From positions 1-47,284 of the forward strand of contig JARKRC010000030.1 in the NCBI GenBank assembly GCA_029974595.1: a DNA stretch of 47,284 nucleotides, given 5' to 3'. Position numbers and translations under genes: made by a program. Source of the stretch: Ereboglobus sp. (GTDB lineage Bacteria > Verrucomicrobiota > Verrucomicrobiia > Opitutales > Opitutaceae). The notes under the pieces were generated by a model. That model was not told the DNA's origin and did no database searches. It worked only from the letters and a program-made list of their open reading frames with translations. Positions 1 to 47,284 of this stretch are shown here, in pieces (within the stretch, counting starts at the first letter, position 1; every line of letters starts with the position of its first letter).

Positions 1-81
1 GAGACTTTGAGCGGTGCTGGCGCGGTAGGCCAATACGTCTCGTTTAAACTCTTCGCTGTATGGTGGTTTGTTTGCAGGCAT
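1..81 (-). CDS. IS3-family transposase OrfA, N-terminal 27 residues only
   Basis: The first 27 codons from an ATG at 81 are visible and open to the window edge. They read MPANKPPYSEEFKRDVLAYR and then ASTAQSL. A 'YSEEFK' segment followed by a helix is the hallmark of the N-terminal helix-turn-helix of IS3/IS911 OrfA proteins, which bind the terminal repeats. The rest of OrfA and all of OrfB lie outside the window, so whether the element is intact is unknown. Confidence 0.65.
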   Translation of the reverse strand, partial: MPANKPPYSEEFKRDVLAYRASTAQSL

Positions 82-141
82 TGTTGTTTGTGTTTTCTAT
101 TTTTACCTGTCTTCCCTGTCTACACTTTAGGGGTAACCTCA
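1..141 (-). mobile_element. IS3-family insertion sequence, left end, cut by the window edge
   Basis: On the minus strand the sequence begins with a TGAGGTTACC-type tip (complement of 132-141). About 60 bases later a transposase OrfA reading frame starts at 81 and runs off the window. A TG tip followed by a short leader and an OrfA with an HTH start is the usual IS3-family layout. Only one end is visible, so neither the far inverted repeat nor a target duplication can be checked. The outer boundary at 141 is inferred from the TG/CA tip alone. Confidence 0.6.
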
Positions 142-381
142 AGTTGGAGGAAACCACTCCGGCTCCTTTTTTCCCCCCTCTACATCCTCCCATCCTTTTT
201 AACCTTAAACTTCATCTTGAATCTTAAATTTCCCCCGTCTTCCGCCCTCCGCCTTTTCCGCCCTTTGCGCGCTTCGCGCCTTCGCTGTGAACCCTCCGAC
301 TTCTATCTTCCATATTCTAACTCCTTACTCCTGTCTCCTGACTCCTTCCCCATCCCCCTACTCCGCCATATATTTTTCCAT
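142..381. other. Pyrimidine-rich gene-free spacer built from dispersed 'word' repeats
   Basis: No gene is visible between the IS end and the SEC-C gene. The + strand is strongly C/T-rich and is made of short recurring words such as tactcctgactcct. Positions 145-207 match, in inverted orientation, the segment 2795-2870 in the pfp-tsaD gap, including the long shared word aggagccggagtggttt on the opposite strand. This is a dispersed non-coding repeat family. Its function is unknown. Confidence 0.5.
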
Positions 382-915
382 CTATTGCATGCAACAGTGC
401 TTGTATTTTTTGTCGCTGCCACAGGGGCACGGATCGTTGCGCCCGACCTTGGGCGATGCGGAGACCTTGGGCGCGGGGCCGGTGCGCAGGAGGCGCGTGT
501 AGATCCATTCGCCGCCGGCGCGCGTGAAGGCGGATTTCTCCTCAAGGGCGTGCTCGTGTTTTTCGTCGTCCAGAAAATAGGCCGTGAACTCGACCGTGGC
601 CGAGTCGGGGTTGCCGTTGACGGCGGGTTCGTGCGCGTGGATGACGAGGCGCGTCCACGGGAGATCGTAGGTGTTTTCCTTCGCGGTTTGCTCGACGTAG
701 GGTTTTTTGGCGGTGCCCGCGTAGGTGAGGTGCAGGTGCTTGTAGTCGCGGACGACGTGGGCGGTGAAACGCGAGCGCATGAGCGCCTCGGCGGTCGGGG
801 CCGGGTGTTTTCGCTGGAGAATGGGCTGGCAGCATTGGCCGAAAATCCTGCCGCTGCCGCAGGGGCAGGCAGCTTCGGGCGTGATGTCGGCGGAGAGCGC
901 GGCTGGTTTCGTCAT
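382..915 (-). CDS. YchJ-like protein with N- and C-terminal SEC-C zinc motifs
   Basis: The 177-aa protein begins with an ATG at 915. It has a SEC-C motif at both ends: C17-P-C19-G...C28-C29 at the N-terminus, and C163-P-C165-G...C174 with H173/C175 at the C-terminus. Each motif is expected to bind one zinc ion, as at the SecA C-terminus. The middle (about residues 38-145) resembles the NTF2-like YchJ/UPF0225 domain. The architecture matches YchJ in order and length. The family's biochemical role is not settled, so no function is assigned beyond zinc binding. It is transcribed divergently from the small gene at 1066. Confidence 0.85.
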
Positions 916-1065
916 AAAATGTAAAGTGGGCAGAGGTGTTATGCGGGTTGCCTGCGGCGGGCGAGCAAAGAAAAATCAGCAGCAGCGGCGACGCGATTCT
1001 TGCCTGACCGCTTGCACTCGCGCGGCGGAAGGCTCACAGTCGCGGTTTTCGTTTTCATCGAAGCC

Positions 1066-1395
1066 ATGGTCAAAGGACAAAAAGTCGTCTGCATCAATGA
1101 CACGTTCAACGATTTCATTCGTGCGATCTACCTGCAGCTCCCCGTCAAGGGGGAGACCTACACGATCCGCGAGGTGTTTCTCGGACGCGAGAAGATCGTG
1201 AAAGGCGGCGAAACGGCGACCGTGGGCATCCTGCTCGAAGAACTCGTGAACCCGCCCGATCCGTTTCACGCGGGCAAACAGGAGCTGGGTTTCACCTCCG
1301 AGCGTTTCGCGCCGCTCGAAGAACTGCCGCCCGAAAAAGAGGAGGCCGAGGAGGCAGTCGGCGCCGGAGCGGGCGCGGGCTACGGCTGGAACTGA
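1066..1395 (+). CDS. Small conserved-looking hypothetical protein
   Basis: The 109-aa protein is not assigned to a named family. I chose the ATG at 1066 (MVKGQKVVCIND) because the upstream extension from TTG at 1000 is low-complexity. It has a beta-rich start ('KVVCINDTF', 'PVKGETYTIREVF'), then 'ILLEELVNPPDPF', then an acidic Glu/Pro and Gly/Ala-rich tail. The pattern of a short barrel-like beta domain, with no signal peptide or membrane segment, suggests a soluble cytoplasmic protein. It ends 39 bp before pfp on the same strand and may be cotranscribed with it. Confidence 0.7.
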   Translation: MVKGQKVVCINDTFNDFIRAIYLQLPVKGETYTIREVFLGREKIVKGGETATVGILLEELVNPPDPFHAGKQELGFTSERFAPLEELPPEKEEAEEAVGAGAGAGYGWN

Positions 1396-1434
1396 TTTTC
1401 CGAAAGGCAAAATCCAATCGAACGCATTTTCACC

Positions 1435-2670
1435 ATGAGCACAGCAAAACCCAGGAAAGTCGCACTCCTCACTGCGGGCGGTCTCGCGCCCTGCCTCAGT
1501 TCCGCCGTCGGCGGGCTGATTGAACGCTACACGGAGATCGCGCCCGACATCGAAATCATCGCCTACCGCGGCGGCTACAAGGGCCTCCTCCTCGGCGATT
1601 CCTACAAGATCGGCCCCGCCGAGCGCGCGTCCGCGCACATCCTGCACCGCCACGGCGGCAGCCCAATCGGCAACAGCCGTGTCAAGCTCACCAACGTGAA
1701 GGACTGCGTGAAACGCGGCCTCGTCAAGGAAGGCCAGAACCCGCAGCAGGTCGCCGCCGACCAGCTCGTGAAAGACGGCGTGGATATTCTCCACACCATC
1801 GGCGGGGACGACACCAACACCGCCGCCGCCGACCTCGCGGCGTTTCTCGCCAAAAACAATTACGGCCTCTCCGTCATCGGCCTGCCGAAGACAATCGACA
1901 ACGACGTTTACCCGATCCGCCAGTCGCTCGGCGCATGGACGGCCGCCGAGCAGGGCGCGCGCTATTTCCGCAACGTCGTCGCCGAGCACGGCGCGAACCC
2001 GCGCATGTTGATCGTGCACGAAGTCATGGGCCGCAACTGCGGCTGGCTCACCGCCGCCACCGCGCGCGATTACCGCAAGCTCCTCGACCGCGAGGAATTC
2101 GCGCCCGGCCTCGGCCTCTCTCGCGCCCGCCTCGAAGTGCACGGCATTTTTGTCCCCGAAATGAGCATCGACATCGCCGCCGAGGCCGCGCGCCTCAAGG
2201 CGATCATGGACAGGCAGGACAACGTCAACATCTTCATCTCCGAGGGCGCGGGCCTCGAAGCCATCGTCGCCGAGATGACTGCGAAAGGCCAGGATGTCCC
2301 GCGCGACGCCTTCGGCCACGTGAAACTCGACGCCGTGAATCCCGGCAAATGGTTCGGCGAGCAATTCGCCAAAATGATCGGCGCGGAAAAAACGCTCGTC
2401 CAGAAGAGCGGCTATTTTGCGCGCGCCGCCGCCGCGAACATCGACGACCTGCGCCTCATCAAGAGCTGCACCGACCTCGCCGTCGAATGCGCCCTTCGCC
2501 GCGAAAGCGGCGTGATCGGCCACGACGAGGATCAGGGCGGCGTGCTCCGCGCCATCGAGTTCCCGCGCATCAAGGGCGGCAAGCCGTTCAATATCGACAC
2601 GCCTTGGTTCACCGAAACCCTCGCCGCCATCGGCCAGCCCAAAGGCGCGCGCCTCGCGGTGAAACATTGA
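1435..2670 (+). CDS. pfp: Pyrophosphate--fructose 6-phosphate 1-phosphotransferase (PPi-PFK)
   Basis: This 411-aa protein belongs to the phosphofructokinase superfamily. It catalyses the reversible PPi-dependent phosphorylation of fructose 6-phosphate, a glycolytic/gluconeogenic step in the cytoplasm. The phosphate-donor loop GGDDTN is at 123-128. An Asp after GGD, together with Lys in PKTIDND (151-157), is the established mark of PPi use rather than ATP use. The substrate motif MGRNCGW is at 198-204. The N-terminal LTAGGLAPCLSS replaces the GGDxPG loop of the ATP enzymes. Length and motifs fit the family. It converges on tsaD across a 368-bp repeat-filled gap. Confidence 0.93.
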   Translation: MSTAKPRKVALLTAGGLAPCLSSAVGGLIERYTEIAPDIEIIAYRGGYKGLLLGDSYKIGPAERASAHILHRHGGSPIGNSRVKLTNVKDCVKRGLVKEGQNPQQVAADQLVKDGVDILHTIGGDDTNTAAADLAAFLAKNNYGLSVIGLPKTIDNDVYPIRQSLGAWTAAEQGARYFRNVVAEHGANPRMLIVHEVMGRNCGWLTAATARDYRKLLDREEFAPGLGLSRARLEVHGIFVPEMSIDIAAEAARLKAIMDRQDNVNIFISEGAGLEAIVAEMTAKGQDVPRDAFGHVKLDAVNPGKWFGEQFAKMIGAEKTLVQKSGYFARAAAANIDDLRLIKSCTDLAVECALRRESGVIGHDEDQGGVLRAIEFPRIKGGKPFNIDTPWFTETLAAIGQPKGARLAVKH

Positions 2671-2716
2671 GGCGGGGCGGTTTTGCCGTTGTTGGCGTAT
2701 TCATTCGGATGCTTTG

Positions 2717-2781
2717 TTTTTAGACAGGATGAACAGGATGGAAAAAAACATTCTGCCAATCCTGTTAATCCTGTCCAAAAA
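2717..2781. repeat. Imperfect hairpin of the ACAGGATGA-word family, terminator-like on both strands
   Basis: The arms at 2717-2739 and 2759-2781 are inverted repeats, 21 of 23 positions pairing. Each arm is a T5 (or A5) tract followed by gacaggat-type words. The loop is about 19 bases. It lies 46 bp after the pfp stop, between convergent genes, so it could act as a bidirectional intrinsic terminator. A closely related copy lies at 2924-3006. Confidence 0.65.
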
Positions 2782-2794
2782 TCAGATCTGAAAA

Positions 2795-2870
2795 GTTTAA
2801 GATTAAGAAGGATGGGAGGATGTAAAGGAGTCAGGATGTAGAGGGAAAGAGGAGCCGGAGTGGTTTACTC
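2795..2870. repeat. Inverted copy of the 145-207 dispersed repeat
   Basis: Read on the + strand, this contains aaggatgggaggatgt, then an inserted aaaggagtcaggatgt (a partial duplication), then agagggaaagaggagc and the word cggagtggttt. The same words occur in the same order on the minus strand at 145-207, without the inserted unit. It forms part of the 368-bp gene-free gap between pfp and tsaD, which otherwise holds only the two hairpins and a short AT-rich stretch near 2895-2925. Confidence 0.6.
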
Positions 2871-2923
2871 CTGACTCCTTTCATCCTTCTATACAAGTCA
2901 TTCTGTTCCAAAGGAATATTTTA

Positions 2924-3006
2924 TTTTTAGACAGGATGAACAGGATTAACAGGATGAGCAGAATGTTTGTTTCATCCCGTTAATCCTGTTCATCCTGTCC
3001 AAAAAA
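2924..3006. repeat. Long near-perfect hairpin with tandem nonamer arms
   Basis: The left arm 2924-2956 and right arm 2973-3006 pair along about 33 bp with two mismatches. The arms are tandem 9-mers (acaggatga, acaggatta, acaggatga) preceded by a T5 tract, mirrored by an A6 tract on the right. The loop is about 16 bases. It sits 33 bp beyond the tsaD stop, so it is well placed as the tsaD terminator on the minus strand. Confidence 0.75.
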
Positions 3007-3038
3007 TCAGACCTTTGCACCGTATAAATCGAAAAGGC

Positions 3039-4079
3039 TCACGCCAGCTCCAAACCCGGCTCGATCTGAAGCGACGGCGCGCCAACGCTGGCAAACGACA
3101 TCGCCGCAGGGTCGACCCATGCCGCGAAAGCGATCATGGCGGCGTTGTCACCCGTGTGACGCGGCTCGGCCATGAGGAGCGGAACGCGGTGATTTTTCGC
3201 GAGGCGTTCGAGCGCGGAGCGCAGCGTGCGGTTGTTCGCGACGCCGCCCGACAGGCCGAGGCTGGCATAACGGGCCTGCGAAAGCGCGCCGGTTGTTTTG
3301 CGCACGAGGGCATCGACGACGGCCTGCTGATAACTCGCGCAGAGATCGGGCGTGCGCGCGGCGATTTCAGCGGGCGACATTTTTTCGAGTGTGTAACGCA
3401 ACGCGGTCTTGAGTCCGGAAAAACTGAAATCGAGATCGCTGCGCGGGCCCATGCCGCGGGGGAAATCGAAGGTGTCCGGCTTGCCCGTGGCGGCGAGTTT
3501 TTCGACGAGCGGGCCGCCCGGATAACCGAGGCCGAGGAGCTTCGCGCCCTTGTCGAGCGCCTCGCCGGCGGCGTCGTCGCGCGTCGTCGAGAGGATCGTG
3601 ATGCCGCGATCGCGGTCGATGCGAAAAAGAATCGTGTTGCCGCCGGAAACGATAAGGCCGAGATGAGGCAGAAGCGCGGCGAGGTTTCCGGCAAATTGTT
3701 CCGGGGCGGAAGCGTGCAGCGCGATAAAGGGCGAAAAGGCGTGCCCGCGCAGATGGTTGATGCCCGCGAGCGGTACGCCGAGCGCGAGCGCGAGCGCCTT
3801 CGCCGCGGCAACACCGATGGCGAGACACCCCGCGAGCCCCGGGCCGTGCGTGACGGCGATTTGCGTGACGCCGTTAAAATTGTTTGTGACATCGCGCGCG
3901 CGTTCCAGCAGCGGGGCAATGGTGCGCAGATGTTCCCGCGTGGCGAGGTCGGGGACGACGCCGCCGTAACGCCCGTGAAGAGCGATCTGGCTGTACACCC
4001 ATTCGTGCGCGAGTCCGCGCGCCGGATCGAAGAGCGCCGCGGCGGTTTCATCACAGGAAGTTTCGATCGCGAGAATCAT
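3039..4079 (-). CDS. tsaD: tRNA N6-adenosine threonylcarbamoyltransferase TsaD
   Basis: The 346-aa protein is the Kae1/TsaD/YgjD subunit that transfers the threonylcarbamoyl group to A37 of ANN-decoding tRNAs. The start was set at the ATG at 4079 because the protein then opens with MILAIETSCDETAAA, the conserved ASKHA nucleotide-binding start. A six-residue extension is possible. Metal-binding histidines are H109 and H113 in NHLRGH; most homologues have Glu where this one has Arg111. 'VSGGNT' and the C-terminal 'GGVANNRTLR' are also present. Length is normal for the family. It lies downstream of the small membrane-protein ORF at 4164-4448. Confidence 0.95.
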   Translation of the reverse strand: MILAIETSCDETAAALFDPARGLAHEWVYSQIALHGRYGGVVPDLATREHLRTIAPLLERARDVTNNFNGVTQIAVTHGPGLAGCLAIGVAAAKALALALGVPLAGINHLRGHAFSPFIALHASAPEQFAGNLAALLPHLGLIVSGGNTILFRIDRDRGITILSTTRDDAAGEALDKGAKLLGLGYPGGPLVEKLAATGKPDTFDFPRGMGPRSDLDFSFSGLKTALRYTLEKMSPAEIAARTPDLCASYQQAVVDALVRKTTGALSQARYASLGLSGGVANNRTLRSALERLAKNHRVPLLMAEPRHTGDNAAMIAFAAWVDPAAMSFASVGAPSLQIEPGLELA

Positions 4080-4163
4080 GGCAGACCAGACAGCCAAAGC
4101 GCGGCGCGGGAAGGAAGTGCAAAAGCAAGGGGTCGCGGAAACGGGAAGCGCCGCGCCAGTTGC

Positions 4164-4448
4164 TTAAAACAACGTCAGCGCCTTCACGCTCTCGACAACC
4201 ACCCAGGCTCCGCCCGCCCCAAGCGACAGATACGCAACGACTTTCGCGAATCGCAACCGGCGCAACCGCGCCTCATGATGATCCGGATTGCGGCGCGGCA
4301 GACAGCGATTTTCCGTCACGAAACTCACGAACCCCGCGTTCCGAATCGCCGACCTCTGAATGCGCGTATTATCCACGCGACCCATGCGGATCGGGGGACG
4401 GCGGAAAAGGTTTTTAAGCATTCGGAAAAACATCGCAAAATAGCGCAT
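4164..4448 (-). CDS. Small basic protein with one C-terminal membrane segment
   Basis: This 94-aa ORF starts with an ATG at 4448. An in-frame Met at residue 10 is an alternative start. The N-terminal two thirds is very basic (RMLKNLFRRPP, ARLRRLRF). A single hydrophobic segment spans about residues 72-92 (VVAYLSLGAGGAWVVVESV). I recognise no family. It lies 84 bp upstream of tsaD on the same strand and is divergent from lysA. The ORF is short, but the charge and TM pattern look like a real tail-anchored peptide rather than a shadow frame. Confidence 0.45.
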   Translation of the reverse strand: MRYFAMFFRMLKNLFRRPPIRMGRVDNTRIQRSAIRNAGFVSFVTENRCLPRRNPDHHEARLRRLRFAKVVAYLSLGAGGAWVVVESVKALTLF

Positions 4449-4571
4449 AAGTTAACGACACCTTGAATCCGCTCTTTCAATAGAAAAACTGCAACATTTC
4501 GCACTTTTCCACGGAGCGCGTTTTGCGCATCGCCACGCGCGCCCGAAAACGTCAAATATCGCCGCTTTCAC

Positions 4572-5876
4572 ATGCACCATTTCGCCTACACCGGCTCTAA
4601 TCTTCACTGCGAATCCGTCGATCTCGCAGCCGTCGCGCAGCTTTACGGCACGCCCACTTACGTTTACAGCGCCGCCACGATAGCCGATAACTACAACCGT
4701 CTCATGCAGGGCTTGCACGGTCTCGACGTCCGTGTCTGCTACGCGATGAAAGCCAATTCCAACATCGCTGTGCTGCGCCATTTCGCCAATCTCGGCGCGG
4801 GTTTCGACCTCGTCAGCGGCGGCGAACTCCGCCGCGTCCTTGCAGCCGGAGCCGATGTCACCGGCAGCGTCTTCGCCGGCGTCGGCAAATCCGAGGCCGA
4901 AATCCGCCTCGCCCTCGAATCCCGCATCCACGCCTTCCACGTTGAGAGCGAGCCCGAGCTTGTTCGCATAAATCACGTCGCCGGCAAACTCGGCGTCAAG
5001 GCCCCCATCGCCTTCCGCATTAATCCCGACGTGGATGCCCACACCCACGCCAAAGTCACCACCGGCAAAGCCGGCAACAAATTCGGCATCCCCCTCGCCA
5101 AGGCCGAGGCCGCCTACGCCGCCGCCGCCAAATGTCCCAACATCGCGATTCGCGGCGTGCAAATGCACATCGGCTCGCAGCTCACCTCCATCACGCCCTT
5201 CGGCGAAGCCGTGGAAAAACTCGTCCCGCTCGCAGCCGAGCTCAAGCAACGCCACAACATCGAGTATTTCTCCATCGGCGGCGGCATTGGCATCATTTAC
5301 AAAGACGCCCTCGCCAGCGGCTCCCGCGAATGGTGGACCTCGCAACCCGAAGCCACCCGTCCCATCACACCCGAAGCCTACGGCGCCGCGCTCACGCCGC
5401 TCCTGAAACCCCTCGGCCTGAAAATCCTCCTCGAACCGGGTCGTTTCCTCGTCGGCAACGCCGGCGTCCTCCTCTCGCAAGTCGAATATCTCAAGCGCGG
5501 CCAGGGGAAAAATTTCCTCATCCTCGACGCGGCCATGAACGACCTCGTGCGTCCCGCGATGTATGACAGTTTTCATCAAATCGTCCCGCTTCGCCGCGAC
5601 ACGACCCGCCCTGCGATCACGGCCGACATCGTCGGCCCCGTTTGCGAATCCGGCGATTGCTTCGCGAAGGATCGCGACATCCAGCAACTCAGCGAAGGCG
5701 AGCATGTCGCCTTCATGAGCGCCGGCGCGTATGGCTGCACGATGGCCAGCCGCTACAATTCCCGCTGCATGCCCGCCGAAGTCCTCGTGCATGGCGCGAC
5801 GTTCGACCTCATCAAGGCCCGCGAAACATTTGACGACCAGATCGCCAGCGAAAACATCCCCGCGTTTTTGAAATAA
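4572..5876 (+). CDS. lysA: Diaminopimelate decarboxylase
   Basis: The 434-aa protein is a fold-III PLP enzyme that decarboxylates meso-diaminopimelate to L-lysine, the last step of lysine biosynthesis. The PLP lysine is K60 in CYAMKANSN. 'HIGSQ' and the glycine-rich 'SIGGGIGI' loop bind the cofactor phosphate. The substrate-binding CESGDC motif (about residues 357-362) supplies the catalytic Cys from the partner subunit. Order, spacing and length match LysA. It is followed after 77 bp by panB on the same strand. The gap holds an AT-rich run of aatcg-type words but no clear terminator. Confidence 0.95.
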   Translation: MHHFAYTGSNLHCESVDLAAVAQLYGTPTYVYSAATIADNYNRLMQGLHGLDVRVCYAMKANSNIAVLRHFANLGAGFDLVSGGELRRVLAAGADVTGSVFAGVGKSEAEIRLALESRIHAFHVESEPELVRINHVAGKLGVKAPIAFRINPDVDAHTHAKVTTGKAGNKFGIPLAKAEAAYAAAAKCPNIAIRGVQMHIGSQLTSITPFGEAVEKLVPLAAELKQRHNIEYFSIGGGIGIIYKDALASGSREWWTSQPEATRPITPEAYGAALTPLLKPLGLKILLEPGRFLVGNAGVLLSQVEYLKRGQGKNFLILDAAMNDLVRPAMYDSFHQIVPLRRDTTRPAITADIVGPVCESGDCFAKDRDIQQLSEGEHVAFMSAGAYGCTMASRYNSRCMPAEVLVHGATFDLIKARETFDDQIASENIPAFLK

Positions 5877-5953
5877 GCCGCGCGGCATTTTAGCGCGCTT
5901 GCGTCTGTCCGCCTTCAATCGTAAATCGTGATTCGCAAATCATAATTCGACAG

Positions 5954-6733
5954 ATGCCCAAGCTCACCACGCACGCCATTCGAAAACTAAAAGGACAGCG
6001 CCCCATCGTCGCCGTCACGGCCTACGACGCGCTCACCGCGCGTTACGCAAACGAGGCCGGCGTGGACATCATCCTCGTCGGCGATTCGATGGGCAACGTG
6101 ATGCTCGGCTTTGAAAACACCGTGCCCGTCACGCTCGACATGATGTGCCACCATGCCGCCGCTGTCGTGCGCGCGCGTCCCGAAGCCCTCGTCGCCGTCG
6201 ACCTGCCCTTCGGCGAAGCCCATTACTGTTTTGATCGTGTGCTCGCCTCATGCCAGCGCATCGTGCAGGAAACCGGAGCCGATGCCGTGAAGATCGAAGG
6301 GGGCGCGGAGATCGCCCCCATGCTCGAAAAACTCAACAACGCCGGCATACCCGTGTGGGGCCACATCGGCCTGCGTCCGCAGCAAGTGCTCGCGCTCGGT
6401 CGCTACAAAAAATTCGGCGCGACGCCGGATGAAGCCGGATCGATGCTCTCCGACGCCCTCGCGCTCGAAAAAGCGGGTGTCTTCGCGCTTCTCATTGAAA
6501 TGACGGACCATGAATGCGCGCGCAAAATCGCCGGCGAGGTTTCCGTGCCTGTCATTGGCATTGGCGCCGGTCCGCATTGCGACGGACAGATTCTGGTTTC
6601 CCCCGATCTCCTCGGCCTGACCTCCGACTACGTTCCCGCCTTCGTGCAAAAATTCGCCGACGCCGCTGCGGAATATCGAAAAGGTTTTGCCGCTTACGCC
6701 GCGGCCGTTCGCGAGAGGAGGTTTCCGGAATAG
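5954..6733 (+). CDS. panB: 3-methyl-2-oxobutanoate hydroxymethyltransferase
   Basis: The 259-aa protein is the TIM-barrel, Mg-dependent enzyme that transfers a hydroxymethyl group from methylene-THF to 2-oxoisovalerate, making ketopantoate for pantothenate and CoA. It contains the signature 'AYDALTARYANEAGVDIILVG' region with metal ligand Asp in VGDSMG. 'VKIEGG', 'GHIGLRPQ' and the late 'IGIGAGPHCDGQILV' motif are also present. Length is typical. It is convergent with the transposase gene at 6784, 50 bp away. Confidence 0.95.
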   Translation: MPKLTTHAIRKLKGQRPIVAVTAYDALTARYANEAGVDIILVGDSMGNVMLGFENTVPVTLDMMCHHAAAVVRARPEALVAVDLPFGEAHYCFDRVLASCQRIVQETGADAVKIEGGAEIAPMLEKLNNAGIPVWGHIGLRPQQVLALGRYKKFGATPDEAGSMLSDALALEKAGVFALLIEMTDHECARKIAGEVSVPVIGIGAGPHCDGQILVSPDLLGLTSDYVPAFVQKFADAAAEYRKGFAAYAAAVRERRFPE

Positions 6734-6783
6734 GAAATAGCGCGCGCGCCGAAGCAGATACGAGGCAGATATTCGGACGCGAA

Positions 6784-7779
6784 TCACCCGAATGCCTTTT
6801 TGCGCAATCCGCGCAACGTGACCAGATCCCCCCAATCGGTGATGTTCGGCAAAGGACGCAGGGCGGTGCGTCTTCGATGTCCTGTCTGGCGCTTATAAAT
6901 AGCGAGGTGTTTTGCCACAAAGGCCTTGGAGCCAAGCACCGCTCCATCGGAAAAATACCGCACGCGGCAGCGCAATACCGTCGCGAGCGGAAGTGTGCCT
7001 TTTTCCGCGACGACTTTTTCAAGAGCCTCCGGTGAGATGGATACCTTGTCTCCACGCTGCGGCGCGGCAGCGCCGAAGAGCCGCATGCGATACGCATCGT
7101 GTACATTGCGCCAAGCCTGGTTGTTTTCATCGCCGACAATCGTGGCGATGCCAACCTGCGCGGCCCGTTTTCCCGCAACGGCCTCGGCATATCCGCAAAA
7201 GCGGTAGTCCTTCGAATCGACAACGAGGCCGGCGCGCACCGGATTCAAGTCGATATACGCCGCCATCGTTGAAAGAACATGGCCGCGGCCCTCGACGAGC
7301 ACGCTCTTGAAACGCTCCGACCAAAGCGTGCCGTGGCGGTCGTGCGTGCGGTTGAACCAGATTGAGAAGCGCTGTTTGAGCAGCTTCATGAATTGGGAGA
7401 CGTCGCCCATCAGGGCCATTTGTTGCTTGCGCCAAGAGTCCGCATCGGAACCGCCTTTTTTGAGACGGTCAGCGACCTCCTCGATGCGCGCCGCCTGGTA
7501 TTTTGTAGGTTTTGGGTAGAGCACGAGATAGCGGCGGAGTAGCTCAGTGTCCGAGACCGCGGCCCGTGCGGGCACACGAACGAGCACGTGAAAGTGGTTC
7601 GACATGATGGCGTAGGTGAGAATCTGGACGCCGCAGTAATCGGCGATTTGCCAAAGCTGTTTTCGGAACACCTCCTTGGCGGTATCGTCGAGGCAACGCT
7701 CGCTGTTCACGGTGCGCGACATGCAATGATAGACTGCCCCCGAGGAGCGAGGATCAATCTTGATGCGCGGTGCTCTCAT
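6784..7779 (-). CDS. REP-associated-type (RAYT, Y1/HUH) transposase
   Basis: The 331-aa protein (ATG at 7779; a TTG at 7806 would add nine residues) is an IS200/IS605-like Y1 transposase of the REP-associated group. The N-terminal 'SGAVYHCMSRT' and the HFH metal-binding motif at 62-64 (SNHFHVLV) are diagnostic. 'GTLWSERFKSVLVEG' followed by 'YIDLNPVRAGL' completes the catalytic domain. The C-terminal ~110 residues look DNA-binding and are unlike compact IS200 enzymes. Where RAYTs I remember read R-Y-x-x-Y-F-N, this one reads R-F-S-I-W-F-N, so the usual nucleophilic Tyr position seems to be Phe/Trp. No flanking IS ends are seen, consistent with a single-copy RAYT. Confidence 0.85.
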   Translation of the reverse strand: MRAPRIKIDPRSSGAVYHCMSRTVNSERCLDDTAKEVFRKQLWQIADYCGVQILTYAIMSNHFHVLVRVPARAAVSDTELLRRYLVLYPKPTKYQAARIEEVADRLKKGGSDADSWRKQQMALMGDVSQFMKLLKQRFSIWFNRTHDRHGTLWSERFKSVLVEGRGHVLSTMAAYIDLNPVRAGLVVDSKDYRFCGYAEAVAGKRAAQVGIATIVGDENNQAWRNVHDAYRMRLFGAAAPQRGDKVSISPEALEKVVAEKGTLPLATVLRCRVRYFSDGAVLGSKAFVAKHLAIYKRQTGHRRRTALRPLPNITDWGDLVTLRGLRKKAFG

Positions 7780-7889
7780 GCGCGGAACGAATTGCAGACG
7801 AATCAAATTGTCAAGATATTTTTAACCTGTCCCTTTTCTTTTATTAAAATCTTGTTGCCGTTTCTGTTTCTGCGTTCTGGATTTTGACG

Positions 7890-9047
7890 ATGTCATCCGC
7901 CTACCAAGTCATAGCCCGCAAATGGCGCCCCCAGACCTTTGACGACGTTGTCGGCCAGGACCACGTCGTCCGCACTCTCAAAAACGCCATCGCGCGCAAC
8001 CGCATCGCACACGCCTACCTCTTCGTCGGCCCGCGCGGCACCGGCAAAACTTCCACCGCCCGCATCTTCGCCAAGGCCCTCAACTGCACCAACGGCCCCA
8101 AAGCCGATTTCGACCCCAACGACCCCATCTGCAAAGCCATCGCCAGCGGCTCCCACATCGATGTGATCGAGTTTGACGCCGCCTCCAACACGCAGGTCGA
8201 TAAAATACGCGACGCCATTCTCGATTCCGTCGCCTACGCACCCGCCTCGGCAAAGTTCAAAATCTACATCATCGACGAGGTGCACATGCTCTCGGCAGGC
8301 TCCTTCAACGCCTTGCTCAAAACCCTCGAAGAGCCCCCTCCTCACGTGAAATTTGTTTTTGCGACCACCGATCCGCAAAAAATGCCCGCCACCGTCATCT
8401 CGCGATGCCAGCGCTTCGACCTCAAGCCCATCCCCAACGACCTCATCATCCAGCGTCTCAAACAAATCGGCGACGACGAAAAAATCACCGTCTCCGACGC
8501 CGCCTACGAATGCATCGCCCGCATGGCCGACGGCGGCATGCGCGACGCCCAATCCATCTTTGACCAGATGATTTCCTTCTGCGGCACCGACATCGAGGAA
8601 TCCGACGTGCTCGATGTCTACGGTCTCGTCTCGGGAGAAAAAATCGCCGCCCTCGCCGGGGCGCTCGCCGCCGGCGATCACCAGAAAATCATCGCCATCG
8701 TCGATGAGTGCGACCATCAGGGCCGCGACCTCGTGCGTCTTCTCAGCGACTTGCAAGCCGTCGTGCGCAGCGCCCTCATTGACGCCATCGCGCAAGGCGG
8801 CATCAGCGAAAAACTCGGCGGCACCAAAATGAGCACCGAGCAAATCACGCGCCTCCTCGACGGGCTTCGTGAAGGCGAGGACGCGGTGAAAATCGGCCTC
8901 GCCGAGAAAATCAATTTCGAGGTCACGCTCCTCAAGGCAGTCGAAGCCAGCCGCGCCCGCGCCATTGACTCGCTCATCAAGGAGCTCACCGCTCTCGCCG
9001 CCGAAAGCCCCGCGGCCGACACCAACAGCGAAAAAAAAAAGACCTGA
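7890..9047 (+). CDS. dnaX: DNA polymerase III clamp-loader subunit DnaX, gamma-length zero-frame product
   Basis: The zero-frame product is 385 aa from the ATG at 7890 ([12 protein letters not shown]; an upstream TTG adds two). It is an AAA+ clamp-loader ATPase. It has Walker [10 protein letters not shown] (47-55), Walker B '[10 protein letters not shown]', sensor 1 '[20 protein letters not shown]', and the helical lid and collar domain III to about residue 365. The family zinc module normally has four Cys. Here LNC is followed by ...DFDPNDPIC, so two of the four Cys positions appear to be Asp. The frame ends right after an A10 run, at a TGA, with the collar domain complete. The same strand continues in the -1 frame to 9532. 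Confidence 0.95.
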
Positions 9048-9070
9048 TTGAGACGCTTGAAGCGCGTCTC
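9031..9070 (+). promoter_or_regulatory. Programmed -1 frameshift cassette in dnaX (slippery A AAA AAG plus hairpin)
   Basis: The A10 run 9031-9040 followed by G gives the zero-frame heptamer A AAA AAG at 9035-9041, the slippery sequence of E. coli dnaX. Eight bases later a perfect 7-bp stem (gagacgc 9050-9056, gcgtctc 9064-9070) closes a 7-nt loop. The zero-frame stop TGA is at 9045-9047, inside the spacer. Slipping back one base continues into an open frame of 163 codons. A long A run also allows transcriptional slippage, as established for Thermus dnaX. No AGGAG lies within about 15 bases upstream. Confidence 0.85.
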
Positions 9071-9532
9071 GCGGTCGCACTCGCTGATTACAACGAAAAA
9101 GCAAAACGCGACCGCGAAAAAAGCGCGGCTATGCCTTTTATCGCGAGCAACCTCGGCGGCGGCACCGTCGCCAACAAGGTCGCGCACAAGATCGAGGAAA
9201 ATCGCGCCGCCGCCGAACAGTCGGATGCCGATGATGCCGTCGCACCGTATGCGTTGCACGAAAGCGCCGAGCCTTACGCTGGCGGCCAAACGACGGCAAA
9301 CGACGCTGGGTCTTTTGACGATGACGGCGCTCCTTGGCCCGATGGAGCGTCTGAGTCTGCCTTTCCCGCCGCCGCAGCCGCGATCGACAATGAGGAACAG
9401 GACTCGACGGACCTGCCGCCGCTCGACAGCCTCGTGTCGCGCATTCCGGAGGAAACGCGCAAAATACTCGACGAGGTGTTCCGCGCTCAATTCACAGGCG
9501 TGCGGAAAATTCCGAAAAAACTTCTCAAGTGA
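9041..9532 (+). CDS. dnaX: DnaX tau-specific C-terminal extension, -1 frame
   Basis: Read in the -1 frame from 9041, this gives 163 residues with no stop. It starts with an Ala/Glu-rich helix ([20 protein letters not shown]) and a linker that is acidic, Ala/Pro/Asp-rich and disordered-looking (about residues 55-120). It ends with a compact basic tail '[20 protein letters not shown]'. Joined to the gamma part it makes a tau of about 547 aa, within the normal range. Its role by analogy with known tau proteins is to contact the polymerase and DnaB helicase. Translation by itself from the ATG at 9131 is possible but lacks support. It ends 6 bp from the convergent cytochrome operon. Confidence 0.8.
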
Positions 9533-9538
9533 GAAGAC

Positions 9539-10249
9539 TCAATTGATCGCTTCCAATTCAGCCTGCGTCCACGGTTTGTTCCGCCCGGCGGCGCCCTTGG
9601 TGCGGATTTCAGTGACCGTTGCGGGATCAATGGCGGGTGCGTTATTGCCCCATTCCTGGCGGATGTAGGTCAGGACGTAGGCGATGTTTTCGTCGCTCCA
9701 ATTGTAGCCGCCGCCTTTGCCGAAGTTGGGCATCAGGCCGTTGTAAGTGGCGCCTTCGACCTTGAGTTCGCCGGTCAAGCCGTGCAGAAGGACGCGAATG
9801 AGACGTTGCTCGCTGCCGTTCACCCACTCCGATTTTGCAAGGGGAGGATAAACGCCAGGAACCCCCTGCCCCGTCCCTTGGTGGCAGGTGGCGCAGGTGC
9901 TGAAAAGTTTTTTGCCCTGGACAAGCGGATCGACCTTGGGCTTCGCGGGGCCGGCGCCGGTGTCCATCGCGGAGGTATAGCGCTCATCGTAAACGAGCGC
10001 GGCCTTGTTGAAGGTGATTTCGAGGCCGCCGCTGTTTCGTATGATGTAGGTGATCGCGAAGATCGTCATCGCGCCGACGAAGAGGAGAAGCCAGATGGGA
10101 ATCGGCCTGTTGCTCTCGGCGGGCTCGGATTTTTCCCGCAGCAGGATCGCGTGAACCTGCTGGATGTCGGCGTCGCTGGCGCGGGCTTGTTCGATGGTGA
10201 TGGCGTCGCGCGGCTCGCCGTCTTTCGGTTGCGGAGGTTGGTCGCTCAT
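9539..10249 (-). CDS. Membrane-anchored monoheme cytochrome c, third subunit of the cbb3-like oxidase
   Basis: The 236-aa protein has a cytoplasmic N-terminus (about 50 residues), one TM helix (about 50-71) and a periplasmic class I cytochrome domain. The domain has one CATCH heme site (C119, C122, H123) and a likely axial Met in 'LMPNFG'. It occupies the place of CcoP or FixP but has one heme where CcoP has two. Its start overlaps the ccoO stop by four bases (ATGA), so the two are translationally coupled. It is the last gene of the operon. Its likely job is to carry electrons from ActE/ActA or a soluble cytochrome to CcoO. Confidence 0.85.
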   Translation of the reverse strand: MSDQPPQPKDGEPRDAITIEQARASDADIQQVHAILLREKSEPAESNRPIPIWLLLFVGAMTIFAITYIIRNSGGLEITFNKAALVYDERYTSAMDTGAGPAKPKVDPLVQGKKLFSTCATCHQGTGQGVPGVYPPLAKSEWVNGSEQRLIRVLLHGLTGELKVEGATYNGLMPNFGKGGGYNWSDENIAYVLTYIRQEWGNNAPAIDPATVTEIRTKGAAGRNKPWTQAELEAIN

Positions 10250-10947
10250 TTGGCAGGCTCCGTTGTCGGCGCGGCGGCGCCGCTGGTTTCGGATGCAGGC
10301 TCGGGCTCGGTCACGATGTAACGCGATTCCTGCGGGTAAGTGTAACTGTCGTTAAGGGAAAGGAGATACTCGATGAGGGCGTCGGCGCGGCGCGTGGGCA
10401 CGATTTCGTAACCCAGGGGCGGTTGGTAATCCGCGGGGAGCAGCCTTTGAATGGCATGAGGCGAGGGCTGGCCGACGATCTTACGTGTTTCAAAGAGGAA
10501 AGCGAAGTGCGGCATGATGCTGCCGGGCGAGGTGATCTGCGGATCGTAGAAATGGCGGATGTGCCATTCGCGTCCGCTTTCGCCGACGTAGCGGGCGCCG
10601 ACGTTGCGGAGATCGGGGCCGGTGCGCATGGTGCCGAGGAGGACGCGGCCTTCGCGGATGTAGTCGCGCGCGACGCTTTGCCGGTCGCCCCATCCGCGCT
10701 TGTCATCAACGCCGAAGCCGGGGCGACGCACTTGCTGCGTGTGGCAGTAGATGCAACCGAGGTCTTCGTAAACGCGCTTGCCCTGCATCGCGAGACCGGT
10801 GGGCGTGAGCGGAAAGGTCTTGCCCTCCGTTTCGTCATAGACGGGCGTGAGCTTGCCGTAGCTGATCTGGTTGATGAGCACGATGCCCGTCCAGGAAAAG
10901 GCGAGCGTCATGAAGATGCCGAGGAAGAGAAGCGGTGCGCGGTTCAT
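10246..10947 (-). CDS. ccoO: cbb3-type cytochrome c oxidase subunit II, monoheme
   Basis: The 233-aa protein has one N-terminal TM helix (about 6-27) and a periplasmic c-type heme domain. Its CIYCH motif (C65, C68, H69) is followed by the CcoO-type 'TQQVRRPGFG', 'RGWGDRQSVARDY', 'GTMRTGPDLRNVG' and 'SPGSIMPHF', where the Met is the probable axial ligand. These signatures are specific to CcoO/FixO. A Pro/Glu/Ala-rich tail follows. The start overlaps the ccoN stop (ATGA) and the stop overlaps the next gene the same way, so the three oxidase subunits are coupled. Confidence 0.92.
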   Translation of the reverse strand: MNRAPLLFLGIFMTLAFSWTGIVLINQISYGKLTPVYDETEGKTFPLTPTGLAMQGKRVYEDLGCIYCHTQQVRRPGFGVDDKRGWGDRQSVARDYIREGRVLLGTMRTGPDLRNVGARYVGESGREWHIRHFYDPQITSPGSIMPHFAFLFETRKIVGQPSPHAIQRLLPADYQPPLGYEIVPTRRADALIEYLLSLNDSYTYPQESRYIVTEPEPASETSGAAAPTTEPAK

Positions 10948-12452
10948 TTGGCGGCGAGCTCCATTTCTTCAGGGTTGCGGAAAAGCGTGGGAGCGCTGCT
11001 TTGGGAGACGGGTTTTTTGGAGAGCATCCAGAAAAAGTTCACCGCGAAGGCGAGATGGCCGACGGTGATCAAAATGCCGGCGACGCTGCGCGAGAAGAGA
11101 TACGGGATCGTCGCCTCGACGACTTGCAGTACCGTATAGGTGACGGAACCGTCGGGGCTGGTGTGGTTCATCATGAGGCCCTGAACGACGCCGCCGATGG
11201 AGAGACCGACCACGTAGACCATCGAGCCGACCGCGGTGGCCCAGAAGTGCGTGCGGATGAGCGTGGCGTTGGGCCACTCGCGGAGGAGGATGCGCGGCAG
11301 GATGTAATAAATGGCGCCAAACATGACCATCGTGAAAAACGCATACATGCCGTGGTGCGCGTGCGCGACGACGAAGTGCGTGAAGTGGAGCGTCTCGCTG
11401 ACACTCCGCGCGGCCATGAGCGAGCCGATGAGGCTGGTGAGCGTGTAGTTCACGGCGCCAAAAACGATGAAGCGAAGCGTCGGGCTGTATTTGAGCGCGG
11501 AAAAGCTGCCGATCATCGTGAGGTGATGATTGATGCCGGTGACGACCACGGGAACGACCATCATGAAGCTGGCGGCGATGCCGGCGGTGATGACCCACGC
11601 GGGAACAGGGCCGCCCACGAGGTGATGGACGCCGGCCCAGTTATAAAAGATGGCGAGCGACCAGAAGCCGAGGATGGAGAGGTAGTAGCTGTGTATTGGT
11701 TTTCCCAATACCTTGGGGAGAAAATAATAGACCGAGGCGAGCCCGATGGGCGTGAACCAGAGGCCGAGCACGTTGTGGCCGAACCACCAGTTGACGAGCG
11801 CCTGCACGGTGCCGCGGGCCGGCGCGAAGATGATCATCATCTGCGCAACGGAGTAGAGCCACGGAAACCAGAAAAGCGCGGCGAGGATATACCATTGCGA
11901 AACGTAGATGTGCTTTGATTTTCCGTAGCGAAACGTGATGACCGCCCAAGCGCCGACGAGCGCGTAGGCGATGAAGAGGAGCGGCGTGGCGTAGGTCGGC
12001 ATTTCGAGCCACTCGACCGAGGTGGAGTCGCCCTTGAGGATGCCGATGATGCCGATGGTCACGCCGATGTTCCAGAGCGCGACGGCAAAAAGCAGGATGC
12101 CGCCGTGCCGGACCACAGAGCGCGAAAGGCGGGCCATGAGCCAGAATGCGACGCCGACGGCGGCGTTGGTCGCCCAGCCGTAAATGACGGCATTGAGATG
12201 CGCGGTGCGGGCGCGCCCGAAGGTGAGCCATTCGATGTCGCCGAGGAATCCCGGCGAATGGAGCTTGTAGGAGGAGATGATCGCGAAGGCCGTCCCCACG
12301 ATGAGCCAGAGCACGGCTGACACGAGGAAAAGCATGAGCGGCGCGCGCGTGGAGGCGTCGATTTCGCTCAGCTCGGCGCGCGCGGCAATGTCAGCCCGGG
12401 CGCCTGGCTTGAACGAGGCGACGATGGTTGGTGTTGAGGGTTGCTCGGACAT
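10944..12452 (-). CDS. ccoN: cbb3-type (C-family) heme-copper oxidase catalytic subunit I
   Basis: This 502-aa protein has about 12 TM helices and reduces O2 to water at a heme b3-CuB centre. Visible ligands are H85 (RTAHLN, heme b), H226 (WWFGHN, CuB), H276-H277 (AGVHHL, CuB), H364 (heme b3) and H366 (heme b) in VVAHAHHG. Y270 in the helix just before AGVHHL sits where the C-family cross-linked Tyr lies, which separates it from A-family oxidases. Where canonical CcoN, as I remember it, reads F-E-G-P-M-M, this protein reads L-I-G-S-L-M (341-346), so the conserved Glu is Ile342. The N-terminal ~35 residues are an extra cytoplasmic segment. Confidence 0.92.
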   Translation of the reverse strand: MSEQPSTPTIVASFKPGARADIAARAELSEIDASTRAPLMLFLVSAVLWLIVGTAFAIISSYKLHSPGFLGDIEWLTFGRARTAHLNAVIYGWATNAAVGVAFWLMARLSRSVVRHGGILLFAVALWNIGVTIGIIGILKGDSTSVEWLEMPTYATPLLFIAYALVGAWAVITFRYGKSKHIYVSQWYILAALFWFPWLYSVAQMMIIFAPARGTVQALVNWWFGHNVLGLWFTPIGLASVYYFLPKVLGKPIHSYYLSILGFWSLAIFYNWAGVHHLVGGPVPAWVITAGIAASFMMVVPVVVTGINHHLTMIGSFSALKYSPTLRFIVFGAVNYTLTSLIGSLMAARSVSETLHFTHFVVAHAHHGMYAFFTMVMFGAIYYILPRILLREWPNATLIRTHFWATAVGSMVYVVGLSIGGVVQGLMMNHTSPDGSVTYTVLQVVEATIPYLFSRSVAGILITVGHLAFAVNFFWMLSKKPVSQSSAPTLFRNPEEMELAAK

Positions 12453-12501
12453 GGAGAATGCGGAATGTTATGTGCGTGAAAATGTGGGAATCGCTATTGC
12501 T

Positions 12502-12735
12502 TCACGGGGCGCGGGTTTCCGCGGCGGCTGTGTGGTGTTTCTTTTGTTTCTTCTTCTTTGCGGGAAAAAAATCCGTGGGTTTGCCGATGGGCTCGGCTTC
12601 GTCAAAGATTGAGGCGGCGCCTTTGTCGAAATCGCGGAGCTGGCCCTTTTTCGAACTCCAATAGAGCGCATACACGGCGGTCGATGTGATGCCGAGCGCC
12701 ATGACGAAGGTGAGTGCGTAGAAAAACCATTCCAT
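12502..12735 (-). CDS. CcoS-like small membrane protein
   Basis: The 77-aa protein has one N-terminal TM helix (about 5-26). It is followed by 'ALYWSSKKGQLRDFDKGAAS', which resembles the W-x-x-x-x-GQF-x-D-L/F signature of CcoS. CcoS is the small protein needed for cofactor insertion into cbb3 oxidase. The tail is very lysine-rich (PAKKKKQKKHH) and longer than in CcoS. It lies 49 bp upstream of ccoN, between the ACIII genes and the oxidase genes. The CcoS assignment rests on this one motif and the location. A structural small subunit is the alternative. Confidence 0.65.
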   Translation of the reverse strand: MEWFFYALTFVMALGITSTAVYALYWSSKKGQLRDFDKGAASIFDEAEPIGKPTDFFPAKKKKQKKHHTAAAETRAP

Positions 12736-12777
12736 GATGTGATTCCTGATTTTGAATTGCCGGTTTTCGATAGGGAG

Positions 12778-13092
12778 CTAGCGGACCGGGGGGCGATTTT
12801 TGTTGAGGTCCTGGATTGTGAGTTCCACGGCGCGGTCGATGGGAAGGCGGACGATGCCTTTTTGTTCGTCAATCCAGCCGTAAGATGTGGCGGCGGCGTT
12901 TTCCTTGGCGCGCAGGTCGGCGAGCGTGGCGGCGCGTTCGGCGGCCGTGGTCGCGCTGGTGCTGGCGATGGGAAGCGGCTGCGTCATCCGGGCCACGAGA
13001 TAGATGATCGTCGCGAAGAGCGCAAAGATGGCGGCGATCACGACGGCATTGAGGACGAAGATTTTTTTGGATGCGGGCGCGTTGTTACTCAT
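12778..13092 (-). CDS. Single-TM small protein of the ACIII-oxidase operon
   Basis: The 104-aa protein has one TM helix (about residues 11-34) and a periplasmic part. That part has an Ala/Thr-rich linker and then a compact 'SYGWIDEQKGIVRLPIDRAV' block ending in ELTIQDL. The block, with a Trp, a short beta turn and an amphipathic helix, looks like a docking element. I have the impression of similar blocks in small proteins of other ACIII-oxidase clusters but cannot verify it. The start overlaps the actF stop by eight bases (ATGAGTAA), so it is coupled to actF. It is probably an accessory subunit or assembly factor. No enzymatic motif is seen. Confidence 0.75.
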   Translation of the reverse strand: MSNNAPASKKIFVLNAVVIAAIFALFATIIYLVARMTQPLPIASTSATTAAERAATLADLRAKENAAATSYGWIDEQKGIVRLPIDRAVELTIQDLNKNRPPVR

Positions 13093-14374
13093 GGTGCGTA
13101 AGGCATTCGACGATGCGCGGGTCGCGGATCGGAATCAGTTTTTGCGCGGGAAGGTTGCGGAGGAAAGTCCAGGCGCAGAGGCCGCCGACACCGGCGACGG
13201 TGCTGAGCACCCAGATGAGATTCGTCGAGATGAAGGCGTGCGGATCGCCGCGCCCGCCCTTGATCGCGGGAAGAATATTGTAGCAGAGATCGACGAGCAT
13301 GAGCGCGAGTATCCAGATCGAGATGAACCTGATGCGCTCGTGGATGATTTTGTTCCTGTAGGAAAGCAGGTAGAGAAAAGGCGCGAGGAAGTAGCCGAAG
13401 AGGAGCACGAGGCCCACCCACCACCATTGGTTGGTCGAACCGTCGGCGTTGAGTTCGCGGAGATTATACCAGAAGGTTTCCTCGGGGACGTTGGCGTTCC
13501 AGATGAGGAAGTACTGGGAAAAGGCGATGTAGGCCCAGAAGACCGTGAAGGCCAGCATGAGCTGCCCGATCGAGTGGAGGTGATTGTTGTTGAGGATGCC
13601 CTTGTATCCACCGTTTCGATACAGCCAGAGCATCATGAGCACGCCGATGGAGAGCGCGCCTCGGGCGCAATCGGCGAAGAACCACACGCCATACATGGTG
13701 GAGAACCAGTGGTATTCGAGGCTCTTGAACCAGTAGATGGAGGCGAAGGTGAGCGAAAGCGCCATGATCGGAATGCCGAAGGCGGCGGTGACGCGGTTGG
13801 AGAATGTCCAGCGGGCGTCGCCGTCGCGGTCCTGCGTGAAGGAGGCTTTGCGGACGCGCGCCGAGAGCCATATCCAGGCGGCGAAGAAAACGACATAGGC
13901 GCCGGTGAACCACTCGCGGTTCAGGAAGCCGGATTTTTTCTGGTAGAGGATGTCGTCGCCCACGGTGCCGTGCCCGCCGTGAAGCGGCGTGGAGAGATCC
14001 ATCCAGGGCCAGATCGCGCCGGGTTTGATCCACGAGACGATGACGAGCGGAAGGAAAAGGAGCGCGAGCCATTTGAAGTTGGGCAGCCATTGCTCAAAGA
14101 GCCGGCGGAGCGTGACCGACCACGAGGCGTCAAAGATATGGTGGATAAGTATCCAGATGAGGATGCCGATGCTGATGGCGATCCAGAATGAAAGGCCGGC
14201 AAGGTATGAGAGCGCGAAGGCCTGCGCGTCTCCCGCGGCAAAAAAGCCGATGCCGGTGATGACGAGCCCGACGATGCCGATGATGAGCGCGCGGGTCGCG
14301 GCGACGGCGTAGGACGATGCGGCCGGCTGGAGCGGCGCGGCGGAAGGTGCGGTGGCTGCGTGGGATTGGCTCAT
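13085..14374 (-). CDS. actF: Alternative complex III membrane subunit ActF
   Basis: The 429-aa, about 10-TM protein is one of the two quinol-binding-type integral subunits of ACIII. It resembles a diverged ActC/NrfD half. Conserved-looking features are the long hydrophobic helices, 'WIKPGAIWPWMDLS', and the 'FTVFWAYIAFSQYFLIW' helix followed by the periplasmic 'NVPEETFWYNLRE' loop. It begins 2 bp after the actE stop and overlaps the downstream small gene. Its position after ActE is the standard actABCDEF order. It carries no cofactor motif, as expected. Confidence 0.92.
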   Translation of the reverse strand: MSQSHAATAPSAAPLQPAASSYAVAATRALIIGIVGLVITGIGFFAAGDAQAFALSYLAGLSFWIAISIGILIWILIHHIFDASWSVTLRRLFEQWLPNFKWLALLFLPLVIVSWIKPGAIWPWMDLSTPLHGGHGTVGDDILYQKKSGFLNREWFTGAYVVFFAAWIWLSARVRKASFTQDRDGDARWTFSNRVTAAFGIPIMALSLTFASIYWFKSLEYHWFSTMYGVWFFADCARGALSIGVLMMLWLYRNGGYKGILNNNHLHSIGQLMLAFTVFWAYIAFSQYFLIWNANVPEETFWYNLRELNADGSTNQWWWVGLVLLFGYFLAPFLYLLSYRNKIIHERIRFISIWILALMLVDLCYNILPAIKGGRGDPHAFISTNLIWVLSTVAGVGGLCAWTFLRNLPAQKLIPIRDPRIVECLTHHE

Positions 14375-14375
14375 G

Positions 14376-15011
14376 TTATTTCAGGCCGAGATCGGTTTTG
14401 TGCGCGGCGGGGACGTCATTGACGCTGCCCTGCTCCGCGCGTTGGAGAGCCCGCACGTAGGCGACGACGGCCCAGCGATCGTGGGGCGTGAGCTTGTCGG
14501 CGTAGGAGAGCATGGTGCTCTTGCCGTGCGTGATCGTGTTGAAGATTTCGCCTTCGGGCATCTGGCGGAAGCGGTCGTCGTGATAGCTTGGCGTGGCGCC
14601 CATGCCGTAGTGCTTGGTGATGCCGTTGCCGTCGCCGAGGGCGCCGTGGCAGGGCTGGCAGTAGATATTGTAGCGATTCCGGCCGCGAGCGAGGAGGCCC
14701 GCGTCGATCACGATGCCGGCGGGAAAACCGTGGAGAAATTGGCCCGGGGCTGTCTGTCCGGTGGCGAGGATGTCGTCGTCAACGGGCGTGCCGCGAGCGA
14801 CGGCTCCGGCGGGAACGGGGCGGTCGCTGCGGCCGTCGGCGAAAAAGGGGCTGGCGGATTGCGGCAGGTATTTGTCCTGGTTGGTCATCTGCGGAAAAAC
14901 GTCGTCCGGAAAAACCTGGCGCGGGGGGTTGGTCGAAGTGGCGCCACGGAAGCCGAGCAGCGTGACGAGCACGACACAGAGGAGGGCGAGAATGATGTAT
15001 GCGTAGCGCAT
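14376..15011 (-). CDS. actE: Alternative complex III monoheme cytochrome c subunit ActE
   Basis: This 211-aa protein has an N-terminal hydrophobic helix (about 4-20). There is no lipobox Cys at its end, unlike ActE of characterised ACIII complexes as I recall them, so it is probably an uncleaved anchor. A periplasmic cytochrome c domain follows, with one CQPCH motif (C118, C121, H122), then 'GALGDGNGIT'. Candidate axial Met residues are in 'FRQMPEGEIF' and 'STMLSYADKL'. ActE passes electrons out of ACIII to the oxidase. It lies 15 bp after actD. Confidence 0.92.
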   Translation of the reverse strand: MRYAYIILALLCVVLVTLLGFRGATSTNPPRQVFPDDVFPQMTNQDKYLPQSASPFFADGRSDRPVPAGAVARGTPVDDDILATGQTAPGQFLHGFPAGIVIDAGLLARGRNRYNIYCQPCHGALGDGNGITKHYGMGATPSYHDDRFRQMPEGEIFNTITHGKSTMLSYADKLTPHDRWAVVAYVRALQRAEQGSVNDVPAAHKTDLGLK

Positions 15012-15026
15012 GTGGGTTTCAGAAAA

Positions 15027-15566
15027 TTATTCCGCAAGCTCGATGATGTCGACGCCCCCGGCCTGCGCAAGGAGGGCGCGGGTGGCGGCGGGATCGAATT
15101 TCGGGTCGCGGGTTTCGATCACGATGAAGAAGCGGTCGTCGAGGCCGCGGTGGATTTGATCGTATTTGAGAACCGGGTGGTAGTGCATCGGGAGCCTGTT
15201 CAGCACGAACATGCCGATGATTGTGGCGAAGGCGGTGAAGAGGATCGTGAGCTCGTAGGAAACGGGAAACGCGAAGAGCGGACTGAAGAAGGGCTTGCCT
15301 CCGACGATGAGCTTGTAGTCGTAGGCGTTCATATACCAGATCATCGACATGCCGGTGCAGAATCCGATGATGCCGCCGACAAGCGAAATGCGCGGGACGC
15401 GCGAGCGTCTCACGCCCATGGCGGCGTCGAGGCCGTGCACGGGAAAGGGCGTGATGCAGTCCCAGAACTTGTATCCGGCATCGCGCACGAGCGTCGCCGC
15501 GCGCATGAGATCGGGCGTTTTCTCGAAGGTGGCGATAATGCCGTGTGGTTGGGTTGTGGCTGACAT
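15027..15566 (-). CDS. actD: Alternative complex III subunit ActD (DUF3341)
   Basis: The 179-aa protein has a soluble N-terminal part ('LMRAATLVRDAGYKFWDCIT', 'PFPVHGLDAAMG') and a two-helix membrane hairpin (about residues 60-80 and 96-118). The small C-terminal domain includes 'DDRFFIVIETRDPKFDP'. The 'D..TPFPVHGLD.AMG' block is diagnostic of DUF3341/ActD. It holds no cofactor and serves as a structural subunit between ActC and ActF. It lies between actC (30 bp) and actE (15 bp). Confidence 0.93.
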   Translation of the reverse strand: MSATTQPHGIIATFEKTPDLMRAATLVRDAGYKFWDCITPFPVHGLDAAMGVRRSRVPRISLVGGIIGFCTGMSMIWYMNAYDYKLIVGGKPFFSPLFAFPVSYELTILFTAFATIIGMFVLNRLPMHYHPVLKYDQIHRGLDDRFFIVIETRDPKFDPAATRALLAQAGGVDIIELAE

Positions 15567-15596
15567 GGCGGAAATTTTTGAAATCGGACCGGCGGG

Positions 15597-17081
15597 TTAA
15601 TGATGTGAATGCGCGTGGCCGTCGGCCTGCGGCGTCACGGCCTTGATTTCGGCCATCGGCATGATGGGGAGGAAGCGGATGAAAAGGAGGAAGAGCACGC
15701 TGAACACGCCGAACGTGCCGAAGAACGTGAAGATTTCCACGACCGACGGCGAATAGTAGCCCCAGCTCGACGGCAGAAAATCGCGGGCGAGCGAAGTGAC
15801 GATGATCACGAAGCGCTCGAACCACATGCCCACGTTGACAAAGATCGAGAGTATCCAGACGAGCGCGGTGTTCCGGCGGATCTTCTTGAACCAGAAGAGC
15901 TGCGGCGTGATCACGTTGCACGAAATCATGATCCAGTAAGCCCAGGCGTAGGGACCGAACGCGCGGTTGATGAAGGTGAAGCCTTCGTAGGGATTCGCGC
16001 CATACCACGCGATGAAGAACTCCATCGCGTAGGCGTAGCCCACGATGGTGCCGGTCGCCAGGGTGATTTTGCACATGCAGTCGATGTGATACTGCGTGAT
16101 GAGGTCTTCGAGTTTGAAGACGGCCCGCAGCGGAAGCATGAGCGTGAGCACCATGCCGAAGCCGGAGAAGATCGCGCCGGCGACGAAATACGGAGGAAAG
16201 ATCGTCGTATGCCAGCCGGGGAGCAGCGAGACGGCGAAGTCGAACGAAACGATGGTGTGCACCGAGAGCACGAGCGGCGTCGAAACGCCCGCGAGGATGA
16301 CGTAGGCCATCTCGTAATTGCTCCAGTGGCGGTTGCTGCCGCGCCAGCCCATCGCGAAAAGACCGTAGAACCAAGAGCGGATTTTTTTGCCCGCGTTGAA
16401 AAAGCGGTCGCGCAAGACGGCGAGATCGGGCACGAGGCCGACATACCAGAAGAGCACGGAAACGGTGCCGTAGGTGGAGACGGCAAACACGTCCCATTCG
16501 AGCGGCGAGCGGAAGTTCTGCCAGATGTAGTTCGAATTGGGAATCGGGAACAGGAACCACGCGAACCAGATGCGGCCAATGTGAAACACGGGGAAGATGG
16601 CCGCGCAGACGACGGCAAAAATCGTCATGGCCTCGGCGGCGCGGTTGATCGAGGTGCGCCACTTCTGGCGCAGCAGGCACAGAATCGCCGAGATGAGCGT
16701 GCCGGCGTGACCGATGCCGATCCAGAAGACGAAGTTCACGATGTCCCACGCCCAGTTGACGGGATTCGCATGCCCCCACACGCCGACGCCGGTCGAGACG
16801 AGGTAGATGAGGCCCATCACCGTCCATGATGCGACGAACGCAGCGGTGATAAAACAAACCCACCACCACGCAGGCGTCTTGCCTTCGATGATGCCGCAGA
16901 TCTTTTCGGTGATCCAGTTGAAGGAGCGACCGTGCTCGACGAGTGTCGCGCGCGGAAGACGGGCCGGGTTGACTTCGTCGAGGATGGCCGGACGCGGATG
17001 CTCGCTCGCATGATGAACATGCGCCGAATCGCGCGAACGCGGCGCGTCGTCGAAGGTGGCTGTGGTGGAGTCGGCGGACAT
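15597..17081 (-). CDS. actC: Alternative complex III quinol-oxidising membrane subunit ActC (NrfD/PsrC family)
   Basis: The 494-aa protein has about 10 TM helices of the NrfD/PsrC family and is expected to carry the menaquinol oxidation site facing ActB. Typical ActC features are a long charged N-terminus, '[29 protein letters not shown]', 'RLWFAWF'-type helices, the 'SRHWSNYE'-like '[12 protein letters not shown]' loop, '[23 protein letters not shown]' and a His-rich C-terminal tail (GHAHSHH). It is separated from actB by 113 bp holding a long inverted repeat, the largest gap inside the operon. Confidence 0.94.
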
Positions 17082-17087
17082 TTCTGG

Positions 17088-17208
17088 GAATTAAGATTTA
17101 AGAATTAAGATTTAAGAAGTGTCGGAACTTCGGCTGGGAATGGTTGCAAGCTGGCGCGCACATGGGAGCGGTTTGGTTTCTCAACTCTTAATTCCTAACT
17201 CTTAATTT
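17088..17208. repeat. Intra-operon inverted repeat between actB and actC made of AATTAAGA words
   Basis: A 14-bp unit, gaattaagatttaa, is tandemly repeated at 17088-17101 and 17102-17115. The inverted arm at 17183-17208 pairs with it over about 24 bp (two T/G variations per arm and one A/G). The arm includes the actB stop codon, so the last ActB codons (EIKS, stop) are encoded by repeat DNA. In the mRNA the arms would fold into a long AU-rich hairpin with a loop of about 67 bases. It may shape transcript processing. No terminator T tract ends it. Confidence 0.6.
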
Positions 17209-20200
17209 CGCTATGATGCGCGGGATGGTTCTTGTTGTTGTATTCCTGGCGGCTGAAGGGCAGCGGGACATAGTCCGGCATTTTCGGATTCGGATTGCGG
17301 AGGCGTCCGAGATACGTGGTGCGCGGGCGGATGTTGAGATAGCCGAGGAGCGAATAGTTTTGATCGAGGGCGCGGGCCTTCGACACGGCGCTGTTGGGAT
17401 CGGAGATGTCGCCGAAGACAATGGCGCCGGCCGGGCAGGCTTGCTCGCAGGCGACCTTGATCGTGCCGTCGGGAACCTTGACGTTGCCGGAATCGCGCGC
17501 GGCGGCCTTTTGCCTGATCTTGGCCTGCTGGATGCGCTGGACGCAGTAGGTGCATTTTTCCATGACGCCGCGCATGCGCACGGTGACGTCGGGATTCTTG
17601 CCCATCTTGACCAGTTCGGGCATGCCGCCCGGGCCGAGGGGGCCGAGGTAGAGGCTGTCGAGCTGGCGTTTGTTCCAATCGAAGAAATTGAAACGGCGAA
17701 CCTTATACGGACAGTTGTTCGCGCAATACCGCGTGCCGATGCAGCGGTTGTAAGCCATCGCGTTGAGACCTTCCTCGTCGTGCACGGTGGCGTTCACGGG
17801 GCAGACGGTTTCGCAGGGCGCGGTTTCGCATTGCGCGCAGGCGACGGGTTGAAGCGAGACTTGCGGATCCTCGGGAAGGCCGCGGTTGCCCGCGCCGAAT
17901 CCGAACGCGCCGGAGTCGGCCTTGCCGTCGGAATAATAGCGGTCGAGGCGAATCCAGTGCATCTCGCGTCCGCGCAGAACCTGATCCTTGCCCACAATGG
18001 GAATGTTGTTCTCGGCTTGGCATGCGATGACGCAGGCCGTGCAGCCGATGCAGGTGTTCAGGTCGATGACCATGCCCCATTGATGCTCGCCGGTGAAAGC
18101 GGGCAGTTTATAGAGCGAGCCGCCGCGCGGGAGTTCGCGGGCGCGTTTCGCGTTGAGCGCGGCGCGTTCGGCGGGAGTGAGCTTCGCGTCATCGGCGGGC
18201 GAATTGCCTTCCCCGTAAACCGGAGGCGAATGCGATTCCATGCCGATGTTGGCGACGTAGGCGGGATCTTTTTTGTATTCGTCGAGATTGGCCTCGCGGA
18301 TGAGGTCGCGGCCTTCCATCGACCAGTGTTCCTGCGTGTTGGCGAGTTTGTAGCGCTCGCCGGTGATTTTGATGGTCGCGCCAGTGACGACATGGGGCGC
18401 GTCGGAAGTGCGGATCGCGTAGGCATTGTAGCCAGTGTTGCGCGCGACGCGTCCCTCGAAGGCGCGTCCGTAACCGAGCGGGAGGATGACGGTGTAGTTG
18501 GCGAGGCCGGGCTGGATGTGCACGGGGCCGCGAAGGGTGCGGCCATTGACGGTGATCTCGGCGACGCGGGCGATTTCCTTGCCGATGTTGAATTCGCCTT
18601 CCTCGGTGCGGGCGACCTGGATGACTCCGTCGGCCTTGGGCGCGATGCCGAGTTCCTTGGCGAGGCGCGGACTGACCAGGATCGGATTGTCCCACGAGAT
18701 TTTTGTCATGGCCTCGGGGCACTCTTGCAGCCAGCCGTTGTTGGCGAAACGTCCGTCGTCGATCTTGGTGTCGGCAACAAAACGGACTTCGAGATTCTGG
18801 GCGGAAAACGTCTTCGCTTCGAACGACGCTTGCTGGCGATTCGCGGAGAATGGCGGAGGACACGGCTTGTATGCGCTGCCTTCGAGCACGCCGTCGTGGA
18901 GGAATTTGCGGAAAACGCGCCCGGCATCGGCATCCGTCGCGCCGGCAATGGCGGTGATGGTGCGGCGGACGAGGGCATAGGCGTCGGTTGTATCCAAAGA
19001 AAGGATACGGGCGAGAATTTCGATTTCGGCGCGCCCGTCGAAAAGCGGCAGAATCATGGGCTGCACGGGCACGATGACGCCGTCGGCGGCACGCGCGTCG
19101 CCCCAGGATTCGAGATAGTGCGCGGCGGCGATGTGCGTGAGCGTGGCGGCGGCTCCGGCAACCGTGGTCTCGTCCGCATAATAACCGAGGCGGACGACCT
19201 CGGAAACGGACTTCTGGAGCGCGGGCCAGTCGAGATCGGCGGGCGCGTTGTAGGCGGGATTGCCGTTGAGGATGACGAGTGTCTTGACGCCGCCGGATTT
19301 AATTGCGGCAGCAATATCGGTGATGCTTGCGACGTCCGCGGCATCGGGAACGGAAACGTAGTCGAATGTCTTGCCGGCATTGCCGAGCGCGGCGTTCAGT
19401 TCATCGACGATGTCGTGGACAGCACGCGGTTGATCGGCGCCCGCGAGGATGAGGGACGCGCTCTTGTTTTCGACAAGGTCGGCGGCGCAGGCATCGAGCC
19501 ATTTTTGCTGGTCTGAAGTGAGACCGCTTCCGCCGAAGCTCCGTCCGGTTATCTTGGTCGCAAGCGCGGCGGCGCACGCGCCGATATTGCTGCTTTCGAG
19601 ACGGAGACGATGATCGGCCATGCCGCCGGTGAGCGTGAAATTGCTTTCCACGCTGTAGAGGCGGTTCATGTCGGACGCCTTACCGGTGACGCGGCGCGCT
19701 TTCGCAAAATCGCGCGCGTGCGCGATGGCGTTTGCGCCGGTGTGCAGGAAATCGGAATCGAGCGAGAGAATGCGTTTCGCCTTGGCGAAATGATAGACGC
19801 GCTTCGTGCTCTTGGCGGAAGGCGCTTCGTCCAAAACCGGCTCGTATTCAGCCCAGATCGCCCTCGGGAATTTTTTGCGGAGTTGGGCAACGAGAGCGGC
19901 GCGGGTGGGCGAAGAGGATTCCTCGGCGAGGAAGGCGAGCCCGTCGCCGTTTGTAACGGCGTAGGCGGCACCGATGGCGGCGAGTTTGTCCTCCAATGCC
20001 GCGGCGGATATGGCGGCGCCGTCGGTGGTGTGCTCGATGGCGCGGTCGGGGTCGTAGAGGTCGAGGACGCTGGCTTGGACGATGGCGTTCGTCGCGCCGC
20101 CGTAGGGAGCGTAGGTGGGATTGCCTTCGATTTTGGTGGGGCGGCCCTGATGCGTTTCGGCGAGAATGGGAATCGCGGCGCGGCGGAGGGGCATAGCGCT

Positions 20201-20515
20201 GGCAAAGTAGGAGGGCATGCCGGGGATGATGCCTTCGACGGATTTGCCGTAGGGGAGGATGTTTTTCTCGGGACGGCGGCAGCCGGCGGCCAGTCCCACG
20301 CCGCCGAGCGCGAAGGATGCGGCCATGAGTTTCAGGAAGTTGCGGCGGTCAACGCCTTCGAGGGTGGAGGCTTCGTCGGGGAATTCGCGGGCGAGTTTTT
20401 CCTTGAACGCGGGTGTCTCGATGAGGTCGTCGAGGCTGCGCCAGTAGCGGCGGCCGCTGGCGGGTTCGGTGTCGGCGGCTGCTTGTTGCTCGGGGGAAAG
20501 TGGTGTGCGTTTCAT
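17195..20515 (-). CDS. actB: Alternative complex III large iron-sulfur subunit ActB
   Basis: The 1106-aa protein is a fusion of a molybdopterin-oxidoreductase-like domain (about 90-780, not expected to bind Mo in ACIII) and an NrfC/PsrB-like ferredoxin domain (about 800-1080). A twin-arginine signal (RRNFLKLMAASFA, 57-69) lies inside an N-terminal extension with the 'RYWRSLDDL' block usual for ActB. Cluster motifs are CIGCTACVIAC (about 820-830), CAQCETAPCETVC (about 890-902), CIGTRYCANNC (about 923-933) and CTYC ... CEQAC (about 985-1028). The missing Cys in CIGT points to one [3Fe-4S] and three [4Fe-4S] clusters, as in purified ACIII. It is exported by Tat. Confidence 0.95.
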   Translation of the reverse strand: MKRTPLSPEQQAAADTEPASGRRYWRSLDDLIETPAFKEKLAREFPDEASTLEGVDRRNFLKLMAASFALGGVGLAAGCRRPEKNILPYGKSVEGIIPGMPSYFASAMPLRRAAIPILAETHQGRPTKIEGNPTYAPYGGATNAIVQASVLDLYDPDRAIEHTTDGAAISAAALEDKLAAIGAAYAVTNGDGLAFLAEESSSPTRAALVAQLRKKFPRAIWAEYEPVLDEAPSAKSTKRVYHFAKAKRILSLDSDFLHTGANAIAHARDFAKARRVTGKASDMNRLYSVESNFTLTGGMADHRLRLESSNIGACAAALATKITGRSFGGSGLTSDQQKWLDACAADLVENKSASLILAGADQPRAVHDIVDELNAALGNAGKTFDYVSVPDAADVASITDIAAAIKSGGVKTLVILNGNPAYNAPADLDWPALQKSVSEVVRLGYYADETTVAGAAATLTHIAAAHYLESWGDARAADGVIVPVQPMILPLFDGRAEIEILARILSLDTTDAYALVRRTITAIAGATDADAGRVFRKFLHDGVLEGSAYKPCPPPFSANRQQASFEAKTFSAQNLEVRFVADTKIDDGRFANNGWLQECPEAMTKISWDNPILVSPRLAKELGIAPKADGVIQVARTEEGEFNIGKEIARVAEITVNGRTLRGPVHIQPGLANYTVILPLGYGRAFEGRVARNTGYNAYAIRTSDAPHVVTGATIKITGERYKLANTQEHWSMEGRDLIREANLDEYKKDPAYVANIGMESHSPPVYGEGNSPADDAKLTPAERAALNAKRARELPRGGSLYKLPAFTGEHQWGMVIDLNTCIGCTACVIACQAENNIPIVGKDQVLRGREMHWIRLDRYYSDGKADSGAFGFGAGNRGLPEDPQVSLQPVACAQCETAPCETVCPVNATVHDEEGLNAMAYNRCIGTRYCANNCPYKVRRFNFFDWNKRQLDSLYLGPLGPGGMPELVKMGKNPDVTVRMRGVMEKCTYCVQRIQQAKIRQKAAARDSGNVKVPDGTIKVACEQACPAGAIVFGDISDPNSAVSKARALDQNYSLLGYLNIRPRTTYLGRLRNPNPKMPDYVPLPFSRQEYNNKNHPAHHSEIKS

Positions 20516-20547
20516 CTGCGGTCTTCAGCGGGCGTTCTTGAAAAGGT

Positions 20548-21201
20548 TTAACGGTGGCAGCCAGTGCAGCTTTGCGGAGGGGCGATCTTGTTCCTGGCGA
20601 TAAAGTCGGCGGCCCATTTATCGTGCTCGGCCATTTGCGCGGGCGTCCAGTTGAGGTCGGTGATCTTGTCGAGGGGACGGAGTCTCGGCGCGGGGTCGCG
20701 GTGGCAATCGAGGCAGAAGCCCATGCTGAGCGATTTTTCGTGGCGCACGGTTTCCATTTCGTTGACCTGGCCGTGGCACTCGACGCAGGAAACGCCGCGG
20801 TTGATGTGGACGGAGTGGTTGAAATAAACGTAATCGGGGACTTGGTGGATTTGTATCCAGGGGACGGGGTTGCCGGATTCGTAACTGGCGCGCACCGGGG
20901 CGAGGAGCGGCGAGTCGGCTTTGATCTGGTTGTGGCAGTTCATGCACGTCTGCGACGTGGGAATGTTTGCGAAGCCGGTTTTTTCGACATTGCTGTGGCA
21001 GTAGCGGCAATTGATGCCGAGCTGGCCGTTGTGGAGCGCGTGCGAAAAGGGCACGGGTTGCACGGGCGCGTAGCCGACGCGGGTGTATTCGGGCGTGGCG
21101 TAGTAGGTGGTCGCGGCAGTGACGACGGCGGCAAACACAATAAGAAAGATGATGATCTGAAGCGGGAGCTTGTTGGCCGACTTGGGGAAGAGTTGAGACA
21201 T
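20548..21201 (-). CDS. actA: Alternative complex III pentaheme cytochrome subunit ActA
   Basis: This 217-aa protein has one N-terminal TM helix (about 13-32) and five CXXCH heme-binding motifs at residues 65-69 (CRYCH), 86-90 (CMNCH), 139-143 (CVECH), 163-167 (CLDCH) and 212-216 (CTGCH). Scattered His residues (H54, H57, H119, H129, H132) can provide the distal ligands. Five hemes, the anchor and the place before actB identify ActA. It sits on the periplasmic face and passes electrons from ActB toward ActE. It is the first recognised subunit gene of the operon, 32 bp before actB. Confidence 0.95.
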   Translation of the reverse strand: MSQLFPKSANKLPLQIIIFLIVFAAVVTAATTYYATPEYTRVGYAPVQPVPFSHALHNGQLGINCRYCHSNVEKTGFANIPTSQTCMNCHNQIKADSPLLAPVRASYESGNPVPWIQIHQVPDYVYFNHSVHINRGVSCVECHGQVNEMETVRHEKSLSMGFCLDCHRDPAPRLRPLDKITDLNWTPAQMAEHDKWAADFIARNKIAPPQSCTGCHR

Positions 21202-21254
21202 GGGTGAATACGGATTGCGGGCTGTGGATTTTCAGGAGGCGGAAGGCCTGAAAA

Positions 21255-21449
21255 TCAGATCGCGTCGGTGCGGGCGACGGAACGGGCGTCGTTTCGAATT
21301 TCGAAAGGTTTCTCTCGCGCGTCCGGAGGGCGCGTCGCCCCTGCAGGCCTGACGGCTGCTGCGAGGGCAGGCAAGGTGCCGGCTGCCACGCCGAGACCAA
21401 AGAGTTTTTCGATAAAGTTTTTTCTGGAATGCTTATGCTGGGCGCTCAC
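21255..21449 (-). CDS. Possible 64-aa peptide with a Tat-like leader, upstream of actA
   Basis: A GTG at 21449 is preceded by ttggagc at a suitable distance, a rare readable ribosome site here. It opens a frame of 64 residues: SAQHKHSRKNFIEKLFGLGV, then AAGTLPALAAA, then a Pro/Arg/Asp-rich tail. 'SRKNFIEK' followed by an Ala/Gly-rich helix resembles a Tat signal with one Arg changed to Lys. Extension to a TTG at 21485 is possible. The second half falls in GC-rich DNA that looks like repeat sequence (gggcgacgcgccc on the minus strand), so it may be a gene remnant or a leader peptide. No homologue comes to mind. Confidence 0.35.
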   Translation of the reverse strand: MSAQHKHSRKNFIEKLFGLGVAAGTLPALAAAVRPAGATRPPDAREKPFEIRNDARSVARTDAI

Positions 21450-21559
21450 GTCTGCTCCAAAGTTAATGACAGGGATCGGAGGCAACCCTCATGCCTATTC
21501 AATGCAAATCCAAAAACAGGCTTGGATGATGAACAGTCATGTGGGTTGAACTGGGTTGA

Positions 21560-21596
21560 TCTATTGTTACGAAAACTAATAGTGTCAATTAGTTTT
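21560..21596 (-). promoter_or_regulatory. Putative promoter and operator of the act-cco operon
   Basis: A perfect 9-bp inverted repeat (aaaactaat 21572-21580, attagtttt 21588-21596) is separated by 7 bases. On the minus strand a consensus TTGACA (21588-21583) starts at its inner edge. Seventeen bases downstream lies the AT-rich aataga (21565-21560), a weak -10. Overlap of an operator-like repeat with the -35 suggests a repressor or an oxygen- or redox-responsive regulator. The surrounding 21480-21640 is much more AT-rich than the genes. The regulator is unknown. Confidence 0.45.
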
Positions 21597-21635
21597 ACAG
21601 CAATTCAATGATTTTTGGTGTCTTACGTTTGAACG

Positions 21636-21663
21636 CAAAAAAGGCACTTCAACCGAAGTGCCT
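21636..21663 (-). terminator. Intrinsic terminator of the 225-aa protein gene
   Basis: On the minus strand a perfect 9-bp stem (aggcacttc/gaagtgcct, 21642-21663) with the tetraloop ggtt is followed by a run of T (complement of 21636-21641). It lies 53 bp beyond the stop of the gene at 21716. It separates that gene from the act-cco promoter. Confidence 0.85.
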
Positions 21664-21715
21664 GCCGCGTGGAAACGTAGTGACGTCGAAATGGAGCTCA
21701 TTGTGCAAAAGCAAT

Positions 21716-22393
21716 TTACTGGCTGCTTACAAATTTCCAATTAGCCACTTTCGCTGGATTATACATGAGGCCGATGTTCGCCTCGTTGTAGGTGCCCGCA
21801 TCGACCTCGTAGGTGTAGATGAGGCTCGTTTTTTCGCTGGCGCAAAAGAGGTAATGGCGTCCGGTGGATGAATCGTAATACTTGTTACGAACAATGGCCA
21901 TGCCTTGAATCGGGCTGCCGGATATGCCGGCGGAGGCAACGGAGGGGCGGGTTGGCGCGCTGAGAATGGGCGCCGGGGTCGCGGCAACCGGCGTCCTTGG
22001 AGCGGCGGTTACGGAAGGGCGTCTGGTCGTTGTGGCGCCCGTCGGAGCGGTAGCGGCGCGACGAGTGGTCTCGAAGGGCGCGGCATGTTGCTGCACTGGT
22101 TGCTCGCCAGTCGTCGCGGCGGCGGATTGGGACTGTGTCGTTTGGGGCGCAGGCTCCGGTGGCATTGTGAAGCTCACGGTGGGGATGGGAGCGTAACTGA
22201 CGGGGAGCGCCGGATATGGCGCAGGGGGAGGCGGCATACCGGAGGTTTGCGATCCGGCGATTTGCGGTCCGGTGGATTGGGGCGCCGGGCCAGGCGACAT
22301 TACTTTCCAGAGCAGCCAGCCTGCCAGGAGCAAGAGCAATAAGAGCACGATGAGATAGATCGTGTTATTTTTGCCGTTTTTGCGGGTCGCCAT
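21716..22393 (-). CDS. Membrane-anchored proline-rich protein of unknown function
   Basis: The 225-aa protein has a short basic N-terminus (MATRKNGKNN), one strong TM helix (about 11-30) and a long Pro/Ala/Thr/Gln-rich disordered stretch (about 33-155). A compact C-terminal domain of about 70 residues includes 'MAIVRNKYYDSSTGRHYLFC' and 'SLIYTYEVDAGTYNEANIG'. Anchor, Pro-rich spacer and small terminal domain suggest a periplasm-spanning or peptidoglycan-crossing protein. No family is recognised. It has its own terminator (21636-21663) and starts 52 bp after the terminator of the porin gene, so it is probably monocistronic. Confidence 0.75.
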   Translation of the reverse strand: MATRKNGKNNTIYLIVLLLLLLLAGWLLWKVMSPGPAPQSTGPQIAGSQTSGMPPPPAPYPALPVSYAPIPTVSFTMPPEPAPQTTQSQSAAATTGEQPVQQHAAPFETTRRAATAPTGATTTRRPSVTAAPRTPVAATPAPILSAPTRPSVASAGISGSPIQGMAIVRNKYYDSSTGRHYLFCASEKTSLIYTYEVDAGTYNEANIGLMYNPAKVANWKFVSSQ

Positions 22394-22444
22394 TTTCGTT
22401 TTCCTGGTGCGAAGCAGCTATCTTGGATTCAGTTGGTATTTTGG

Positions 22445-22488
22445 AAAAAAAGCGGGGCCGCGCTTGTTTGGACAAGCACCGGCCCCGC
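22445..22488 (-). terminator. Intrinsic terminator of the porin gene
   Basis: On the minus strand, gcggggccg (complement of 22480-22488) pairs perfectly with cggccccgc (complement of 22452-22460). An internal cttgt/acaag extension lies in the loop, and T7 follows (complement of 22445-22451). It starts 12 bp after the porin stop codon. The strong GC stem and long T tract make this the clearest terminator in the window. Confidence 0.9.
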
Positions 22489-22499
22489 GTCGAAATACC

Positions 22500-23258
22500 T
22501 TACCACTTGAGGCCAATGCCAGCGTAACCGTAAAGGTTGTCGCTGCCATCGCGGTAACCGTTCACCATCTCCTTGCGATTGATGGTGTCGCCGTAATGGA
22601 TGCCGATCGTGGCGCGGAGGCTCTTGGTGAACCAGACGCTGGTGGAGATCGTGGCGCCGTAGTAACTGTAGCTGTCCTTGACGCTGGATCCGGCGAGATC
22701 CGGAAACTGGTCGCGAATGCTGCTGGTGCCCACATAGAGGCTGAGGTCAAACGATGCCGGGAATTGCTCGATATTGAAGGGAATGCGATATCCGGTCGCG
22801 GCTTCGAAGGTGAGATCCTGCGTGCGGACGTCGTAATAGGCGGTGACGCTAGCGCCCCAGTTTTCCAGGATTTCACGGTTCGCGCTCACATAAACTTCGT
22901 AGGTGTAGTCGGTCTGGTTCTGGTTCGCTTCGGGATAGAAGTAGCCGGTGAGACCGCCGGTGAATTGGAAGCCTTGCCAGTGGTATTTGTAACCGCCGTA
23001 AAGGTCGAATTCGAAGTCGCGTTCGGAGGAGAATGGCTGGTTGGCCCAGCCGCCGACGAAGAAGCCGTCCTGGCCTGCGACGGGATTAAACTCGATGTTG
23101 GCCTGGATGGATTCGCCGGCTTTCTTGTCGCCGCGAAAAACATAACGGGTCGCATAGCGAACCTCAGCGGAGCCTTCCCAATCGGAAGCGGCTTGGGTGC
23201 TGACCGTGGAGATGCCGACGGCAGCGGTGATAAGTGCAAGTGCAGTTCTTAGTTTCAT
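22500..23258 (-). CDS. Outer-membrane beta-barrel protein, TorF-like putative porin
   Basis: The 252-aa protein starts at the ATG at 23258, which gives a clean signal peptide (MKLRTALALITAAVGISTVS, cleavage after TQA). A longer frame upstream has no signal peptide. 'EVRYATRYVFRGDKKAGESI' at the mature N-terminus is typical of the TorF/TIGR02001 putative porin family. The rest is alternating aromatic beta strands (FDLYGGYKYHW, TYEVYVSANRE, SYSYYGATISTSVWF) and ends in a Trp (YAGIGLKW), the usual C-terminal BAM signal being an aromatic residue. It should be a small outer-membrane barrel of about 12-14 strands. Its substrate is unknown. Confidence 0.82.
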   Translation of the reverse strand: MKLRTALALITAAVGISTVSTQAASDWEGSAEVRYATRYVFRGDKKAGESIQANIEFNPVAGQDGFFVGGWANQPFSSERDFEFDLYGGYKYHWQGFQFTGGLTGYFYPEANQNQTDYTYEVYVSANREILENWGASVTAYYDVRTQDLTFEAATGYRIPFNIEQFPASFDLSLYVGTSSIRDQFPDLAGSSVKDSYSYYGATISTSVWFTKSLRATIGIHYGDTINRKEMVNGYRDGSDNLYGYAGIGLKW

Positions 23259-23293
23259 ATTGGTGTGGTTTTGTCTAAAAGACCGAGGGGTAT

Positions 23294-23341
23294 CCGAAAG
23301 GCCGCCCGTCGTCCCTTTTGGCTGACAGGCGACCTTCGGAT
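23294..23341. repeat. Hairpin between the OmcB-like gene and the porin gene
   Basis: Arms tccgaaaggc...cgcc and ggcg...ccttcgga pair over about 12 bp, with one bulged A and short internal mismatches. The loop is about 22 bases. There is no T tract on either side. It lies in the 102-bp gap between two minus-strand envelope genes and could be a weak terminator, a processing site or a 5'-UTR element of the porin mRNA. Confidence 0.4.
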
Positions 23342-23360
23342 GCTGTTCCATAGTTTATGG

Positions 23361-25019
23361 TTAGTAAACGTAGGTCGTTTCGTCCTTGTTGATCGGCTTC
23401 GGGAGGAACGACGAGTTGAACTCGAGGCGGACCGTGGCGATACCTTCCTGGGCGCCCTTGGCCTGGATGGTAAAGGTGATGACGCCGCGCGGCTTGAGAA
23501 TCGTGTCAGGCAGCATCACGACCTTGCCGTTGATGCTGGCGGAGCTGTCGGAGCAGGAGATCGGCGTGACTTCATCGCTGAAGATGACGCGGATCTGGCT
23601 GTTGACTTCACGATAAGCGCCTTGGTTGGTGACGCGGATCGTGTAGGTGACGGGGCCGCCGACGCGGATCGGGTCGACGTTGTCCATGATTTCGGTGAGC
23701 ACGCCCGGAGGTCCATCCCAAACGGTGGTGGCGCTGGCGGCAGCGGTCACTTTGCCGGCGGTGGCGGTGACCTTGTTGGTGGTGGTCATCGGCTCGGAAG
23801 CAGTGAGGGTGACGGTGCGGGTCGCGACTTCTTCGGGACGGAGTGTCGAAATGGTCCAGACAACACGATCGTTGTTCTGCGTCACAGGTGAATCGGACGC
23901 GGCGACGAGCCTGGTGCCCTTCGGGAGGTCGTCGGTGACGGTGACGTTGTTGAGGACGGAGGAGCCTTCGTTCTTGACGGCGATGTTGTAGGTCGCGTCG
24001 CGGGTGATCGTCTGGCGATCCGGGCCGACTTTGGAGACGCCGATGCGCGAGTAGGTGACGGTGACGGGAGCGTCAGCATTGACCGAGGCGGCGTTGCTGG
24101 CGGTCGCGGTGGCTTTGTTCAGCCATTCGCCCTGGGCGGCGGCGGTGACGGGAATATTGACGATCTTGGATTCACCGGCATTGAGGTTGCCAATATCGAA
24201 GGAGGGCTGGGCGGTGTCGGCCTTGAGACCTTCGGGGAGATTGTCAACGATCACGACGTTGCGCGCGACGGCGGTGCCGACGTTGGTGACTTTAACATTG
24301 AAGGCGATCTGGCTGTTGAGCTCGGCTTCGCGAGGGCCGACTTTCTCGATGACCAGGCGGGGAGTGCCGGCGGCAAAGCCGAGCTGGAGCGCCGGATCAA
24401 CGCAAACCTTGGTGGAGGTGATGAACTGGCCGTCCTGGTTCGGGCGGACGGTGATGATGGTGTCCTGTTGCTCGCCCTTGCTCATGGTGGCATAGCCCCA
24501 GTTGAGATCGTTGCCGCTCTTGGCAACATCGGGGGAAGCCCCGACATAGGTGACGCCTTCGGGGAGGTGCTCGGTGATGCGCACTTCCTTGACATCGGTG
24601 AGCGCGGTCACGCGGACGCGATATTGATAGTCGGAGCCAACATCGCCGGGAGCGTTGAGAAGGGTCTTTTCGACGGTGACGAGATTGGAATCGAAACGGT
24701 TGCTGAGGGGAGTCGCGACAACGGATTTGGCAGGAGCCGCAACAGGCTTGCTGTTTTCAACAACAACGGGAGCCGGGGCAGTCTTGGTCGCAGCAGGAGC
24801 CGCATTGGTGGCAGCCGGAGCGGCCTTGGCTGGAGCGGTCTTGACTGGTTCTGCGGCGGGTTGCGCCTTGGCCGTCGTTTCGGTGATCGCGGCGGCGGGT
24901 TCAACGGGCTTATATTCCGGATACTGCTTGGATTGCGGAAGAGCCATCAAGCTGGAAACAAAAAACGCGGCGACGCCAAAGGCGAGACCGGTGATCTTTA
25001 CTTTACTTATCGGTTTCAT
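23361..25019 (-). CDS. OmcB-like DUF11-repeat envelope protein with few cysteines
   Basis: The 552-aa protein has a signal peptide (about 1-27), an Ala/Pro/Lys-rich segment (about 35-105) and three to four DUF11-type beta-sandwich repeats ('VTNVGTAVARNVVIVDNLPE', 'VKNEGSSVLNNVTVTDDLPK', 'VTNQGAYREVNSQIRV'). Block order and several phrases follow chlamydial OmcB, the 60-kDa cysteine-rich envelope protein: VTVEKT, 'EHLPEGVTYVGASPD', 'VCVDPALQ', 'ATTVWDG', the 'NVDPIRVGG' block, and an end in ET-TYVY against the NTHIY I remember. OmcB has many Cys forming a disulfide network. This protein has about two (near 206 and 488). It is predicted to be periplasmic or outer-membrane associated and structural. 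Confidence 0.8.
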   Translation of the reverse strand: MKPISKVKITGLAFGVAAFFVSSLMALPQSKQYPEYKPVEPAAAITETTAKAQPAAEPVKTAPAKAAPAATNAAPAATKTAPAPVVVENSKPVAAPAKSVVATPLSNRFDSNLVTVEKTLLNAPGDVGSDYQYRVRVTALTDVKEVRITEHLPEGVTYVGASPDVAKSGNDLNWGYATMSKGEQQDTIITVRPNQDGQFITSTKVCVDPALQLGFAAGTPRLVIEKVGPREAELNSQIAFNVKVTNVGTAVARNVVIVDNLPEGLKADTAQPSFDIGNLNAGESKIVNIPVTAAAQGEWLNKATATASNAASVNADAPVTVTYSRIGVSKVGPDRQTITRDATYNIAVKNEGSSVLNNVTVTDDLPKGTRLVAASDSPVTQNNDRVVWTISTLRPEEVATRTVTLTASEPMTTTNKVTATAGKVTAAASATTVWDGPPGVLTEIMDNVDPIRVGGPVTYTIRVTNQGAYREVNSQIRVIFSDEVTPISCSDSSASINGKVVMLPDTILKPRGVITFTIQAKGAQEGIATVRLEFNSSFLPKPINKDETTYVY

Positions 25020-25405
25020 GTGAAGTTAGGTTTTGATTACTGGATGTTTGGACTGACAAAGAGTTATGAAAGCAACGAGAATTGTAATTATTTACAACTG
25101 GTTGCACATTTCCAGACAAGCTTATTTATGGTTAGTTTCTACGAAAATAAAATCTTGGTAATGCGTCATAAATCATAAGATAATGGAGATGCAAATGCGC
25201 TCCTCCTCTTATTGCAAGCACATAACAGTTGCAATCTCCCAAGAGATCGTTCCTCATGGATGAGAGGAATGTTTTGTCGTTTTAGACGGAAGTTCATAGC
25301 AGTCAATAAGTATTGAAGTGGATAAAGGCTCTTGTCTTGCACATCCGAGGAAGAAAATTTTACGTTCTTTGAACGATCAAAGCATCTGTTATCACAGCAG
25401 TTACA
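25020..25405. promoter_or_regulatory. AT-rich 386-bp intergenic region upstream of the OmcB-like gene, with an inverted repeat
   Basis: No gene is visible. The stretch is far more AT-rich than its neighbours and ends at the stop of the ABC ATPase gene. A perfect inverted repeat, ttgtaattatttacaa (25082-25097), lies about 65 bases upstream of the OmcB-like ATG, a reasonable operator or -35-region position. A run of short hairpin-like words (cctcatggatgagagg near 25252) lies nearer the ABC operon. I see no T-tailed terminator for the ABC operon. Confidence 0.35.
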
Positions 25406-26128
25406 TCAATCTATAAAGGCACCGTCGCGCATCGTTCGGACGCTGTCACATCGAGTGGCGATTTCGGGATTATGCGTGACGAGGGTGATCGCCTGGCCGT
25501 TTTCCTTGGCAAGCCTTGTCAGCAAATCAAACACGACAGCGGAATTTTTCACGTCCAAGTTTCCCGTCGGTTCATCCGCCAGAATTATGGACGGCTGGTT
25601 CGCCAGCGCACGCGCGATGGCAACACGCTGCTGCTCTCCGCCTGACAATTGCGTGGCCAGCCGGTGTGTTTTTTCGCCAAGCCCCACTGCATCAAGCAAA
25701 TGATGCGCCCAATCGACGCGCTTCGCCATGGGCCAGCGCCCGAGACGATGCATGGGCAGCATCACGTTTTCGAGCGCGGTGAACTCGGGGAGCAAAAAAT
25801 GAAACTGAAAAACGAACCCGATGTGTTCGTTGCGAATCGCGGTGCGCTCGTCGTCATCCGCACAGGCGACATCACGACCGCCGATCCAGATTTCACCGCT
25901 CTCAGGACGGTCGAGCAAGCCCAGCAAATACAAGAGCGTGCTCTTGCCGCAGCCCGACGGCCCCACAATCGCAGTGACCGTGCCGCGCCGCGCCGAAAAC
26001 GAAACTTCGCGCAGCACATGCACACGCGCTTCGCCCTCGCCGAGATGACGCACGAGCTTTTCGCAGCGCAATGCGATCCCGTCGGACGGCGGCTGCGTTT
26101 CCGCGGTGGTCGTCATATCATTGTTCAT
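25406..26128 (-). CDS. ABC transporter ATP-binding protein (LolD/MacB-type)
   Basis: The 240-aa ATPase starts at the ATG at 26128, which overlaps the permease stop (ATGA, 26125-26128). The longer upstream frame is only the permease shadow. It has Walker A GPSGCGKST, the signature LSGGEQQR, Walker B 'IILADEPTGNLD' and an H-loop His in 'LVTHNPE'. The LolD/FtsE/MacB subfamily pattern ('NEHIGFVFQFHFLLPEFTALEN') is clear. It energises the FtsX-type permease encoded just upstream. With the adaptor and TolC of the same operon it forms a tripartite system working by mechanotransmission rather than channel transport. Confidence 0.93.
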   Translation of the reverse strand: MNNDMTTTAETQPPSDGIALRCEKLVRHLGEGEARVHVLREVSFSARRGTVTAIVGPSGCGKSTLLYLLGLLDRPESGEIWIGGRDVACADDDERTAIRNEHIGFVFQFHFLLPEFTALENVMLPMHRLGRWPMAKRVDWAHHLLDAVGLGEKTHRLATQLSGGEQQRVAIARALANQPSIILADEPTGNLDVKNSAVVFDLLTRLAKENGQAITLVTHNPEIATRCDSVRTMRDGAFID

Positions 26129-27306
26129 TGCGACGCCCCCCGGATGATGGCGGCCGGCTCGAGTTGCGCGGCGCGGCGCGCGGGCGCCCAGCTCGCAACG
26201 GCCACGACCAGCGTGGAGGCAATCGCCGCGCCAATATAATGCCCGTATTTCCACGCGACCATTATGTGGGTGCTGGCAAAAATGCCGGAGATTTTGAGCG
26301 GCACACTCGACACGCCCCATGTCGCAAGGGCGCCCATCCCCCACCCCGCCAGCACGCCGATGACCAGCACCAGCGCGCCCTGCATTATGAATACAAACGC
26401 AATATCCGCCCTCCTGAAACCCATCGATCTCAATATTGCGATCTCCTTGGTTTTTTCCATGACGATCATCACGAGTGTATTAAACATGCCCAGCCCCGCG
26501 ACGACGATTATTGTCGCGACAATAATATAGGCCATGATGCCGAAAAACTGGAACACGCCGAGCCACACCTGCTCGCGCTCCTGCCAGCTTTTGGCCTGAT
26601 GCCCGACTGCGAGTTGTATTTGGGCCGCCACCGCAGGCGCCTTGTTTATATCATGCAGGCCGATCTGCAAATAAGTGCATCCATAAGGCCTGTTAAGCAG
26701 CAACCGCGCCTCCTGCATGTGCATAAAGACGCGAACCTTGTCTATATCATTCACGCCCGTTTCATAAATCGCGGCCACGCGGTAGCGGGTCATGCGGCCC
26801 GCGTATGATACAAGCACCGAATCCCCCGGACGCAGCCCGAGACGCCCCGCAAGCACCGAGCCAAAGATCACCCCCGACGGGGCCCTGCGAAAATCCTCAA
26901 GGTTTCCGATCACGATCTGCCTCGCCAGATCGGAAACAGACAGATGGTCCTCCAAGTTTATGCCGAAGACCTGCGCCGAGTCCTCGCGCGTGGCGGATTG
27001 CACGACGACATTGCCGCGCAAGACGGCGGAAACATTGGCGACGTCGGGGAAGCGTTTGATCGCCTCGGTCACCAGGCGCGGCTCGGCCACGCCCGGCTGG
27101 TATTTTGTCTGGACGAGCTTGTCCTCCACGCGCATCGCCCCGTCGGTGCCGACGATCGCGCTCACAAACAGCTCCTGGAACCCGCTGGTAACCGCCTGCG
27201 TGAGTATGATAAACGCCACGCCCATCGCGATGCCGATGAGGCTCATCAACATGGAGCGTTTCTTCGCCAGCAGAAAACGCAGCGCGATTTTCAGGTTTGT
27301 AATCAT
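26125..27306 (-). CDS. ABC transporter permease, FtsX/MacB/LolE type
   Basis: The 393-aa protein has the four-helix MacB/LolC topology. TM1 (about 15-40) is followed by a large periplasmic MacB_PCD-like domain (about 45-240). Three C-terminal TM helices follow (about 265-295, 315-350, 360-385). The FtsX-domain signature 'EIAILRSMGFRRADIAFVF' is the coupling helix that contacts the ATPase. 'GVIFGSVLAGRLGLRPGD' in the periplasmic domain is typical of the family. It is translationally coupled to the ATPase gene and lies 81 bp after the adaptor gene. Confidence 0.92.
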   Translation of the reverse strand: MITNLKIALRFLLAKKRSMLMSLIGIAMGVAFIILTQAVTSGFQELFVSAIVGTDGAMRVEDKLVQTKYQPGVAEPRLVTEAIKRFPDVANVSAVLRGNVVVQSATREDSAQVFGINLEDHLSVSDLARQIVIGNLEDFRRAPSGVIFGSVLAGRLGLRPGDSVLVSYAGRMTRYRVAAIYETGVNDIDKVRVFMHMQEARLLLNRPYGCTYLQIGLHDINKAPAVAAQIQLAVGHQAKSWQEREQVWLGVFQFFGIMAYIIVATIIVVAGLGMFNTLVMIVMEKTKEIAILRSMGFRRADIAFVFIMQGALVLVIGVLAGWGMGALATWGVSSVPLKISGIFASTHIMVAWKYGHYIGAAIASTLVVAVASWAPARRAAQLEPAAIIRGASQ

Positions 27307-27387
27307 CGTCCGGCTCCGCCCCGATTCATATAATATTTTATAAAACGATTATACATTGTCCGCTTCGCCGCGCCGCGGCGCTTCGTT

Positions 27388-28509
27388 TTATTGAACGCCC
27401 GCCTTCCGCACGCGCACCGATTCGCCGTTGCGGAACGAGGCGGGATTGTCGAGGATGATCTGGTCGCCCTCGCCAAGCCCGTCCAGTATCTCGGCTTGGT
27501 CGAGGCTCGTGAAGCCCACGACCACGGGAGTCAGCATCGCGCGCCCGTCGCGCACCACGAAGACGGAATTGCCGAGCAGGGCGCGGCGTTCGACGACCAG
27601 CGCATTGTCGTGTTTGTCCACGATGATGGTGGCCTCGCCCGTGAGCTTCGGCACCAGGAGATCCTCATTAATATCAACTTTCAGATAGGCTATGTAGCGA
27701 TTGTTTTTTTCATCGGGCGTGGGAAGCACGCGCTCGACGCTCGCATGGAATTGCCGCCCGCCATAGCCAAGCAGTTGCAGGCTTACGGGCAGCCCGGGGC
27801 GCACGCCGGAAAAATATTCCTCGCTGATCTGCGCCTGCACGAGCCGCTCCTTCGAAATCACGCGGCAGAGCACCTGCCCGCCCCCGACGAGGTCGCCGGC
27901 GCGCGCGTAGATTTCCGAGATCGCGCCGTCGTTGGCGACCGTGACGGTCATTTTCTCAAGTGCGCGGCGCTTGGTTTTCAGGGCGTTTTCATAGGCGTCG
28001 ATGCGCTGCTGGTTGGATATTTCCTCCGCGCTGAGCTGGTATTTAAGCTCGTCGAGGGCGCGCTTGGCGCGCTCGAGCTCCTGCTGGGAAATGCGCCCCT
28101 GCTCCGCAAGCCGCGTGCTGTTTTTCACGCTTTCCTCGGCGGCTGCGATCGCAAAGCGCTTGGGCGACCCGAGCTGGACGCTCTTTACAAAGGAATCGTA
28201 TTCGGACCGGGTGCGCTCAATATCGAGTTCGAGGTCCCTGGTGTCTATTTGATACAGCACCTCGCCGGCCTTCACAATCTGGCCGAGTCTCACATTACTG
28301 CCCAGGATGCGGCCGCCCTGCTCGCTCTTGATGTCCATGGTGAAGGACTCCGTGATCAACACGTTGGCGGGAACGATTTTCATGGCCTCGCCGCGCCTGA
28401 CCGGGCCCGTGCCGGCGACGGGCTTGCTGTAATGAAGCCAGGCATACGCGCCGCCCGCCGCAATCAATAATATCAGGCCGGCAATAATAAATGATTTTCG
28501 GAATTTCAT
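27388..28509 (-). CDS. HlyD/MacA-type periplasmic adaptor (membrane fusion protein)
   Basis: The 373-aa protein has an N-terminal TM anchor (about 7-25) and the hairpin architecture of adaptors. A first lipoyl half ('GSNVRLGQIVKAGEVLYQID') leads into a long coiled coil (about 90-185) and a second half ('DGAISEIYARAGDLVGGGQV'). A beta-barrel and membrane-proximal domain follow with 'LDGLGEGDQIILDNP'. It bridges the inner-membrane ABC permease and the outer-membrane TolC channel. It is encoded 40 bp after tolC and 81 bp before the permease. The substrate cannot be read from sequence. Confidence 0.92.
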   Translation of the reverse strand: MKFRKSFIIAGLILLIAAGGAYAWLHYSKPVAGTGPVRRGEAMKIVPANVLITESFTMDIKSEQGGRILGSNVRLGQIVKAGEVLYQIDTRDLELDIERTRSEYDSFVKSVQLGSPKRFAIAAAEESVKNSTRLAEQGRISQQELERAKRALDELKYQLSAEEISNQQRIDAYENALKTKRRALEKMTVTVANDGAISEIYARAGDLVGGGQVLCRVISKERLVQAQISEEYFSGVRPGLPVSLQLLGYGGRQFHASVERVLPTPDEKNNRYIAYLKVDINEDLLVPKLTGEATIIVDKHDNALVVERRALLGNSVFVVRDGRAMLTPVVVGFTSLDQAEILDGLGEGDQIILDNPASFRNGESVRVRKAGVQ

Positions 28510-28549
28510 TATATAAAAGTTGACGTTTTCCGCCGCGCGTCCGGATTTG

Positions 28550-29935
28550 TCATTTCACCGGCTGGATGGCCGGGTCCTGCCCGCGGTTGGAAAGGCATGT
28601 GACAAGCGCTATATAAAAATTCGCCCTCGCCGCATAAGCGCCTTGCAGGCTGTTTTTATAACCCAGGCGGGAGTCCTCGACATTGCGCGCGGCCGCCATG
28701 CCGTTCGCAAAGTCCTGCTCCGCCAGCTCATAACCCGCGCGGGAGCGTTCGACGTCGCGCTCGGTATTTTGCAACTGTTTCCACTGCAGGAGCAGCCTGG
28801 CCGCCTCGTTGCGGCGCTCCAGGGATTCCTGCTGCCCGGCCTGGGCTCGCTGCGTCTCAAGCATGCGCAGGCGGTTGAGAGAAGCGCGCTGCCCCGCCTG
28901 GCTGGCAAAGCCGTCGAAGAGATTCCATTGCATGGAGAGCGAGGTGTTCCAGCTCGTTATGAGCGACTTTGGCGCGCCGTAGCTGGTGTCAGGCGACTGC
29001 CCCACGGATGCCGAGATGCCAAATTTCGGAAGCTGGCGCACTTTATTAATCTTATAATCAAGTTTCGCCACGTTGATCTCATCCTGGAGATTGTCCAAAT
29101 GGGCCGAGGGTGGCGCCGTTATCGTGCCCGCGACCGCATTCAAGGCATCGGTGATATTTTGCGCGCCGGGGATATCGTCAGGGAGATTGTCGAGGGCCGA
29201 TTCCGGCATGCCCGCCAATTGCGCGAGGCTCTGCCGCAGCGTCGCGTATTGGTTTCCCGCCTGCTCCAGCTCGGGCGTGGCGAGATCGATCGCGCGATTC
29301 GACCCGTCGATGGCGCCCGGCGCAACGGAACCGTCGGCGATCATCTGCTCCATATTTTTCCTGTCGGTTTCGAGCCGCCGCATGTTTTCTTGGGCGAGTT
29401 TCAAGGCATTCGCGGCAAGAATAATATCAAAATACCGGCGCCGGATATCGATTGCGAGAAGCCGGCGGGTCTCCTCAATATTGCGCGCGGACATCGCCTG
29501 GCGCAATTGGGCGATTTGATAGTTCCCGCTCAGCGCGCCCCAGTGAAAAACCGGCTGGTAAAATCCCACCGAATAAAGTACGGCCGTATAATTGCGATCA
29601 TAGCCCACCGACCCGGAGCGCTCCTCCCTCGTGACGCCCGCGTTCACGACCGCATTGAGGCTTGGCAGCATGGGAGCGCGCGCCCCGCGAGCTTGTTCGC
29701 GCGCCACAGCCGCATCCCATTCACGGATGATGACGGACGGACCATTTTCCAAAGCCTTGCGCAAAATCTCATCGAGACCCGCGAATTTCCGCTCGGGCAA
29801 TTCCGCCTGCAAACGCGCCACCGGTTCCGAAACGGCCGGAATGGCTCCGATTTTCGTGATTCCACCGGCCAGCAACCACGCAAGTCCCGCAACCAAAACG
29901 GGCAACGTAAACAGGCTTGGGCGTGAAAAAGGCAT
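28550..29935 (-). CDS. TolC-family outer membrane efflux protein
   Basis: The 461-aa protein starts at the ATG at 29935, giving a signal-like helix (LFTLPVLVAGLAWLLAGG). The longer frame upstream is Cys-rich and implausible. It has two OEP repeats with long heptad coiled coils ('LDEILRKALENGPSVIIREW' and 'LQDEINVAKLDYKINKVRQL'), and the periodic R/L/A/E/Q composition expected of the periplasmic tunnel. It forms a trimeric outer-membrane channel. It is the first gene of the efflux operon and is divergent from the lipoprotein gene at 30157, with 221 bp of shared upstream DNA. Confidence 0.9.
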   Translation of the reverse strand: MPFSRPSLFTLPVLVAGLAWLLAGGITKIGAIPAVSEPVARLQAELPERKFAGLDEILRKALENGPSVIIREWDAAVAREQARGARAPMLPSLNAVVNAGVTREERSGSVGYDRNYTAVLYSVGFYQPVFHWGALSGNYQIAQLRQAMSARNIEETRRLLAIDIRRRYFDIILAANALKLAQENMRRLETDRKNMEQMIADGSVAPGAIDGSNRAIDLATPELEQAGNQYATLRQSLAQLAGMPESALDNLPDDIPGAQNITDALNAVAGTITAPPSAHLDNLQDEINVAKLDYKINKVRQLPKFGISASVGQSPDTSYGAPKSLITSWNTSLSMQWNLFDGFASQAGQRASLNRLRMLETQRAQAGQQESLERRNEAARLLLQWKQLQNTERDVERSRAGYELAEQDFANGMAAARNVEDSRLGYKNSLQGAYAARANFYIALVTCLSNRGQDPAIQPVK

Positions 29936-30156
29936 TGTCGGATACGAATTCAAGGCAAGTGAGCTAATCTGTGAGTCGCGGATCGAAACGGGAAACTTTT
30001 CCCCTGACAATGAAAACAAATAATTGAGCCAAAACCGGGAAAAGCAGCCATTTCCCCACAAATAAATGCAACAAGCGCACTTCTCGCCTGACAAACACAC
30101 ATAATTTGCCCATCATTCCGGCTTCTTATCTTTTTCATAACTCAGTTTTTCAGCAC

Positions 30157-30552
30157 ATGACTACGTTCAAGCACATCCTTGCCACCGTTCTCCTCGCTGC
30201 CGGCCTCGCCTTTGCCGCAGGCTGTCAAAACATCCCGCTCGACGGCACAAACAACGTCGGCGCATACAACTACGGCGAATTCGAAGGCCTCTATAACACG
30301 ACCGCGCCCGTCGTCACGCAAGCCGTGCGCGAAGCCGTGAAGCAGGCCGGTCTCGCCGAAGTCGCCTTCAACGAAACCAAGTTCAGCTCCACCTTCGTCG
30401 TTCGCGACGCCAATGACCTGAAGGTGCAGATCAAAGTCTCCGAAGCCAACAGCCTCCAGACCAAGATCGGCATCCGCTGGGGCTCCGGCGGCGACCGCGA
30501 CAGGTCGATCCAGCTCTACAGCGCCATTGAGAAAATCCTCGCCGGCAAATAA
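30157..30552 (+). CDS. Small DUF3568-like lipoprotein
   Basis: The 131-aa protein starts at the ATG at 30157. A lipoprotein signal (HILATVLLAAGLAFAAGC) places the lipidated Cys at residue 23. The mature part (about 108 aa) has 'GEFEGLYNTTAPVVTQAVRE', a helix, and a beta-rich end ('KVSEANSLQTKIGIRWGSGG', 'DRSIQLYSAIEKIL'). This fits the DUF3568 pattern of small lipoproteins that measure phosphate- or stress-type envelope states. The function is unknown. No SD is seen. It ends in its own intrinsic terminator at 30583-30612 and so is monocistronic. Confidence 0.8.
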   Translation: MTTFKHILATVLLAAGLAFAAGCQNIPLDGTNNVGAYNYGEFEGLYNTTAPVVTQAVREAVKQAGLAEVAFNETKFSSTFVVRDANDLKVQIKVSEANSLQTKIGIRWGSGGDRDRSIQLYSAIEKILAGK

Positions 30553-30582
30553 GCCCGGGACCAATCACCGCCTGCCACCGCA

Positions 30583-30612
30583 AACCGCGCCCTTTTCAGG
30601 CGCGGTTTTTTG
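30583..30612 (+). terminator. Intrinsic terminator of the DUF3568-like lipoprotein gene
   Basis: A perfect 9-bp stem aaccgcgcc/ggcgcggtt (30583-30591, 30599-30607) with a 7-base loop is followed by a T run into 30611. It begins 30 bp after the stop codon. Confidence 0.9.
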
Positions 30613-30734
30613 TCGTCCGTCCAGCGGGATGCACGCAGACACGGAGCATGTCTGACTGTTCACCGTCCGGTGATTTGCCCCGCAGCAACGCGCCCTCCTT
30701 CCTGACACTCACCGCCACGCTCACCCTCATCACC

Positions 30735-32297
30735 ATGCCCAAAACCCGCGCCACCGCCATGTCCGACCTCCCGCATTTCCATTCAGTCCGCGCCCACGGA
30801 GCCGCGGGCGACGGCAAAAAATCCGACACCGCCGCCATCAACCGCGCCATCGAAGCCGCTTCCGCCGCGGGCGGCGGCACGGTTTTTTTCCCCGCCGGCA
30901 CTTATCTCTCGGCGACCATCCGCCTCCGCAGCAACGTCACGCTCCACCTCGACGCCGGCGCCACGCTCCTCGCCGCCGACACCGGCTACGACGAGCCCGA
31001 ACCCAACAAATGGGGCGATCTCAAATACCAGGATTTCGGCCATTCGCACTGGGCCAACTCCCTCATCCATGGCGACAGCCTCGAAAACATCGCCATCACG
31101 GGCCACGGCCTCATCAACGGCGAAGGCCTCAACCGCGGCTGGGGCGCGACCGCCGGCTCCGGCAACAAAACCATCGCGCTCCGCCTCTGCCGCAACGTCA
31201 CCCTCCGCGACTTCCGCGTTTACCACGGCGGCCACTTCGCCCTCCTCGCCACCGGCGTTGACAACCTCACCATCGACAACCTCCGCATCGACACCAACCG
31301 CGACGCGCTCGACATCGACTGCTGCCGCCACGTCCGCATCTCAAACTGCTCGCTCAACACCCCCAACGACGACGCCATCGTTCTGAAAACCTCTTACGCC
31401 CTCGGTGCCATCCGTCCGACCAAGCACGTCACCATCACGAACTGCTCCGTCACCGGCTACGATCTCGGTACGCTCCTCGACGGCACGTATCAGCGCACGC
31501 TCGCCCACTCGCCCGACCGCGACGGCCCCACCGGTCGGATCAAATTCGGCACCGAATCGAACGGCCCCTTCCGCAACATCACCATCTCGAACATCGTCTT
31601 TGATCGTTCGCGCGGCATCGCACTCGAAAGCGTGGACGGCGCGCAAATCGAGGATGTCGCCATCTCCAACATCACCATGCGCGACGTCTCGAACGCTCCG
31701 CTCTTCATCCGGCTCGGCAACCGCGCGCGCGGCCCCAAGGGCACGCCCGTCGGCTCCATCAAACGCATCGCCATCGACAACCTCGCCGCCTCCGACGCCG
31801 ACGGGCGTTTTCCGGCGCTCATCATCAGCGGCATCCCCGGCCACGACATCGAAAACATCCGCCTCTCAAACATTCGCATCGAAACGCGCGGCGGACTCAC
31901 CATGCGCGAAATCGCCGGACAACCCGAGACGCTCGTGAACCCCTTCTTCCTGCGCGGCGGCGCGCCCGGCGTGCAAGGCAAACGCGAACCCTTCGCCGTT
32001 CCCGAACGCGAAAACGCCTATCCCGAACCCAGCATGTTCGGACTTCTCCCCGCGACCGCGCTCTATGCGCGCCACGTCAAAAACCTCCAGCTCCACAACG
32101 TCGAAATCCTCACGACCGCGCCCGACGAGCGCCCCGCCGTTGTCCTCGAATCCGCCGAAAACATCGCCCTGCGCAACGTCACGCTCCCCATTCCCGCCAA
32201 ATCAAAATCCGCATGGGCGCGCCTGACCGCCGTCCGTAATTTCACGACCGACGACATCGCCAAAACCGTCACGAAAACGACGGAGTTGAAAAAGTAA
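30735..32297 (+). CDS. Glycoside hydrolase family 28 (polygalacturonase-like) protein
   Basis: The product is 520 aa from the ATG at 30735. Alternatives are 30648 (29 more residues) and 30759 (right at the domain start); no SD decides. It is a right-handed parallel beta-helix enzyme of the pectinase/GH28 type. It opens with a Pectate_lyase_3-like 'GAAGDGKKSDTAAINRAI', then 'GGGTVFFPAGTYL'. The catalytic-strand block 'DIDCCRHVRISNCSLNTPND' carries the expected Asp residues. The canonical distal G-H-G and R-G-K motifs are altered (YDLGTLLDG, IKFGTESNG), so the substrate may not be polygalacturonate. No signal peptide is evident at any start, suggesting a cytoplasmic oligosaccharide hydrolase. 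Confidence 0.85.
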   Translation: MPKTRATAMSDLPHFHSVRAHGAAGDGKKSDTAAINRAIEAASAAGGGTVFFPAGTYLSATIRLRSNVTLHLDAGATLLAADTGYDEPEPNKWGDLKYQDFGHSHWANSLIHGDSLENIAITGHGLINGEGLNRGWGATAGSGNKTIALRLCRNVTLRDFRVYHGGHFALLATGVDNLTIDNLRIDTNRDALDIDCCRHVRISNCSLNTPNDDAIVLKTSYALGAIRPTKHVTITNCSVTGYDLGTLLDGTYQRTLAHSPDRDGPTGRIKFGTESNGPFRNITISNIVFDRSRGIALESVDGAQIEDVAISNITMRDVSNAPLFIRLGNRARGPKGTPVGSIKRIAIDNLAASDADGRFPALIISGIPGHDIENIRLSNIRIETRGGLTMREIAGQPETLVNPFFLRGGAPGVQGKREPFAVPERENAYPEPSMFGLLPATALYARHVKNLQLHNVEILTTAPDERPAVVLESAENIALRNVTLPIPAKSKSAWARLTAVRNFTTDDIAKTVTKTTELKK

Positions 32298-32308
32298 CAT
32301 GGCGCGGC

Positions 32309-33358
32309 TCACGCCAGCCCCGCCATCGTTACGCCGTCTTCGCGCGTGAGCGCGGCGGCCCCGGCCGCGACGACGCTGGGCGCGATTTTCTCCGGGCTCG
32401 CATAAAAATGGCTGACCGGCCCGGAAAAAGTCCCTTCGCCGGCGCCCGGAGCGCATCGCGCGAACGCCTCCAGCAACGACACGCGCAAATCGTTCAAAAA
32501 CGCATAGCGACGCTCATGCTGCTTGCGGCGGCTCGGCTTGAGTTCCTCCCGTCCGCGTTCGCGCGGCTGCAAAGGGATTTTCCAAAACCCCGCCTTGCTG
32601 TCGTGCTCGCCTTCGCTTTCCGCCCAAAAATCGTCATACGACGCAAAAACCCTCCCCCTCTTCTGACGGTAGTTGCTCACATGATGCGCGTCATCGACCG
32701 CATAAATTGCGCCAATTCTCCAATGCGCCGCGAGCTGTTGCACGCACCACAACACGAGCGCCTTCGCGCGCAAGCCGTGCATCTCTTTCGCGATGTCGTG
32801 GATGATGCCGCGCATGCGCTCGTCACGGCATGCCTGCAAGCCGCCGATATAAAGACGCGCCGCGCCGTTCTCATCGCCGGCCACGCAAAACGTGATCTGC
32901 GCGAGCGGCAATCCGCTCTCCACATCCGCCAGGCACATCGTGAGCTCGCCCTCGCGCTCCAGCTGGCCGCTGCACAGCAGCCTTGCCGCAAGACGCCGGT
33001 TTGTCGTCGTGTTGACGATGTGCAGCAAATCGACGCCCAACCCATAAATGTTGCTCAAAATCACCTCCGAAAAACAACGCCTCATCCTGCCGTAGTGCGC
33101 GCGCAACACCGCGAAACGCTCCGCCGGACTCCATGCGACCGATATCAACGGACGATGCACTTTCAGCGCCAGCCGCGGCCGCAGCTTGAACACCGGCGCG
33201 ACCTCCGGCTGCGCCAGGCAGGCGAGCCATGCGCTCGTCAAACGGGGACGCATGCACGAATACAAAAAGCAACGCAACCGAGCCGAAACCCTCGCCGGCT
33301 GCTGCGGCGTATCGATGCCACGGGCGGCGCGATAAAATGAAAGAACCTTGGAGAACAT
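32309..33358 (-). CDS. DUF535 (VirK/YbjX) family protein
   Basis: The 349-aa protein belongs to DUF535. 'VHRPLISVAWSPAERFAVLR', 'GELTMCLADVESGLPLAQIT' and 'DDAHHVSNYRQKRGRVFASY' with 'DDFWAE' are the usual conserved blocks in the usual order. The family includes VirK and YbjX, linked to envelope stress and peptide resistance, but the biochemistry is unknown. No signal peptide or TM helix is seen. The last ~50 residues are Gly/Ala-rich. It converges on the GH28 gene with 11 bp between stops. A perfect 17-bp palindrome lies 61 bp upstream of its start. Confidence 0.85.
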   Translation of the reverse strand: MFSKVLSFYRAARGIDTPQQPARVSARLRCFLYSCMRPRLTSAWLACLAQPEVAPVFKLRPRLALKVHRPLISVAWSPAERFAVLRAHYGRMRRCFSEVILSNIYGLGVDLLHIVNTTTNRRLAARLLCSGQLEREGELTMCLADVESGLPLAQITFCVAGDENGAARLYIGGLQACRDERMRGIIHDIAKEMHGLRAKALVLWCVQQLAAHWRIGAIYAVDDAHHVSNYRQKRGRVFASYDDFWAESEGEHDSKAGFWKIPLQPRERGREELKPSRRKQHERRYAFLNDLRVSLLEAFARCAPGAGEGTFSGPVSHFYASPEKIAPSVVAAGAAALTREDGVTMAGLA

Positions 33359-33418
33359 GGTCTCCCGAGATTATCCGAAACACTGCCCGCAGTATGTCCG
33401 CCTCGGACGAAATCTCGC

Positions 33419-33435
33419 GTAGTATCCGATACTAC
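33419..33435 (-). promoter_or_regulatory. Perfect 17-bp palindrome, probable operator of the DUF535 gene
   Basis: gtagtatc, c, gatactac: two 8-bp arms around a single base. On the minus strand a TTGTAA-like -35 just upstream (near 33443-33438) and a TACT-type -10 in the right half would put the palindrome over the promoter core. It lies between the DUF535 gene start (33358) and the stop of the response-regulator gene (33494). A symmetrical site of this size fits a dimeric regulator. The neighbouring NarL-type regulator is one candidate. Confidence 0.55.
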
Positions 33436-33493
33436 ACGTTTACAAAACCCACCCCGGCCTCGCTCTCGCAATTTGTCAGGCCGGAAACCCCGG

Positions 33494-34225
33494 TCACTGC
33501 CTGCGGCCAAGCGTCTGCTCGTGCCAGCGCACCGCCTCGTAAACCAGCTCCGCGCCCGTCGCCAAGCCGAGCTTTTCCTTAATGCGGGCGCAATAAGCCT
33601 GCACCGTTTTGATGCTCAGGCACAACGCGTCTGCAATCTGCCGCGTAGTCTGCCCGCGTCCGAGCCGTTGAAACACATCCAGCTCGCGGTCGCTCAACAC
33701 ATCCACGGCGATGCGATCGTCTGCTCCCGCGCCGGCATCGCCCGCCGGGGTCGCGGCGGCGCGCGGCCGTCCGAATATCCGCTCGGTGATTCCCGCCAGC
33801 AGTTTCGGGCTGGCGTAAATATTGCCGGACTGCGCGGCGCGAATTGCGGCGAGCATGTTGGTCGTCGACTCGTGCTTCATCACATAGCCGCGCGCGCCCG
33901 CGCGAAACGCCCGCTCGGCCCAATAAAGCTCGTCGTGCATCGTCAGCACGATGGCCTGCGTGCCGGGCAATTGATCCGTGAGGTTGCGGATCAAGTCGAG
34001 CCCCGACGAACCGGGCAGCGACAAGTCCACAATCGCGACATCAGGCGGATCGGCGAGCATCGCCTCAAGGGCCGCGGCGGCATTGTCCGCCTGCCCTGTG
34101 AAATCGAGATCCGGCTGCTGCTTCACAAGCGCGGCCAGCCACTCGCGCACCAGCGGATGATCGTCCACGATAAAAATGCGAGTCTTCGCCCCGGCTCTTT
34201 CGATGGTCGCACCTGCGCTCTTCAT
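33494..34225 (-). CDS. NarL/FixJ-family response regulator
   Basis: The 243-aa protein starts at the ATG at 34225, which overlaps the kinase stop (ATGA). The receiver domain (about 14-135) has the acidic pair D21-D22 (IFIVDDHP), phospho-acceptor D67 (AIVDLSLPG), a Thr in 'VLTMHD' and K117 (GYVMKHES). A short Pro/Ala linker leads to a LuxR-type HTH (about 180-235: 'LSDRELDVFQRLGRGQTTRQ', 'IADALCLSIKTVQAYCARIKEK'). It pairs with the kinase encoded immediately upstream. The target genes are unknown; the palindrome at 33419 is adjacent. Confidence 0.95.
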   Translation of the reverse strand: MKSAGATIERAGAKTRIFIVDDHPLVREWLAALVKQQPDLDFTGQADNAAAALEAMLADPPDVAIVDLSLPGSSGLDLIRNLTDQLPGTQAIVLTMHDELYWAERAFRAGARGYVMKHESTTNMLAAIRAAQSGNIYASPKLLAGITERIFGRPRAAATPAGDAGAGADDRIAVDVLSDRELDVFQRLGRGQTTRQIADALCLSIKTVQAYCARIKEKLGLATGAELVYEAVRWHEQTLGRRQ

Positions 34226-35370
34226 GCCGCGCCTTCCTTCCCGTGGACAAACGTACCCGGCAGCCGGCAGCGCACGCACACGCCCCTACGTCGGGCAGCG
34301 GTCGATTCGACCTCAAGCTGCGCGCCAATCAATTCCGCGCGATGCTTCATGATTTCCAGCCCGAGCCCCGGACGCCTCTCGCCGGCGGGTCCGGCATCGT
34401 CATCGGCCGCGAAACCGCGCCCGTCATCCGTCACCTCCAGTTCAAGCGCGCCGGCCTCGGTGCGCAACGCGACATCGATCCGCGTCGCGCACGCGTGTTT
34501 GAGCGCGTTGCGCAACGCCTCCTGCGCAATGAAAAACAAATGCGACGCCTGCGTCTCGTCGACATCGGGCTCCGGCCCGGTCCGCGCATAAACACATGCG
34601 ACGCCTTGCCTGCGCGCCGCGTTGCGGCACAGCTCTTGCAATTCCGCGTCGAGCTCCGCCGGTTTGATCGCAGCGAGCAACAGTCCGCGCGCGATCTGCC
34701 GCGTCTGGCCGATGGCCTCGGTGAGCATGGCCGAAATCGCGCGGGCTTCCGACGCCCCGTCCGCGCGTCCCTGCGACTCCAGCTTCGTCGCGAGCATGCC
34801 CGCTGCGATATTGGTTGCGGCCAGCTGCTGGCAAAGCCCGTCGTGCAATTCGCGCCCGATCGCATTGCGCTCGTAGCGCGAAGCCGCGCCGATTTTGTGC
34901 TGCATTCCCGTTTGTGCGGCGAGCGCGCGCTCCAGCTCCCGCGTGCGCGCCTGCACGCGCGCTTCGAGATGCCGTTGCAGCGCGAGCAGCTCACCGACGC
35001 ACCGGGCCGCGCCCATATAAACAGCCAGCACAAACAAACGGTTCCACAGCGTCACCATCGTGTAAGACTCCGCGTAGCCAATATAGTCAGCAACCGAATG
35101 CATGAGACTGCAAGAAACAGCCGCGCCAAATCCCGCACGCACGCCAAACCACGCCGTGCCGAGGACAATCGGGATTATGTAGAAGAAAATCATCAGGAAG
35201 CGGGTCCCCGTGCCATAATCCACAAAGCCGAACAGGACAATCATGCCTCCCACGGTTGCGAGCGCGGCTGAGCGGGAGCGCGGCGGATGCTGGAGAAATC
35301 GCACAAACCATCCGTCCTTGTAATCGCGACTGGAAACGTCCTCCGAAACGTGAGGCTGGCCGGAAAGCAT
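34222..35370 (-). CDS. Membrane sensor histidine kinase, HisKA_3/NarX type
   Basis: The product is 382 aa from the ATG at 35370; the longer frame reads through the divergent promoter. The input is an N-terminal membrane module of about three to four helices (about 35-125) with almost no periplasmic loop, so the signal is probably in or at the membrane. A coiled coil (about 126-160, 'LQRHLEARVQARTRELERAL') precedes the HisKA_3 dimerisation domain with phospho-acceptor H176 in 'IGRELHDGLCQQLAAT'. The ATPase domain has N-box 'EALRNALKHA', 'DDGRGF' and 'GLGLEIMKHRAEL'. It is coupled to the response-regulator gene by a 4-base overlap. Confidence 0.93.
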   Translation of the reverse strand: MLSGQPHVSEDVSSRDYKDGWFVRFLQHPPRSRSAALATVGGMIVLFGFVDYGTGTRFLMIFFYIIPIVLGTAWFGVRAGFGAAVSCSLMHSVADYIGYAESYTMVTLWNRLFVLAVYMGAARCVGELLALQRHLEARVQARTRELERALAAQTGMQHKIGAASRYERNAIGRELHDGLCQQLAATNIAAGMLATKLESQGRADGASEARAISAMLTEAIGQTRQIARGLLLAAIKPAELDAELQELCRNAARRQGVACVYARTGPEPDVDETQASHLFFIAQEALRNALKHACATRIDVALRTEAGALELEVTDDGRGFAADDDAGPAGERRPGLGLEIMKHRAELIGAQLEVESTAARRRGVCVRCRLPGTFVHGKEGAA

Positions 35371-35569
35371 GAGAATCAGAAAAATGCGCGTTTGTATTTG
35401 GCAGGAGAAATCCTGGGCGCAAACACCACACCTGCACCCGGCGTTTTGCAATCCAAGACCGGACGCATGCCAGAAACACCCATGCGCATATTGCTCCGCG
35501 GTCCCGCTACGGACGTGACACACCACGCCCGCCCGGTATGGTTTCCGGCAATCAAAACCAAGATCACCC

Positions 35570-36637
35570 ATGCGCAAATCCGCTTTCCCCGCCCTTCTCC
35601 TGTTTTGCCTGAGTGTGCTTGCACTCCGCTGCTTCGCCGAAACACCGCCCGATTCTCAGCCAATCCATCCCGGCAAAACCTGGCAGGAAATCGAGACGCC
35701 TGAAGCACACGGCTGGTCATCCGAAAAGCTGAAACAAGCCCGAGCCTACTCCAAAACAATCAAAACCGAGGCTGTGTTCATCGTTCACAAAGGCCTCGTC
35801 CTCGACCAATGGGGCGCGACCGGCAAACGCTTCAAAATCCACTCCGTCCGCAAAAGTTTCATCAGCGCGCTCTACGGCATCGCCGTGGAATCGGGACGGA
35901 TAAAATTGGACGACACACTCGAAAAACTCGGCATCGACGATCGCAAGCCCTCGCTCACGCCCGGCGAAAAACAAGCCACCGTCCGCGATCTCCTCAAGGC
36001 GCGCTCGGGCATCTACCACCTCGCAGCCTACGAAACAGCGGCGATGAAGGAACGGCGTCCCCAACGCGGCAGCCATGCGCCCGGGACGTTCTGGCATTAC
36101 AACAACTGGGACTTCAACGCCCTGGGCGGCATCTACGAAAAGGCGGTCGGGCAAAATGTCTTCAAGGCATTCCAGCAGCACATCGCCACGCCGCTCCAGA
36201 TGGAAGATTTCCAGGCGTCGTCCGACACCCAATTCGTCCATGATCCGGCGTCCGATTTTCCCGCTTATCTTTTCCGCATGACAGCGCGCGACATGGCGCG
36301 TTTCGGCTTGCTCTACCTGCGCGGCGGCAAATGGGGCGACCGTCAGATCGTGTCCGAAAAATGGATCGCCGAAAGCATCAAGCCCTATTCGCGGACAGGC
36401 GCTTCCGGCGGCTATGGATACATGTGGTGGATCGCGGTCGACGGACGGCATTTTCCAAATGTGAAGCTGCCCGACGGCTCCTATTCCGCGCGCGGCTCCG
36501 GCGGGCATTACATCGTGATCATTCCAAAATACGACCTCGTGGTCGTGCATCGCGTGAACACCGACGCGCGCAACAGCAAAGTCACCGCCGCCGAGTTCGG
36601 CAAATTGCTCAAGCTGATCCTCGACGCAAAACTCTGA
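35570..36637 (+). CDS. Exported serine hydrolase of the beta-lactamase/DD-peptidase fold
   Basis: This 355-aa protein has an N-terminal signal peptide (SAFPALLLFCLSVLALRCFA). The class C beta-lactamase/esterase fold (PF00144) is shown by S92-V-R-K95 (SxxK), Y177-N-N179 (YxN) in 'WHYNNWDFNALG' and a GSGGHY triad near 307. The nucleophile Ser, general-base Lys and Tyr are all present. Such proteins act as esterases, DD-peptidases or 6-aminohexanoate-type hydrolases in the periplasm, and the substrate cannot be assigned. It shares a 199-bp divergent region with the histidine kinase gene. Confidence 0.9.
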   Translation: MRKSAFPALLLFCLSVLALRCFAETPPDSQPIHPGKTWQEIETPEAHGWSSEKLKQARAYSKTIKTEAVFIVHKGLVLDQWGATGKRFKIHSVRKSFISALYGIAVESGRIKLDDTLEKLGIDDRKPSLTPGEKQATVRDLLKARSGIYHLAAYETAAMKERRPQRGSHAPGTFWHYNNWDFNALGGIYEKAVGQNVFKAFQQHIATPLQMEDFQASSDTQFVHDPASDFPAYLFRMTARDMARFGLLYLRGGKWGDRQIVSEKWIAESIKPYSRTGASGGYGYMWWIAVDGRHFPNVKLPDGSYSARGSGGHYIVIIPKYDLVVVHRVNTDARNSKVTAAEFGKLLKLILDAKL

Positions 36638-36662
36638 TCCGCCCCGCGCGCACGCGCCGCGC

Positions 36663-37598
36663 TCACTTCAAGTCATAGCGCAACAACACCGCGCCGCTCC
36701 CCTCCTCGGTCACGAAAATCCGTTTCCCATCGCGCGAAAAACACACCGCCTCGGCCTGCCCGAGCTTGTGCGGCGGCAGCACAACGGGCTCGCGCGCAAG
36801 CGCCGCAAACCAGCTCTCGCCCTCGCGCCTCGGATACAGCAGCACATTGCCGTAGGTCAGCACCACAGCCATCCGCCCGTCCGCCGAAAAATCCATCCCC
36901 GTCGGCTGCCCGCGAAAACGCCCCGTCGGCAACGGCAGCAAATCCTGCACCGACGACGGCTGCCGCGGCAGCGTCACCGCACCGAGCTCAAACGCGACCT
37001 GCGGCGCGTCCGTCGCGGGTTTGAGCGGCAGCGAAAACAGCCGCGCGGGTTTCTCGCGCTTGGTGAGCAAATACACACGCCCGTCGCTCCCGTCGCCCGC
37101 CACGCCCGGATCGACCGCCACCGCCTCGCAATCATGCGGCCCGTCCGGATACGCCAGCGGCACATGCCACGCCACCGGCACGACCAGCTCCTTCGTTGGC
37201 GAAAGCTGCGCCGCGTCCGGCTCCTCGATCACATAAAAACTGCAATTCTTCCGCCTGCCTCTGTTGTCGCCCGTGTCCGCCACGAGCAAGTATGCGCGCC
37301 CGCCCAACTCGAACGACGCCATGTCCTCCCAATCGACATTGTCGGCCCCCGCCAGCCACGCCGCCCCGATGAAGCGCCCGTCCGTCCCGATCGCATAAAG
37401 CGCCGGATCGCCCCCCGAATCATTGTGCGCCCAAAGCACCCCGTCCGCGCGACGCGACGCCGCCAGCCCGCTCGTCTCGTTGAGCTTCGGGTCCGCCAGG
37501 CGCCCCGCCGCCGCCACATCAGCCGACGCGGCGGCCTTCGCCGGCTCCCGCGCGCAACCGGCGAGTATCAGAAAAACGGATACAAGCAAAAGCCTCAT
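36663..37598 (-). CDS. Beta-propeller-like lipoprotein
   Basis: The 311-aa protein starts at the ATG at 37598, touching the deoC stop (TGATG). It has a lipoprotein signal (RLLLVSVFLILAGC, Cys15). Repeated beta segments ('SGLAASRRADGVLWAHNDSG', 'YLLVADTGDNRGRRKNCSFY', 'DCEAVAVDPG', 'EAVCFSRDGKRIFVTEEGSG') give an esterase-/phytase-like propeller pattern, in which 'WAHNDSGG' and 'DTGDN' could bind metal. The function is unknown. It may be translated together with deoC, although no functional link is evident. Confidence 0.8.
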   Translation of the reverse strand: MRLLLVSVFLILAGCAREPAKAAASADVAAAGRLADPKLNETSGLAASRRADGVLWAHNDSGGDPALYAIGTDGRFIGAAWLAGADNVDWEDMASFELGGRAYLLVADTGDNRGRRKNCSFYVIEEPDAAQLSPTKELVVPVAWHVPLAYPDGPHDCEAVAVDPGVAGDGSDGRVYLLTKREKPARLFSLPLKPATDAPQVAFELGAVTLPRQPSSVQDLLPLPTGRFRGQPTGMDFSADGRMAVVLTYGNVLLYPRREGESWFAALAREPVVLPPHKLGQAEAVCFSRDGKRIFVTEEGSGAVLLRYDLK

Positions 37599-38305
37599 CA
37601 ATAGGCTCCCGATGCCTTTGCCGCCGGTCCGCCTTTGTATTCGGCCAGCAACGCCCCCGCGCTCGAAGCGCCCAGTCGCGACGCGCCCGCTTCAAGCAAT
37701 GCCAGCGCGTCCGCGAGCGTCTTGATCCCGCCCGCCGCTTTCAACCGTATCCCGCCGCGACGGTTCCCCGCCCACAATGCGATCTGCTCCTTTTTCGCGC
37801 CCGCCGTGCCGAAACCCGTCGAGGTCTTGATGAAGTCCGCCCCCGCGTCCTCGCACAATCTCAGCGCCTCCAGCATCTGCGCCTCTGTGAGAAAACAGTT
37901 TTCCGTGATCACCTTGATCAACTGCCCGTTGCCATGCGCGATCTTTGTCAATTCCTTCAACTCCGCGCCAACCGCAGCCCCGTGCCCCGCGCGCAACGCC
38001 GCGTAATCCATCACGATGTCCACCTCGTGCGCGCCGGCCTTCGCCATCGCGTCGATCTCCGCCGCCTTCGACTCCGTTGTGAAACGTCCGCTCGGAAACC
38101 CCACGACCGTCCCGATCCTCATATTCGAGCCGGCCAGCACGCGCGCGGCCAGTGGCACGCTCGTCGGATAAATCATCACGCACGCGAAATTCGCCGCGAC
38201 GGCCTCGCGGCAAAGCGCCTCGATGTCGCCCTCCGTGGCATCGAGACGCAGATTCGTCGAATCGAGCGTGGCTGCAAACTGTGCGGGTGTCATCGGGAGA
38301 TGCAT
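37598..38305 (-). CDS. deoC: Deoxyribose-phosphate aldolase
   Basis: The 235-aa TIM-barrel class I aldolase splits 2-deoxyribose 5-phosphate into glyceraldehyde 3-phosphate and acetaldehyde in deoxynucleoside catabolism. The ATG at 38305 (or 38293) gives the domain start 'LDSTNLRLDATEGDIEALC'. The Schiff-base Lys lies in 'DFIKTSTGF', the proton-relay Asp in 'HEVDIVMDYAAL', and a second Lys in 'IRLKAAGGIK'. 'VVGFPSG' is typical. Length matches the bacterial enzyme. The stop overlaps the lipoprotein start. Confidence 0.93.
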   Translation of the reverse strand: MHLPMTPAQFAATLDSTNLRLDATEGDIEALCREAVAANFACVMIYPTSVPLAARVLAGSNMRIGTVVGFPSGRFTTESKAAEIDAMAKAGAHEVDIVMDYAALRAGHGAAVGAELKELTKIAHGNGQLIKVITENCFLTEAQMLEALRLCEDAGADFIKTSTGFGTAGAKKEQIALWAGNRRGGIRLKAAGGIKTLADALALLEAGASRLGASSAGALLAEYKGGPAAKASGAY

Positions 38306-38441
38306 CGGAAAATTGCGAAATTGAAGCCTGTGTGCAGGCGGATGTGAACGGAAACCAATCAAAACCTTTTTGAATCGCAACCACAACTCCTCCTTTACGC
38401 CGTCCCTGCAACCGCCCTACCCTGCCTGCGTCTTAAAAATC

Positions 38442-39515
38442 ATGATAATTCCAAAACCCGCGCGCCTTACACCCGATCAACTCGCCGAAATCACCGCCAT
38501 CGTCGAGCCCTTTGGCTGCCGCATCCAGCCCATCATCGGAGCCGTCCGCAGCATCTATGCCATCGTCGGCGACGAGCGCGACGAACTCATGATCAACCGC
38601 ATCGAAGGCCTTCCCTTCATCGAACGCGTCGACAAGATGCAATCGGCCTACAAGCTCATGGATCGCCGATCCTCTTTGGCGGCCAACAAGATCAAAGTCG
38701 GCGACGTCACCCTTGGCGAAGACCTCCTCGTCATCGCCGGCCAGTGCACCATCGACCCCAAAAATCCCAGCTACTTCTACGAAACCGCCCACGCCGTGAA
38801 AGAAGCCGGCGCCAACTCCATCCGCGGCGGCGTCTGGAAACCCCGCACCAACCCCTACTCCTTCCAGGGCGACGCCAAGTCTCTCGACATCCTCATGGAA
38901 GCCCACCGCCGCACCGGCCTCCCCGTTGACGCCGAGGTGATGGACGAACACCAGCTCAAACTCGCCCTCGACGCCGGCGTGCACATGCTCCAGATCGGCG
39001 CCCGCAACGCCCTCAACTACTCCCTCCTGCGCGCCATCGGCGCCGCCATTGCCAACCGCCCCTCGACCGTCGTCCTCCTCAAACGCGCCATCCACATGGG
39101 CCCCATCAGCGAGTTCATCTCCGCCGCCGAGTATATCGCCGCATATGGCAACCCCAACATCCTCCTCTGCCCCCGCGGCACCACCCCCGGACTCGACGGC
39201 TACCGCAACCATCCCGACGAATCCATCACTCCCCTCCTCAAGGAAAAAACCTGGGCGCCCGTCGTCGTTGATCCCTCGCACTCCGTCGGCAGGGCCGTTT
39301 ACGTCCCCGCCTGCGCCCTCGCCGCGGTCGCCTACGGAGCCGACGGCCTCTGCATCGAGGCGCACGTCTCGCCCAGCAAAGGCATCGGCGACGACCCGAA
39401 ACAAGCCCTCACCCCCGAAGTCCTCGCCTACACCATCACACAAGCCCGCCATCTCTGGGCCACACGCCGCGAAGCCCGCGCCCACGCGCCCGCCTGCCTC
39501 GCCGCCGCCAAATAA
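38442..39515 (+). CDS. 3-deoxy-7-phosphoheptulonate synthase, type I-beta with N-terminal ferredoxin-like domain
   Basis: The product is 357 aa from the ATG at 38442. A ferredoxin-like N-terminal domain (about 1-75: 'ITAIVEPFGCRIQPIIGAVR') precedes the DAHPS/KDO8PS barrel. Metal ligands are C102 (AGQCTID), His in 'VVVDPSHSVGR' and Glu in 'LCIEAHV'. The PEP/E4P loop is 'GGVWKPRTNPYSFQG'. The reaction is the first step of the shikimate pathway. Compared with the usual AGPCSVE and KPRTSPY it reads AGQCTID and KPRTNPY, so it is a diverged subtype. The KDO8P synthase family is less likely because of the N-domain and the KPRT loop. Confidence 0.9.
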   Translation: MIIPKPARLTPDQLAEITAIVEPFGCRIQPIIGAVRSIYAIVGDERDELMINRIEGLPFIERVDKMQSAYKLMDRRSSLAANKIKVGDVTLGEDLLVIAGQCTIDPKNPSYFYETAHAVKEAGANSIRGGVWKPRTNPYSFQGDAKSLDILMEAHRRTGLPVDAEVMDEHQLKLALDAGVHMLQIGARNALNYSLLRAIGAAIANRPSTVVLLKRAIHMGPISEFISAAEYIAAYGNPNILLCPRGTTPGLDGYRNHPDESITPLLKEKTWAPVVVDPSHSVGRAVYVPACALAAVAYGADGLCIEAHVSPSKGIGDDPKQALTPEVLAYTITQARHLWATRREARAHAPACLAAAK

Positions 39516-39529
39516 AACGCACACATTAC

Positions 39530-39576
39530 GATCTGTCCGGTCAGTCTAGTCTCTCTCCGCCAGATCGGGACAGATC
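39530..39576. repeat. Long-range inverted repeat in the leader of the protease gene
   Basis: gatctgtcc (39530-39538) and ggacagatc (39568-39576) are perfect 9-bp arms 29 bases apart, the second ending 3 bases before the ATG at 39580. It could fold over the start codon in mRNA or form an operator. It occupies nearly the whole 64-bp gap after the DAHP synthase gene. Confidence 0.4.
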
Positions 39577-39579
39577 ACA

Positions 39580-40557
39580 ATGAAGCTCAAAAAAAACATC
39601 TCCCTTCCGCTCGCGTTTCTCCTTTTCCCAGCGTTCATCTCCCCGGCCTTTTCCGCCGGCACCGTGAAACTCAAAAACGGCGCCGCGATTCAGGGCGACA
39701 TCATCGCCGAGCGCGCCGACCGCGTTATCATAGACCTCGGTTTCAACGTCCTCTCGGTCCCCCGCGACGACATTGAGCGCGTCATCACGGAAACCGCCTC
39801 CGGCGCGGAAACCGCCGAAACCGACACCACTGGCGCCGACCTCTTCCGCACCGCCCCCGGCCAGCCCGCCCTCACCGTCCGCGAAAACGTCGCCCGCGCC
39901 GGCGAACCCGTCGTGCAAATCCGCACCCCCACCGGCCTCGGCTCCGGCTTCATCATCGACCCATCCGGCTACATCGTCACCAACGAGCACGTCATCTCCG
40001 GCGAATACAACATCTCCGTCACCCTCTTTCGCAACGCCCGCGGCGGGCTCGAAAAAGTCGTCTACAGCAACGTTCGCATCGCCGCCCTCGATCCGCGCCT
40101 CGACCTCGCGCTCCTCAAGATCGAAAATCTCCCCGCCGGCGCCGCGCTCCCCACCCTGCCGCTCGGCGATTCCAACACCCTCACCGAAGGCCAGACCGTC
40201 TTCGCCATCGGCAGCCCCCTCGGCCTCGACCGCACCGTCTCGCAAGGCATCATCAGCTCGCGCAACCGCCCCCTCCAAGGACAGCTCTACATCCAGACCA
40301 CCACGCAGATAAATCCCGGCAACAGCGGCGGCCCCCTCTTCAACCTCCAAGGCGAGGTCGTCGGCGTGAACAACATGAAACCCATGATGACCGGCGTCGA
40401 AGGACTCAGCTTTTCCATCCCCAGCGCCGTCCTCAAAAATTTCCTCCGCAACCGCGACGCCTATGCGTTCGACGCGCGCAATCCCAACTCGGGCTACCGC
40501 TACCTCGAACCCCCGCGCATTCTGAAAACATCCACCGCCGCTCCCATTTCACAGTAG
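39580..40557 (+). CDS. Exported trypsin-like (S1C/HtrA-type) serine protease without a PDZ domain
   Basis: This 325-aa protein has a signal peptide (about 1-26). A small beta domain follows (about 28-70: 'GTVKLKNGAAIQGDIIAERA', 'VIIDLGFNVLSVPRDDIERV'), a barrel-like module often seen at the start of exported PVC proteins. The protease domain has the triad H137 (TNEHVI), D175 (LDLALLKI) and S249 (NPGNSGGPLF). The sequence ends shortly after the protease domain, so the PDZ domains of DegP/DegS are missing. It is followed by the next gene after 12 bp. Confidence 0.9.
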   Translation: MKLKKNISLPLAFLLFPAFISPAFSAGTVKLKNGAAIQGDIIAERADRVIIDLGFNVLSVPRDDIERVITETASGAETAETDTTGADLFRTAPGQPALTVRENVARAGEPVVQIRTPTGLGSGFIIDPSGYIVTNEHVISGEYNISVTLFRNARGGLEKVVYSNVRIAALDPRLDLALLKIENLPAGAALPTLPLGDSNTLTEGQTVFAIGSPLGLDRTVSQGIISSRNRPLQGQLYIQTTTQINPGNSGGPLFNLQGEVVGVNNMKPMMTGVEGLSFSIPSAVLKNFLRNRDAYAFDARNPNSGYRYLEPPRILKTSTAAPISQ

Positions 40558-40569
40558 CAACAAATCCGC

Positions 40570-42321
40570 ATGAATCTCACCCGCCTCGCCGTCCCGCCCC
40601 TCATCGCAATCGCCACGCTCTTTTCCCTTCGCCCCGCGCTTCCCGCCGCCACGCCGCTCATCAACATCGTTGACGAAAAAACCGCCTTCGTGCTCGTCGT
40701 CCGCGACGTGCCCGCGCTCCTCAAGACGTGGAACGACAGTCCTTGGACCAAGGCTTGGGATGACAAGGAAATCAAAAAATTCCTCGCCCCGCTGCGCGCC
40801 AAAATGAAAACCGACGAGTGGGATGAAAAAACAAAAGCCGAGACAGGCTTCACCCCCGATGAAATCTGCGCCCTCATCCAGGGCGATCTCCTCTTGGTCA
40901 TAGGCGACTTTGCCGCGCTCGATACCCTGGACGACTTTCCTGAAAAAACCGGGATCCTCCTCGCCGCCGAAATCGGAACCAATGCCGATGCCGTGAAAAA
41001 ACTCATGGCCAGCCTTGAGAAGCAAAAAGACGCCACCGTCGCCACCGAAACGTATGACAATGTCGCCATCACCATTGTCACGTCCCCCTCCAAGGAAGGA
41101 AAAATGGGCGACGACGCATGGGCCATTGCCGGAGGCAAACTCCTCTTTGCGCCCTCGAAAAAAATCATCATCGACGCCATCGACGCCCTGAAAAACGGCG
41201 GCGCGGAAAACGCATTTGGAAAATCCACCCGCTACCTGCGCATGGCCGGGCGCATCGGCGACGCGCAAGTCCTCTACACCATTAATTTTCAAAACCTCTA
41301 CCCGATCATCAACACGGCGATTTCCAAAAACGCCGCTTCCCAGACGCCCGTGGCCAAAGTGGTGGACTTCACCACTCTCGCCTCAACGCTCGGACTCGAC
41401 GCGATCGAAGACATCCACATCGGCATCACGCTCGGCAGCGAGAACACCGGTCTCACCGGCGCCCTCACCTTCACCGAACGCCGCGGCCTGTTCAAATTGC
41501 TCGCCCTCGACGAAGGAACGGCCGAGCTCCCCGCCTTCGCCTCCGCCGACTGGCTCGCGACCGCAACCAGCCGCTACAGCATCCCCGGCGTTTATTCCGC
41601 CTCTGAAGAACTCCTCTCGAACATCGCCCCCGTCGTCGCAATGATGCTCCAATCCTCGATCCAGCAATACAACGAACGCCTGGGCATCGACATTAAACGC
41701 GATCTCATCGGCAGCATTGGCGACAGGATAACAACCGCCAACATCCTCCCCGCGGGCGCCAGCCATGATGACCCGCACCTCCTGGCAAAACTCGGCGCTC
41801 TCTACGCCCTCGAACTCAAGGATGTCCGCACCTTCACAAACACGCTCGACACCATCAAACGCGCCCTTGGCCTCGACAACAACCCCATGTTCGCACAACG
41901 CGACTACCTCGGCGCGCAAATCAATACCTTTGATTCCCGCAACCCTGGCTCGCAGCCCTTCAGCTTCGCCATAGCCAAAAACCAGTTCCTCCTTGCCCTC
42001 GGCGATCCCACCATCATTGAAGCCGTCGTGCGCAACATCACCAACGGCGCGCCCAGCGCCATGAAAGACCGCCCCGACGTGCGGCAGGCCTTTGTTGACG
42101 CGCCCGCCAACATCTCCTCATTCGGCATTCAAAACATCGGCCTCACCATTCGCATCCTCTGCGCCGGACTTGCCATGCTCCCGCAAACCCAAGAGATCTT
42201 CGACCCCACGGCCATTCCCGATCCCGACGTCTTTGAAAAATACTGGGGCAACTCCTACAGTTGGATGACCGACGAATCCGGAAGCATCAACTTCACAGCA
42301 AAAGTCACTCACAGCAAATGA
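40570..42321 (+). CDS. Exported protein of unknown function, DUF3352-like
   Basis: The 583-aa protein has a signal peptide (about 1-26; LIAIATLFSLRPALPAA). The mature part alternates alpha and beta segments: 'TAFVLVVRDVPALLKTWNDS', 'DEICALIQGDLLLVIGDFAA', 'GILLAAEIGTNADAVKKLM', then later 'YALELKDVRTFTNTLDTIKR' and 'FSFAIAKNQFLLALGDPTII'. This repeated alpha-beta pattern, with paired 'VLV/LLLAIG' strands, resembles DUF3352-type exported proteins. I recognise no catalytic motif. It lies between the protease (12 bp) and the FG-GAP gene (4-base ATGA overlap), so the three are probably one operon. Confidence 0.8.
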   Translation: MNLTRLAVPPLIAIATLFSLRPALPAATPLINIVDEKTAFVLVVRDVPALLKTWNDSPWTKAWDDKEIKKFLAPLRAKMKTDEWDEKTKAETGFTPDEICALIQGDLLLVIGDFAALDTLDDFPEKTGILLAAEIGTNADAVKKLMASLEKQKDATVATETYDNVAITIVTSPSKEGKMGDDAWAIAGGKLLFAPSKKIIIDAIDALKNGGAENAFGKSTRYLRMAGRIGDAQVLYTINFQNLYPIINTAISKNAASQTPVAKVVDFTTLASTLGLDAIEDIHIGITLGSENTGLTGALTFTERRGLFKLLALDEGTAELPAFASADWLATATSRYSIPGVYSASEELLSNIAPVVAMMLQSSIQQYNERLGIDIKRDLIGSIGDRITTANILPAGASHDDPHLLAKLGALYALELKDVRTFTNTLDTIKRALGLDNNPMFAQRDYLGAQINTFDSRNPGSQPFSFAIAKNQFLLALGDPTIIEAVVRNITNGAPSAMKDRPDVRQAFVDAPANISSFGIQNIGLTIRILCAGLAMLPQTQEIFDPTAIPDPDVFEKYWGNSYSWMTDESGSINFTAKVTHSK

Positions 42322-44723
42322 CCATCCGCCGTTACATCGCCGCCCGCGCGCTCTGCCTTTTTTCACTTTTCTCCTTTCACCCTTCAGTCTTCTCCGCCGC
42401 CGCGGCGGAGCCGCTCGTTCTCACCGGCCCCGAAGTCGTGAAGCTCGACTGGGGCACGCGCTCGCTCTGTGTCGGCGACCTCAACGGCGACGGGCTCCCC
42501 GATCTCGCCGTCGCCAACAACGACCGCGCCACCATCGAACTCCTCTACCAGCTCAAACCCGGCGAACCCCCTCCCCGCGTCCCCGCCGCCCTCAGCGCCA
42601 ACCGCTGGGAACCCGTCGTCGAGGACGCCCGCTTCCGCAAAGCCACCATCACCACCGGCGCCGTCATGTTCGACCTCGCCATCGGCGACCTCAACGGCGA
42701 TGGACTCCCCGACCTCGTTTACACCGGCTCCCCGCAAAACCTCGCACTCCGCCTCCAGCAGCCCGACGGCTCCTGGATCGAGAAAAAAATCCCCGAAGCC
42801 CCCGCGCCCAACCAGCTCGCCGGCTCCCTGAAAATCGCCGATCTCGACGGCAATGGCCGCGCCGACATCGCCATGCTCGGCAACAAGGAGCTGGCCGTTT
42901 TCTACCAAAACGCCGACGGCGCCCTCTCCGCTCCCGAACTTTACACCCTCCCCGACGACAACTGCTACGGCCTCGAAGTTTGCGACGTCAACGGCGACGG
43001 GCTCCCCGACCTCCTCTACCTCTGCAACGGCCCCCGCCAAACCGTCCGCGTCCGTCTCCAGATGCCCGGCGGCCGCCAGTTCGGGCCCGAACTCTCCTAC
43101 GAAATCAAAAATTCCCGCTGCACCCTGCAAACCCTCCGGCAGGCCGACGCTGCGCAAAACCGCCACGCCACCTTTGCCTTCGCCCAGGACGGCACCGGCC
43201 AGCTTGAGGAATTCACCCTCCGCCCCGCCGAAGCCGAAGGCGCCGGCGTGAACTCCCGCCCTCTTCCCTCCCTCCGCCCCCGCACCTTCAGCCCGCGCCC
43301 CGGCGCCAAGACACCCGCCGCCTACGCCCTCGGCAATTTCACCAAGAACAAAAACGCCGCGCCCGACGTCGTCGTCTCCGATCCCGACGCCGCGCAAGTC
43401 AGCCTCTACGCCCGCCAGCCCGACGGCAGCTTCGCCACTTCGCAAAAATTCCCCGTCTTCTCCGATGCCCGCTCCATCGCCGCGGGCGATTGGCACGGCG
43501 ACGGCCGCAACGCGCTCTTCGTCGCCAGTCCCAAGGAGCAGGCCGTCGGCGTTTCCCGCTACGTCGAAGGCCGTTTCGAGTATCCGAAGCCGCTCCCCGT
43601 CACCGGACGCCCGCTCGCCATCGCCTTCGGCGATTTCGATGGCCACGGACGCACACTCCTCGCCATCCTCCTCGAAAACAAAGGCCGCCGCGCCATCGAA
43701 CTCTGGACGCGCAACGGCGACGCCGCCGAACGCGTGAAAACCATCGAAGTCACCAAGCTCAAAACCGACCCGCGCGCCATCCGCCTCCTCGACGCCAACC
43801 AGGACGGCCTCCTCGACATCGCCGTCTTCACGCCCCTCGACACCATGCGCCTCTACGTGCAAGCGCCCGGCGGCGAACTCGATTTCACCGAAGCCAGCGC
43901 GAGCAGCGATTTCCGCCGCGGTCTGGTGGACAATCTCGAATCCTCCGCCATCACGCTCGGCGACATCGACGGCGACGGAAAACCCGAGTTCATCACCGCC
44001 TCGACCGGCTTCGCGCGCGCCCTTCGCCTTGACGGCAACGGCCTGCAAGTCGTCGATCAATTCAACGCCCGCACCCCCTCCACCGAAATCGCCGCCGCCC
44101 TCGTCATCCCCGATCCCGCCCCGCCTTCCGGCTGGCAAAAATCAAAACTCGCTCCCGGCGCGGCGGCCCCCAAACCGAAAACCACCATCGTCCTCTATGA
44201 CCGCAAAGCCGAGCAATTCCAACTCCTCCGCCCCGATCCCAACGGCCTGTATCACATCGTAGACACAACCCCCGCCGGCAAAATCGACGTCACCGGCGTC
44301 GAAGTCCTCCCCGCCACCAATGAAGCATTCATCTTCGGACGCGACCGCTTCTGGTGGCTTCCCCTCGGCCAGCGCGACCTTTCCGCCGTCACCCTCTCCA
44401 CGCACACCACCGACCTCCCCAACATCAATTACGCCGACGTCATCGCCGGCGACCTCGACAACGACGGTCAGCCCGAAGTCGTCTGTGTTGACCCCGTGAA
44501 AAACCTCCTCGAAATCCTGCGCCGCGCCCCCGACGGCGTGCGCTGGGACAGCGTGATGCACTTCAAAGTCTTCGAGGTGGACCAGCACTATCAGGGCCGC
44601 CGCGGCGTCCCGCTCGAACCCCGCGAAACCGTCATCGCCAATCTCACCGCCGACCCCAAGGGCAAAAAATCCCTCCTCCTCCTCGTCCACGACCGCATCC
44701 TCATCTACCCCCAGCAGGAGTAA
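42318..44723 (+). CDS. Exported FG-GAP/VCBS repeat beta-propeller protein
   Basis: The product is 801 aa from the ATG at 42318, which overlaps the preceding stop (ATGA). A signal peptide (ALCLFSLFSFHPSVFSAAAA) is followed by at least seven FG-GAP calcium loops: VGDLNGDGLPDLAV, IGDLNGDGLPDLVY, IADLDGNGRADIAM, VCDVNGDGLPDLLY, LLDANQDGLLDIAV, LGDIDGDGKPEFIT and AGDLDNDGQPEVVC. The D-x-[DN]-x-D-G-x-x-D pattern supports Ca binding in a large propeller, possibly two in tandem. It is probably periplasmic or outer-surface, for protein or glycan binding. Confidence 0.88.
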   Translation: MTIRRYIAARALCLFSLFSFHPSVFSAAAAEPLVLTGPEVVKLDWGTRSLCVGDLNGDGLPDLAVANNDRATIELLYQLKPGEPPPRVPAALSANRWEPVVEDARFRKATITTGAVMFDLAIGDLNGDGLPDLVYTGSPQNLALRLQQPDGSWIEKKIPEAPAPNQLAGSLKIADLDGNGRADIAMLGNKELAVFYQNADGALSAPELYTLPDDNCYGLEVCDVNGDGLPDLLYLCNGPRQTVRVRLQMPGGRQFGPELSYEIKNSRCTLQTLRQADAAQNRHATFAFAQDGTGQLEEFTLRPAEAEGAGVNSRPLPSLRPRTFSPRPGAKTPAAYALGNFTKNKNAAPDVVVSDPDAAQVSLYARQPDGSFATSQKFPVFSDARSIAAGDWHGDGRNALFVASPKEQAVGVSRYVEGRFEYPKPLPVTGRPLAIAFGDFDGHGRTLLAILLENKGRRAIELWTRNGDAAERVKTIEVTKLKTDPRAIRLLDANQDGLLDIAVFTPLDTMRLYVQAPGGELDFTEASASSDFRRGLVDNLESSAITLGDIDGDGKPEFITASTGFARALRLDGNGLQVVDQFNARTPSTEIAAALVIPDPAPPSGWQKSKLAPGAAAPKPKTTIVLYDRKAEQFQLLRPDPNGLYHIVDTTPAGKIDVTGVEVLPATNEAFIFGRDRFWWLPLGQRDLSAVTLSTHTTDLPNINYADVIAGDLDNDGQPEVVCVDPVKNLLEILRRAPDGVRWDSVMHFKVFEVDQHYQGRRGVPLEPRETVIANLTADPKGKKSLLLLVHDRILIYPQQE

Positions 44724-44884
44724 GGCGGTCCGGATATCAAAAAAAACCGAAGCATGAAAAAATCAGCATATCTCGGATTGCCCTCTTTTTCGGCCCGCAT
44801 CTTGGCAATGCGGCATCGGTGCAAACTCATTTGTGGCACACAAGGCGACAAGGCCGAAGATGAATAAATTCACAAAACACCACC

Positions 44885-44922
44885 GCGGGTCGTCCGCCGT
44901 CTTGCGGGTCGTCCGCCGTCTT
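44885..44922 (+). repeat. Exact 19-bp tandem duplication
   Basis: The unit gcgggtcgtccgccgtctt occurs twice back to back (44885-44903, 44904-44922), ending 49 bases before the AT-rich membrane-protein ORF. It lies in the 248-bp gap after the FG-GAP gene, which shows no other gene. GC-rich repeat DNA changes abruptly to AT-rich DNA just after it. Confidence 0.85.
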
Positions 44923-44971
44923 TTGACAAATCCATGATATTTGCGTGCAGGACTGCAACGGTTCCCCCGTG

Positions 44972-45352
44972 ATGAATATGTTCGAAAAAATAAAAGACAT
45001 CCTCACGCGCGACATAAGCGGAGAGAAATGGTTTTCATACGCCAAATCTGCTGCCATACTGATTTGGTCAACAGGAATGACTCTTCTCTGTCTTGTGGGA
45101 ATGTATATCGGATTGGCAACATTTTCATTTAAGCATTTTACCGATGTGCTTGACGGTACTGTTGTGATGGCTCTTAGTTTGGTTGGAATTATTTTTCATA
45201 TTTTGCTAGTTCTCGCACATATTACAAGGAAATCCAGTTATATAAGATTGAAAAATATTGGAATGTTAATATATCGAATTGTATTAGTTTGTTTTCTTGC
45301 CGCTCTAGTTGTGGCAATTTGCTACCAATTATGGATTTTTATCATGGAATAG
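44972..45352 (+). CDS. Small AT-rich integral membrane protein
   Basis: The product is 126 aa from the ATG at 44972; 44978, or a GTG at 44945, are alternatives. An amphipathic N-terminus (MFEKIKDILTRDISGEKWF) precedes about three TM helices ('AAILIWSTGMTLLCLVGMYI', 'VVMALSLVGIIFHILLVLAH', 'IVLVCFLAALVVAICYQLW'). It is Ile/Leu/Phe-rich, and A/T-ending codons (tta, ata, att) contrast sharply with the C/G-ending codons on both sides. No family is recognised. Composition and the duplication next to it suggest recent acquisition. Confidence 0.65.
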   Translation: MNMFEKIKDILTRDISGEKWFSYAKSAAILIWSTGMTLLCLVGMYIGLATFSFKHFTDVLDGTVVMALSLVGIIFHILLVLAHITRKSSYIRLKNIGMLIYRIVLVCFLAALVVAICYQLWIFIME

Positions 45353-45514
45353 AGGAGTGGCAGCCCAAACGGGTCAATTCGAGAGATGTTAACAAAATAC
45401 TCATATCCATTAAAATAACAGATTACATATTTCAATACCTCCGATACGCATTGCCATCAACAAGGCTTTTCAAAAACAGACAAATGCCGCAGTGAGTTTT
45501 GTCGCATCCGATTT

Positions 45515-47053
45515 TCAATGAGTCTTCGCCTTTTCCCGATCCAGTATCGCTTTCAATTCCTCCACTTTTTCGGGATGCTTTGCCGCCAGGTTGTTCTTTT
45601 CGCCCTTGTCCTTTTGAAGATTATATAATTGCGGCTCCTTGCTGTTTCCCAATTCGGTGTTGGTAATCGCCCGGTAAGCGCGTCCCTCGCCCGGGACAAT
45701 ATACTTCCATTCGGCGGTGGATACGGACAAAGCCCCGGCTTGCTCGATGATATAGTCCCGCCCTTTTTTGTCTTTTCCCAACAATGTGTTGAGTTGATCC
45801 CGGCTGTCCGGAGCAGCGCCGACGGGAACCGTCTTCCCGAGGAGCTTTGAAAGGGAGGCAAAGATGTCGATATGGGAAACCAAGGCATCGGATGCCTGCT
45901 GCTTTATTCTTGCCGGCCAGCTCACGACAAACGGGACCCGGGTTCCAGCTTCGAAGTTGCTGTATTTTCCCCCGCGAAAATCACCCCACGGACGATGATT
46001 GCCCAGCAATTCCACGGCCCGGTCCTGATAACCGTCGTCCACAACGGGGCCATTGTCGCTTGTCAGGATGATCAATGTATTTTCCGCCAATCCATGCTTC
46101 TCCAACGCAGCCAGGATTTGCCCGACGCTCCAGTCAAATTGAAGGATGGCATCCCCGCGGGCGCCCATGCCGCTTTTCCCGGCAAAGCGCGGGTGCGGCA
46201 CCCGGGGAACGTGAATGTCATTTGTCGCAAAATAGAGAAAGAAAGGCCGTTTGTGGTTTTCCTCGATAAAACGGACGGCTTTGTGCGTAATATTATCGGC
46301 AATGTCCTCATCCACCCACAACGCCTTTTTCCCACCTTTCATATATCCAATGCGGGATATTCCGTTTACGATGGCCTGGTCATGGCCATGATTCACGCTG
46401 GGCTTCAGGACATAAAGCATTTCGGGATGGTCCTTCCCCAATGGCTCCCCCGGGAAAGGTTCTTTATAACTGACAGAAATGGGATCGTCCGGATCGAGAT
46501 TAACAATCCTTTGGTTTTCGACAAAAACACACGGAACACGATCGCCTGTGGCCGCCATGATATAAGAATAATCGAACCCGATATCAACGAGGCCCGGTGT
46601 GATGAAGCCGTTCCAATCCTGGGAGCCTTGCGTGGCGCCCAGGCCCAGATGCCATTTCCCCACGGCTCCGGTGGCATAACCCGCGGCGCGAAACATATCC
46701 GCAATCGTGGTTTGCTCCGGCTTGATAACCATGCCGGCGTCGCCCGTGGCAATCCCCGTGTCTTTTCGGCGCCAGGCATAGTGTCCGGTTAACAAGGAAT
46801 AGCGGGACGGCGTGCAGGTTGCCGCAACCGCATGGGCGTCTGTAAAACGAATGCCGTTATTGGCCAGCCGGTCGGCATTGGGCGTGCGAATTGTAGGCTC
46901 CCCGTTGAATCCCAAGTCTCCGTATCCGATATCGTCAGCCAAGATGATAATCACATTTGGCGGAATCGTTGCTTTTTCCTGCGCGCAAACGGCGATCAAC
47001 GGGAATAGCAGCGCGGGGGCGGCTTTTGTTATCAGAGGGATTGTTTTAATCAT
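45515..47053 (-). CDS. Exported sulfatase (arylsulfatase-type, alkaline phosphatase superfamily)
   Basis: The product is 512 aa from the ATG at 47053, giving a signal peptide (IPLITKAAPALLFPLIAVCA). The metal-binding start 'PNVIIILADDIGYGDLGFNG' has D40-D41. The C80-T-P-S-R motif is the formylglycine modification site in its Cys-type aerobic form, so an FGE or anaerobic maturase is needed elsewhere. 'LILTSDNGPV' supplies further metal ligands. The C-terminal part follows the arylsulfatase A pattern. It should hydrolyse sulfate esters of polysaccharides in the periplasm, fitting a polysaccharide-degrading lifestyle. Base composition is lower in GC than in nearby genes. Confidence 0.92.
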   Translation of the reverse strand: MIKTIPLITKAAPALLFPLIAVCAQEKATIPPNVIIILADDIGYGDLGFNGEPTIRTPNADRLANNGIRFTDAHAVAATCTPSRYSLLTGHYAWRRKDTGIATGDAGMVIKPEQTTIADMFRAAGYATGAVGKWHLGLGATQGSQDWNGFITPGLVDIGFDYSYIMAATGDRVPCVFVENQRIVNLDPDDPISVSYKEPFPGEPLGKDHPEMLYVLKPSVNHGHDQAIVNGISRIGYMKGGKKALWVDEDIADNITHKAVRFIEENHKRPFFLYFATNDIHVPRVPHPRFAGKSGMGARGDAILQFDWSVGQILAALEKHGLAENTLIILTSDNGPVVDDGYQDRAVELLGNHRPWGDFRGGKYSNFEAGTRVPFVVSWPARIKQQASDALVSHIDIFASLSKLLGKTVPVGAAPDSRDQLNTLLGKDKKGRDYIIEQAGALSVSTAEWKYIVPGEGRAYRAITNTELGNSKEPQLYNLQKDKGEKNNLAAKHPEKVEELKAILDREKAKTH

Positions 47054-47198
47054 GAGTTTTCCAAGGGCTGAATGGTGAATGGGGCGGGTAGCGTTTGTTG
47101 CGGATGAGGTATGGAATGCCGCCGGGATGGTCAAAAACAAAGTCGGACCGGCCCGCAGAAATGAGCAAGGGTGGACAAAATGCGCGTGCGACAAGGAG

Positions 47199-47280
47199 GG
47201 GCGGCGTCCCGCCGCCCGACGAGGCGAAGCCTCGCCCTTTTGGATCCTCGAATTTTCAAACCGGGCGCGACTGCGTCGCG
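47199..47280. repeat. Array of three perfect short hairpins with 3-nt loops (REP-like)
   Basis: The stems are 47199-47217 (8 bp, loop tcc), 47220-47234 (6 bp, cgaggc gaa gcctcg) and 47266-47280 (6 bp, cgcgac tgc gtcgcg). Three tight palindromes in 82 bases at the window edge, upstream of the sulfatase, look like REP/BIME sequence. A RAYT-type transposase, the enzyme class tied to REP elements, is encoded at 6784-7779. The array runs to within four bases of the window end and may continue beyond it. Confidence 0.55.
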
Positions 47281-47284
47281 TCGG

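Follow-up and report, generated by a model that had tools for sequence, protein, structure and literature searches.

In the stretch of an Ereboglobus sp. genome that we analysed (the window: 47,284 nucleotides, contig JARKRC010000030.1 of assembly GCA_029974595.1), dnaX consists of two open reading frames (ORFs) that meet at a run of ten A. How might such a gene yield both a short product (gamma) and a long one (tau), and would the ribosome or the RNA polymerase do the slipping? There is precedent for both. Escherichia coli dnaX undergoes ribosomal frameshifting with a conserved stem and a Shine-Dalgarno (SD)-like element, according to the relevant sections of PMC5009743, PMC4066793, and PMC3711429, and Thermus thermophilus dnaX undergoes transcriptional slippage at A9 (sections on dnaX in PMC1088944 and PMC5009743). 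For dnaX genes in which tau comes from the shift, the question is still open in print. The part of the GeneTack study (Antonov et al. 2013; PMC3711429) that deals with two-ORF dnaX reports 17 genes from 12 genera, all −1 and nine of them with A10, and proposes transcriptional realignment, while the corresponding part of a 2016 review (PMC5009743) counts genes of this kind as ribosomal-frameshift candidates. The initial annotation of the window favored an E. coli–type −1 ribosomal cassette with a stimulatory hairpin and offered transcriptional slippage as a second option.

Anatomy of dnaX in the window

The first ORF (7890..9047, forward strand) would encode a gamma-like product of 385 residues, with a predicted ATG start and an alternative TTG start at 7884. 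It matches NCBIfam TIGR02397 (dnaX_nterm) with an E value of 4.6e-126 and the Pfam families DNA_pol3_delta2, DNAX_ATPase_lid, and DNA_pol3_gamma3. The A10 run, which is the proposed RNA polymerase slippage site, occupies 9031..9040 on the forward strand and is followed by a G at 9041. Since the zero-frame codons from 9030 are GAA AAA AAA AAG ACC TGA, the A_AAA_AAG heptamer at 9035..9041 (X_XXY_YYZ type), a possible extra ribosomal slip site, is in phase. The eleven letters 3′ of the run, GACCTGATTGA, contain both the zero-frame TGA (9045..9047), which would end gamma, and a TGA closing the +1 frame (9049..9051), so −1 is the sole open frame past the run. The −1 ORF (9041..9532, same strand), which would provide the tau-specific C-terminal tail, is open for 163 codons (9041-9529) and stops at a TGA (9530-9532). 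A stem with seven of seven Watson-Crick pairs and a 7-nt loop (9050..9070; arms 9050-9056/9064-9070) starts eight bases past G 9041, and its role is doubtful. All four elements named in the initial annotation, namely the A10-G run with its in-phase heptamer, the zero-frame stop between heptamer and hairpin, the perfect 7-bp hairpin eight bases downstream, and the −1 frame of 163 codons, are thus where they had been placed. As in the GeneTack genes, two dnaX ORFs are linked by a −1 change at a poly-A run.

The neighboring genes include panB (ketopantoate hydroxymethyltransferase; 5954-6733, forward strand) and, just upstream of dnaX and divergent from it, a gene for a protein with an IS200-like Y1 transposase domain (6784-7806, reverse strand; Pfam Y1_Tnp, E 3.9e-14), possibly of the REP-associated single-copy type. 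Convergent with dnaX is a group of genes like those of a cbb3 cytochrome oxidase (COX1, FixO, and cytochrome c; 9539-12452, reverse strand). With 86% identity in its best matching segment, Ereboglobus sp. PH5-10 is the nearest named relative of the window genome; it belongs to an anaerobic gut lineage.

Rarity of the run and its conservation in Opitutaceae

The run at dnaX is the sole A10/T10 occurrence in the 4,074,106-base assembly of the window organism, in a pattern search whose built-in control is void for homopolymer A. A first-order Markov estimate predicts 0.16 runs of at least ten A or T in the 47-kb window and, scaled to the whole assembly, about 14 A10/T10 runs, compared to the one found. 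Chance does not account for the run in the window. We searched 31 Opitutaceae genomes for A10/T10 and assigned matches to dnaX by hand via their coordinates. This showed that A10 is present at dnaX in 26 of the 31 genomes and is the sole such run in 18; none was found in G007 and G040, and the matches in G009, G018, and G037 lie away from dnaX. In 80 dnaX loci (521,679 nt), 79 of the 80 runs of at least nine A or T are the dnaX runs, with 3.7 runs expected by chance. Three other genomes of the genus also have A10 (L006; L004, the same place as L033; and L005, the same place as L035).

We then compared dnaX across the family, using 152 sequences (77 from whole genomes and 75 from genome contigs), two of which (L177 and L083) end before the run, leaving 150. 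Sequences showing no difference in the first 900 nt of the dnaX match were merged; G084 and G067, whose matches run into a contig end, and G075, which coincides with L107, were left out. Related sequences remain and the counts below are therefore non-independent; a stricter merge, which removed 7 of the 150 and left 143, altered no proportion of importance. A run of 9 to 11 A is found at the dnaX site in 150/150, while AAA makes up 833 of the 2,806 Lys codons in the same genes. A tail HMM assigns the tau tail to −1 in 148/150 sequences (141/143 after the stricter merge) and to frame 0 in the other two. Conservation of the −1 frame in relatives, a check suggested by the initial annotation, hence holds for all but two of the family's sequences, and its claim that one gene gives two products gains strong support, from conservation, as recoding at the A run. 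Since the same A9-A10 structure with a −1 tail recurs in 148 of the 150 sequences, the two-ORF structure is, as judged by comparison of sequences, not a sequencing slip.

Two features of the run and its surroundings bear on the mechanism. The run is longer in every sequence than the heptamer requires, at least nine A's being kept where six are needed. Moreover, among the 148 −1-type sequences, the run is followed by G in 123 and by C in 25, and these 25 are therefore without A_AAA_AAG, yet keep the −1 tail. The stops are conserved as well. The zero-frame stop is found at the window's offset from the run in 135/148, and the +1 stop at the window's position (offset +8) in 86/148 and within 29 nt in 144/148. 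In 146/150 sequences, stops shut each of the other two frames no further than 30 nt past the run; when measured in this way inside the tails, the share is 4% (Opitutaceae) and 10% (other Opitutales). The +1 TGA is formed at the first Ile codon of the tail, which is ATT in 82 of 98 sequences and ATT-GA in 80 of those 82; for comparison, 21% of the Ile codons of these genes (837 of 3,918) are ATT, as are 143 of the 422 located elsewhere in the tails. Three sequences have AGT-GA (Ser) at this site, a different amino acid with the same +1 stop. We give no p-value for this bias because the sequences are related. Whereas −1 ribosomal shifting gains nothing from a +1 stop, slippage would open a third frame, which this stop closes.

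According to the initial annotation, relatives with one uninterrupted frame would speak against recoding. A few such relatives exist (L203, A11; L053, A10; and L238, A11), but in them, too, stops shut the other two frames no more than 30 nt from the run, so that they look like the Thermus arrangement and leave recoding unrefuted.

The tail as a protein

The −1 tail is, by its pattern of conservation, a real protein under protein-level constraint. It is conserved from its first codons, with Leu at codon 2 in 138/147 sequences, and further Leu and Arg positions show synonymous changes (e.g., TTG/CTG/CTT/CTC). Conservation starting at the first tail codons favors a fusion and disfavors a separate downstream start; the tail HMM, the codon pattern, and the alignment all show a second ORF that is conserved and fused in relatives. 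In an alignment of 32 tails, the conserved end is approximately LPPLDELVxRIPxxVRExLDELFRAKFVxVRRVPxKALK. The initial annotation had described a tau-like basic tail, which is correct for the last stretch, the window tail as a whole being acidic (31 D+E vs. 18 K+R). No Pfam or NCBIfam family matches the window tail at E ≤ 1, a profile search of solved structures with the tail returned just two designed proteins (E 0.14 and 0.16), and an Rfam scan of the window at the gathering threshold gave no match. From its place in the gene, the tail would do the work of the C-terminal part of tau.

Hairpin, SD-like element, and lysine tRNAs

Conservation of the stem in relatives was another check suggested by the initial annotation, and here the outcome was negative. 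At the window's stem positions, 7/7 pairs form in 2 of 148 Opitutaceae sequences and six in another 2, with a mean of 3.03, compared to means of 2.6-3.7 for control arms shifted by whole codons. In a 32-sequence alignment, 53.6% of the stem cells are paired, vs. up to 60.3% when the partner is slid (+3). Of 500 column shuffles, 9 reach the stem's number of paired cells and 8 its covariation score, a control that, per the tool, related sequences can pass without structure. RNAalifold on 110 sequences found no structure, and likewise none for column-shuffled versions, and so carries no weight either way. Folding is slightly stronger near the run, with a shuffle z of −0.45 just past it vs. −0.10 at +100, and a second scan gave −0.44 at +10 vs. 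−0.10 to −0.30 further on. A dip in folding energy 20-65 nt past the run (mean −16.1 vs. about −13.9) accompanies higher G+C, with a z of −0.19. The hairpin as a conserved stimulator was thus rejected by fixed-position pairing, by folding energy along the tail, and by pair counting, and no downstream stem-loop of the E. coli type is conserved across the family. Within the genus, L035 keeps 7/7 pairs with one two-sided change, and L033 and L006 share an A-C mismatch; the stem may still have a role confined to the genus.

No SD-like element is visible just upstream of the run in the window, and in the family the five-mers AGGAG/GGAGG/AGGGA occur upstream in just 12/148 sequences and the four-mers GGAG/GAGG/AGGA in just 36/148. 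The assembly encodes both tRNA-Lys(CUU) (ctt) and tRNA-Lys(UUU) (ttt), rather than the single lysine tRNA reading both AAA and AAG that goes with the E. coli system. Thermus also has two lysine tRNAs, and the section of PMC5009743 on this gene offers the second as a possible reason for slippage there.

Frame drift across Opitutales

We wondered how the frame of the tail behaves in the rest of the order. For Opitutales outside Opitutaceae, all 86 matches were obtained, and a run of at least nine A is found at the same place in dnaX in 71 of them, in 20 of 24 families. The families without such a run are f6, f7, f25, and f27. These have genomes of about 0.8-1.3 Mb (f6 is represented by L268 and f7 by L263 and L264), and f26, with equally small genomes, keeps A9. 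Three loci at contig ends (L239, L250, and L242) were dropped, reducing the 71 to 68 usable loci, and L265 and L275 (A7) and L224 (A8) were likewise left out of the frame counts.

Of the 68 usable loci, 27 carry the tau tail in −1, 25 carry it in 0, and 16 carry it in +1. A tail HMM, built from Opitutaceae tails and then iterated (7 of the +1 loci were supported before iteration), matches 58 of the 68, of which 24 are in −1, 22 in 0, and 12 in +1; the 10 loci without a match are L223, L127, L121, L255, L269 (measured at the second of its two A9 runs), and L274, together with four of the five f16 loci. The HMM agrees with ORF length except in L258, which moved from −1 to 0, and the longest-ORF frame calls for L216 and L258 were replaced by the HMM calls. 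L216 (C212) comes from genome bin G033, which has 7% contamination and a second dnaX locus, L204 (C13), and is probably a mixed bin. The homologous tail is thus found in all three frames after the same run. In 58/68 of these loci, and in 204/218 sequences overall, each of the other two frames meets a stop no more than 30 nt past the run.

The frame has changed often and the run seldom. On one maximum-likelihood tree, quickly built from the 365 N-terminal residues of 118 sequences (SH-aLRT support only, several long branches), we counted at least 14 changes of tau frame among 94 sequences, and also 14 among the 83 supported by the HMM, vs. 4 changes of run presence. Some sister loci are one A apart: L118 (A9) is in frame 0 and L221 (A10) in +1, while L238 (A11) is in frame 0 and L242 (A10) was read as −1, although a contig end cuts it. 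Since the +1 members include single-contig genomes (L128 of G187 and L133 of G130), assembly error is unlikely for the +1 form. Two traits of transcriptional slippage are therefore present, i.e., an A/T run of about nine or more that is kept (150/150 in Opitutaceae, 71/86 in the others) and a direction unfixed among orthologues, which is seen across the order (−1, 0, and +1), Opitutaceae alone being in −1 in 148/150.

Outside the order, we examined 15 of 23 class-level matches and 16 of 75 phylum-level matches, the latter chosen partly for short open frames. None of the 15 class-level matches examined has a comparable A run in dnaX. Among the 16 at phylum level, 13 have no run at this place (L282 has A9 further on, and L288 is cut soon after), and the other three, all members of family f41, combine A10 and a tail in −1. 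All 11 f41 genomes searched (L331-L341), those three among them, share A9-A10 and a −1 tail, with both other frames closed within about 70 nt. The two-ORF form therefore occurs in a further class of the phylum as well. The f41 tails are not matched by the tail HMM, and the f41 gene may have either a separate origin or a deep inheritance.

Discussion

The window gene is likely to be a two-ORF gene decoded by programmed transcriptional slippage, as judged from sequence comparisons, its A10 run very probably making the copying enzyme stutter and so giving a short and a long protein from one gene. The RNA polymerase would stutter on A10, so that the number of A's varies among the mRNAs. With 10 or 13 A, a transcript would give a short product ending at the zero-frame TGA, and with 9 or 12 A a near-identical one ending at the +1 TGA four bases on, whereas 11, 8, or 14 A would bring the tail into frame and yield tau (547, 546, or 548 residues, respectively). 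The predicted products are thus 385-387 residues long, ending in KKT or KRPD, and 546-548 residues long. That slippage occurs, its direction and rate, and the use of both products are what we infer from these data. The second option of the initial annotation is therefore the better of its two readings, while its lead reading is not supported, the stem being unconserved, the run over-long, and tau lying in three frames across the order. Section 10 of PMC3711429 takes a conserved direction among orthologues as a sign of ribosomal frameshifting and a mixed one as a sign of transcriptional slippage, and by that criterion the mixed frames place dnaX of the order with transcriptional slippage, whereas Opitutaceae alone would look fixed. 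Since both mechanisms would give the same commonest tau junction (EKKKDLIE), the junction peptide that the initial annotation proposed to look for would not discriminate between them, but the C terminus of gamma would: genomic gamma is predicted to end in EKKKT, and the ends EKKRPD and EKKKRPD would arise only from A9 or A12 transcripts or from a +1 shift.

It is improbable that uniform transcripts are read by E. coli–like −1 ribosomal frameshifting at A_AAA_AAG, aided by the hairpin, to make tau. The heptamer in phase, a perfect stem at a plausible distance, the intact stem of L035, the −1 direction in 148/150 Opitutaceae sequences, a stem that exceeds column shuffles (9/500 and 8/500), the slightly stronger folding just past the run (z −0.45 vs. 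−0.10), and the listing of reversed dnaX genes as ribosomal candidates in the pertinent part of PMC5009743 speak for this mechanism. However, 2/148 sequences pair 7/7, mean pairing (3.0) is within that of shifted arms (2.6-3.7), sliding raises the share of paired cells from 53.6% to as much as 60.3%, and L033 and L006 of the same genus have a mismatch. Moreover, SD-like five-mers and four-mers are scarce (12/148 and 36/148), the A's beyond the heptamer are always kept, C replaces G after the run in 25/148, a tRNA-Lys(CUU) is encoded in the assembly, and −1 shifting is unable to make tau in the +1 loci. A combination, with ancestral transcriptional slippage and some additional tau from ribosomal slippage at A_AAA_AAG in Opitutaceae, is unlikely as well. 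The A10-G of most Opitutaceae sequences does keep the shift-prone heptamer in phase, and the nearly uniform direction (148/150) together with G after 123/148 runs would fit a ribosomal share, but the 25/148 sequences with C have no A_AAA_AAG and keep their −1 tail, and neither the hairpin nor the SD-like element is conserved.

Phase variation at the DNA level, in which replication slippage in the run toggles tau in subpopulations, would explain why sister loci differ in run length and frame, but one phase is common to 148/150 Opitutaceae sequences and the fixed closure of the third frame is unpredicted. Tau is also expected to be necessary for replication, and we regard phase variation as highly improbable. 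The chance that the run reflects an assembly or sequencing error, or that the gene has decayed, is negligible. Homopolymers are error-prone and most of the named relatives are metagenome-assembled genomes, but the same structure is present in many genomes, including the single-contig G003, G004, G049, and G013 and CP011265.1 (L107), and the tail is under protein-level constraint. Transcriptional slippage itself has counterpoints in the 4/150 and 10/68 sequences in which both other frames are not closed within 30 nt, in the four families without a run of at least nine A, and in counts that are non-independent because the loci are related.

Parts of this arrangement are already known, as a two-ORF dnaX with −1 at A10 (two-ORF section of PMC3711429) and as slippage at A9 in Thermus dnaX (dnaX sections of PMC1088944 and PMC5009743). 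The window gene is therefore a further case of a known arrangement, like the GeneTack genes in having gamma from the first ORF, tau via a −1 change, and A10, and an Opitutales member may be among the published A10 genes. Unlike that set, for which the section consulted reports only −1, Opitutales also have +1 and zero-frame members with the same run. The accessible text of the literature searched on dnaX frameshifting and slippage holds no description of Opitutales dnaX, and order-wide frame drift with a +1 two-ORF dnaX was not found in it either. Going by the descriptions in these sources, the window gene shares with T. thermophilus dnaX a late A run, nearby stops in the other frames, and two lysine tRNAs, but the roles are reversed, tau being the genomic zero frame and gamma the slippage product in Thermus. 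With E. coli it shares A_AAA_AAG, a downstream stem, and gamma and tau from one gene; the differences lie in the run (A9 or longer here), the stem (conserved only in the E. coli system), the SD-like element (a feature of E. coli), the number of lysine tRNAs (one in E. coli, two here), and the product of the shift (gamma in E. coli, tau here). The closest parallel for opposite directions among orthologues at a transcriptional realignment site is the −1 and +1 clusters of IS630-family transposases in section 10 of PMC3711429, but these are genes of mobile elements and dnaX is a core replication gene.

These findings suggest that the slippage site of Opitutales dnaX is probably frame-free, the gene architecture (one ORF, −1, or +1) having switched at least 14 times while selection would have maintained the run and the closed state of the other two frames. 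With all three frames provided by the RNA polymerase, gain or loss of an A in the DNA run would be nearly free of cost. The order offers a natural collection of considerable size for which the predictions of ribosomal and of transcriptional recoding are opposed. In Opitutales genomes, automatic annotation is likely to report a truncated tau, and the picture suggested is one of a core replication gene that lets its DNA reading frame drift, with the polymerase restoring the frame.
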